Shown here one piece after another: positions 1 to 36,072 of a stretch of DNA of 36,072 bases. This stretch comes from a virus. The first letter of the stretch is position 1, and every line of letters begins with the position of its first letter. The position numbers were made by a program, and so were the translations under genes. Below the pieces are notes generated by a model. It had not been told where the DNA came from. It ran no database searches and saw nothing but the letters and a program-made list of their open reading frames with translations. The DNA is taken from IMG/VR virus record IMGVR_UViG_3300028025_000302, positions 1-36,072 of that record. One strand, given 5' to 3'.

Positions 1-2
1 CT

Positions 3-1139
3 CTTAAGAACGCCAATGAGTTTGAAAAGCAGATCCGCTGGTTAACCCAGGACGTACGATCTCGTTTGAACCCTACTGGTAAATTGATTATTATTGGTAC
101 TCGTGTAGCCTCGGTTGATCTATACCGCGAGCTAAGAAGCGAAGACCGCTATCCCGGTGGACAGGTTCCTTGGAAGTACTTGGCAATGCCGGCACTTCTT
201 GAAGCAGATGAGGATCCTGACAAGTGGGTTACCTTATGGCCTGCCTCAGATGCTCCATTTGATGGACAAGGCGAATCTGATAAGAACGAAGACGGCCTAT
301 ATCCACGCTGGTCTGGTCGTAACTTATATAACGAACGCCAAGCGATGGATGCAAGTACCTGGGCTTTGGTATATCAACAGCAAGATGTCTCTGAAAACGC
401 TGCCTTTGATCCTGTATGTGTTAAGGGATCCATTGACGGTATGCGTAAAGCAGGACGTTTGGAACCGGGCTATCCCGGACATCCAAAAGATTTAAGTGGC
501 TTTTCTATTATCTGCGGTATGGACCCGGCGATTGTCGGAGATACCGCAGCGATCTGTTACGCGGTAGATCGCAATACTAATAAGCGCTACATCGTAGATG
601 CTATGAAGGTAAGTCGTCCATCACCGCAGCAGATCCGCGACATTATTCTTAACTGGACTTCGCTTTACTCACCTAGTGAGTGGATTATTGAGAAGAACGC
701 TTTCCAGGCTTTCTTAACTCAGGATGAAGGCATCCGTCAGTTCTTGCAATCACGCGGCGTTCTATTAAAGGAACACCATACTGGTAGCAATAAGTGGGAT
801 TCAGGCTTCGGTGTGGCATCTATGGCTACCTTGTTTGGTACTAAGCAGGTAGATGGCAAGCACCACCGAGATAACTTAATACATTTACCTAGTGACCAGA
901 CTGAAAACGTCAAGGCTCTTATCGAGCAGTTGATTACGTGGACACCTACCACTAAGGGTAAGACAGATATGGTTATGGCACTTTGGTTCTGTGAGATCCG
1001 AGCACGCGAAATGCTCAACTACGGTCAGTACGCCAGCCACCATATGAAGAATCCATTCCTATCCCGTCGTGAGATAGGTAAGCGAGTAGTCATCAATATA
1101 GATGAGATGCTAGCTGAACAGAATAAGACATTCATCTAA
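3..1139 (+). CDS. terL: Terminase large subunit, C-terminal part (5' end outside the window)
   Basis: The reading frame is open to the left edge, so this is the C-terminal part of a longer packaging motor. The segment IIIGTRVAS near the start resembles the end of the ATPase domain. The rest looks like the RNase H-fold nuclease that cuts concatemeric DNA: a first catalytic aspartate in CGMDPAIVGDTAA, a glutamate in WIIEKNAFQ, and a late aspartate in KTDMVMALW, the D-E-D pattern of phage terminases. In the cell TerL docks on the portal and pumps DNA into the procapsid. The portal gene follows three genes later, as expected. The TTG at 66 is only an internal codon and not the real start. The TAA stop is followed at once by an AAGGAG ribosome site for the next gene. 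Function is secure; subfamily is not assigned. Confidence 0.93.
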   Translation, partial: LKNANEFEKQIRWLTQDVRSRLNPTGKLIIIGTRVASVDLYRELRSEDRYPGGQVPWKYLAMPALLEADEDPDKWVTLWPASDAPFDGQGESDKNEDGLYPRWSGRNLYNERQAMDASTWALVYQQQDVSENAAFDPVCVKGSIDGMRKAGRLEPGYPGHPKDLSGFSIICGMDPAIVGDTAAICYAVDRNTNKRYIVDAMKVSRPSPQQIRDIILNWTSLYSPSEWIIEKNAFQAFLTQDEGIRQFLQSRGVLLKEHHTGSNKWDSGFGVASMATLFGTKQVDGKHHRDNLIHLPSDQTENVKALIEQLITWTPTTKGKTDMVMALWFCEIRAREMLNYGQYASHHMKNPFLSRREIGKRVVINIDEMLAEQNKTFI

Positions 1140-1148
1140 GGAGTAATG

Positions 1149-1592
1149 ATGGCAACAGCAAACCGTATTGAAGGTATTGGCGGCGGTTCAGGTCGCGGTA
1201 CTTCAGGTGCAATTTCTGTACGTTCAAAGTCTGTAGACACTGGTACTAAGCGTATGGTTACTAAGCAGAATAAAGCTGCTGAGTCATACAAGATTAAAGA
1301 TCTTGACAAACTTGAAAAGGGCCGCATTGCTCGCCAAAAAGCAAAATTAGCAGCTGAAGCCGCAGCCAAGAAGCAATCTAATAAAGATAAAGCCAAGGGT
1401 GCTGCTGCAGCAACCGGCGGTATTGCTGCAGGTCTTGTAGTAGTCGGTGGCGCTAAAGCAAAAGATACAGCTAAGGCCAAAGCTAAAGCTACTACTAAGC
1501 CAAAACCATCTCCAAAGAAATCACCAGTAGAAACTACTCGTGTTGGTGGAATCATTTCAGTACCAAAGAAACCTAAGAAGGAAGTTTACTAA
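1149..1592 (+). CDS. Ala/Lys-rich basic protein of unknown function
   Basis: About 147 residues. There are two ATG codons in tandem (1146 and 1149); the second sits at a better distance from AAGGAG at 1138-1143. The N-terminal third is Gly/Ser-rich, the middle is a charged helix rich in Lys, Ala and Glu, followed by a short hydrophobic Gly/Ala/Val stretch (GGIAAGLVVVGG), then a Lys/Ala/Pro-rich tail that resembles a histone H1 tail. No enzyme motif is visible. Its place between terminase and portal suggests a virion or packaging accessory role, perhaps DNA binding through the basic tail, but this is inference from composition. It overlaps the next gene by one base (TAATG). Confidence 0.7.
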   Translation: MATANRIEGIGGGSGRGTSGAISVRSKSVDTGTKRMVTKQNKAAESYKIKDLDKLEKGRIARQKAKLAAEAAAKKQSNKDKAKGAAAATGGIAAGLVVVGGAKAKDTAKAKAKATTKPKPSPKKSPVETTRVGGIISVPKKPKKEVY

Positions 1593-1750
1593 TGGCTACA
1601 CCATCAAGAAGGCCAACACCTAAAGCAACTGTAAAGCCTAAGCCAATGACTGAAGCACAGAAGCAGGCTAAGGCTATGGACAAACTTATGGCAAAGCGTA
1701 AGGCCGTATCTAAGAAGACCGGTTCTTGGCCTAACTACAACACTAACTAA
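1592..1750 (+). CDS. Small basic protein of unknown function (52 aa)
   Basis: A 52-residue product, MATPSRRPTPKATVKPK at the start and SWPNYNTN at the end, starting on the ATG that overlaps the previous stop (TAATG). It is rich in Lys, Pro and Ala and strongly basic, like its upstream neighbour and like the group of tiny proteins at 15161-16012. No known domain was recognised. The position directly before the portal gene and the coupled start make it a real gene rather than a chance frame. A role in DNA condensation or as a minor capsid component is possible but not shown. Confidence 0.6.
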   Translation: MATPSRRPTPKATVKPKPMTEAQKQAKAMDKLMAKRKAVSKKTGSWPNYNTN

Positions 1751-1759
1751 GGAATACCA

Positions 1760-3514
1760 TTGTTAACAGTTAAAGAGATTGACGCGAAGCTAGCGCGTTT
1801 GCGTACCAAGTACGCTCCACGCGATCAGCGTATGCGCGACGTTCTCTCTGTACGTCAGGGAGACTTATCTAAAGTATTCCCTTCGATGTTCTCCGAGGAT
1901 TACCCAAAGCCGCTAGTCGCTAACTTCATTGACGTTGCAGCACGCGACTTGGCTGAAGCCGGCGCACCGATGCCATCCTTTAACTGCTCAGCAACTAATA
2001 TGGTTTCCGATGCTCAGCGCAAGGCTGCTGATACTAGAACTCGTATAGCAAACTATTACGTTTCATACTCAGACCTACCGCTGCAGAACTACAACAACGC
2101 TGACTGGTATAACACCTACGGTATGTCTATCGGTATGGTGGAGATGGATTACGAAGGTAACAATCCTCGTATCCGTATGGTTGATCCTACTGGGGCTTAC
2201 CCAGAGATTGACCGCTTCGGTCGCACCATCTCACTTACCCAACTCATTATGTCTGATGCTGACACACTAGCAGCACAGTTCCCAGAGTTTGCAGATCAGA
2301 TCTTAAAGAAGAACAACTTCCAACCTGGTTCTCCTTATATGACGATGATCCGTTACCACGATGCAGAGCAGGATCTAATCTATCTTCCTGATCGTAATAA
2401 CTTGGTTCTATCTCGTGTACCAAACCCAATAGGCAAGTGCCTAGCCCGTGTTCGTATTCGTCCATCTTTGGACAACCAAGCACGTGGTCAGTTTGATGAT
2501 GTCTTGGCTGTACAACTTGCTCGTGCTCGTTTTGCTATCTTGCAGATCCAAGCCGCTGAGAAGTCAATCCAAGCACCTATTGCTATTCCGCAAGATGTAC
2601 AAGAACTTGCACTTGGCCCTGATGCGATTATGCGTTCTGCTAATCCACAAGGTATCCGTCGTGTAGGTCTTGAACTTCCTGCTGGTGTCTTTACTGAATC
2701 AGGTGTATTAGAGCGCGAACTACGTCTCGGTGCTCGTTATCCTGAATCACGCTCTGGTCAGATTGACGCATCTGTTGTTACTGGTCGTGGTGTGCAAGCA
2801 CTACAGGCTGGATTTGATACACAGATCAAAGCAGCACAAGCACAGTTTGCTCGACTCTTTGAAGAACTCGTTGGTCTTTGCTTTGAAGTAGACGAGAAGA
2901 TCTTTGGATCAATCCAGAAGACGATCAAGGGAACAGACGATGGAACCCCATATACACTTAAGTACATTCCATCCCGCGACATCAAAGGCGAGTACGGCGT
3001 GGATGTTCGCTATGGCATTATGTCTGGTATGGATCCTAATCGCGCTGTCATCGCTTTACTTCAGATGCGTTCGGATAAGCTTGTTTCCAGGGATTACGTA
3101 CGTCGAGAGTTACCGGTAGAGATCAATGTTACGCAAGAAGAACAGCGCGTGGATATTGAAGAGATGCGCGACTCCTTACGTATCGCGGTCGCACAGTATG
3201 CACAAGCGATCCCGCAGATGGCGGCACAGGGTCAAGACCCGACACAAGTTGTTACTCGTATTGCTGAAGTTATTTCAGGCCGTCAGAAAGGACTCGCGTT
3301 AGAGTCCATCGTAGAAAAAGTATTCGCTCCAGAGCCACAACCAGCGCAACCTGAGATGCAAGCACCAGGTATGCCTCCTATGTCTCCAGCAGCAGGTGCG
3401 GCCCCCGCCCCTGCCTCGCAGCAACCTCCACAAGAACAAGGTGGTACGGCCCCTGCTGCTGGTCAAAAACCTGATATAGCCACACTACTAGCCGGTATCA
3501 CCGGTGCAGCGTAA
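1760..3514 (+). CDS. Portal protein
   Basis: A 584-residue protein starting on TTG, with an AAGGA-type ribosome site overlapping the previous stop. It follows the terminase module and has the size of a portal. The N-terminal half holds segments typical of portals (a short helix-rich start, then the stretch around VEMDYEGNNPRIRMVDPTG), the middle has a long helix with many Gln, Ala and Arg (residues about 340-380, SGQIDASVVTGRGVQALQAG), and the C-terminus is a disordered Pro/Ala/Gln tail. Portals form the dodecameric ring at one capsid vertex through which DNA enters and leaves. The assignment rests on gene order and overall look rather than one diagnostic motif. Confidence 0.8.
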   Translation: MLTVKEIDAKLARLRTKYAPRDQRMRDVLSVRQGDLSKVFPSMFSEDYPKPLVANFIDVAARDLAEAGAPMPSFNCSATNMVSDAQRKAADTRTRIANYYVSYSDLPLQNYNNADWYNTYGMSIGMVEMDYEGNNPRIRMVDPTGAYPEIDRFGRTISLTQLIMSDADTLAAQFPEFADQILKKNNFQPGSPYMTMIRYHDAEQDLIYLPDRNNLVLSRVPNPIGKCLARVRIRPSLDNQARGQFDDVLAVQLARARFAILQIQAAEKSIQAPIAIPQDVQELALGPDAIMRSANPQGIRRVGLELPAGVFTESGVLERELRLGARYPESRSGQIDASVVTGRGVQALQAGFDTQIKAAQAQFARLFEELVGLCFEVDEKIFGSIQKTIKGTDDGTPYTLKYIPSRDIKGEYGVDVRYGIMSGMDPNRAVIALLQMRSDKLVSRDYVRRELPVEINVTQEEQRVDIEEMRDSLRIAVAQYAQAIPQMAAQGQDPTQVVTRIAEVISGRQKGLALESIVEKVFAPEPQPAQPEMQAPGMPPMSPAAGAAPAPASQQPPQEQGGTAPAAGQKPDIATLLAGITGAA

Positions 3515-3531
3515 CCGAAGGAGGTGCAAAT

Positions 3532-3660
3532 ATGAACAAGGGATCACACGCTCCAGCTCCAGTACAGCCAGTTAAGGTTGACACTAAGGCAGGATCAGTA
3601 AAAGGCGGTAAAGTTGAATTCGGTTATGCCGGACCAGCTCGCAAAGGCAAGAAGGCTTAA
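3532..3660 (+). CDS. Small basic protein of unknown function (42 aa)
   Basis: A 42-residue product starting MNKGSHAPAPVQPVK and ending in a Lys-rich tail (GPARKGKKA). A near-perfect ribosome site, GAAGGAGG, lies 7-8 bases before the ATG, so it should be well translated. It is Pro/Ala/Lys-rich and probably flexible. It belongs to the set of tiny basic proteins scattered through the structural arm. No function is recognised. Confidence 0.62.
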   Translation: MNKGSHAPAPVQPVKVDTKAGSVKGGKVEFGYAGPARKGKKA

Positions 3661-3685
3661 TAACTACTGAAAGGTGTACAGGGCG

Positions 3686-3901
3686 ATGGACAATAATAAA
3701 ATACGTCGTCCTGTACGCTGGACAGATTTCTTAGTTGTATTTACAGAAACACTTTTTAATATATCGCAAGTAATAGAAACATTCTTTGAGTCACTATACG
3801 AATTAAGTATCTACCACTCAAATAGAACTACCGAAACCCACAAAGCGTGGGAACAGATGGCACAAGATTTAGAAACGATACAGGAGGAAACAGATGGCTG
3901 A
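3686..3901 (+). CDS. Hypothetical protein, 71 aa
   Basis: Starts MDNNKIRRPVRWTDF. An upstream GTG at 3674 is possible, but the ATG at 3686 fits the AAAGG ribosome site better. The product begins basic, then forms an amphipathic or moderately hydrophobic helix (FLVVFTETLFNISQVIETFF) and ends acidic. The hydrophobic part is interrupted by polar residues, so a membrane span is uncertain. It overlaps the next gene by 8 bases. Function unknown; position suggests a minor head or accessory protein. Confidence 0.65.
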   Translation: MDNNKIRRPVRWTDFLVVFTETLFNISQVIETFFESLYELSIYHSNRTTETHKAWEQMAQDLETIQEETDG

Positions 3902-4304
3902 AAACCCATTGGTAGGCCCTTCTGGTCCGTCAGCCTATTCAAAGCGTACCGACGTCGGAACACCAGAGATGAAGTTAGGCTCTATTGCCTACGGTGAAGG
4001 TAAAGAAACACAGGCTATTAAGTCTGGCGCTCCACTTGCAAAGACTCCAGATGTAACACCATCACAGGCTCCAACAGTTTCAACACAGCCAACAGGAGCA
4101 ACAGTTGGCTTATTTGATGAAACACAACTTCCTGGAGAAGCAATTACCGCAGGTATTGATCGCGGTGCAGGCCCAGGTGCTAACGCATTAGCATTAAGAA
4201 AAAATACTATTAAGCTGTCGGACTCTTTAGCGGCAATGCTTCCCTTTGACACAACTGGAGAGATCGCGGTTTTATACCAAGAAGCACTAGCGCAAGGTAA
4301 CTAA
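3894..4304 (+). CDS. Hypothetical structural-module protein, 136 aa
   Basis: Starts MAENPLVGPSGPSAYSKR, with an AGGAGG ribosome site inside the end of the preceding gene. The first two thirds are low complexity (Gly, Pro, Thr, Ala) and probably disordered. The last third contains a predicted helix around LSDSLAAMLPFDTTGEIAVLYQEAL. The stop overlaps the start of the 1611-residue gene by one base (TAATG), so the two are likely translationally coupled. No known domain recognised. Confidence 0.75.
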   Translation: MAENPLVGPSGPSAYSKRTDVGTPEMKLGSIAYGEGKETQAIKSGAPLAKTPDVTPSQAPTVSTQPTGATVGLFDETQLPGEAITAGIDRGAGPGANALALRKNTIKLSDSLAAMLPFDTTGEIAVLYQEALAQGN

Positions 4305-7300
4305 TGACTGAAAACGTAAAGGCGGCTGCACTTGCCGCAGGTCTTCAGGGTGAACAAAAGAAGCAAGTTGATGATCTAGTCAAAGCTTTATTTGTAAATC
4401 GTGAATTAAATAACCTACCCAAAGAAGCTGCTAATAAGAAGTTCAATTCTTTACCAGCAGATCAACAAGAAGATCTAAAGAAGAAGTTTGGCACAGAAGA
4501 TCCTACTGTCAAACCATCTCGTGGTTTTCTTGGTACAGCGTGGCACTACGCAACTATGCCTGTTGTCGAGCCAGCAAAGTTAATCTTTAAGGGCGTTACT
4601 GAACTTTCAGATCTTTCTACTCGTACTGCTCGTGCGGTTTTAATCCCTTTAACTCAAGGCGAAATTGGCTTTGCTTGGGATAAGGCAAACGATAAGGGCG
4701 ACAAAGTCTTTAATGATGGTCGCATTGATAATGCTCGCCAGAAATACGGTCAAGTAGCAGTAGATCTTGCTATGCGTATTAAGGCTGGAGAAGATCCAGA
4801 GAAGATCTGGGCTACCTCAACACCTGAGCAACGCAAGTATTTAATGCTTGACGATAAGAACAATAAGACAGTTCCTGGTGTAACCGACGTTGAAGAAGCA
4901 CGCGGGCTATGGAATGAAACACTTGATGAAGTTGATCGTGCTAAGTTCTCTCCGGGTCGTCAGATAGCAAATCTTATTCTTCCTGAAGCGCTAGAAAAAA
5001 ACAAACTTGTATATAGCCTTACATCAGGTTCTATAGATGCAGCATACCGACTATTTGCTGACCCACTTGTAGTAGCCTCAAAGGTAAAGAGTCTTTATAC
5101 GATTGGTAAGTATTCTCTTGAAGTAGTTGGCTCAACACCAGCAAAGATAAATGCTTACTTTTCAGACGGTAAAACAGTTAACTTTTGGAACCAGTACGGT
5201 GCAAAGTTAGATTCTCTTACTAAGGCTCAAAGGGCTGGAAACCAAAAAGAAGCTGTAGCACTCCGTCGTGAGATAGAGATTATGGCTCCAGAGTTTGGTA
5301 CTGAAGTCGTCCGAGTATTTCAAAAGTCTGACGTTGTTGATGCTAATACAGCAAGGGCTTTCTTTCTTAATACAGAAGAAGCAGTTAAGACGCTTAAAGG
5401 TGCCGCTGGTCGCAAGCGCGTAATGCTTCCTACACTAGATACTACTCGTAAAGCACGCGTCGCTATTGTTACTGAGGCTGATAAGTGGATTAACCTTGAT
5501 AAGTTTTCTCCACAAATCGTAGATGATTTCTACGGCAACCCATCCACTACAGATGGAATTATTAAATCTTTATCTGAAGATGGCAAGGCTATCGGCAAGA
5601 AGATTTCAGAGGCACAAGGCAAAAGCAATTTTGCCCGTTACCCAAGTTCTTATATTGCACTTCGTATTGACCGTGCTAAAGCCAAGTTTAACATTGCGCC
5701 GCTATTCAAAGACGATCAGTTCAATGTATCTGCAGCCGATGCCTCTACTCAGGTTTATCGTCTAGCGCGTTTGGTAATGACCAAGCAAGACTCTAAGTTA
5801 ATCGCAGAAACATTTGAATCTGTCGAAGACTGGGGCAAGCGCAAGGAAATGGTCAAGGGCCTCTGGGAGACAATCGCAGAAGCACGTGGCCTTAACCTTA
5901 CAGAAGCCGGTCAGAAGGTAACTAGAGTTGCTACTGGTAAAGGTGATGCTCGCTTTGCTGTAGGTAACTTTGGTGATGATTTTGCAGATATCGGTGCAAT
6001 CGTATCCGACTATTCTCCGTTAATGACTACGCCAAATATCGTAGATATTGATAGAGCAGCAGCTCGTTCTGGACTTGTAGGCAAGATGCTTAACAACGCC
6101 AATAAAGAATGGGTTGACAAGATGACTGGCTACTGGTCATTCTTCACTCTTGCTGGTCCACGTTACGCTATCCGTAACGCAACTGAAGACCTAATGGTTC
6201 ACTTGGCAATAGGTGGTTCTCCTTGGGGTCTTGCTAAGTCACGCTATCTTTCAACTCGTGTTAACACAGCACTAGAAGCTGCTCGTAAGACTGACACTTT
6301 TGTAGACAGCCCACTCGGTACAATAATGCGCGTTCTTAATAAGAATGAAGCAGATAAATTTTCTGCAAAGATTACATCAGTTGATGATTCTATACGTGCA
6401 GCAAAAGAGCAAATTGGTATTAAGTCCGAAGCAATGAAACTTGCAAAAGATCCTGCTGAAAAGCAAAGACTTGCTTCAGAGATTGCAGATCTTAAAGAGG
6501 CAACCAAAGGTGGGGCTGTTAATCAGACTCGCCAAATTATGGCTGAGGCTCTTACATCAGGTCGCATTAACCGTCTTCGTAAATCTATGGGCCTCAAGCC
6601 TATGTTTGAAGAAGAAGCAGAGATCCTTGCTGAGCATTTAGTATACGGAAATATTGATAACACAATCGGCCTAGTATCAGAAGGTGGCTTTAACTTTGCT
6701 ACCGGTGGTGACTTTGTAACTCGTTCAACAATATTTACCCGTTCACACGGAGTGCGTTCAGAGGCGCTTACTATTAGCGATCCACGCATTAAAGGTGTAA
6801 CTCGCGCTAAAGGAGATGCAGGCTTCGCCCCTGTATCACTAGGTAACCTTGATGATGCATCAATGATTACTTGGTTATTCCGTATTAACTACTATGCAAA
6901 CGATGAACTTGGTGCTATCGCTGTAGCAAACCTTGATAACAAGGATTTGGCTATCGCTAAGATTATGGAATGGATGACTAAGAATCCAAAATTCCGTACA
7001 GAAGCACAACTTACAGCACGTGGCATTGATGAGAAGCAGCACGCTGAAATCGTTTATCGCCGTGCTAAAGAGATATTTGAAAAGCGCGGCAAGACTGCAG
7101 ATTCAGTCAAGGAAGTAAACCTTGATCTGCTTAATAAGATCCGTGTTAAGAACGAAAACGGCGACTGGGTTATCTCAGGAAAGTTATCACTTGATGATCT
7201 ACCTCAAGTTGCAGACGATATGCCTGAATATGTACTTGGACCTAAGTTAGTTCCTATATCAGATTCTGGTAATGTTACAGCTTCCACTATCTCAAAGGGC

Positions 7301-9139
7301 TGGACTTGGTTAGGTATGGCTAACGCACGTCTATCACGTGAGCCTATTGTCTTTGAAGAGATCATTCGACTACGTAAATCTATGAAAGCCAGCGGTCTTG
7401 AAGAGCAGTACGTTGCATCTGTGGTTGGAAAACTTGAAAATCCTACGCCATCAAAGATTGCTAAGGCTACAGAACGTGCTAAACGCCAGTTTGCAGAGAT
7501 TGTTGAAGAACGTGCAGTAGCAACTACGCTTGCATATGTGGATAATCCACTTATCCGTACGCAAATTGCGTTCTCTGCTCGTAACTTCTCACGTTTCTAT
7601 CGTGCTACTGAAGACTTCTATCGTCGTATTTACCGCGTTGTTCGTTACAACCCAATGGCTATCCGTAAAGCATCGCTTACATTTGACGGTCTAAGCCATA
7701 ATGGTTGGATCAATGAAGACGACCAAGGTGAAAAGTACTTTGTTTACCCAGGAGTAGAGCCAATCTACCGTGCAGTGCAGACTGCAATGGCAGGTTTGGG
7801 CATAGCACCTGAGTTTAAGACGCCATTTCCTGTTGAGTTCGGCGCTCAAGTTAAGATGCTTACCCCATCTTTGAACCAAGATTCGCTAATTCCTACATTT
7901 AACGGTCCACTTGCCGGTGTATCTATTAAGGTTCTATCAAACCTAGTAGATGTATTCGGAGCACCAGGTGCTGCTGATCGAATCACAGAGTTTGGTCTTG
8001 GTAAGTATGCGGTTGGACAGGACTTTGTATCTGCTTTCTTGCCAGCACACATCAATCGTCTATACCAGACAATGGACAAAGATGAACGTGATTCCCAGTA
8101 CGCAAGTGCTTGGCGTAAAGCAGTAACTTATCTTGAAGCATCAGGTCACGGTCTTCCACAAAAGAAAGACCCACTAGGAAACGCAATTCCTCCTTCAATT
8201 CAAGAGCAAGAAGAGTACCGTCAGCGTGTTAAGAACACAGTTCTTGGCATCTTAGGTACACGCTTTGTAGCAGGTTTCTTTGCTCCTGCTTCTCCACAGA
8301 TCCAACTTAAAGATGATATGGCTGCTTGGATCAGAGACAACGACAGAGTTAACTTTAAGCAAGCGTGGAACGCATTACTAGACCAGTATCCGGGCGATTA
8401 TGACGGTGCTATGGCTAAATGGGTAGAACTATTCCCTAATGCTATACCGTTTACTATCCCAGAATCTGAAAGAAAAACTGTTGCTGTTATCAAGTACGCA
8501 GAAGAAGCTGGTACTTTTGTTGACCAGAACAAAGATTTATTTGAACGATATCCACAGGGTGCGGCGTTCCTTATTCCGCATAAGTCAGGCTTCTCTTGGG
8601 ATGCCTACAAGACTATGAAGGATATGGGTCTAAAGTACAACAAGCGTGTAGATGATTATCTTCGTGAGGTTCAAACTGCAGCAGATTTGCAGACTTACTA
8701 CGGTAAGAAGAACGAATATGAGACATCTCTAAAGACTATGATTACAGATACTGAACGCACTATGGCTCGTAAAGAGTTCACAGAGTGGTCCAAGGTATTC
8801 AAAGCTGGTCGCCCACTGGTACAAGAAGAGCTAGCACAGGGTGGCAAGAAGGCTATTGAGCGTATCAATGCTATTGATGACCTTCGCAATATGCTCAACG
8901 ATAAGTCAGTGACTGTTCGTGGTCCGGTACAGAAAGCTCTCAAAGAGATGCTTGATACCTACGATAACTTTAAGTTGCAGAAAGAAGCGCTCCAAGGCAT
9001 ATCTGGTGCTAACAACTTGGTTTCATTTATGAAAGATAGTTCAATCGTACGTCTGCGTGAACTAGCAAAGACTAACGAAAATACTATGAGCGCATACAAC
9101 ACATTGTTTGCCTCACTAATAGGAGATACAGATGGCTGA
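4304..9139 (+). CDS. Very large virion protein (1611 aa), candidate internal/ejection protein
   Basis: The largest gene in the window, lying between portal and scaffold. The sequence is mostly helical and charged, with short aromatic-rich stretches such as YWSFFTLAGPRYAIRN (about residues 612-627) and RNFSRFYRATEDFYRRIYR (about 1095-1113). No long transmembrane segments, Gly-rich tape-measure repeats or clear enzyme motifs were seen. In podoviruses such giant proteins are often packaged in the head and expelled into the host before the DNA (T7 gp16 and N4 virion RNA polymerase are examples of size and position, not homologues I can show). A siphovirus tape measure would sit after the capsid gene, which argues against that reading. 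It overlaps both neighbours (1 base upstream, 8 bases downstream). Confidence 0.75.
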   Translation: MTENVKAAALAAGLQGEQKKQVDDLVKALFVNRELNNLPKEAANKKFNSLPADQQEDLKKKFGTEDPTVKPSRGFLGTAWHYATMPVVEPAKLIFKGVTELSDLSTRTARAVLIPLTQGEIGFAWDKANDKGDKVFNDGRIDNARQKYGQVAVDLAMRIKAGEDPEKIWATSTPEQRKYLMLDDKNNKTVPGVTDVEEARGLWNETLDEVDRAKFSPGRQIANLILPEALEKNKLVYSLTSGSIDAAYRLFADPLVVASKVKSLYTIGKYSLEVVGSTPAKINAYFSDGKTVNFWNQYGAKLDSLTKAQRAGNQKEAVALRREIEIMAPEFGTEVVRVFQKSDVVDANTARAFFLNTEEAVKTLKGAAGRKRVMLPTLDTTRKARVAIVTEADKWINLDKFSPQIVDDFYGNPSTTDGIIKSLSEDGKAIGKKISEAQGKSNFARYPSSYIALRIDRAKAKFNIAPLFKDDQFNVSAADASTQVYRLARLVMTKQDSKLIAETFESVEDWGKRKEMVKGLWETIAEARGLNLTEAGQKVTRVATGKGDARFAVGNFGDDFADIGAIVSDYSPLMTTPNIVDIDRAAARSGLVGKMLNNANKEWVDKMTGYWSFFTLAGPRYAIRNATEDLMVHLAIGGSPWGLAKSRYLSTRVNTALEAARKTDTFVDSPLGTIMRVLNKNEADKFSAKITSVDDSIRAAKEQIGIKSEAMKLAKDPAEKQRLASEIADLKEATKGGAVNQTRQIMAEALTSGRINRLRKSMGLKPMFEEEAEILAEHLVYGNIDNTIGLVSEGGFNFATGGDFVTRSTIFTRSHGVRSEALTISDPRIKGVTRAKGDAGFAPVSLGNLDDASMITWLFRINYYANDELGAIAVANLDNKDLAIAKIMEWMTKNPKFRTEAQLTARGIDEKQHAEIVYRRAKEIFEKRGKTADSVKEVNLDLLNKIRVKNENGDWVISGKLSLDDLPQVADDMPEYVLGPKLVPISDSGNVTASTISKGWTWLGMANARLSREPIVFEEIIRLRKSMKASGLEEQYVASVVGKLENPTPSKIAKATERAKRQFAEIVEERAVATTLAYVDNPLIRTQIAFSARNFSRFYRATEDFYRRIYRVVRYNPMAIRKASLTFDGLSHNGWINEDDQGEKYFVYPGVEPIYRAVQTAMAGLGIAPEFKTPFPVEFGAQVKMLTPSLNQDSLIPTFNGPLAGVSIKVLSNLVDVFGAPGAADRITEFGLGKYAVGQDFVSAFLPAHINRLYQTMDKDERDSQYASAWRKAVTYLEASGHGLPQKKDPLGNAIPPSIQEQEEYRQRVKNTVLGILGTRFVAGFFAPASPQIQLKDDMAAWIRDNDRVNFKQAWNALLDQYPGDYDGAMAKWVELFPNAIPFTIPESERKTVAVIKYAEEAGTFVDQNKDLFERYPQGAAFLIPHKSGFSWDAYKTMKDMGLKYNKRVDDYLREVQTAADLQTYYGKKNEYETSLKTMITDTERTMARKEFTEWSKVFKAGRPLVQEELAQGGKKAIERINAIDDLRNMLNDKSVTVRGPVQKALKEMLDTYDNFKLQKEALQGISGANNLVSFMKDSSIVRLRELAKTNENTMSAYNTLFASLIGDTDG

Positions 9140-9722
9140 AGAAAAGACTCTTGAAGCGTTTGCAAAAGATATAGCAGATACTACAGACGCTGCTCGTCTT
9201 GCTTTGGCTGAGCAACTAAAGGCTGCTGGCTTATGGAAAGGCAAGATATCTAGTAAGTTTGATATTAACTATTACAACGCTTTAGTTAAACTTGAACAAA
9301 ATCTCCAGCAACAAGTCGCTCTTGACAAGTTGGTTGGTAAAAAACCAACACCAAGACTTGATGTTCTTACATCCTTAATACAGGGTGGAGGCGAAGGTAC
9401 TGGAGACGGTACTACTACCACTCGTCAAACATATATTACTAGCCCTACACAGACAGCCAAGTTGCTTGATACTGTGGCAGAAGACCTGCTTGAGCGCAAA
9501 CTAACTGCTGCTGAAAAGGCTAAGTATCTCAAAATGCTTAACGCCGAACAGAAGCGTCAGCCTGCAGTTCAGACATCTGGTAAGGGTTTTTCAACCACCA
9601 GAGGTGGGGTTGATGAGCAACAGTTCATCGAAGAGAAGATTGCTAAAACAGCAGAAGCTAAAACAACACGGGCAACAGATGCCTATGCAATTATGTTAGA
9701 GGAACTTGGGGGTCTGCGTTAA
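9132..9722 (+). CDS. Hypothetical virion-associated protein, 196 aa
   Basis: Overlaps the end of the giant gene by 8 bases, with GGAGATAC before the ATG. The N-terminal 50 residues (AEQLKAAGLWKGKISSKFD with a following helix) resemble a peptidoglycan-binding-like helical repeat, but this is weak. A Gly/Thr linker (about residues 86-99) leads to a second helical part around LLERKLTAAEKAKYLKML, and the C-terminus is helical and charged. It is coupled to the next gene by TAATG. It probably belongs with the giant protein and the next two proteins as a set of internal virion components; no function is established. Confidence 0.72.
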   Translation: MAEEKTLEAFAKDIADTTDAARLALAEQLKAAGLWKGKISSKFDINYYNALVKLEQNLQQQVALDKLVGKKPTPRLDVLTSLIQGGGEGTGDGTTTTRQTYITSPTQTAKLLDTVAEDLLERKLTAAEKAKYLKMLNAEQKRQPAVQTSGKGFSTTRGGVDEQQFIEEKIAKTAEAKTTRATDAYAIMLEELGGLR

Positions 9723-11458
9723 TGGCAAATCGCCCATCCAACTCACGCCTTATTAACGTAATTAACTGGGGTATTGACAAGCGTATTCCGCTTGGCTTTG
9801 TTGATACAGTTATTGATAAGGAAACTGGCAATCTTATTGGCTTTATGCAAGATGGCGAGTTCTATGAACTCGGTGCTAAACCAAAGAAGAAGCCAAAGGC
9901 TCCAGAGCCACCTACTGTTAGCGGACTCAGCGCTGCAGATATCAACGCTGGTATTCCAGGTGGTGGAGTTGATCCTCGTCGAGCAGCAGCATATTTGAAT
10001 AGCAGTGATCCACGTCTTTCTGAAGCTGCCCAAAAGATCATTCTTGCCCAAACAGCGGGCCTAATGGATCTTGATGGCAACGTAGCAGAGACTGCTATAT
10101 CTCGCCGCGATGAAGCAGCTAGATTACAAGCTGCAGCAGATCAAAAATTTACTGAAACTATTAAAAAAGAAACTACTGAAAAGAAGAAGAAAGCCAACCA
10201 AGAAGCCGCTGCAAGTGGCTACCAGTTGCCATATCCTGAACTTGAAAAGACTGTTAAACCAACTGCAAAGGCTACAGCACCTGCAGCTGGTGGATATTCT
10301 GGAATACCTGCTACTAAGGTTCAGCCAACATACACGGGTGAACGTCAAGCAGCCACTGCATCAGCAGCCGCTTTGGGTTTACCGGCATCTTCACTTACTC
10401 GACCAGCAACTGCTACAGAAAAACTTGCTAAAGAAGCAGCGCTAACAAAAGATAAGACTTCAACAAAGGGTCAAGTTTCAGGAAAAGGTAAAGAAACTCC
10501 AGCGCTAACAGATGCACAGCAGCGCGAAGAAGCGCTAAACGTTGCTGCAGAACAAGACTTTGCTCTACCAGAAACCATATTCAAGAACGTACCAAGCCTT
10601 AATAGAATCCTTGAGCGTTATGTTGCTGAAGACTGGACACCAAACAAGTTACGTAAAGCTATCCGTGATGATGTATGGTTCCGTAAGAACTCTCAAGAGA
10701 TCAAGAATCGTTATGTCCAGAAGTTTAATTATGACGATCTAGTAGAGTCTGGTCAGGCTGATGGTTCAACTGACTACGAACAGCAGATTCTTAAAATTGA
10801 ATCTAGGTTAGCAAAGCGTGCAGCACAACTAGGTTCAAACGCCGCTTCAGATCCAGCGGCTCTACGCAAGGCTGCGGAAAATCTTTACATAACTAATCGC
10901 AGCGAAGACGAGTCATATATAACAGACTTCCTTGCAGCTTCTATCCGTCCAGTATCAGGAATGATCGGCGGCAAAGTAACTGAAGGTTACTCCGGCGAGG
11001 CTTTGCAAAACTATCAAGCGCTACAGGCTGCTGCTAAGGCTAATGGTTTTTCAATGGCAGACATTATTCCCGGTGGATTCAATGAACAGCAAGTGCTCGC
11101 AGGTATTGCATCAGGCAAGATTGATATCAATCGTATATCTCAAGACGCACGCAGGCTTGCAGCGCAAGGACAGCCACAGTATGTCCGTGACCTATTAGGT
11201 CAAGGCTATAACTTAGATCAGGTCTATGCGCCTTACCGTCAGACTATGGCTAACATCCTTGAGATTAACGATCCAAATCAGATTGATCTTAACGATCCAA
11301 CTCTTCGTATGGCTATTACCGACAAGGGTGATATGAACGTTTATGACTTTAAGAAGGCGCTTAAACAAGATAATCGCTGGCAGTACACCGAGAACGCACG
11401 TAATGAAGTATCTACTGCGGCTCTTAATGTTCTGCGTGACTTTGGATTCCAGGGGTAA
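9722..11458 (+). CDS. Ala-rich virion-associated protein, 578 aa
   Basis: Starts MANRPSNSRLINVINWGID. Residues about 55-270 are low complexity, rich in Ala, Lys and Thr and likely disordered or coiled. The C-terminal half is a folded helical region (from about 280) containing RKAIRDDVWFRKNSQEIK and later GQPQYVRDLLGQGYNLDQVY. No catalytic motif was recognised. It stands in an operon-like set of three large proteins between the giant gene and the scaffold. A role as a minor capsid or ejected internal protein is inferred from place and composition. It is followed after two bases by the next gene. Confidence 0.75.
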   Translation: MANRPSNSRLINVINWGIDKRIPLGFVDTVIDKETGNLIGFMQDGEFYELGAKPKKKPKAPEPPTVSGLSAADINAGIPGGGVDPRRAAAYLNSSDPRLSEAAQKIILAQTAGLMDLDGNVAETAISRRDEAARLQAAADQKFTETIKKETTEKKKKANQEAAASGYQLPYPELEKTVKPTAKATAPAAGGYSGIPATKVQPTYTGERQAATASAAALGLPASSLTRPATATEKLAKEAALTKDKTSTKGQVSGKGKETPALTDAQQREEALNVAAEQDFALPETIFKNVPSLNRILERYVAEDWTPNKLRKAIRDDVWFRKNSQEIKNRYVQKFNYDDLVESGQADGSTDYEQQILKIESRLAKRAAQLGSNAASDPAALRKAAENLYITNRSEDESYITDFLAASIRPVSGMIGGKVTEGYSGEALQNYQALQAAAKANGFSMADIIPGGFNEQQVLAGIASGKIDINRISQDARRLAAQGQPQYVRDLLGQGYNLDQVYAPYRQTMANILEINDPNQIDLNDPTLRMAITDKGDMNVYDFKKALKQDNRWQYTENARNEVSTAALNVLRDFGFQG

Positions 11459-11460
11459 TA

Positions 11461-12822
11461 ATGGCTAGACTAGACGAATCACGAATTGGTGAAAAAGGCG
11501 GACTTACCCCTGTTAACTTTATGATTCCTGAAGATCCTACAGCTTATTATGATCCGCGTTCAGGCAATACACCTGATGCAAAACCAACTCCTTACAACCC
11601 ACTATCTGGGAATATTCCTGATTCACCTGTATTTACACCAGCGGCTGTAGTGGTTACCCAAAGCGGTGAAAGAATTCAGATTGATTCTAAGGGTAAATCT
11701 GCAAGCGGGATTACCCCAATAGGATCTACAATACCGCTTTCTTCTACCAATGTATTCACGCCGGTAGCAACCATCATCACTCAAAATGGTGAAGAGATAC
11801 AGGTTGATAGTTCTGGTAGAGCAGCCGATGGCAGCGTTCCTGTAGGAACAACTAAGCCAGTAGGTGGCGTTACTAAAGGCACAGGAACTGTAGGCGGTGG
11901 CACTTTGCCGGCGATACCTGTTAAGGCTGGCATAACACCAGGGCAAGAAGCACGCCAATCTGCATATGATTTACTGTTTGAACAGTTTTCAAAGTATGGC
12001 CTAGGTTCTCTAGTAGAGCCACTTAAAGGTCTTATTACTAGCGGTACATCACCAGCAGAATTTACTATCAAACTACGTGAAACTCCTGCTTATCAAAAGC
12101 GCTTTGCTGCTAACGCGGAAAGAATCAAGAAGGGCTTAACCCCACTTGTCGAAGGTGATTACCTAGCGCTAGAAGACCAGTACCAGAATATTATGCGTAA
12201 CTACGGACTTCCAGAGACTTACTGGACTCGTGGAGATCTTGGCACTCAAGAAGGATTTACTAAACTTCTTGCTAACGATGTCTCTGCGGTTGAACTTGAG
12301 AATCGTATTCTTACTGCACAGGATCGTGTACTGAAGTCTAATCCACAAGTACTTGATACTCTCAAGGCTTTCTATGGTGATGCTATTACTAATGGCGATA
12401 TCTTGGCTTACAGCCTTGATCCTAAGAACGCACTCAAGGATATTCAGCGTAAGGTAACTGCCGCTGAAATCGGTGGTGCTGCAACTGCTGCTGGCCTAAG
12501 CCTTGGTAAGACACCAGAGCAGATCGCTGCATCTGAAGCAAGAGCACAGATGCTTGCAGGTTACGGCGTAACTAAGGAACAAGCTATGACTGGATTCCAG
12601 ACAGTAGCTGAAGTTGCTCCACGCGGTGGTCAACTTGCTGAGTTCTATAACCGTCCTACATATGGACAGATGGAAGCAGAGCAAGAAGTATTTAATTTAG
12701 AAGGTGCAGCCGCTGCTCGTAAGAAACGCAAAGAACTTATTGGCCTAGAGCAAGCAGCCTTCGGTGCCAAGAGTGGTGCAGCGCAAAACGCACTAGAACG
12801 CAATCGCGCCGGAACCCAATAA
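11461..12822 (+). CDS. Ala-rich virion-associated protein with an internal tandem repeat, 453 aa
   Basis: Begins MARLDESRIGEKGG. Residues about 57-133 contain two copies of a 36-residue unit (VFTPAAVVVTQSGERIQ and VFTPVATIITQNGEEIQ). A helical domain follows (about 160-453), with TPAYQKRFAANAERIKKGL and a basic C-terminal helix AARKKRKELIGLEQ. The helical part resembles that of the preceding 578-residue protein in style, so the two may be related, but I could not align them. It is the last gene before a 122-base gap and the scaffold gene. Function unknown; likely virion component. Confidence 0.75.
   Translation: MARLDESRIGEKGGLTPVNFMIPEDPTAYYDPRSGNTPDAKPTPYNPLSGNIPDSPVFTPAAVVVTQSGERIQIDSKGKSASGITPIGSTIPLSSTNVFTPVATIITQNGEEIQVDSSGRAADGSVPVGTTKPVGGVTKGTGTVGGGTLPAIPVKAGITPGQEARQSAYDLLFEQFSKYGLGSLVEPLKGLITSGTSPAEFTIKLRETPAYQKRFAANAERIKKGLTPLVEGDYLALEDQYQNIMRNYGLPETYWTRGDLGTQEGFTKLLANDVSAVELENRILTAQDRVLKSNPQVLDTLKAFYGDAITNGDILAYSLDPKNALKDIQRKVTAAEIGGAATAAGLSLGKTPEQIAASEARAQMLAGYGVTKEQAMTGFQTVAEVAPRGGQLAEFYNRPTYGQMEAEQEVFNLEGAAAARKKRKELIGLEQAAFGAKSGAAQNALERNRAGTQ
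11629..11859 (+). repeat. Two-copy in-frame tandem repeat inside the 453-aa protein
   Basis: Two 36-codon units, 11629-11736 and 11752-11859, offset by 41 codons. Both read VFTPxAxxxTQxGExIQxDS, then GxxAxGxxPxGxTxP. The amino acids are clearly alike while many codons differ, so the duplication is not recent. The unit is short and beta-like with a Gly/Pro end, suggesting a small repeated binding or spacer module. Confidence 0.75.
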
Positions 12823-12944
12823 CAGACCTGCCACTAGAACGACTGGCCTAGTGGAGCGATATCAATACCAGTAGTCAGAGCCATACCAAGCCCCCACTTG
12901 AATATGAGGCTGACGCAATCAACTAAACGATAGGGAGATGGACT
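12823..12944. other. Intergenic gap before the scaffold gene, with one hairpin
   Basis: The longest gap within the structural arm (122 bases). It holds a 7-base-pair hairpin (CCACTAG at 12831-12837 with CTAGTGG at 12848-12854, 10-base loop) without a following T run, and the sequence CACTAGAACG also occurs just upstream at 12791-12800. A ribosome site (GGGAGATGG) lies near its right end. No clear -35/-10 pair was found. It could carry a promoter or a processing site for scaffold and capsid expression; that is speculative. Confidence 0.4.
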
Positions 12945-13415
12945 ATGTCCAATTACGAGTACGAGGATGAAGACGATGACTACACAAATGATTCGTCGAA
13001 TGACCTTGTAAAACAACTACGCAAAGCAGCCAAGCAAAAGGACAAAGAACTACAGGAACTACGTTCCCAGTTTGAAGGACTAAGCAAGGCGCAACGCGAG
13101 CGAACAATCAAGGATGCCCTCGCAGCTCGCGGGGTAAATCAGAAGATCGCTTCATTTATCCCACAGGACATTGAACCAACAGAGGAATCAGTGTCTAAAT
13201 GGCTTGAGGCCAATGCCGATGTATTCGGTATTGAACTTGAGTCGAACCAGAGTCAACCTAATGTAGATCCTTCCGATGTTGCAGCGTACAAGCGAATGAC
13301 CGGAGCCGCAGATGCAGGTATGTCACCTGAGCGCGGAGCCGATGTTATGTCTCGCTTAATGAACGCAAACAGCAAAGAAGAGTTGGACGACATTATTAGA
13401 CAATCTGGACTCTAA
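12945..13415 (+). CDS. Probable capsid scaffolding protein
   Basis: A 156-residue protein immediately before the major capsid gene. The N-terminus is strongly acidic (MSNYEYEDEDDDYTND), then comes a charged coiled-coil helix (about residues 20-60, LVKQLRKAAKQKDKELQELR), and a helical C-terminus (EELDDIIRQSGL). Small acidic coiled-coil proteins at this position act as internal scaffolds that guide procapsid assembly and then leave. There is no protease motif. The ATG has GGGAG upstream. The call rests on position, size and composition; such proteins have little sequence conservation. Confidence 0.78.
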   Translation: MSNYEYEDEDDDYTNDSSNDLVKQLRKAAKQKDKELQELRSQFEGLSKAQRERTIKDALAARGVNQKIASFIPQDIEPTEESVSKWLEANADVFGIELESNQSQPNVDPSDVAAYKRMTGAADAGMSPERGADVMSRLMNANSKEELDDIIRQSGL

Positions 13416-13446
13416 CTTCCAACCCAACAACGAAAGGTAGCGCCTA

Positions 13447-14376
13447 ATGGCAATTCCATCAGGTTCCCTAACCGGAACATCGGACATTAGCAACCTCGTC
13501 AAAACCGCATACGACCAATATGTTCGTATGGCTCTCCGTAGCATCCCGGTAATGCGTGCGATTGCAGATGTCAAGCCAGTACAACAGGCAATGCCAGGTT
13601 CATCAGTTGTTTTCTCTATCTACTCAGATCTTGCACAAGCAACATCTACATTGACAGAAACTTCAGATGTATCAAGCATTGCACTAGGTAACCCAAATCA
13701 GGTTACAGTAACTCTGAACGAATACGGTTCAGCAGTAACAACAACAAAGAAGTTGAACCTAACTTCATTCAACGATGTTGACTCAGCTCTTGCTGACATC
13801 ATCGCTTACAACTCAGCAGACTCTATTGACTCTGTAGTTGCAACAGTTCTCACAGGTGGCTCAAACGTCATCTACGCAGGAACTGCTACAACAACCAACA
13901 CCATCACATCTTCAATGACTATGGCTGTTGCTGATATCCGTGAGGCTGTCACACAGCTTCGCACAAACAAGGCTGTGCCACGTATCAATGACTTGTACGC
14001 TGCATACCTACACCCACGTCAGGCAGCTGACCTCCGTGCCGAATCAGGCACTGGCGGCTTCCAGGCACTCACCCAGTACGTAGATCGCACACCATTCGTG
14101 GCTGGTGCAGTCGGCGTAATCGAAGGTGCATTTGTAGTTGAGACACCTCGCGTGCCTTACGCTGCAAACTCAGGATCAGTTAACGTCTACAAGGCAGTTA
14201 TCGCTGGTCGTGAAGCACTTGCTGAAGCACAAGGACAAGATATCTCTACCATCATTGGTCCAGAGATTGATGCACTTCGTCGCTTCCGTACCATCGGTTG
14301 GTACTATATGGGTGGCTTTGCACGCCTCCGTGAAGCAGCACTCTATCGCATTGAGTCAGCTTCATCTATTAACTAA
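13447..14376 (+). CDS. Major capsid protein (N4-gp56-like)
   Basis: A 309-residue protein that forms the capsid shell. Features that fit the N4-gp56 family of HK97-fold capsid proteins: an N-terminal helix with RSIPVMRAIADVKPV, a central beta segment rich in Thr, the stretch AAYLHPRQAADLRAE near residue 185-200, and GVIEGAFVVETPRVPY followed by a C-terminal VYKAVIAGREAL. It lies directly after the scaffold gene and before a strong hairpin, as expected for the most abundant virion protein. Codon choice favours C-ending codons (atc, aac, gac) more than its neighbours, consistent with high expression. Family assignment is by recognition of pattern. Confidence 0.87.
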   Translation: MAIPSGSLTGTSDISNLVKTAYDQYVRMALRSIPVMRAIADVKPVQQAMPGSSVVFSIYSDLAQATSTLTETSDVSSIALGNPNQVTVTLNEYGSAVTTTKKLNLTSFNDVDSALADIIAYNSADSIDSVVATVLTGGSNVIYAGTATTTNTITSSMTMAVADIREAVTQLRTNKAVPRINDLYAAYLHPRQAADLRAESGTGGFQALTQYVDRTPFVAGAVGVIEGAFVVETPRVPYAANSGSVNVYKAVIAGREALAEAQGQDISTIIGPEIDALRRFRTIGWYYMGGFARLREAALYRIESASSIN

Positions 14377-14385
14377 TAGTGCAAC

Positions 14386-14415
14386 GGTGGGGGCAGGGTC
14401 AAACCTGCCTCCATC
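14386..14415 (+). terminator. Strong RNA hairpin after the capsid gene (partial terminator or mRNA stabiliser)
   Basis: A 12-base-pair stem with two G-U pairs: 14386-14397 (GGTGGGGGCAGG) pairs with 14404-14415, with a 6-base loop. It begins ten bases after the capsid stop codon. No T run follows, so it is not a classical intrinsic terminator. It could attenuate downstream transcription or protect the capsid mRNA 3' end, giving more capsid than downstream products. Confidence 0.5.
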
Positions 14416-14433
14416 ACCAATGAAAGGAATAAA

Positions 14434-14757
14434 ATGGCTTATACGCTAGTTACCCCTTGGGAGAATGAAACCTGGTGCGATAGCACTTACTTCAATCCCT
14501 ATGCTCGCTTGGCAGGACGCCCGCTTGCTGGTGGTTCATACACTGGCGCTATTCCATCTTTTCTTACAGATGTACCTCGTGGAGTGACACTTCTAGTAAA
14601 CGGTACAACCGTTACTGAAAGCAGAACTCCATATCAGGACGACCTAGCCAATGCTGATACTTACTACCTTGGCGGTCACGCTTACACGCTAAGCGATGCT
14701 GAGGCACAGATCCTTATTGACGCTGGCTACAGCGCTTATCTAACACCGGTGGCGTAA
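14434..14757 (+). CDS. Hypothetical virion protein, 107 aa
   Basis: Starts MAYTLVTPWENETWCD, with GAAAGGAAT before the ATG. It is rich in Tyr, Thr, Gly and Ala, with likely beta strands in the middle (GVTLLVNGTTVTES) and a helical end (LSDAEAQILIDAGYSAYL). No motif recognised. Directly after the capsid gene one often finds head decoration or completion proteins, so such a role is possible. It couples to the next gene by TAATG. Confidence 0.7.
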   Translation: MAYTLVTPWENETWCDSTYFNPYARLAGRPLAGGSYTGAIPSFLTDVPRGVTLLVNGTTVTESRTPYQDDLANADTYYLGGHAYTLSDAEAQILIDAGYSAYLTPVA

Positions 14758-15158
14758 TGGAATGTAATCACACAACCAAAGTTCTTGAATGGTCTTACGA
14801 CCTAATAGATGGCGATGTCAAAGAGATTGTATCTAAGTACGGCTGCACAGACTGCGACGTAATCTCGGATATACCTTTTAAGTCTGAGTGGTATTCAAAC
14901 CCAGACCACAGCGAGTGCGATAAGAACCCTTGCTTTGGTTGCAAGGCACAAGGTCTAACTCTTAGCACCGGGGAAGCCACTACTCGTGGATACCAGTCTG
15001 CTAAGGCGCACGATAAGGAACTAGGTAACTACTACGACGCAGTGCGTCAGGGTATCGAACCACGCTCAACCAGACAGCCTGATATTGATGCTGCCGTCAG
15101 AATTTCCAACGAAGGTGGCAAAGCCTTTGATGGAACTAACCTCACATACAAGGAGTAG
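14757..15158 (+). CDS. Cys-rich putative zinc-binding protein, 133 aa
   Basis: Starts MECNHTTKVLEWSYD. Cysteines occur in pairs: CTDC, then HSECDKNPCFGCKAQG, with histidines nearby, a pattern consistent with one or two structural zinc sites in residues 3-63. The C-terminal half is polar and helical (SAKAHDKELGNYYDAVRQG). Cys-rich proteins are unusual in a capsid gene cluster. It may be a virion accessory protein or a moron-like insertion; no function is assigned. Confidence 0.7.
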   Translation: MECNHTTKVLEWSYDLIDGDVKEIVSKYGCTDCDVISDIPFKSEWYSNPDHSECDKNPCFGCKAQGLTLSTGEATTRGYQSAKAHDKELGNYYDAVRQGIEPRSTRQPDIDAAVRISNEGGKAFDGTNLTYKE

Positions 15159-15160
15159 CA

Positions 15161-15298
15161 ATGGAAAACAAGAAAGTAGTTATTGTAAAAAATGTTGAAG
15201 AAGTAGATGCCTACCCTTCAGCGGACAAGCAGTTTGAATCTAACCGCAAGTATATGACTTATGAATCAATCTCTACAGGAGTAGGCGGTAAGAAGTAA
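15161..15298 (+). CDS. Small hypothetical protein, 45 aa
   Basis: Starts MENKKVVIVKNVEEVDAY and ends GVGGKK. AAGGAG at 15150-15155 is placed well before the ATG. The mix of a beta-like N-terminus and Lys-rich ends resembles other small phage proteins of this cluster. It overlaps the next gene by one base (TAATG). Function unknown. Confidence 0.62.
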   Translation: MENKKVVIVKNVEEVDAYPSADKQFESNRKYMTYESISTGVGGKK

Positions 15299-15435
15299 TG
15301 TCAGTTAAAGGCGAAAAGTACAAGTCAATGGCAGCCAAGAAGAAGCACGAAATGACTGAAGGCAAGAAAGAACGCAAGATGGAATACGGTTCTAAAGCCA
15401 AGATGGTTGCTAAGAAGATGGGTAAAAAGAAGTAA
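15298..15435 (+). CDS. Small Lys-rich protein, 45 aa
   Basis: Starts MSVKGEKYKSMAAKKKHE and ends MVAKKMGKKK; nearly half the residues are charged and Lys dominates. Five genes in a row (15161-16012) are of this kind, linked end to end by overlapping or directly abutting stop and start codons. Strong positive charge suggests nucleic acid contact, but nothing more can be said. Confidence 0.62.
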   Translation: MSVKGEKYKSMAAKKKHEMTEGKKERKMEYGSKAKMVAKKMGKKK

Positions 15436-15587
15436 TGAAAAAGAAGCCAGCCAAAGTCAAGAAGGTTATGAAGGAGTTCAAGTCAGGAACTCTTCACTCC
15501 GGTAAAAAAGGCCCTGTAGTTAAGTCGAAGAAGCAAGCGATTGCTATTGCACTTAGCGAAGCTGGTATGTCAAAGAAGAAGAAGTAA
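15435..15587 (+). CDS. DUF6496-like small basic protein, 50 aa
   Basis: The segment VMKEFKSGTLHSGKKG followed by SKKQAIAIALSEAGMSK matches the pattern I know for the DUF6496 family, small basic proteins found in phages and bacteria with no known function. The family signature (KVM-EFK-G-LHSG then KQAIAIALSEA) is complete here. It is coupled to the preceding gene by TAATG and abuts the next gene's ATG directly. Presence in the virion cluster suggests a structural or packaging-related use, which is inference. Confidence 0.75.
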   Translation: MKKKPAKVKKVMKEFKSGTLHSGKKGPVVKSKKQAIAIALSEAGMSKKKK

Positions 15588-15851
15588 ATGGCTAAGACTC
15601 CAGCGTGGCAACGCAAAGAAGGCCAGAACCCTAACGGTGGCCTTAACGCTAAGGGTCGTGCTAGTGCTAAAGCACAAGGCAGTAATCTTAAACCGCCAGT
15701 AAAAGCAGCAGAGGCTAAGAAGTCGCCTAAGGCTGCAGCACGGCGCAAGTCATATTGTGCAAGATCTGCCGGTCAAGCCAAGATGTTTCCTAAGGCAGCC
15801 AAAGATCCTAATAGCAGATTGAATAAAGCACGAAGGGCTTGGGATTGCTAA
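15588..15851 (+). CDS. DUF6321-like protein, 87 aa
   Basis: Begins MAKTPAWQRKEGQNPNGGLN, then AKGRASAKAQGSNLKPPV, KSPKAAARRKSYCARSAG and a final KDPNSRLNKARRAWDC. This order of motifs is that of the DUF6321 family, known mainly from phages and marine or freshwater metagenomes, function unknown. Two cysteines are conserved in that pattern (SYCAR and the terminal WDC). The protein is very basic. It starts immediately after the previous stop and overlaps the following gene by one base. Confidence 0.78.
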   Translation: MAKTPAWQRKEGQNPNGGLNAKGRASAKAQGSNLKPPVKAAEAKKSPKAAARRKSYCARSAGQAKMFPKAAKDPNSRLNKARRAWDC

Positions 15852-16012
15852 TGAAGAAGAAAGCGTTTTGGGATACAGAAAACCCTAAGAAGACATCAAA
15901 GAAATTAACCCCTGCTCAGAAGACTGCGGCTAAGGCTAAGGCTAAAGCAGCAGGTCGTCCTTATCCAAACCTAATAGATAACGCAGCAGCGGCTCGTAAA
16001 AAGAAGAAGTGA
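15851..16012 (+). CDS. Small Lys/Ala-rich protein, 53 aa
   Basis: Starts MKKKAFWDTENPKKTSKK, contains LTPAQKTAAKAKAKAAG and ends with RKKKK. The stretch AKAAGRPYPNLIDN looks like a short conserved motif seen in other small phage proteins, though I cannot name a family. It is the last of five tandem tiny proteins. Basic, probably helical, function unknown. Confidence 0.65.
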   Translation: MKKKAFWDTENPKKTSKKLTPAQKTAAKAKAKAAGRPYPNLIDNAAAARKKKK

Positions 16013-16020
16013 GGTAGAAG

Positions 16021-16307
16021 GTGCCAACAGGTAATCCAGGATCAACCCTTGTAGCAGAACTAAATAGATTAGCAAATGGTGGCACCTATCCTCCTATCTC
16101 TTCATATCTTGATGAAGCCGGAGCAGCCCGCGCTTGGGCTGCGGCACGTGGTGTAACCACAAAGCACACAGACACAGTAGGAGTACTAAATGATATTGCG
16201 GGCATTTCGGGCAGTGCGAATACCCATCTTGACTATAGCGGTGTATGCAATTACATCGCTGGTACTACTGGCCTCACTGCAAACGCTGCTCTCCAAGGAC
16301 TCAGCTC

Positions 16308-16311
<4 letters not shown>
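16021..16311 (+). CDS. Hypothetical virion protein, 96 aa
   Basis: Starts on GTG with GAGG six bases upstream. The product MPTGNPGSTLVAELNRLANG is Ala/Gly/Thr-rich with a helical core (EAGAARAWAAARG) and a segment VGVLNDIAGISGS echoed by VCNYIAGTTGL, a weak internal repeat. The next gene starts on a TTG that overlaps this stop (TTGA). It sits at the start of the fibre and tail-tip region; function unknown. Confidence 0.68.
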
Positions 16312-17502
<1,191 letters not shown>

Positions 17503-17509
17503 TTAGCGT

Positions 17510-18571
17510 ATGAAAATCGCTATCTATACTATTAGTAAGAATGAGGAAAAGCACGTTGAGCGCTGGTACAACTCCACTAAGGAAGCCGACTACCACCTGC
17601 TTGCCGATACAGGCTCTACCGACAGAACTGTCGAAATCGCTACCTCTCTGGGCATCACTGTCGTACCGATTAGGGTTCTACCATTTAGGTTCGATGATGC
17701 AAGAAACGCTTCGCTTGCGCTAGTACCAGAAGATGTTGACTACTGCGTAGCGTTGGATGTAGATGAAGTACTTACACCGGGCTGGCGTCAGGCGTTAGAG
17801 AAGGCTCACGATCTAGGTATTGATCGTCCGTCTTATCGCCGCATCGAAGCCTTTAACGAAGATGGATCAGTAGCCTCAGAGTTTGATGGCTTTAAGGTTC
17901 ACCGTCGCAGAGGTATCAGATGGAAGTATCCGATACACGAAGTACCTGAGTGGTATGAAGAACGTGAAGAAGTCAAAGCAAGAATAGAAGGCTTTGAGAC
18001 TCACCACCTGCAGGATAAAACTAAATCAAGAGCGCAGTACTTAACTCTACTAGAGGCTGCGGTCAAAGAGAATCCAGATGCTCGTAACTTGTACTACCTT
18101 GGTCGGGAGCAGTCCTATCACAAGCAGTACAAGGAATCTACAGAGACTCTGAAGAAGTATCTAGAGATATCAATCTTTCCGGAAGAGAAAAGCGCAGCGT
18201 GCCGCATCTTATCTAAGTGTGATTCACGTAACGCAGAAGAATGGCTGATGCGGGGTACAGAAGAATACCCAAGCAGAGAATCAATCCTAGCCCTTGCTAA
18301 CTATTACTACGTTAACAAGAAATGGGATGAGTGCCTATTAGTTTCTAAGAAGGCGTTGGAGTACAACACAAAGCCAATGTCATTCTTAGCAGAGTCTTGG
18401 GCTTGGGGTCCAATGGCTGATGACTTTATTGCAATCAGCAGTTGGCAACTAGGTGACTATGAGACAGCAGTAATACACGGTAGAAAAGCAGTAGAGCTAG
18501 ACCCTAACGAAAAACGATTAGCAAGCAACCTTCGGTTCTATGAGGAAAAGGTAAACAATGGCAACACTTGA
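17510..18571 (+). CDS. Family 2-like glycosyltransferase with C-terminal TPR-like repeats
   Basis: 353 residues. The N-terminal domain (about 1-190) has the GT-A pattern: MKIAIYTISKNEEKHVERW, the nucleotide-binding ADTGSTDRTVEIA, and a DxD metal site in ALDVDEVLTPGW. Such enzymes move a sugar from a nucleotide-sugar to an acceptor. Residues about 190-345 are helical pairs of TPR style (NLYYLGREQSYHKQYKESTE, SILALANYYYVNKKWDECL, DDFIAISSWQLGDYETAV). It lies among fibre genes, between the collagen-like and connector genes and overlapping the latter by 14 bases, so it may glycosylate a virion protein; a host surface target is the alternative. The ribosome site is weak. Confidence 0.85.
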   Translation: MKIAIYTISKNEEKHVERWYNSTKEADYHLLADTGSTDRTVEIATSLGITVVPIRVLPFRFDDARNASLALVPEDVDYCVALDVDEVLTPGWRQALEKAHDLGIDRPSYRRIEAFNEDGSVASEFDGFKVHRRRGIRWKYPIHEVPEWYEEREEVKARIEGFETHHLQDKTKSRAQYLTLLEAAVKENPDARNLYYLGREQSYHKQYKESTETLKKYLEISIFPEEKSAACRILSKCDSRNAEEWLMRGTEEYPSRESILALANYYYVNKKWDECLLVSKKALEYNTKPMSFLAESWAWGPMADDFIAISSWQLGDYETAVIHGRKAVELDPNEKRLASNLRFYEEKVNNGNT

Positions 18572-19454
18572 TTCAATGGTACAGGAAGTTAGATCTTCCC
18601 TCGCCGGATACACCCTGCGCCAAGATCGCATTACCTATCTCGACTCAGCGATAACAACTACTGATACCGCTATTCAGGTTGGTTCAGCAGACAACCTTGC
18701 TAAAGGCATCATTGAAATTGATGACGAACTTATCTGGATTGATAACTTTGTTAAGGCAAGCAATACGCTTAATGCAGCTCCTGGCTTTGGTCGTGGTTAC
18801 CAGAACACGAGCCCTGCACCACACGCCCAGTATTCACAGGTTGTGCTAACTCCAACCTTTCCTCGCACAATGATTAAGCAGGCAATCAACGATACGATCA
18901 ACTCGGTCTATCCTAAGTTGTGGGCTATCTACTCAACTACCTTTACCTTTAACGCAAGCCAGACTACTTACGCTTTGCCAGATGATTGCCAGAACGTTAT
19001 CTATATGTCTTGGCAGACAACTGGTTCATCTAGAGAATGGCTGCCTATTAACCGCTGGCGCCAAGACTTGATGGCTAACACACCAACTTTTAACTCACAG
19101 AAGACTATAAACATCTACGAGAACATTCAACCCGGACGAACTGTACAGGTTTGGTATGCAGCAAACCCATCTACGATGGATGCTAATACTGATGACTTTG
19201 CAGATGTTACTGGGCTGCCAGACTCTTGCCGCGATGTAATTACTCTCGGTGCTGCATACCGTCTGCTTTCATATGTAGATCCAGGTCGTATCAACTTGAC
19301 CTCTGCTGAAGCAGACTTGGCAGATAGCAAGGTTCCAGGTGCAGCTGGCGCTAACTCATCTCGTTATATCTACGCTCTATACAACCAGCGCCTTAACGAT
19401 GAGTCACTCAAACTTTCAGACAAATTCCCAATACGTCTACATTATACCAAGTGA
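18558..19454 (+). CDS. Probable head-tail connector/adaptor-type virion protein, 298 aa
   Basis: Starts MATLDSMVQEVRSSLAGYTL. A beta-rich N-terminal part (about 20-90, DTAIQVGSADNLAKGIIEID and ELIWIDNF) is followed by a helical stretch (TMIKQAINDTINSVYPKLW) and a mixed C-terminal half with RDVITLGAAYRLLSYVDPGR, which resembles connector and tail adaptor proteins of phages. It would sit below the portal. The overlap with the glycosyltransferase gene upstream is 14 bases. The following gene is an HNH endonuclease that appears inserted between this and the next structural gene. Function is inferred from overall look and place. Confidence 0.68.
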   Translation: MATLDSMVQEVRSSLAGYTLRQDRITYLDSAITTTDTAIQVGSADNLAKGIIEIDDELIWIDNFVKASNTLNAAPGFGRGYQNTSPAPHAQYSQVVLTPTFPRTMIKQAINDTINSVYPKLWAIYSTTFTFNASQTTYALPDDCQNVIYMSWQTTGSSREWLPINRWRQDLMANTPTFNSQKTINIYENIQPGRTVQVWYAANPSTMDANTDDFADVTGLPDSCRDVITLGAAYRLLSYVDPGRINLTSAEADLADSKVPGAAGANSSRYIYALYNQRLNDESLKLSDKFPIRLHYTK

Positions 19455-19461
19455 GGCAATA

Positions 19462-19893
19462 ATGAAACGTTGCTATGCCTGTAAAGTTGAAAAAACTTTT
19501 GATAATTTCTGTAGTAATAAAGCCTCTAAAGATGGAATTAATGGCATATGTAAGTATTGCCAAAGCAATAGAAATCTTTCAGAAACGGCTAAACAAAATA
19601 AAAAAGAATACAATAAACAAAGAAGTAGGAAACTTTACTCTGGGTTTACTCAAGAAGAATTTGAAAATAAATTAAAAGAACAAAATTATAGATGTGCAAT
19701 TTGCAAGACAGATACTCCTTCTTCTATTAATTGGCACGCAGATCATTGTCACGATACAAAACAAAAACGTGGAGTATTGTGTCAAAAATGTAATATGGGT
19801 TTAGGGTTATTTAAGGATAATGTCGAGGCGCTAGAGAGGGCAATTATGTATCTTAATAAATACAATTCTATCAACAATGAGGTGACATCTTGA
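19462..19893 (+). CDS. Endonuclease VII-type HNH nuclease, likely free-standing homing endonuclease
   Basis: The ATG at 19462, with GAGG five bases upstream, gives 143 residues; the longer open frame to the left lies inside the preceding gene. An N-terminal zinc motif (CYACKVEKTFDNFC, then CKYC) precedes the catalytic part: CAICKTD, WHADHCHDTKQKRGVLCQKC and NMGLGLFKDN, the recombination endonuclease VII pattern with two CxxC zinc pairs and a catalytic DHCH. The gene uses many AAA, AAT, ATA and TTT codons and is visibly more AT-rich than its neighbours, a sign of recent transfer. It lies inside the structural operon. The next gene starts on TTG over its stop. Confidence 0.9.
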   Translation: MKRCYACKVEKTFDNFCSNKASKDGINGICKYCQSNRNLSETAKQNKKEYNKQRSRKLYSGFTQEEFENKLKEQNYRCAICKTDTPSSINWHADHCHDTKQKRGVLCQKCNMGLGLFKDNVEALERAIMYLNKYNSINNEVTS

Positions 19894-20432
19894 CTAGAAA
19901 GTACTCGACTACCTCGGTAGCAACAACGCTTGCTGCAACTATCTCCAACAGTGCTACTACGGTAACAGTTGCCGCTGGTACTGGTTCATCACTTATGGGT
20001 GGTGTATCCCTTGCTGCAGGTAACGTAGACCAATTCCTGATTGCACTAGATGTAGATACGCAGAACGAAGAGATCGTTGCAGTTACTGCAATCTCTGGAG
20101 ATACGCTTACTGTAGTCCGTGCTCAGGCTGGTACATCTGGCATTAGCCATACTGCAGGTGCTTCTGCAAAGCACGTCTTTACTGGAGATGACGCAACCTT
20201 CTTTACCGCAGGAGTTGCTACAGCAGATGCCGCAATTCCAAAGTCTTTGGTCACCACTAAGGGTGACATTATCGTAGCAACCGCTAGCGCTACACCTGCT
20301 CGATTAGGTGCTGGTACTAACGGTTACGTTCTTACCGCAGATAGCACACAGGCCTCTGGCCTCAAGTGGGCAACTGCAGCAGCACCAGTAGATGATCCGT
20401 ACCCAACAAGCTTTATGCTTATGGGCGGCTGA
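19890..20432 (+). CDS. Tail fibre-like protein, 180 aa
   Basis: Starts on TTG overlapping the nuclease stop (TTGA), with GAGGTGA upstream inside that gene. It is rich in Thr, Ala and Gly with beta segments. The stretch LVTTKGDIIVATASATPARL followed by GTNGYVLTADS is a common phage fibre motif. The C-terminus (YPTSFMLMGG) resembles that of the collagen-like protein, suggesting a shared assembly signal. Probably part of the tail fibre or spike complex. Confidence 0.8.
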   Translation: MTRKYSTTSVATTLAATISNSATTVTVAAGTGSSLMGGVSLAAGNVDQFLIALDVDTQNEEIVAVTAISGDTLTVVRAQAGTSGISHTAGASAKHVFTGDDATFFTAGVATADAAIPKSLVTTKGDIIVATASATPARLGAGTNGYVLTADSTQASGLKWATAAAPVDDPYPTSFMLMGG

Positions 20433-20463
20433 CAAACAAACCAACAACTAAGGAGAAATACAA

Positions 20464-20793
20464 ATGGCAACAACTTACAAAGTGTTGGGTCAGTCAAACC
20501 CGGCAGCAACAACAGCAACAACTCTCTACACAGTTCCAGCAGCAACACAGACAGTAGTATCAAGCATCACCATTGCTAACCAAGCATCTAGCGCAGCAAC
20601 ATTCCGTATTGCTATCCGCGTTGCTGGTGCAACCTTGGCAGCATCACAGTACATCGCATACGATGTAGCAGTAGGAGCAGCAGATACAACAGTGCTTACC
20701 TTGGGTCTAACTCTTGGTGCAACTGACATCATCACTATCTATGCTTCGACTGCGACACTTTCATTCGCAGCGTTTGGATCGGAAATAGCCTAA
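20464..20793 (+). CDS. Small beta-sandwich virion protein, 109 aa
   Basis: Starts MATTYKVLGQSNPAATTATT with AAGGAG about nine bases before the ATG. Alternating hydrophobic and Thr/Ser/Ala residues indicate an all-beta domain (TLYTVPAATQTVVSSITIAN, then AATFRIAIRVAG). Proteins of this kind are frequent next to fibre genes in environmental phages and are taken as fibre or decoration proteins; I cannot name a family. It overlaps the first of the six paralogs by one base. Confidence 0.75.
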   Translation: MATTYKVLGQSNPAATTATTLYTVPAATQTVVSSITIANQASSAATFRIAIRVAGATLAASQYIAYDVAVGAADTTVLTLGLTLGATDIITIYASTATLSFAAFGSEIA

Positions 20794-21392
20794 TGTCAAT
20801 CGCTAGAGTAAAAGCCTCTAGCTTGACGCAGGGGCTACCCAAAAGAAAAACCATTCTCGCTGGCAATGAAACCATCCTGCCCGGAAGTTATGAGTCTATT
20901 GCGACTGTAACTGCGTCAGGTGGAGAATCTAGCCTTTCGTTCACGTCAATTCCTAGTACTTACAAGCATCTTCAAGTAAGAGGAATTGCTCGTACGAACC
21001 GTGCATCAGTTGAAGATCAAGTTAGATTTAGATTTAATTCAGATACTAGCAGCAACTACGCTTGGCATTGGTTGCAAGGCGATGGCTCAACTGCCGCAGC
21101 CCAGTCAGAAACCACAAAAGTTTCTGCGTGGTCTATTGAAGCAAGTGCTAACAATGCAACCGCTAGTTCTTTTGGTGCTTTTGTTATAGATATTTTGGAT
21201 TATGCCAGTGCTAATAAAACGAAAACTTTACGCACACTTACTGGTTACGATGCTAACGGTAATGGGTTAATTGTTTTAGGTTCTAATCTTTGGTATAAAG
21301 CTCCAGAGATTATTTCTACAATTACTATTGCACCTATCTTCGGTACTTCCTTTTCTCAGTATTCTACCTTTGCTTTGTATGGGATAAAATAA
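20793..21392 (+). CDS. Tandem paralog 1 of 6: putative receptor-binding/decoration protein, 199 aa
   Basis: The longest copy, with about 33 extra N-terminal residues (MSIARVKASSLTQGLPKRKT) before the shared domain. The shared domain starts SIATVTASGGESSLSFTSIP, then STYKHLQVRGIAR, continues with a beta core and ends in ITIAP and STFALYGIK. The N-terminal extension may be an anchor to the virion, with the rest a beta-sandwich. Start overlaps the previous stop by one base (TAATG). No enzymatic motif. Function is inferred from position among fibre genes. Confidence 0.82.
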   Translation: MSIARVKASSLTQGLPKRKTILAGNETILPGSYESIATVTASGGESSLSFTSIPSTYKHLQVRGIARTNRASVEDQVRFRFNSDTSSNYAWHWLQGDGSTAAAQSETTKVSAWSIEASANNATASSFGAFVIDILDYASANKTKTLRTLTGYDANGNGLIVLGSNLWYKAPEIISTITIAPIFGTSFSQYSTFALYGIK

Positions 21393-21896
21393 ATGCCACA
21401 AACTTACACACCGATAGCGACCTTTAACGGCACGGGATCAAGCGGAACGATTTCCTTTACTTCAATCCCTAGCACTTACACAGATTTGCGAATTGTCCTG
21501 ACTGGAACAGAAACAAACGCAACTCTTTATGAATTCGATATGCGTTACAACAACGATTCAGGGAATAACTATTCTTTGACCTACTTACAAGGCAACGGGT
21601 CAAGTGCAACTTCTGGCAGATATTCCAGTACGAACAAAATTCGTTTGGGTGAGTTTGGAACAGATACAACACTACCTACTTTAATTACAGTAGATGTAAT
21701 GAATTACGCCAACTCAACAACCTATAAAACGGCTTTAATTCGTTACAACGAGTTTGCGTCTTCGGGTGGCGATACTGGCGCAAAGGCGGCTCTTTGGAGT
21801 TCTACTTCTGCAATTACTCGCATTGACTTGCTTAACCTCGGCGGCAACTTCACGACTATCACTACCGCGACCCTGTACGGAATTAAGGCGGCTTAA
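21393..21896 (+). CDS. Tandem paralog 2 of 6: putative receptor-binding/decoration protein, 167 aa
   Basis: The ATG follows the preceding TAA without a gap. The domain reads YTPIATFNGTGSSGTISFTS, IPSTYTDLRIVLTG, then WSSTSAITRIDLLNLGG and ends TTATLYGIKAA. It lacks the N-terminal extension of copy 1. The central region (residues about 45-120) differs most from the others, as would be expected of a variable binding face. No ribosome site beyond coupled re-initiation is evident. Confidence 0.82.
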   Translation: MPQTYTPIATFNGTGSSGTISFTSIPSTYTDLRIVLTGTETNATLYEFDMRYNNDSGNNYSLTYLQGNGSSATSGRYSSTNKIRLGEFGTDTTLPTLITVDVMNYANSTTYKTALIRYNEFASSGGDTGAKAALWSSTSAITRIDLLNLGGNFTTITTATLYGIKAA

Positions 21897-22421
21897 ATGG
21901 CATATACATACAGCAAACTAGCCGAGTCAACCGTTGGAGTAGGTAATGCGGCAGCAATTACTTTTAGCAATATTCCGCAAAACTATACCGATCTGGTATT
22001 GAAGTTAAGCCACAGAGGTACAACAACTTCCGGAGCGCGTGACTCTCTTTTTGCTTCTCTTTCTTTTAACGGCGGTGCAATTACTCCTTCGACAAGATTT
22101 CTAAGAGCATCAGGTGGAACACCTACTGCTTCATCAACCGGTGGTCCAACAGGTGGTTACGTAGATTCTTCCAGTTTTACTGTTTCAACTTTTAGCAATA
22201 CAGAAATCTATATTCCAAACTATTCTGGCTCTAATGTTAAATCCTATTCAATGGATTCCGTTACGGAACAGAACACATCTGGCTGGGATACTATCCTTGG
22301 TATGGGCGCTTTGCTACTGAATAGCGTTGCGGCGATTAACTCAATCAGTATGTCTTTAGACTACGGTTCTTTTGTCCAGTACAGCACAGCTACTCTCTAC
22401 GGAATCCGGGTGGAAATTTGA
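21897..22421 (+). CDS. Tandem paralog 3 of 6: putative receptor-binding/decoration protein, 174 aa
   Basis: ATG directly after the preceding TAA. The start YSKLAESTVGVGNAAAITFS, the segment NIPQNYTDLVLKLSHRG and the end FVQYSTATLYGIRVEI mark the family. The middle has EIYIPNYSGSNVKSYSMDSV, which resembles AYIPSYTSSNNKSVSVDSAG in copy 6, so copies 3 and 6 form a pair within the array. Followed by a TTGA overlap with copy 4. Confidence 0.82.
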   Translation: MAYTYSKLAESTVGVGNAAAITFSNIPQNYTDLVLKLSHRGTTTSGARDSLFASLSFNGGAITPSTRFLRASGGTPTASSTGGPTGGYVDSSSFTVSTFSNTEIYIPNYSGSNVKSYSMDSVTEQNTSGWDTILGMGALLLNSVAAINSISMSLDYGSFVQYSTATLYGIRVEI

Positions 22422-23005
22422 GCATCACAAAACTAACCACGAACGGTGTCAACGGCACCAAGTACGACACCGTATCTGCAGACAACTACTATATGGAGCC
22501 GATTGCTACCACACTGCTTGCTAGTTCTGCTGGAAGCATTACATTTAGCAATATCCCACAAGGGTATAAGCACTTGCAGATTAGAGCGATTGGTCGCCGT
22601 ACTGGAAGTGCAACAGGCCCAGCATCCGAAGGGTTTCAATTTAACGGCGATACTGGATCTAACTACACATTCCATTATATGTATGGAACAGGTGCATCTG
22701 TAGTGGCTAGCGCAAGCACTCCAACTAACGCAGCATATTTACTAGCAACAACTGGCGGTGGGCAAACTTCTAATTGTTTTGGTGTATCCGTAATTGATAT
22801 ATTAGATTACAGTAATGTTTACAAATTCAAAACTTGTCGCTCACTATCTGGTTCAGATACAAATAGCGGCACAGTTAATGACCAGATGAAATTTTATACT
22901 GCTATGTGGATGAACACAGCACCTATAACTAGTATAGTCTTTGCGCCTTCTGCTGATTCTTTTGCTGCAAATACACGTATCTCACTTTATGGGGTGAAAG
23001 CATAA
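22418..23005 (+). CDS. Tandem paralog 4 of 6: putative receptor-binding/decoration protein, 195 aa
   Basis: Starts on TTG overlapping the previous stop. Like copy 1 it carries an N-terminal extension of about 28 residues (MSITKLTTNGVNGTKYDTVS) before MEPIATTLLASSAGSITFSN. It shares IPQGYKHLQIRAIGRR with copy 1 (IPSTYKHLQVRGIAR) and the core SVIDILDYSNVYKFKTCRSL with copy 1 (FVIDILDYASANKTKTLRTL), so copies 1 and 4 are close relatives. Ends TRISLYGVKA, a slight variant of LYGI. The last third is more AT-rich than the first. Confidence 0.82.
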   Translation: MSITKLTTNGVNGTKYDTVSADNYYMEPIATTLLASSAGSITFSNIPQGYKHLQIRAIGRRTGSATGPASEGFQFNGDTGSNYTFHYMYGTGASVVASASTPTNAAYLLATTGGGQTSNCFGVSVIDILDYSNVYKFKTCRSLSGSDTNSGTVNDQMKFYTAMWMNTAPITSIVFAPSADSFAANTRISLYGVKA

Positions 23006-23508
23006 TGGCTAAAACTGCTACCTATTCTCTTATTCAAAGTTATACCCATAGCGGGGCAAGTACCACCACAATAACTTTGTCTTCAATACCTGCAACGTTT
23101 ACCGATTTAGTTGTTGTATCAAATGTGCTTTATTCAGCCAATAATGGCGACTATATGTCTTGGAGAATAAACGGTGATAGTTCTAGCCTTTATTCTAATA
23201 CTCCGTTAGTTGGTACAGGTTCGGTTGCGGAATCCTACCGCGCAACCAACGATACCAAAATTGCTTTTTATGGTTCATCAACCTCTAATTACGTTCCAGT
23301 AATTACGAACTTTATGGACTATGCCAACACAACTACAAATAAAACCATCTTGCAGAGAGCATCAGGTGCAGCGAGTAGCGTAGAAGCCAGAGTTGGTTTA
23401 TATAGAAGCACCGCTGCAATCAGCAGTATTTCCTTGTTCTTTGCTGTGGCATCTATAGCAGCAGGAACTAACATAAAAATCTACGGGATACAGGCAGGTA
23501 ATGCTTAA
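23005..23508 (+). CDS. Tandem paralog 5 of 6: putative receptor-binding/decoration protein, 167 aa
   Basis: Starts MAKTATYSLIQSYTHSGAST with TAATG coupling. Family marks: TITLSSIPATFTDLVVVSNV near the start, FMDYANTTTNKTILQR in the middle (compare VMNYANSTTYKTALIR in copy 2), and ISSISLFFAVASI with IKIYGIQAGNA at the end. Copies 2 and 5 look like a pair. The terminal LYGI is changed to IYGI. Confidence 0.82.
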   Translation: MAKTATYSLIQSYTHSGASTTTITLSSIPATFTDLVVVSNVLYSANNGDYMSWRINGDSSSLYSNTPLVGTGSVAESYRATNDTKIAFYGSSTSNYVPVITNFMDYANTTTNKTILQRASGAASSVEARVGLYRSTAAISSISLFFAVASIAAGTNIKIYGIQAGNA

Positions 23509-24014
23509 TGGCGCTACAACTATATAAAATTGCTACTGTAGAAGTTGGCTCTGCTGGAGCAAGCAGCATTGCTTTCAGTTCCATACCACAAGGTTATACA
23601 GATTTGAAGTTAGTAGGTTCTGTGAGAACAACTAACGCTTCAACTTATGGTGCAGTTGATATGACATTCAATGGAAGTTCTACTGGATATTCTTCAAAAA
23701 ACCTTGAAGGCGGAGATGGTGCTGCTAATTCTTATTCAACTACTGGAGCCTCAACCATTAAAGTTGGTTATGTAAGTGGTGCTAATGCTACCGCAAATGC
23801 TTTTGGAACCCTTGAAGCATATATTCCTAGCTACACATCTAGCAATAACAAATCCGTATCAGTTGATTCTGCAGGTGAAACAAATGCTACTACTGGCATT
23901 TATATGAATTTATTTGCAAACCTGTGGTCTAATACTGCTGCAATTACAAGCATTACTTTAAGCTCTAATAATCTTGGACAATATACAACCTTTACACTCT
24001 ACGGAATCCTTTAG
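23508..24014 (+). CDS. Tandem paralog 6 of 6: putative receptor-binding/decoration protein, 168 aa
   Basis: Starts MALQLYKIATVEVGSAGASS with TAATG coupling. It contains IAFSSIPQGYTDLKLVGSVR, LWSNTAAITSITLSS and ends YTTFTLYGIL. It is the copy closest to copy 3 in the central part. After its stop comes a short gap with a good ribosome site for a helical protein, marking the end of the array. Confidence 0.82.
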   Translation: MALQLYKIATVEVGSAGASSIAFSSIPQGYTDLKLVGSVRTTNASTYGAVDMTFNGSSTGYSSKNLEGGDGAANSYSTTGASTIKVGYVSGANATANAFGTLEAYIPSYTSSNNKSVSVDSAGETNATTGIYMNLFANLWSNTAAITSITLSSNNLGQYTTFTLYGIL

Positions 24015-24026
24015 AAAGGGAGACAA

Positions 24027-24260
24027 ATGACAACAACACCAACTGCAATCGAAGTAAACTGCGAAACAGGGGAAGTCACAGAACGTCCACTAACAGCAGA
24101 AGAAATTGCACAGCGTGAAGCAGATGCAGCAGCATTTGCAGCAGCAAAGGCAGAAGAAGAAGCAGCAGCACAGGCAGTAGCAGATGCTAAGGCATCAGCG
24201 CAGGCTAAATTGGCAGCACTTGGTTTGACTGCCGATGAAATCGCAGCACTATCTAAGTAA
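24027..24260 (+). CDS. Ala/Glu-rich helical protein, 77 aa (fibre-assembly-like)
   Basis: Starts MTTTPTAIEVNCETGEVTER, then PLTAEEIAQREADAAAFAAA and a long Ala/Glu/Lys helix. The pattern of a short beta start with CETGE, a PLTxEE turn and a long Ala-rich helix is common in small proteins next to phage tail fibre genes and recalls tail fibre assembly proteins. A ribosome site (AAAGGGAGA) lies before the ATG. It may act as a chaperone or as an oligomer-forming stalk; not proven. Confidence 0.75.
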   Translation: MTTTPTAIEVNCETGEVTERPLTAEEIAQREADAAAFAAAKAEEEAAAQAVADAKASAQAKLAALGLTADEIAALSK

Positions 24261-24334
24261 TGCTTGAAGATCTAGTTCCGCTACACCGGAGCTTGGATGA
24301 TGCAGTTGATGAAGCGGAAGAACAAATATATTAA
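24260..24334 (+). CDS. Possible very small protein, 24 aa
   Basis: An ATG overlapping the preceding stop (TAATG) opens a frame that reads MLEDLVPLHRSLDDAVDEAE and ends EQIY. It is acidic and amphipathic. It fills an otherwise empty 83-base gap, and the ribosome site of the next gene overlaps its stop. The tight coupling argues for translation, but its size makes it uncertain. Confidence 0.4.
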   Translation: MLEDLVPLHRSLDDAVDEAEEQIY

Positions 24335-24343
24335 GGAGTAACA

Positions 24344-26548
24344 GTGGCATACGGCGATGACATCAGCGAGGGTTTACCTTTAACCCTTTCCAACCCTGCA
24401 GGTGCCACCTACACACCTAGTGGCTATGCCTACGATGTTGCAATCGCAGGGCTGCCATTCTTCATCAGCCCATTAGATGACTCACCTTACCGTCGAGTCA
24501 CTGCTCAGTACCGCAAGCAACAGTTAGATACTACCCGCGAGCCAGGTGAGCAGACGCTCACTGGTTGGTGGCTACGTTCGCAGTCATCATTCCACTTTGG
24601 TCAAGGCATTAAGTTCTTTGAACCAGCACAGGATGAATCGCTACGCTTCCAGTACACAGAGTCAAAGGGTATGGATGTCTGGACTAAAGGACAGGCAACC
24701 CTGCTTCCTAAGTGCAACAGCCAACACATCACCACAGGTGGCATCAGAACTGATGGTCGCCCTTGGCAGATAGCACGTTCTATCCAGTGGGATAAGAACA
24801 GCAATACCTACAACGGCATACTGCTAGCAGATGAGTATGACGTAGATAAAGTATTTCCTGCTATTACTGTATCCATTAACAACAAGGCGCTGACAAGCAA
24901 CGTAGCAACGCTGACTACTACAGCAGCACACGGTCTATCTACTGGTATGGAGATCACCATTACCGGCGTAGATGCCACGTTTAACGGTACCTACACCATC
25001 ACTGGTGTACCAACCACAACTACATTTACCTACGCTAAGACCGCTGCTAACGTAACCTCAACAGCAGTATCTCCAGTAGGTACTGGTGTAGCTGAGATTA
25101 TCCACTTCATTGACTACAACACAGGCACTGACTACCCAGTACACGCAATCTGCGATGATGGAGTCTATGCCTATTGGGTAACCAACGTACTTAATACTGG
25201 AACTCCAAGGCTAAGAGTCTATAAGAAGTTACTATCTGATGATGCCTCGGTAGCACCTACTCTAATGATTAGCGATAACGGTATTACCGTTGCTAATGCG
25301 GTAATCGAGTACACCAAAGAACGTATAATTATGTGCGTTAACGACAAGATCTACGAGTTTTCTACATCAGCAACAACGCTGCCTACTGCGGTCTATTCAC
25401 ACAACGATCCAGATCATATCTTTACTAGCATTACCTCTAGCGGTGCTGCTATTTACGTTGCAGGTTACAGCGGTATCCAGTCCAACATCTACAAGTTTAC
25501 GTTGGAATCAACCGGTGCTATGCCTACCCTGTCATCTGCTATTACTGCAGCTGAGCTACCAGTAGGTGAGACTGTATTCAAGGTTTCCTACTACCTCGGC
25601 TATATGGCTATCGGTACCAACCAAGGTATGCGTATTGCTCAGGTATCAGATCAAGATGGATCTATCGCCTATGGCGCATTGCTCTTTGAATCAGATCAAC
25701 CAGTATATGACTTTGCTTTCCGTGATAAGTACATCTGGGCTACAACAGGAGTTGACGGGCAAGCAGGTGTTACCCGCGTCAATCTTGGTACTGAGATCAG
25801 CCCACTTATATTTGCTTACGCTTGGGATATATACGATCCAGATGACACGCTAGGTCATTACACAACTACCTGTGCCTTTATGGGAGATACCACTCGTCTT
25901 GCCTTCTGTAATGCTGGCAACGGTTCTGATGGAACTATCTACATCCAGTCAGACGGTGAAGTACTAGAAACTGGCTACTTACAGACTGGCTTCATCCGTT
26001 ACAACACACTTGAGAATAAGATCTTTAAGTTGGTACAAGGTCGAGTAGATACTACAGACGGTGCCTTCAGCATCCAGTCTATTACCTCTACTGGTGCTGA
26101 GTACACAATCGGTACCTTTGCACAAGGCGATAACGTACCTGAAGTTAACGTGAACTACCCAACTGGTGCTCAGCAGTATCTTGCTTTCAAGTTTACTTTC
26201 AACCGTTCGACTACAGATGTAAATGCCGGGCCACTCTTTACTGGCTATCAGGTCAAGGCACTTCCTGCCATCCCACGTCAGCGTCTGATCCAGTATCCAC
26301 TGATGTGCTATGACCGTGAGATGGATAAGTTTAATAACGAGACAGGTTATGAAGGCGCTGCCTATGACCGTATGAGCCAAATTGAAGCAGTAGAAAATGT
26401 TGGCGACACCATCAAGGTTGAAGACTTCAGAACTGGTGAGTCTTATATCGGACTCATCGAAGAGATGGACTTCATTAACAGAACACCACCAGATAAGCGG
26501 TTCTCCGGATACGGCGGCCTGCTCCTAGTCACGATTCGGACGGTCTAA
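24344..26548 (+). CDS. Large beta-rich tail protein, candidate tail nozzle/tubular protein, 734 aa
   Basis: Starts on GTG with AAGGAG five bases upstream. The start MAYGDDISEGLPLTLSNPAG is followed by repeated beta segments of a propeller type, for example VYAYWVTNVL, KIYEFSTSATT and YIWATTGVDGQ at intervals of 40-70 residues. Residues about 174-245 form an inserted Ig-like module with AAHGLSTGMEITITGVDATF and NGTYTITGVPTTTTFTYAK, a motif common in environmental phages. Size, beta-propeller character and position before the lysis genes fit the tail nozzle of podoviruses (T7 gp12 as reference for the role). A receptor-binding spike is the alternative. Confidence 0.72.
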   Translation: MAYGDDISEGLPLTLSNPAGATYTPSGYAYDVAIAGLPFFISPLDDSPYRRVTAQYRKQQLDTTREPGEQTLTGWWLRSQSSFHFGQGIKFFEPAQDESLRFQYTESKGMDVWTKGQATLLPKCNSQHITTGGIRTDGRPWQIARSIQWDKNSNTYNGILLADEYDVDKVFPAITVSINNKALTSNVATLTTTAAHGLSTGMEITITGVDATFNGTYTITGVPTTTTFTYAKTAANVTSTAVSPVGTGVAEIIHFIDYNTGTDYPVHAICDDGVYAYWVTNVLNTGTPRLRVYKKLLSDDASVAPTLMISDNGITVANAVIEYTKERIIMCVNDKIYEFSTSATTLPTAVYSHNDPDHIFTSITSSGAAIYVAGYSGIQSNIYKFTLESTGAMPTLSSAITAAELPVGETVFKVSYYLGYMAIGTNQGMRIAQVSDQDGSIAYGALLFESDQPVYDFAFRDKYIWATTGVDGQAGVTRVNLGTEISPLIFAYAWDIYDPDDTLGHYTTTCAFMGDTTRLAFCNAGNGSDGTIYIQSDGEVLETGYLQTGFIRYNTLENKIFKLVQGRVDTTDGAFSIQSITSTGAEYTIGTFAQGDNVPEVNVNYPTGAQQYLAFKFTFNRSTTDVNAGPLFTGYQVKALPAIPRQRLIQYPLMCYDREMDKFNNETGYEGAAYDRMSQIEAVENVGDTIKVEDFRTGESYIGLIEEMDFINRTPPDKRFSGYGGLLLVTIRTV

Positions 26549-26742
26549 TGCAAGCGCAAGACTATGCAACTTTAGCGGTAGCGGTAATGACAATCATTGG
26601 AGGAGTAGCCACGTCAATACGCTGGTTAGTTAAGCATTACTTAAATGAACTTAAACCCAATGGTGGCAGCTCGCTAAAAGATTCCGTCAAAAGACTTGAG
26701 CAACGCATTGACGATCTATATAAACTGATTGCGGAGAAGTAA
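26548..26742 (+). CDS. Small membrane protein, holin-like (64 aa)
   Basis: One hydrophobic segment near the N-terminus (YATLAVAVMTIIGGVATSIRW, residues about 6-26) followed by a charged coiled-coil tail (DSVKRLEQRIDDLYKLIAEK). Placed directly before the peptidase gene with TAATG overlaps on both sides. This arrangement is typical of a holin or lysis accessory protein that opens the cytoplasmic membrane for the endolysin. No family named. Confidence 0.72.
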   Translation: MQAQDYATLAVAVMTIIGGVATSIRWLVKHYLNELKPNGGSSLKDSVKRLEQRIDDLYKLIAEK

Positions 26743-27194
26743 TGATTCCATTAGCAAAGAAGGCTACGCCTGCTGCTATCGCAGTACTGCGCCAAGCCAC
26801 TGCTCATTGGCCTAAGCGCAAGAAGGCAAGTGATGGCCTGCTGCCTAGTAAGGCACACGTGCATCAGAACCCGAACTCTGACCACAACTCAGGCTATGCA
26901 GTAGATCTAACAGATGATCCAAAGAACGGCGTTAACTGCGCTGTTATCTATTCAGAATTACAGAAAGATCCACGCGTTAAGTACCTGATATTTAAGGGCA
27001 AGATCTGGACGAAGAAGACCGGTGAGCACGTTTATACTGGTATCAATCAGCACAACAAACATCTTCACATCTCGATACAAGACGGATGTGGAGATGACAC
27101 CTCGCCTTGGTTCGGCTGGATGCCAAAGCCAAAGGCAATCAATAAAGTAAGGGCAGCAGTTAAGCCATTACCTAAGAAGAAGGAAGCCAAATGA
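26742..27194 (+). CDS. Endolysin, M15-type zinc peptidase
   Basis: 150 residues with the zinc ligand pattern of D-Ala-D-Ala carboxypeptidase-like M15 enzymes: H48 in SDHNSGYAVDL, D55 in the same motif, and H107-x-H109 in KHLHISI. These enzymes cut peptide bonds in peptidoglycan. The C-terminus is Lys/Pro-rich (KPLPKKKEAK), possibly for binding the acidic cell wall. No signal peptide, so it relies on a holin for release. Flanked on both sides by small membrane proteins. A catalytic domain without a separate cell-wall-binding domain is unusual but not rare in small phages. Confidence 0.87.
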   Translation: MIPLAKKATPAAIAVLRQATAHWPKRKKASDGLLPSKAHVHQNPNSDHNSGYAVDLTDDPKNGVNCAVIYSELQKDPRVKYLIFKGKIWTKKTGEHVYTGINQHNKHLHISIQDGCGDDTSPWFGWMPKPKAINKVRAAVKPLPKKKEAK

Positions 27195-27379
27195 ACGCAA
27201 AGACAAAAGCAGTACTCGCAACATATCTTCGTGCAGCAGTAGCAGCAGTGATTGCTCTCTACTTAGCAGGAGAAACAGATCCAAAGAAACTCAGCGCAGC
27301 GGCAGTAGCTGCTGTAGCAGGTCCAGTCCTAAAGTGGCTTGACCCAAATGCAAAAGAGTTTGGTCGTGGGTCTAAGTAA
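27191..27379 (+). CDS. Small membrane protein, second holin candidate (62 aa)
   Basis: ATGA overlap with the endolysin. The sequence has two hydrophobic helices, TYLRAAVAAVIALYLAGETD and KLSAAAVAAVAGPVLKWLDP, joined by a short polar turn, and a polar C-terminus (FGRGSK). The pattern matches small holins of actinobacterial phages. With 26548-26742 it gives two membrane proteins around one endolysin, so one may be the holin and the other its antagonist or a second pore component. It is the last gene before the terminator. Confidence 0.75.
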   Translation: MNAKTKAVLATYLRAAVAAVIALYLAGETDPKKLSAAAVAAVAGPVLKWLDPNAKEFGRGSK

Positions 27380-27402
27380 TTAACCCATAAGCGCGAGGCA
27401 AT

Positions 27403-27447
27403 AGCCCCCTGCTCAGGAGAAATCCTGGGTGGGGGGCTTCTTTTTTT
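27403..27447 (+). terminator. Strong intrinsic terminator at the end of the late operon
   Basis: AGCCCCC (27403-27409) pairs with GGGGGCT (27432-27438), with an inner CAGGA/TCCTG stem (27414-27418 with 27423-27427) and a GAAA loop, followed by TCTTTTTTT. It closes the long + strand structural and lysis operon. On the - strand the hairpin lacks a T run, so it acts mainly in one direction. The T run overlaps the stop codon of the - strand gene. Confidence 0.92.
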
Positions 27448-27682
27448 ATGCCTCTTTGTCCACCGGACAAGGCACGGTTACTAGATTGCCGCAACTAACA
27501 CAGGTTGCGTCTAGGAAATACCAGGATAGTTCGTAGTCCTCAAAGGACGCCATAACGTTAAAGACCTGCGACCCACACGGACAGACGTGGACAGGGCCAA
27601 AGGCCCGCAAATCGCTTCCAAAGGCTTCTGGGAGGTATTCTGTGCGCCTGAATAGGCGCAGGGTTGGTAGACGGAGCCGCAT
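27446..27682 (-). CDS. Zinc-ribbon-like protein, 78 aa
   Basis: Starts MRLRLPTLRLFRRTEYLPEA with GAAGGTGAGG about eight bases before the ATG. The core VCPCGSQVFNVMASF and later ATCVSCGNLVTVPCPVD holds CxC and CxxC pairs that would bind one zinc, with an aromatic strand between them (DYELSWYFLD). The N-terminus is basic and hydrophobic. It is one of only two - strand genes here and lies in the turn between late and early arms. Role unknown; a regulator or RNA-polymerase-related factor is possible but not shown. Confidence 0.78.
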   Translation of the reverse strand: MRLRLPTLRLFRRTEYLPEAFGSDLRAFGPVHVCPCGSQVFNVMASFEDYELSWYFLDATCVSCGNLVTVPCPVDKEA

Positions 27683-27705
27683 ATTCAGGGCCTCACCTTC
27701 TGGCT

Positions 27706-27722
27706 CGGCCCTTCTAGGGCCG
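27706..27722. promoter_or_regulatory. Perfect 7-bp inverted repeat in the divergent region
   Basis: CGGCCCT, three bases, AGGGCCG. It lies between the divergent genes, 24 bases ahead of the - strand start codon, so it would be in the leader of that mRNA or act as an operator. No T run follows on either strand, so a terminator is unlikely. Confidence 0.4.
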
Positions 27723-27746
27723 TACCGTCATTCGCCTACGGCTCAT

Positions 27747-27752
27747 ATTGTA
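27747..27752 (-). promoter_or_regulatory. Possible -10 box for the - strand zinc-ribbon gene
   Basis: On the - strand the sequence reads TACAAT, one mismatch from the sigma-70 consensus, about 65 bases upstream of the start codon. No good -35 box was found at the right distance, so the call is weak. Confidence 0.25.
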
Positions 27753-27772
27753 CACAGACACCTGCCTAGTAT

Positions 27773-27786
27773 GTGTCTTACGACAC
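27773..27786. promoter_or_regulatory. Inverted repeat at the -35 position of the proteasome-like gene promoter
   Basis: GTGTC, TTAC, GACAC. Its centre is about 31 bases before the predicted start of transcription, so a bound protein would block or touch RNA polymerase. Candidate operator; short arms keep confidence modest. Confidence 0.35.
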
Positions 27787-27795
27787 GCCAATGAC

Positions 27796-27811
27796 TGGTA
27801 TCATATTCTCG
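27796..27811 (+). promoter_or_regulatory. Extended -10 promoter, predicted leaderless start
   Basis: TGG followed by TATCAT (27799-27804), an extended -10 element with one mismatch from TATAAT. The start point seven bases after the box would be base 27811, the G of the GTG start codon. No ribosome site precedes that GTG, which agrees with a leaderless transcript, a common mode in Actinobacteria. No convincing -35 is present, as is usual for extended -10 promoters. Confidence 0.5.
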
Positions 27812-28368
27812 TGACTACATTAACTGGAATCCAAGGACCTGACTTCGTTGTACTAGCTGCCGATAGTCAGATAACTGATAACGATCAACGCGTCATTAGT
27901 ACGCAGACGCCCAAGATTGTACGCATCGGAAAGTATCTACTCGGCGTAACTGGTGACTCACGCCCCGGTGATATCTTGATGTATAACTGGAAGCCACCTG
28001 TGTATAAGTATCAGGATCCGGTGCAGTGGATGGGTAAGAAGATCATCCCTAGTATCCAACAAGCGTTCAAAGATAATGGGTACGAGGTAGATAAGGAAGC
28101 TAACTTCTGTTACCTATTAGCCTTTGACTCGATGCTGTTCTCTATCGGCCCAGACTTGTCATTTAACGCAAGTGAGCACGGACTATTCACCGCAGGAAGT
28201 GGCGGTCCTTATGCACTCGGTTACCTTTATTCTTTGAAGCCACACTCCTACAAGAGTTTGCTTATGGCAAAGGTAGTTGCAGAAAGGGCTGTAAAGATCG
28301 CGTCGGTGCTGGACATAAATACCTGCCCTCCGATACAAATAGTTACTCAACAGAGAGGCTGGGAATAA
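27811..28368 (+). CDS. Proteasome beta-subunit-like Ntn hydrolase
   Basis: 185 residues starting (M)TTLTGIQGPDFVVLAADS. Counting the first Thr after Met as residue 1, Thr1 and Asp17 fall exactly at the proteasome beta positions, and TPKI supplies the Lys33 equivalent with a one-residue shift. Later marks are GVTGDS (Gly47 region), LFTAGSGGPYALGYL (Ser129 region) and VLDINTCPPIQIVT (Asp166 region). All catalytic elements are therefore present. The fold is shared by 20S proteasome beta subunits, HslV and Anbu; length is nearest to HslV or a mature beta subunit. There is no propeptide if GTG 27811 is the start, so removal of Met alone would free the nucleophile; an upstream TTG at 27748 would add 21 residues but has no ribosome site. 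No cognate ATPase gene is nearby. First gene of the right arm; coupled to the next by TAATG. Confidence 0.85.
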   Translation: MTTLTGIQGPDFVVLAADSQITDNDQRVISTQTPKIVRIGKYLLGVTGDSRPGDILMYNWKPPVYKYQDPVQWMGKKIIPSIQQAFKDNGYEVDKEANFCYLLAFDSMLFSIGPDLSFNASEHGLFTAGSGGPYALGYLYSLKPHSYKSLLMAKVVAERAVKIASVLDINTCPPIQIVTQQRGWE

Positions 28369-28454
28369 TGCTTGAATTTTTATTCGGTTTGCTATTAGGT
28401 TTCGTCGGGGCGTATGCTTTTGACTATTGGTTAACAAAGAGGGATAACAAATGA
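28368..28454 (+). CDS. Tiny membrane protein, 28 aa
   Basis: MLEFLFGLLLGFVGAYAFDY followed by WLTKRDNK: one hydrophobic helix with a positively charged end, predicted to sit in the membrane with the C-terminus inside. Overlaps the previous stop (TAATG) and the next start (ATGA), which supports it being a real gene. Small membrane proteins next to early genes often modulate host envelope functions; nothing specific is known here. Confidence 0.6.
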   Translation: MLEFLFGLLLGFVGAYAFDYWLTKRDNK

Positions 28455-28696
28455 AGTACGAAGAATTGCTTACTAAAATAAAAACAGGTAATGAATTTGC
28501 TGGCATAAAGTATGCCCCTGACTCACATACCTTTGCCCTTCGTGCAGTAGTGGATATGCACAAGCCATTCAATGTAGGCACTGATAAAGAACAGTGCTCT
28601 AGATGTATGGATGTCAACACATCAAATGGGGTTGTCTACGAAATGTCTCCATATCCTTGTGAAACTATAAAGGCTATTGAGAAGGAGTTAGCGTGA
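28451..28696 (+). CDS. Hypothetical early protein with a CxxC pair, 81 aa
   Basis: Starts MKYEELLTKIKTGNEFAGIK. The segment TFALRAVVDMHKPFNVG and then CSRCMDVN and YPCETIKAIEKEL recur as a pattern in small early proteins of actinobacterial phages (an ALRAV-E-HKP helix, a CxxC pair, and a final YPC-TI-AIEKEL helix). One or two metal-binding cysteine pairs are plausible. Function unknown. Overlaps both neighbours by four bases. Confidence 0.78.
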   Translation: MKYEELLTKIKTGNEFAGIKYAPDSHTFALRAVVDMHKPFNVGTDKEQCSRCMDVNTSNGVVYEMSPYPCETIKAIEKELA

Positions 28697-29649
28697 TTAC
28701 AGATCCAAAGGAACTGCTACTGCACGTACTGCACTCTAAAGATGCAGGTCGTGATCGCAGTAAGCAGACACAGGTAGGCCCATCAGAGATCGGTGGCTGC
28801 CGTCGTAAGGTTTGGTACCGGTTAAACGCACAGCCAGAGACTAACGATAACCAGTCAAAGCTGGCAGCAATTATGGGTACTGCTATCCACGCTGCTATTG
28901 AAGATGCAATCACCACACTAGATCCAGAAGGTAAGACTTACTTGGTCGAGACTGAAGTTGCATACGGTGATATGAAAGCACACGTTGACTTATTCGTACC
29001 GGGTATTGGTGCGGTCATTGACTGGAAGACAAGCAAGGTTAAGAACCTTAGTTACTTCCCGTCAGCGCAACAGCGCTGGCAGGTGCAGGTCTATGGTTAC
29101 TTGCTATCTAAGAACGGTTATGAAGTTAAGACAGTTAACCTGGTAGCGATAGCACGCGATGGTGATGAGAAGGATGTAAAGGTTCACAGCGAACCATACG
29201 ATGAAGTCTCAGCACTAGAAGCGCTACAGTGGTTGGCAAATGTAAAGGCTATGACCGAGGCACCAGCACCAGAGAAAGACGAATCGTTCTGCAAGAACTA
29301 CTGCCAGTACTACGACGCATCCGGTGAGATGGGTTGCGTTGGCTTAAAAAAAGAACGTATCGTCCTTGAAGAAGTGGTGATTGAGGATGCAGAAGTTGAC
29401 AGCCACGCTCTAAAGTATTTACAGTTAGATGAAAGAATCAAAGAGCTGGAGAAAGAAAAGGATTCCTTGAAGGCTTCCTTCGAGGGAACTACTGGCACTA
29501 CTGCTAGTGGTATTCAGATCAGTTGGACAACGGTTAAAGGTCGTGAGACAGTTGACTCTGAACAAGTAGAAAAACTATTGGGCTTCGTACCGAAGGTTGT
29601 TGGTAAAGAGTCCATTAGATTAAACATCAAACCAAGTGGAGGAAAGTAA
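28693..29649 (+). CDS. Cas4/RecB-like PD-(D/E)XK exonuclease with a probable iron-sulphur cluster
   Basis: 318 residues, GTG start overlapping the preceding stop (GTGA), AAGGAG upstream. Motifs of the RecB nuclease family: GTAIHAAIEDAI (residues 62-73), HVDLFV, VIDWKTSK (the D-x-K core) and QVQVYGYLL (the QxxxY motif). One cysteine before the nuclease core (C36) and three after it (FCKNYC, MGC) match the Cas4/AddB arrangement for a 4Fe-4S cluster. A charged coiled-coil and small C-terminal domain follow (from about 235). In phages such enzymes process DNA ends for replication, recombination or defence evasion. No CRISPR genes are near, so a Cas4 role in spacer acquisition is not suggested. 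Confidence 0.88.
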   Translation: MITDPKELLLHVLHSKDAGRDRSKQTQVGPSEIGGCRRKVWYRLNAQPETNDNQSKLAAIMGTAIHAAIEDAITTLDPEGKTYLVETEVAYGDMKAHVDLFVPGIGAVIDWKTSKVKNLSYFPSAQQRWQVQVYGYLLSKNGYEVKTVNLVAIARDGDEKDVKVHSEPYDEVSALEALQWLANVKAMTEAPAPEKDESFCKNYCQYYDASGEMGCVGLKKERIVLEEVVIEDAEVDSHALKYLQLDERIKELEKEKDSLKASFEGTTGTTASGIQISWTTVKGRETVDSEQVEKLLGFVPKVVGKESIRLNIKPSGGK

Positions 29650-29650
29650 T

Positions 29651-30040
29651 ATGTCAGCACCAGAATCAACTAAGTTCCAGGTCAACTACAAGTTACCTGA
29701 CGGAACCCTAGTAAACATTTATGCAACAAGCGTACAAGAACTTGAGAGTGGTCTTGCAGATATTGCAATGAACGCACTTAATATTCGTACAACAAGCAAT
29801 GACCTATCAGGTTATATCGCACCACCGGCAGCAGCACCTGCGCCAACAGTTGCATCAGTAGCTGCAGCATTTAATGCAACACCAGTTGCTACTGCACCAG
29901 CAGCAGGTGGAGATCAGTCTTGCCGACACGGAGTAATGTCTTTCCGTTCAGGTACATCAGCCAAGGGTCCTTGGAAGGGTTATATGTGCGCTGCGCCTAA
30001 GGGTGCAACAGATAAGTGCGAGACTATCTGGGTTCGATAA
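29651..30040 (+). CDS. Hypothetical replication-associated protein with a Cys/His C-terminal module, 129 aa
   Basis: The ATG at 29651 has GGAGG eight bases upstream; an earlier in-frame GTG (29636) lies before that site and is not favoured. A beta N-terminal part (STKFQVNYKLPDGTLVNIYA) is followed by a Pro/Ala linker (about 62-85) and a C-terminal module CRHGVMSFRSGTSAKGPWKG, YMCAAPKGATDKCETIW, with cysteines and a histidine that could bind zinc. The module looks like a small zinc ribbon. Its place between nuclease and helicase suggests a role in DNA metabolism, possibly single-strand binding; this is inference. Confidence 0.7.
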   Translation: MSAPESTKFQVNYKLPDGTLVNIYATSVQELESGLADIAMNALNIRTTSNDLSGYIAPPAAAPAPTVASVAAAFNATPVATAPAAGGDQSCRHGVMSFRSGTSAKGPWKGYMCAAPKGATDKCETIWVR

Positions 30041-30043
30041 CCT

Positions 30044-30310
30044 GTGCGCGAGCCAAGGTTCTATGAGAACCCTGCTTGCGCTCAAGTAGGCGGCGACTTC
30101 TGGTTCCCTGAGAAATCAGATGGCTCCAGTAATTCTGTAGAAATGCTAATGGCTAAGTCTATTTGCAGAAGTTGCCCACACCAAAGCGAATGTGCAGAGT
30201 GGGGAATACAGAAAGAACGCTTCGGTATTTGGGGCGGTCTATCGGAGAATGAGCGACGCAATATGCGTCGTGCAAACAACATAGTATTGAAGGAGGAAGA
30301 CGTTGCTTGA
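30044..30310 (+). CDS. whiB-like: WhiB-family transcriptional regulator
   Basis: 88 residues from a GTG start. The four cysteines that hold the 4Fe-4S cluster are C12 (ENPACAQ), C41 and C44 (SICRSCPHQ) and C50 (SECAEWG). The turn FGIWGGLSENERRNMRR carries the G-[IV]-W-G-G motif and the basic tail for DNA contact. WhiB proteins bind region 4 of the host primary sigma factor and redirect RNA polymerase; phage versions such as that of mycobacteriophage TM4 repress host whiB genes and affect septation. Overlaps the next gene by 8 bases. Strong evidence that the host is an actinobacterium. Confidence 0.95.
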   Translation: MREPRFYENPACAQVGGDFWFPEKSDGSSNSVEMLMAKSICRSCPHQSECAEWGIQKERFGIWGGLSENERRNMRRANNIVLKEEDVA

Positions 30311-31157
30311 CCTATCACGTGCTTGGGGCGGTGTGCTTACTAAAGCAACACCACTACCTGACGTGTGGTTAGCGCTATCTGCAAAGCAGATTAAGTTCCG
30401 GCGAGGACAAGTCTGTATGGTAGCGGCTGCGCCTAATGCTGGTAAGAGTATGTTTGCTCTTATCTATGCAATGAAGGCAAAGGTTCCAACGCTTTTCTTC
30501 TCGGCAGATACAGACACCACAACTGTAATGATGCGAGCCGCAGCGCAAGCATCGGGTCATTCACAGGTATCAGTAGAACTGAACCTATCTAACGATAGCC
30601 ATTACTACGATAAACACTTTGGCAAACTCAGCCATATCAAATGGGTATTCGACTCATCACCATCACTAGATGATATTGAGTTAGAGATCAGGGCATATGT
30701 GGAGCTTTACGGCGAGGCTCCGGAGTTAATTGTCATTGACAACTTAATGAACGTGGCAGCAGAAACAGATAATGAGTGGGCTGGTCTTCGTGCGATAATG
30801 ATGGAACTCCACGATATGGCACGTAAGACTGAAGCCTGCGTACTGGTACTGCACCACGTATCTGAGCAAAGCGAGTATGGTTCACCATCGAAACCACCTG
30901 CTCGCCGTGCTATTCACGGCAAGGTAAGTCAGTTGCCGGCGTTAATCCTAACGCTTGGCTACGACCCGAACCAAGCAACGCTATGCGTAGCAGCAGTTAA
31001 GAACCGCTTTGGGCCACACACTGCTGATGCTTCAGACTTCGCAACACTCTTTGTTAACTATGCTGCTTGTCAAATATCGGATAAGGATGCGTGGGGTGTT
31101 ATGATTAAGAATGACGCTATGAATAACTACCAAGGGAACTACATAGTAAATGGCTAA
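30303..31157 (+). CDS. RecA-fold ATPase, DnaB/RepA-type helicase-like
   Basis: Starts on TTG with AAGGAGGA five bases upstream. Walker A is AAPNAGKS (residues 42-49) and Walker B is ELIVIDNLM (about 140-148); a later LVLHHVSEQ and RRAIHGKVSQLPALILTL fit the sensor and arginine region of RecA/DnaB-like ATPases. At 284 residues it lacks a DnaB N-terminal domain, so it is nearer to RepA-type or short phage helicases. Together with the primase genes it would unwind DNA at the fork. It overlaps WhiB and a small coiled-coil gene. Confidence 0.85.
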   Translation: MLDLSRAWGGVLTKATPLPDVWLALSAKQIKFRRGQVCMVAAAPNAGKSMFALIYAMKAKVPTLFFSADTDTTTVMMRAAAQASGHSQVSVELNLSNDSHYYDKHFGKLSHIKWVFDSSPSLDDIELEIRAYVELYGEAPELIVIDNLMNVAAETDNEWAGLRAIMMELHDMARKTEACVLVLHHVSEQSEYGSPSKPPARRAIHGKVSQLPALILTLGYDPNQATLCVAAVKNRFGPHTADASDFATLFVNYAACQISDKDAWGVMIKNDAMNNYQGNYIVNG

Positions 31158-31311
31158 TACAGAGTTGCAGTATGTGAAGAACGAGATCAAACAACTACGC
31201 AATGATATGCGTAATCTGATACTGGTACTTATCGAATTAGGTATCTTGAAGGTAACAGTAGATGAGAACGGCAATGCAGTCTATGACACGGGTAAAGATG
31301 GCAAACCCTAA
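31150..31311 (+). CDS. Small coiled-coil protein, 53 aa
   Basis: MANTELQYVKNEIKQLRNDM, then RNLILVLIELGILKVTVDEN and a short polar end. The first part is a heptad-type helix, the middle is hydrophobic, the end a short beta hairpin. Overlaps the helicase by 8 bases and the nuclease by 14. Possibly an accessory subunit of a neighbour. No family recognised. Confidence 0.62.
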   Translation: MANTELQYVKNEIKQLRNDMRNLILVLIELGILKVTVDENGNAVYDTGKDGKP

Positions 31312-31648
31312 CGGGCGCAAAGGCGCTCAGTTTGAGACTGATGTAATGAAATTCCTACGGTCAGCTGGATTACTAGCTGAAAGGCTAACAAAGGCTGGCA
31401 GTAAGGATGAAGGAGATCTGGTATGTATCGTAAGTGGGAAGACATACATACTAGAACTCAAGAACAGGAAGGCGTTAAACCTTCCGGAGTTCTGGAGTGA
31501 AGCACAGGTTGAGGCGCTTAACTATGCAAAGGCACGGGGGCTTGGGGAAGTACCTTTGTCATACGTCATAGTTAAGCGTCGCAACGCTGGAATAGATAAG
31601 GCTTGGGTCATTCAGGACCTAACACAATGGTTAAAGGAGAAGCAGTGA
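31298..31648 (+). CDS. PD-(D/E)XK nuclease, Holliday-junction-resolvase-like, 116 aa
   Basis: The ATG at 31298 gives MANPNGRKGAQFETDVMKFL; an upstream in-frame start lies inside the previous gene. Catalytic set: E13 (FETDV), D40 (DEGDLV), E53 and K55 (YILELKNRK), the E-D-ExK pattern of archaeal Hjc-like and phage resolvase-type nucleases. A basic patch (RKG, KRRNAG) would bind DNA. In the replication cluster it would resolve branched DNA before packaging. Confidence 0.84.
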   Translation: MANPNGRKGAQFETDVMKFLRSAGLLAERLTKAGSKDEGDLVCIVSGKTYILELKNRKALNLPEFWSEAQVEALNYAKARGLGEVPLSYVIVKRRNAGIDKAWVIQDLTQWLKEKQ

Positions 31649-31923
31649 CTTACATATTGCAAGCAATAATAGTGCTGGCTTGGATAGGTTTATTCGGAGC
31701 ATCTACTATTGCTGTAGCTGAAGGATCTACGGGAGGCAGTATTATGTCTATCGTTGGAGGACTTGTAGGCTTAGTCATTTCTGTTGCTTTAGTTTTTTGG
31801 GTTATAGGTAATAGTGAAGACAAGCCTTGTGCTAAGTACGAAACATCGCTGCAATATAATGCGGCAACTAAAACAACAATGCCAATGAGATATTGTGCAA
31901 TACAAGGAGAATGGGTTAAATAA
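31645..31923 (+). CDS. Membrane protein with two transmembrane helices, 92 aa
   Basis: The GTG at 31645 has AAAGGAG six bases upstream and overlaps the preceding stop; the ATG at 31627 lies before that site. Two hydrophobic helices, ILQAIIVLAWIGLFGAST and IMSIVGGLVGLVISVALVFW, are followed by a polar tail with two cysteines (CAKYE and RYCAIQ) that may form a disulphide if outside the cell. No family recognised. An early membrane protein might exclude superinfecting phages, but that is only a possibility. Confidence 0.72.
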   Translation: MTYILQAIIVLAWIGLFGASTIAVAEGSTGGSIMSIVGGLVGLVISVALVFWVIGNSEDKPCAKYETSLQYNAATKTTMPMRYCAIQGEWVK

Positions 31924-32040
31924 ATGCCAGTACCAGGTGGAGAAATTACAAGCACTGAAACTTGGAGCGAGACTCCAGTAGAAGAAGTAGTCGAAGCAGT
32001 AGAAGAAGTTCTACCAGATGAGGAAGAAGATCCAGCGTGA
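31924..32040 (+). CDS. Small acidic protein, 38 aa
   Basis: MPVPGGEITSTETWSETPVE followed by a Glu-rich helix EEVVEAVEEVLPDEEEDPA. Very acidic, DNA-mimic-like in charge but very short. It starts directly after the preceding stop and overlaps the next gene by four bases (GTGA). Function unknown. Confidence 0.55.
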   Translation: MPVPGGEITSTETWSETPVEEVVEAVEEVLPDEEEDPA

Positions 32041-32255
32041 AGTGGCGCAGTAAAATAACTGGAGCTGCTTACAGTATTGCTGATGCATTTAGAGATGAGA
32101 CTATCAAGGTAGCCATCTTTAAGGAAAATGAGAATTGGGATATGGGAAGACCTATTGCAATTCTTCCATATAAAGAGTTCTTAGATAACTTTGAGAAGGT
32201 AGAAGATGAGGAGCCTATCAGAGAAGGAATGTACGATGGATGGGATACAGAATGA
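32037..32255 (+). CDS. Hypothetical protein, 72 aa
   Basis: GTG start inside the preceding stop. The product MKWRSKITGAAYSIADAFRD with IAILPYKEFLDNFEKVEDEE looks like a small alpha/beta domain with an acidic end (GMYDGWDTE). Similar short proteins with ILP-KEFLDNF are common in actinobacterial phages, function unknown. Overlaps the next gene by four bases. Confidence 0.7.
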   Translation: MKWRSKITGAAYSIADAFRDETIKVAIFKENENWDMGRPIAILPYKEFLDNFEKVEDEEPIREGMYDGWDTE

Positions 32256-32431
32256 TCTGCGATAGCTGCACTAAGGCAGGTGAGGAGAACTCACTGAACC
32301 ATCTCAAGCGTGCCTCACACTGGCACGACAAGTGTGATATTAAGGGGTGTGTATGCCAGCACAAGACTGGAGCAGGACTCGTAAAGCGGGCAGGTTCAAA
32401 GGTTCCGTTGATGCAAACTCAATCCCCATAG
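32252..32431 (+). CDS. Small Cys/His-rich protein, 59 aa
   Basis: Starts MICDSCTKAGEENSLNHLKR, ends its metal part with HWHDKCDIKGCVCQHKTG. The pattern CxxC ... HDxC ... CxCQHK is typical of small zinc-binding early proteins in actinobacterial phages. ATG 32252 is chosen over 32240 because it overlaps the preceding stop and begins at the conserved MICD. The last 79 bases overlap the primase zinc-finger gene in another frame. Confidence 0.75.
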   Translation: MICDSCTKAGEENSLNHLKRASHWHDKCDIKGCVCQHKTGAGLVKRAGSKVPLMQTQSP

Positions 32432-32730
32432 GAGCGATAGTCTCGCACTACGGAGGGGAAGTTAGAGAAGGCAAGGCAGTCTCAGTACGGTGCTGCCTGC
32501 ATAGTGACAGTCGTAGGTCGGCTGTTATGAACACGTACGATAATTTATATTTCTGCCACACCTGCGGTAAAGGCGGCAACGCTGCCAACCTAGTGTGCAT
32601 ACTAGAGAATATGGAGTTTAACGATGGCCTCAAACGCGCAATCGAAATTGCTGCTGGAAGCGGCGCAGCGATACGCACAGGAAATAACTCCAGAGGCTCT
32701 CGTCGCGCTAGCAGAACGTGGGATATCTGA
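32353..32730 (+). CDS. DnaG-type primase, CHC2 zinc-finger part
   Basis: ATG 32353 with AAGGGG five bases upstream, inside the previous gene. Residues about 45-80 form the zinc domain: CCLHSDSRRSAVMNTYDNLY then FCHTCGKGGNAANLVCIL, the CxxH ... CxxC pattern of CHC2 primase zinc fingers. A helical tail follows. The catalytic TOPRIM part is on the next gene in another frame, overlapping by 107 bases, so primase here is made of two chains or joined by frameshifting. Confidence 0.87.
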   Translation: MPAQDWSRTRKAGRFKGSVDANSIPIGAIVSHYGGEVREGKAVSVRCCLHSDSRRSAVMNTYDNLYFCHTCGKGGNAANLVCILENMEFNDGLKRAIEIAAGSGAAIRTGNNSRGSRRASRTWDI

Positions 32731-33274
32731 ACAGGTAGCTGCACGCTTTCAGTTAGGTAGCATCGTTGATCCCATTAACGGACACGAGATGTACGATGGT
32801 TGGATCTCAATCCCTTATATCACTGCCGGTAATACCTGCGTTGGCTTTAAGTTCCGTAGATTAGATGACGGAAAGCCTAAGTATGGCTCACCTACTGGGC
32901 AGAAGGCACACCTGTATAACGTGGCAGATGTGCTACCACTATCGCCTTACATAGTTGTATGCGAAGGCGAGTTAGATACAGTCATTACCAGCGGGATGCT
33001 AGGTATTCCAGCAGTTGGAGTACCTGGTGTTCAGGCTTGGAAGCCACACTTTGCTAAGTTATTTATGGGCTACGAAACTATTTACGTAGTCGGTGATAAC
33101 GATGTAAAGGAAGATGGTTCCAACCCCGGTGCTGAGTTCTCCAAGCGTGTCGCAAATGAGATATTAAACTCACAAATTGTTACACTACCACCTGGTATGG
33201 ATATAAATGACTACTACTTAGCACACGGGGCAGACGCTACCAGAGCTTTGTTGGTCGGTGAGAAGGGTGAGTAG
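32624..33274 (+). CDS. DnaG-type primase, TOPRIM catalytic part
   Basis: ATG 32624 with GGAG seven bases upstream supports independent initiation. A helical start (EITPEALVALAERGISEQV) leads to a beta segment WISIPYITAGNTCVGFKFRR and the TOPRIM motifs VVCEGELDTVI (catalytic Glu) and VVGDND (metal-binding acidic pair), then a short C-terminus with MDINDYYLAHGAD typical of phage primases. Together with the zinc-finger gene it would make RNA primers for the helicase. Confidence 0.87.
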   Translation: MASNAQSKLLLEAAQRYAQEITPEALVALAERGISEQVAARFQLGSIVDPINGHEMYDGWISIPYITAGNTCVGFKFRRLDDGKPKYGSPTGQKAHLYNVADVLPLSPYIVVCEGELDTVITSGMLGIPAVGVPGVQAWKPHFAKLFMGYETIYVVGDNDVKEDGSNPGAEFSKRVANEILNSQIVTLPPGMDINDYYLAHGADATRALLVGEKGE

Positions 33275-33280
33275 AGACGA

Positions 33281-33670
33281 ATGGATACAAGTGCTACAGA
33301 CTATTCAGCATATGGGCTTTCAAATCCTGAGCCAAGACGAAGTCAGTCAGCAGATAGTCATACGCCCGATACCAACCCGCTAGTAGATCACCCTGCGGTG
33401 ATCGGCTACCGCAGTGAAGGTGTATCAACTGGCGATCTTGTATCTTTCATAGAGTCCTTTGCATCCCTTCGGGCTAACCGAGTAAAGGGTGTAGGCCACG
33501 ACCAATACTCACACGCTAAAGGTCAGAAGTTTGAGCAGTTCAGCGCAAGCGATACTGTCCGAGAACTGATCGAAGAGTTAGCAGATGCTAGTAATTACAT
33601 TGACTTCCTTGCTATTAAGTTATTAAACCTTGCAGCAACTATGGAAAGTAGCGAACTAAACTGTGAGTGA
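33281..33670 (+). CDS. MazG-like nucleotide pyrophosphohydrolase-like protein, 129 aa
   Basis: An N-terminal disordered part (about 1-45, Ser/Pro/Asp-rich) precedes a helical domain with KGQKFEQFSASDTVRELIEE and LADASNYIDFLAIKLL. The EELxD pattern in an all-alpha domain is the metal site of MazG-like all-alpha NTP pyrophosphatases. If active it would hydrolyse (d)NTPs or lower the alarmone level. A second ExxD site is not obvious, so the call is tentative. Stop overlaps the sigma-like gene start. Confidence 0.55.
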   Translation: MDTSATDYSAYGLSNPEPRRSQSADSHTPDTNPLVDHPAVIGYRSEGVSTGDLVSFIESFASLRANRVKGVGHDQYSHAKGQKFEQFSASDTVRELIEELADASNYIDFLAIKLLNLAATMESSELNCE

Positions 33671-34295
33671 ACTACACCCAGTCGTATACGAACTAGCACC
33701 GTCAGTAGCCTACACAATTCATCGGCGCTACCGCGCTTGGGTTGAACGAGATGATGTACACCAAGAGTGTATGGCGTGGGCGCTAACGCGTAATGATTAC
33801 ATAACAGAACAGATGAGCGTTGAAGATGTTAACCAGCGCAAGCATAACGAGCAGCGTATTGCTTGGCAGATGCGGCGAGTAGCAGAACGCTATGCTCGCA
33901 AAGAGAAGGCTAGCAAGGCTGGCTACCAGATTACCGACGAAGCCTATTACGAAACGATAATGCTTGGTCAGCTACTACCCTTTGTTATTGCCTCCGTCAT
34001 AGACGGAACAGTACTAGAGCAAGCACAAGAGATGATTAGAGATGGACAACCACGCGGCTCATCATCACCGGCAGAAGGTGGCAACCTACTGGCTAGCCTA
34101 ATGGATATTAAACGTGCCTTCCTTAAACTAGATATCGAAGATCAAACACTATTGCGTATGCGCCATCACGAGATGGCTACGCTTCAGCAGGTAGCGCAGT
34201 ACTTAGAGTGTGCTACATCTACTGCTGATCGCAGGTGCCACACGGCGCTTCGCAAACTGCAAGATGAACTCGGTGGGGAGACACCTTTCAGATGA
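33663..34295 (+). CDS. Sigma-70-family-like transcription factor, 210 aa
   Basis: GTG start overlapping the previous stop by 8 bases. The N-terminal part resembles region 2 (RRYRAWVERDDVHQECMAWA), with a following basic helix (RIAWQMRRVAERYARKEKAS). A C-terminal helix-turn-helix resembles region 4: DIEDQTLLRMRHHEMATLQQ followed by VAQYLECATSTADRRCHTAL. The spacing of the two regions, with a non-conserved linker, fits a short sigma factor without region 3. It would direct host RNA polymerase to phage promoters. A related HTH regulator cannot be excluded. Confidence 0.75.
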   Translation: MSELHPVVYELAPSVAYTIHRRYRAWVERDDVHQECMAWALTRNDYITEQMSVEDVNQRKHNEQRIAWQMRRVAERYARKEKASKAGYQITDEAYYETIMLGQLLPFVIASVIDGTVLEQAQEMIRDGQPRGSSSPAEGGNLLASLMDIKRAFLKLDIEDQTLLRMRHHEMATLQQVAQYLECATSTADRRCHTALRKLQDELGGETPFR

Positions 34296-34675
34296 AAGAA
34301 GCAGAGTTATTTGAATACTTGCAGGCTAACCTGTACCCAGATCTAGTAAAGAGTCCGGGGATCTATGACTCCTTTGACTGTATCAGTGAACTTGCTGGTC
34401 ACTACATCGAACTTAAATGTAGACAGACTCACTACCCTACGCTACTGATTGAAGAGATGAAGTATCGTAAGTTAATAACGCAGTCAGCTGAGCGAGATCT
34501 AATCCCGTTCTACATCAACTCGACTCCGCAAGGGGTCTATTCTTTTGACCTAATGGATCTACCAGAACCAGAGTGGGTCAACCACTGGATGCCGGCGACG
34601 ACTGAGTTCTCCCGCAACCAGAAGGTTACTAAGTTAGTTGGTTACTTGGACATCGAAGAGGCGGTGAAGTTATGA
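34292..34675 (+). CDS. Putative PD-(D/E)XK endonuclease, 127 aa
   Basis: ATGA overlap with the sigma-like gene. D29 (YDSFDCI) followed after ten residues by E40-L-K42 (YIELKCRQ) gives the D-ExK core of restriction-endonuclease-like nucleases. The rest includes FYINSTPQGVYSFDLMDLPE and a helical end. It could be a DNA repair or host DNA degrading enzyme. Only the core motif supports it. Confidence 0.65.
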   Translation: MKEAELFEYLQANLYPDLVKSPGIYDSFDCISELAGHYIELKCRQTHYPTLLIEEMKYRKLITQSAERDLIPFYINSTPQGVYSFDLMDLPEPEWVNHWMPATTEFSRNQKVTKLVGYLDIEEAVKL

Positions 34676-34845
34676 CCTATGACTACGAGTGTGTTGCGTG
34701 TAGCAACAAGTACACAGTTGAAAGATCTATACACGAAGACGCGGTAGCCCCGGTCTGTGTTACTTGCCATAACTCTATGACTAGAGTGTGGGCAGTAGGC
34801 GGTATCAGTTTCAAGGGAGATGGGTTCTACGTCAATGGCGGTTGA
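34672..34845 (+). CDS. FmdB-type zinc-ribbon protein, 57 aa
   Basis: MTYDYECVACSNKYTVERSI, then VCVTCHNSMTRVWAVGGISF and KGDGFY. The pattern YxYxCxxC ... CxxC ... V...G..FKG.GFY is that of FmdB-like putative regulatory zinc ribbons, common in actinobacterial phages. The two CxxC pairs (residues 7-10 and 29-32) bind zinc. Overlaps the previous gene by ATGA and the next by about 11 bases. Confidence 0.85.
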   Translation: MTYDYECVACSNKYTVERSIHEDAVAPVCVTCHNSMTRVWAVGGISFKGDGFYVNGG

Positions 34846-35407
34846 GTATCCTAATTGGTTTAGTAAGACTGCTGAGCCTAACTTCAAGCAATTCTTATCA
34901 CCACTTGCTGGTAAAGATGACCTTAACTTCTTACAACTCGGTGCCTTCACCGGTGACGCTAGCGTATGGCTAGCGCAGAACATACTTACTGGATCTGACT
35001 GTCTGCTCACCGATATAGATACTTGGGAAGGTAGCGACGAAGAAGCGCACGAGAAGATGAACTTCGCTCACGTCTATCAGACTTACTTGGATAAGGTTAA
35101 ACCGTATCCTGTTATCAGACACTACGAGATGACTACTGATGATTACTTTAGATCCTTCTTTGCAGGACAGTGCGACTTCGTCTATGTAGACGCAGACCAT
35201 ACAACTGTCGGTGTATTACTAGACGCTGAACATAGCTGGTACTACTTAAAGTCCGGTGGAATTATGGCCTTTGATGACTACACTTGGGGCGATCATTACC
35301 CTATGCACCAGCGCCCTAAGCCCGGCATTGACCTCTTCCTCTTACGCCATAGCGGAGAGTACGAAGTACTTGCTGTGAACCTACAGTACTGGATTAAAAA
35401 GAAGTAG
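34835..35407 (+). CDS. Class I SAM-dependent methyltransferase, 190 aa
   Basis: Residues in order: LQLGAFTGDASVWLAQ (SAM-binding glycine loop), DFVYVDADHT (motif II/III region with the acidic pair), and SGGIMAFDDYTWGDHY. This is the pattern of the Methyltransf_24 type (class I fold) that often acts on sugars or small molecules. Start choice is not certain: AAGGGAG ends directly before ATG 34820 (too close) and 15 bases before ATG 34835 (somewhat far); 34835 gives MAVEYPNWF. Target unknown; with the glycosyltransferase in the left arm it could modify a glycan. Confidence 0.82.
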   Translation: MAVEYPNWFSKTAEPNFKQFLSPLAGKDDLNFLQLGAFTGDASVWLAQNILTGSDCLLTDIDTWEGSDEEAHEKMNFAHVYQTYLDKVKPYPVIRHYEMTTDDYFRSFFAGQCDFVYVDADHTTVGVLLDAEHSWYYLKSGGIMAFDDYTWGDHYPMHQRPKPGIDLFLLRHSGEYEVLAVNLQYWIKKK

Positions 35408-35437
35408 CCCCACCGGAAAGAGGTTAACGGTGAGGCT
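35406..35437. terminator. Weak hairpin between convergent genes
   Basis: AGCC..ACCG pairs with CGGT..GGCT around a 13-base loop, with two mismatches in the stem. It follows directly on the methyltransferase stop and precedes the end of the - strand methyltransferase. No T run follows. It could act as a weak bidirectional terminator. Confidence 0.3.
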
Positions 35438-35479
35438 ACTGGTAAGCGGTTAGGTAGAAGGCAGTCCTATCCGCAAGAG

Positions 35480-36072
35480 TTAGATCGTATCACAGATACC
35501 TTGTATGATCCATTCTACGACAGGCACAGCAACTGCGTTGCCCATTTGTTTATAGCGAGCAGAGTCAGACTGTCCAGCAGTCCAGTCATCAGGGAAACCC
35601 TGCAACCTCTCACACTCGACAGGTGTTAGTCGGCGTACTGAGGTGCCAGTTACTGACGGTGGTTGCTGGCTAGCTTTGAGAGTCGGAGACATATCCTCAA
35701 AGGTTGTGGCATTAGATCCGAATTGCGTATCAAAAGAGATAGCAACTCCGTGTCTGTCTCCACCAGTTAAGGTATTCATTGGGTCTCCTTCTTTACCTAT
35801 ACCTAATCCATTACCAGCACCATCTTCTTTGTAGGTACCGTCGTGCATTTGTCGTTTGCCGGCAAAACGTGTTGCTTTATCGTGTATAGGCACAGCAATT
35901 ACAAGTTTATTTTCCGACACGTACTGGTTACCTACTCCCTTGTAATCTCTTGCTTGTAGCGAACCAACCACATCTGCTGTTGTGGTAACGACAGTAGCAA
36001 CGCAAGACACGTTGTTCCCACCGGTACCCATACGTGATGTAAGAGTGTTCATAGTATCTCCTTGTACTCTAG
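35480..36072 (-). CDS. C5-cytosine DNA methyltransferase, C-terminal part (continues outside the window)
   Basis: The - strand frame is open to the right edge. Visible parts: GDTMNTLTS near the edge and KEGDPMNTLTGGDRHGVAIS inside, FEDMSPTLKASQQPPSV, then motif IX-like RRLTPVECERLQGFPDDW and motif X-like RYKQMGNAVAVPVVEWI. These belong to the C-terminal half of Dcm-type enzymes; the catalytic PC motif and SAM-binding motif I must lie beyond the window. An ATG at 36052 with AAGGAGAT upstream might start a short product, but the motifs show that the frame is part of a longer enzyme. Phage versions protect the genome from host restriction. Confidence 0.88.
   Translation of the reverse strand, partial: RVQGDTMNTLTSRMGTGGNNVSCVATVVTTTADVVGSLQARDYKGVGNQYVSENKLVIAVPIHDKATRFAGKRQMHDGTYKEDGAGNGLGIGKEGDPMNTLTGGDRHGVAISFDTQFGSNATTFEDMSPTLKASQQPPSVTGTSVRRLTPVECERLQGFPDDWTAGQSDSARYKQMGNAVAVPVVEWIIQGICDTI

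Follow-up and report, generated by a model that had tools for sequence, protein, structure and literature searches.

Phages have been known since 2021 to encode homologues of proteasome subunits, when Fuchs, Alva and Lupas described the phage proteasome homologues PPH (~140 residues), AAH and CPH (PMC8665760). These proteins are without an assigned function, and their genomic context gave no hint of one; Actinobacteria-specific phages with an AAH were not found in that study (Fuchs et al. 2021). Among the host-encoded relatives, the betaproteobacterial proteasome homologue (BPH) has no propeptide and makes no contacts to HslU (PMC5777263).

A homologue of this kind is encoded in the window, i.e. 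the whole stretch of viral DNA analysed here (36,072 nucleotides, IMG/VR record IMGVR_UViG_3300028025_000302). It shares with the proteins of Fuchs et al. (2021) the phage origin, the compact group-I type, the absence of a propeptide, the intact residues Thr1, Asp17, Lys and Gly47 and a match to phrog_1040, and annotated homologues are present in several GenBank phages. With 185 aa it is longer than a PPH of ~140 aa and falls outside the length of that group. Unlike the described homologues it belongs to a separate clade, which is found in actinophages, and it occupies a fixed slot as first early gene, for which a non-homologous alternative exists. Judged by sequence comparison, the window protease is a separate clade of the phage proteasome homologues already described (Fuchs et al. 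2021). The features of the locus are as follows (positions in the window).

27403..27438, plus strand: strong intrinsic-terminator-like hairpin, which ends the late (lysis) operon
27446..27682, minus strand: zinc-ribbon-like protein of 78 aa with the Cys pattern CPCG..CVSCG; conserved left border of the slot
27733..27755, plus strand: conserved upstream box CGCCTACGGCTCATATTGTACAC, from sequence comparison
27773..27789, plus strand: dyad GTGTC-TTAC-GACAC followed by GCC (GTGTCTTACGACAC); possible operator
27796..27804, plus strand: extended −10 element TGGTATCAT, 6 nt before the GTG; probable leaderless promoter
27811..28368, plus strand: predicted proteasome-like Ntn (Thr1) hydrolase of 185 aa with Thr1, Asp17, Lys34, Gly47, Ser129, Asp167 and Thr170
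28368..28454, plus strand: putative single-membrane-span peptide of 28 aa (MLEFLFGLLLGFVGAYAFDYWLTKRDNK), overlapping the protease stop (TAATG)
28693..29649, plus strand: Cas4/PD-(D/E)XK-type nuclease; right border of the slot and the gene used for sampling

The open reading frame of the protease extends from a GTG at 27811 to a TAA stop at 28366-28368, and the residue directly after the GTG is a Thr. Most relatives have a stop in frame 1-8 codons 5′ of the equivalent start, and the protease start is therefore placed at 27811 and not at the TTG at 27748. That no propeptide is needed, as the preliminary description had proposed, agrees with the Thr directly behind the start codon and with the upstream stops in the relatives.

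The window protease matches Pfam PF00227 with its N-terminal part (E 8.7e-8, 32.5 bits compared to a cut-off of 22.4), while phrog_1040 ('peptidase HslV family') covers residues 1-181 (E 3.2e-22) and is also matched by 21/21 members of a wide phage protein set. An AlphaFold2 model computed from a 42-sequence alignment (pLDDT 92.2, pTM 0.88) was compared to known structures. VIA-align Z scores of 19.7-21.0 were obtained against 20S beta subunits, BPH and HslV; the alignment places Thr1 (model residue 2) on chain residue 1 of the matched proteins, and BPH and HslV took the top ranks in Foldseek. In an alignment of the window protease with 80 relatives Thr1, Thr2, Asp17, Ser18, Lys34, Gly47, Gly128-Ser129-Gly130-Gly131, Asp167 and Thr170 are invariant (81/81), and Thr1, Asp17 and Lys34 are kept in all 21 sequences of the wide phage alignment. 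The dN/dS values computed for the window protease versus seven relatives (0.05-0.11) show purifying selection at the level of the coding sequences. The earlier claim that the phage encodes a proteasome-beta-like hydrolase whose active site is complete had been made dependent on an Ntn fold in structure prediction and on retention of Thr and Lys in relatives; both were found, and fold, profile match and invariant residues agree. Thus, sequence and model confirm that 27811-28368 encodes a predicted proteasome-like Ntn hydrolase. The Lys33 equivalent named previously is indeed present, but at residue 34 instead of 33. As the equivalent lysine of the Thiobacillus BPH is residue 37 (PMC5777263), such a shift in position is normal.

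The best Foldseek match of the window protease is BPH (PDB 5OVS/5OVT; E 2e-12), and both proteins align by profile over the full length (E 2.5e-10); nevertheless the identity is ~20% and BPH is host-encoded. HslV (ClpQ) shares the fold, the Thr1 and a profile match with the window protease, but the scores are far below the HslV equivalog cut-offs (29 bits vs 137 for NF003964, 27.8 vs 157.75 for TIGR03692) and no hslU gene is found in the neighbourhood. A tree was calculated with phage clades including those of the window, of the phages E7 and F5 (see below) and of DSL-LC01. Two HslV sequences were placed apart from all phage proteins on a separate branch with a support of 100/100. An HslV orthologue was ruled out by the sub-cut-off scores together with this branch. 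The suggestion of an HslV-like or Anbu-like protease consequently holds in so far as profile and fold are nearest to HslV and BPH, but not with regard to the HslV cut-offs or to Anbu: no helix follows residue 167 in the model, which ends after the strand 176-181 without the long C-terminal H5. This end also fits the group-I feature 'no C-terminal S12/H5'. Two helices of the model (50-58 and 70-88) lie in the H1/H2 region, and we infer their matching to the helix names of the PPH paper. A PrcB orthologue was ruled out by the absence of the bacterial PrcB profile TIGR03690 among the matches of the window protease (it was weak in 6/42 relatives), by the missing propeptide and by the lack of an alpha partner gene, with no second PF00227 match in the record. 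The view of a PrcB-like beta subunit had to be given up, as the window protease is closer to HslV and BPH (group I of Fuchs et al. 2021). The scanned window genes include neither an adjacent alpha subunit nor an adjacent unfoldase gene, in line with the preliminary description, and apart from a DnaB-like helicase no AAA+ unfoldase or ATPase partner was found among them.

A scan of ~85,000 species genomes of bacteria and archaea with the family alignment, which used only two short patterns, revealed no close bacterial source; the sole match was weak, comprised 22 residues and came from an Acidobacteria MAG. A short record labelled 'Listeria phage' (OR849164.1, locus L094) appears to carry a bacterial hslV gene, which is probably host DNA.

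The rightward gene block behind the protease comprises the nuclease, a gp49-like protein, WhiB, a helicase and a resolvase. WhiB is an actinobacterial marker. A gene for a C-5 cytosine DNA methylase runs off the end of the window, so that its C-terminal part is present (35480-36070, minus strand). No tRNA was found by a tRNA scan of the window, and the 78-aa zinc-ribbon-like protein had no Pfam match. The window is collinear with OX376640 and OX376641 (terL 46-47%, portal ~50%, capsid 52%, lysis gene 63-64%), which are the cultivated phages LanE43-AprE7 and AprF5 (E7 and F5) of 'Ca. Planktophila' (PMC10202952). From this collinearity and the presence of WhiB, a host belonging to the Nanopelagicales is very probable for the window virus. 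IMG/VR scans for relatives gave 319 in one scan and at least 574 in another, of which at most 80 per scan were kept; this virus group of freshwater actinobacteria is very common.

A sigma-70 consensus promoter with a −35 element was not found upstream of the protease, but comparison of upstream sequences revealed an extended −10 element. The motif TGnTAnnnT is present 6-7 nt 5′ of the protease start at 74/81 loci (45/50 distinct upstreams), compared to a background of 0.45% of random positions and to none of the 31 other window genes. Leaderless mRNAs are common in actinobacteria. Since the extended −10 element lies only 6-7 nt before the start, the protease gene probably gives a leaderless mRNA and is probably the first of the early genes. 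Early expression of this first gene of the right arm, as assumed before, is probable given its first place behind a conserved leaderless-type promoter. An exact copy of the dyad GTGTCTTACGACAC occurs once in the window, and the element, which may act as an operator, is conserved upstream of both slot types described below.

The five upstreams without the motif carry an endonuclease-like gene directly before the protease start. At four loci (L031:6001, L076:6001, L078:1209, L080:2304) this is an endonuclease VII-like gene; the leaderless promoter is lost, and the start codon of the protease seems to be ATC or ATA, 6-7 nt behind an SD-like GGAG. An HNH-like endonuclease gene (L002:5546-6004, also before L010 and L020) extends right up to the TTG start codon of the protease. 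Two kinds of endonuclease have thus been inserted at one point.

To avoid a bias towards the protease, the slot between zinc-ribbon-like gene and nuclease was sampled by means of the downstream nuclease (~82% or more nuclease identity; some contigs are near-duplicates). Among 80 contigs, 78 had a resolvable slot, which held the proteasome-like gene in 62 cases and a gene for a 110-aa HExxH protein in 16, never both and never neither. All loci with both borders together, a set biased to the proteasome-like gene, comprised 199 proteasome-like and 18 HExxH slots, with none empty and none with both genes. An extra sample obtained via tail-protein loci showed 20 proteasome-like slots, one HExxH slot and no empty one. 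Seen from the side of the HExxH gene, 60 of 76 loci have it in the slot; one locus is truncated at the left border, and the other 15 represent a more distant branch with the gene deeper in the early region. The slot of G007 (L319) is also of the HExxH type. The proteasome-like gene is absent from 14 HExxH-type records taken as whole (five positive controls), and the HExxH gene from 23 other records taken as whole. A matching promoter geometry (5-7 nt) was observed for 21/24 HExxH genes. Peptides similar to the 28-aa membrane peptide, searched with one strict pattern, follow 107/219 proteasome-like and 43/76 HExxH genes.

In the HExxH protein His53, Glu54, His57, Glu74 and Glu75 are invariant (63/63). 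It stays below the Pfam cut-offs for M78 (21.5 vs 22 bits) and DUF6782 (24.7-26.5 vs 27), and its fold matches are weak (Z about 5) and mostly metallopeptidases, including the same-size minigluzincins and IrrE; a proteasome fold was not found in it. Motif and model make it likely that this protein is a peptidase, and position and promoter suggest that the two slot genes are functionally equivalent. ImmA, IrrE and other M78 peptidases act on single regulators, which would fit limited proteolysis. Two unrelated predicted peptidases swapping behind one early promoter suggest that the target lies outside the phage head and undergoes limited proteolysis; most simply it would be a regulator of the host or a defence protein.

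We therefore tentatively favour, at slightly less than an even chance, a protease which acts early and on its own, cleaves a host or defence protein and has the HExxH protein as its counterpart in sister phages. Transcription of the early operon would begin with the protease gene, probably giving a leaderless mRNA, and removal of the start Met would expose Thr1. The subunits would probably assemble into a small ring acting without a dedicated unfoldase, as proposed for BPH (PMC5777263), and early in infection this ring may act by limited proteolysis on a regulator or defence protein of the host, a target at which we can only guess. In sister phages the same promoter would drive the unrelated peptidase-like HExxH protein, which would do an equivalent job. 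The fold and intact site, the purifying selection, the lack of a propeptide, the first-gene promoter, the slot swap, the independence of the capsid type (see below) and the missing ATPase partner among the scanned window genes speak for a stand-alone early protease; the weak family assignment of the HExxH protein, the location behind the portal gene in E7 and F5 and the absence of both genes from two relatives speak against it. A further-reaching version, in which the place of the first early gene is reserved in this clade for a protease acting alone and Thr peptidase and zinc peptidase interchange because both cut one and the same host or defence protein, is possible but rather doubtful.

Ring peptidases of the proteasome fold need an unfoldase for folded substrates, as established for HslUV and the 26S proteasome. 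No unfoldase is encoded adjacent to the window protease, which makes it unlikely that it is a general accessory peptidase degrading host protein in bulk for amino acids, with the slot as an interchangeable cargo site. Such a role would agree with the lack of the gene in some relatives and with homologues scattered through accessory regions of unrelated phages. A cargo site would, however, be expected to hold many gene families, and the 78/78 sampled slots hold just two.

The homologues of LanE43-AprE7 and AprF5 resemble the window protease in the active site (~30% identity) and lie in a collinear genome, but they are encoded directly behind the portal gene, whereas the window gene opens the early block. 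Among E7/F5-type phages the homologue has this location at 80/80 loci sampled by the protein and 66/76 sampled by the portal, which suggests late expression there. The ten portal-sampled loci without it (including L541 and L547) encode a conserved ~81-aa protein at that position. G037 and G038, near-whole relatives of E7/F5-type with a divergent capsid, contain neither the proteasome-like nor the HExxH gene, and the protease function is thus dispensable in some relatives. In phage F5 a protein of 84 aa with an acidic tail (L083:6534-6788) overlaps the stop of the homologue (ATGA) and is kept in E7/F5-type relatives.

The site behind the portal is the classic place of a prohead protease, the window has no other recognisable head protease, and the two near-whole relatives lacking a homologue are those with the divergent capsid. 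Nevertheless, it is quite unlikely that the window protease is a maturation protease which digests the scaffold or trims the capsid protein. In the clade of the window the gene lies in the early block away from the head genes, and capsid, scaffold, portal and replication genes are unchanged by the swap. The capsid of the HExxH-type G003 is 97% identical to that of the window and those of others are 81-86%, while the HExxH-type G024 and G025 have capsids 76-79% identical to that of F5. The swap is thus not accompanied by a change of capsid type, and this speaks against a prohead protease.

That the protein becomes part of the host 20S proteasome or of another protease ring, takes the place of such a ring or poisons it, or borrows a host unfoldase (HslU, Mpa), is very unlikely: the fold is shared, the probable host is an actinobacterium and some actinobacteria have a 20S proteasome, but the window protease is closer to HslV and BPH than to PrcB, its conserved catalytic site would be unneeded by a pure poison, its swap partner is without a proteasome fold, and for the replacement or poisoning of host PrcB considered in the preliminary description nothing was found in support.

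Returning to the stand-alone early protease, the conserved extended −10 element, the slot swap with the HExxH gene and the portal-side homologue in E7 and F5 are new compared to that description. In this virus group the context does point to a function, by a dedicated promoter, the first place in the early operon and the replacement by an unrelated peptidase-like gene. Slot and promoter common to the protease and the unrelated HExxH gene suggest that the cleavage of some protein at an early stage of infection is important for viruses of the window type. As E7 and F5, cultivated on 'Ca. Planktophila' LanE-43, carry a homologue, the function is testable in a natural system. If the further-reaching version with one common target were true, a very abundant group of freshwater viruses would use a proteolytic takeover or counter-defence of a new kind.
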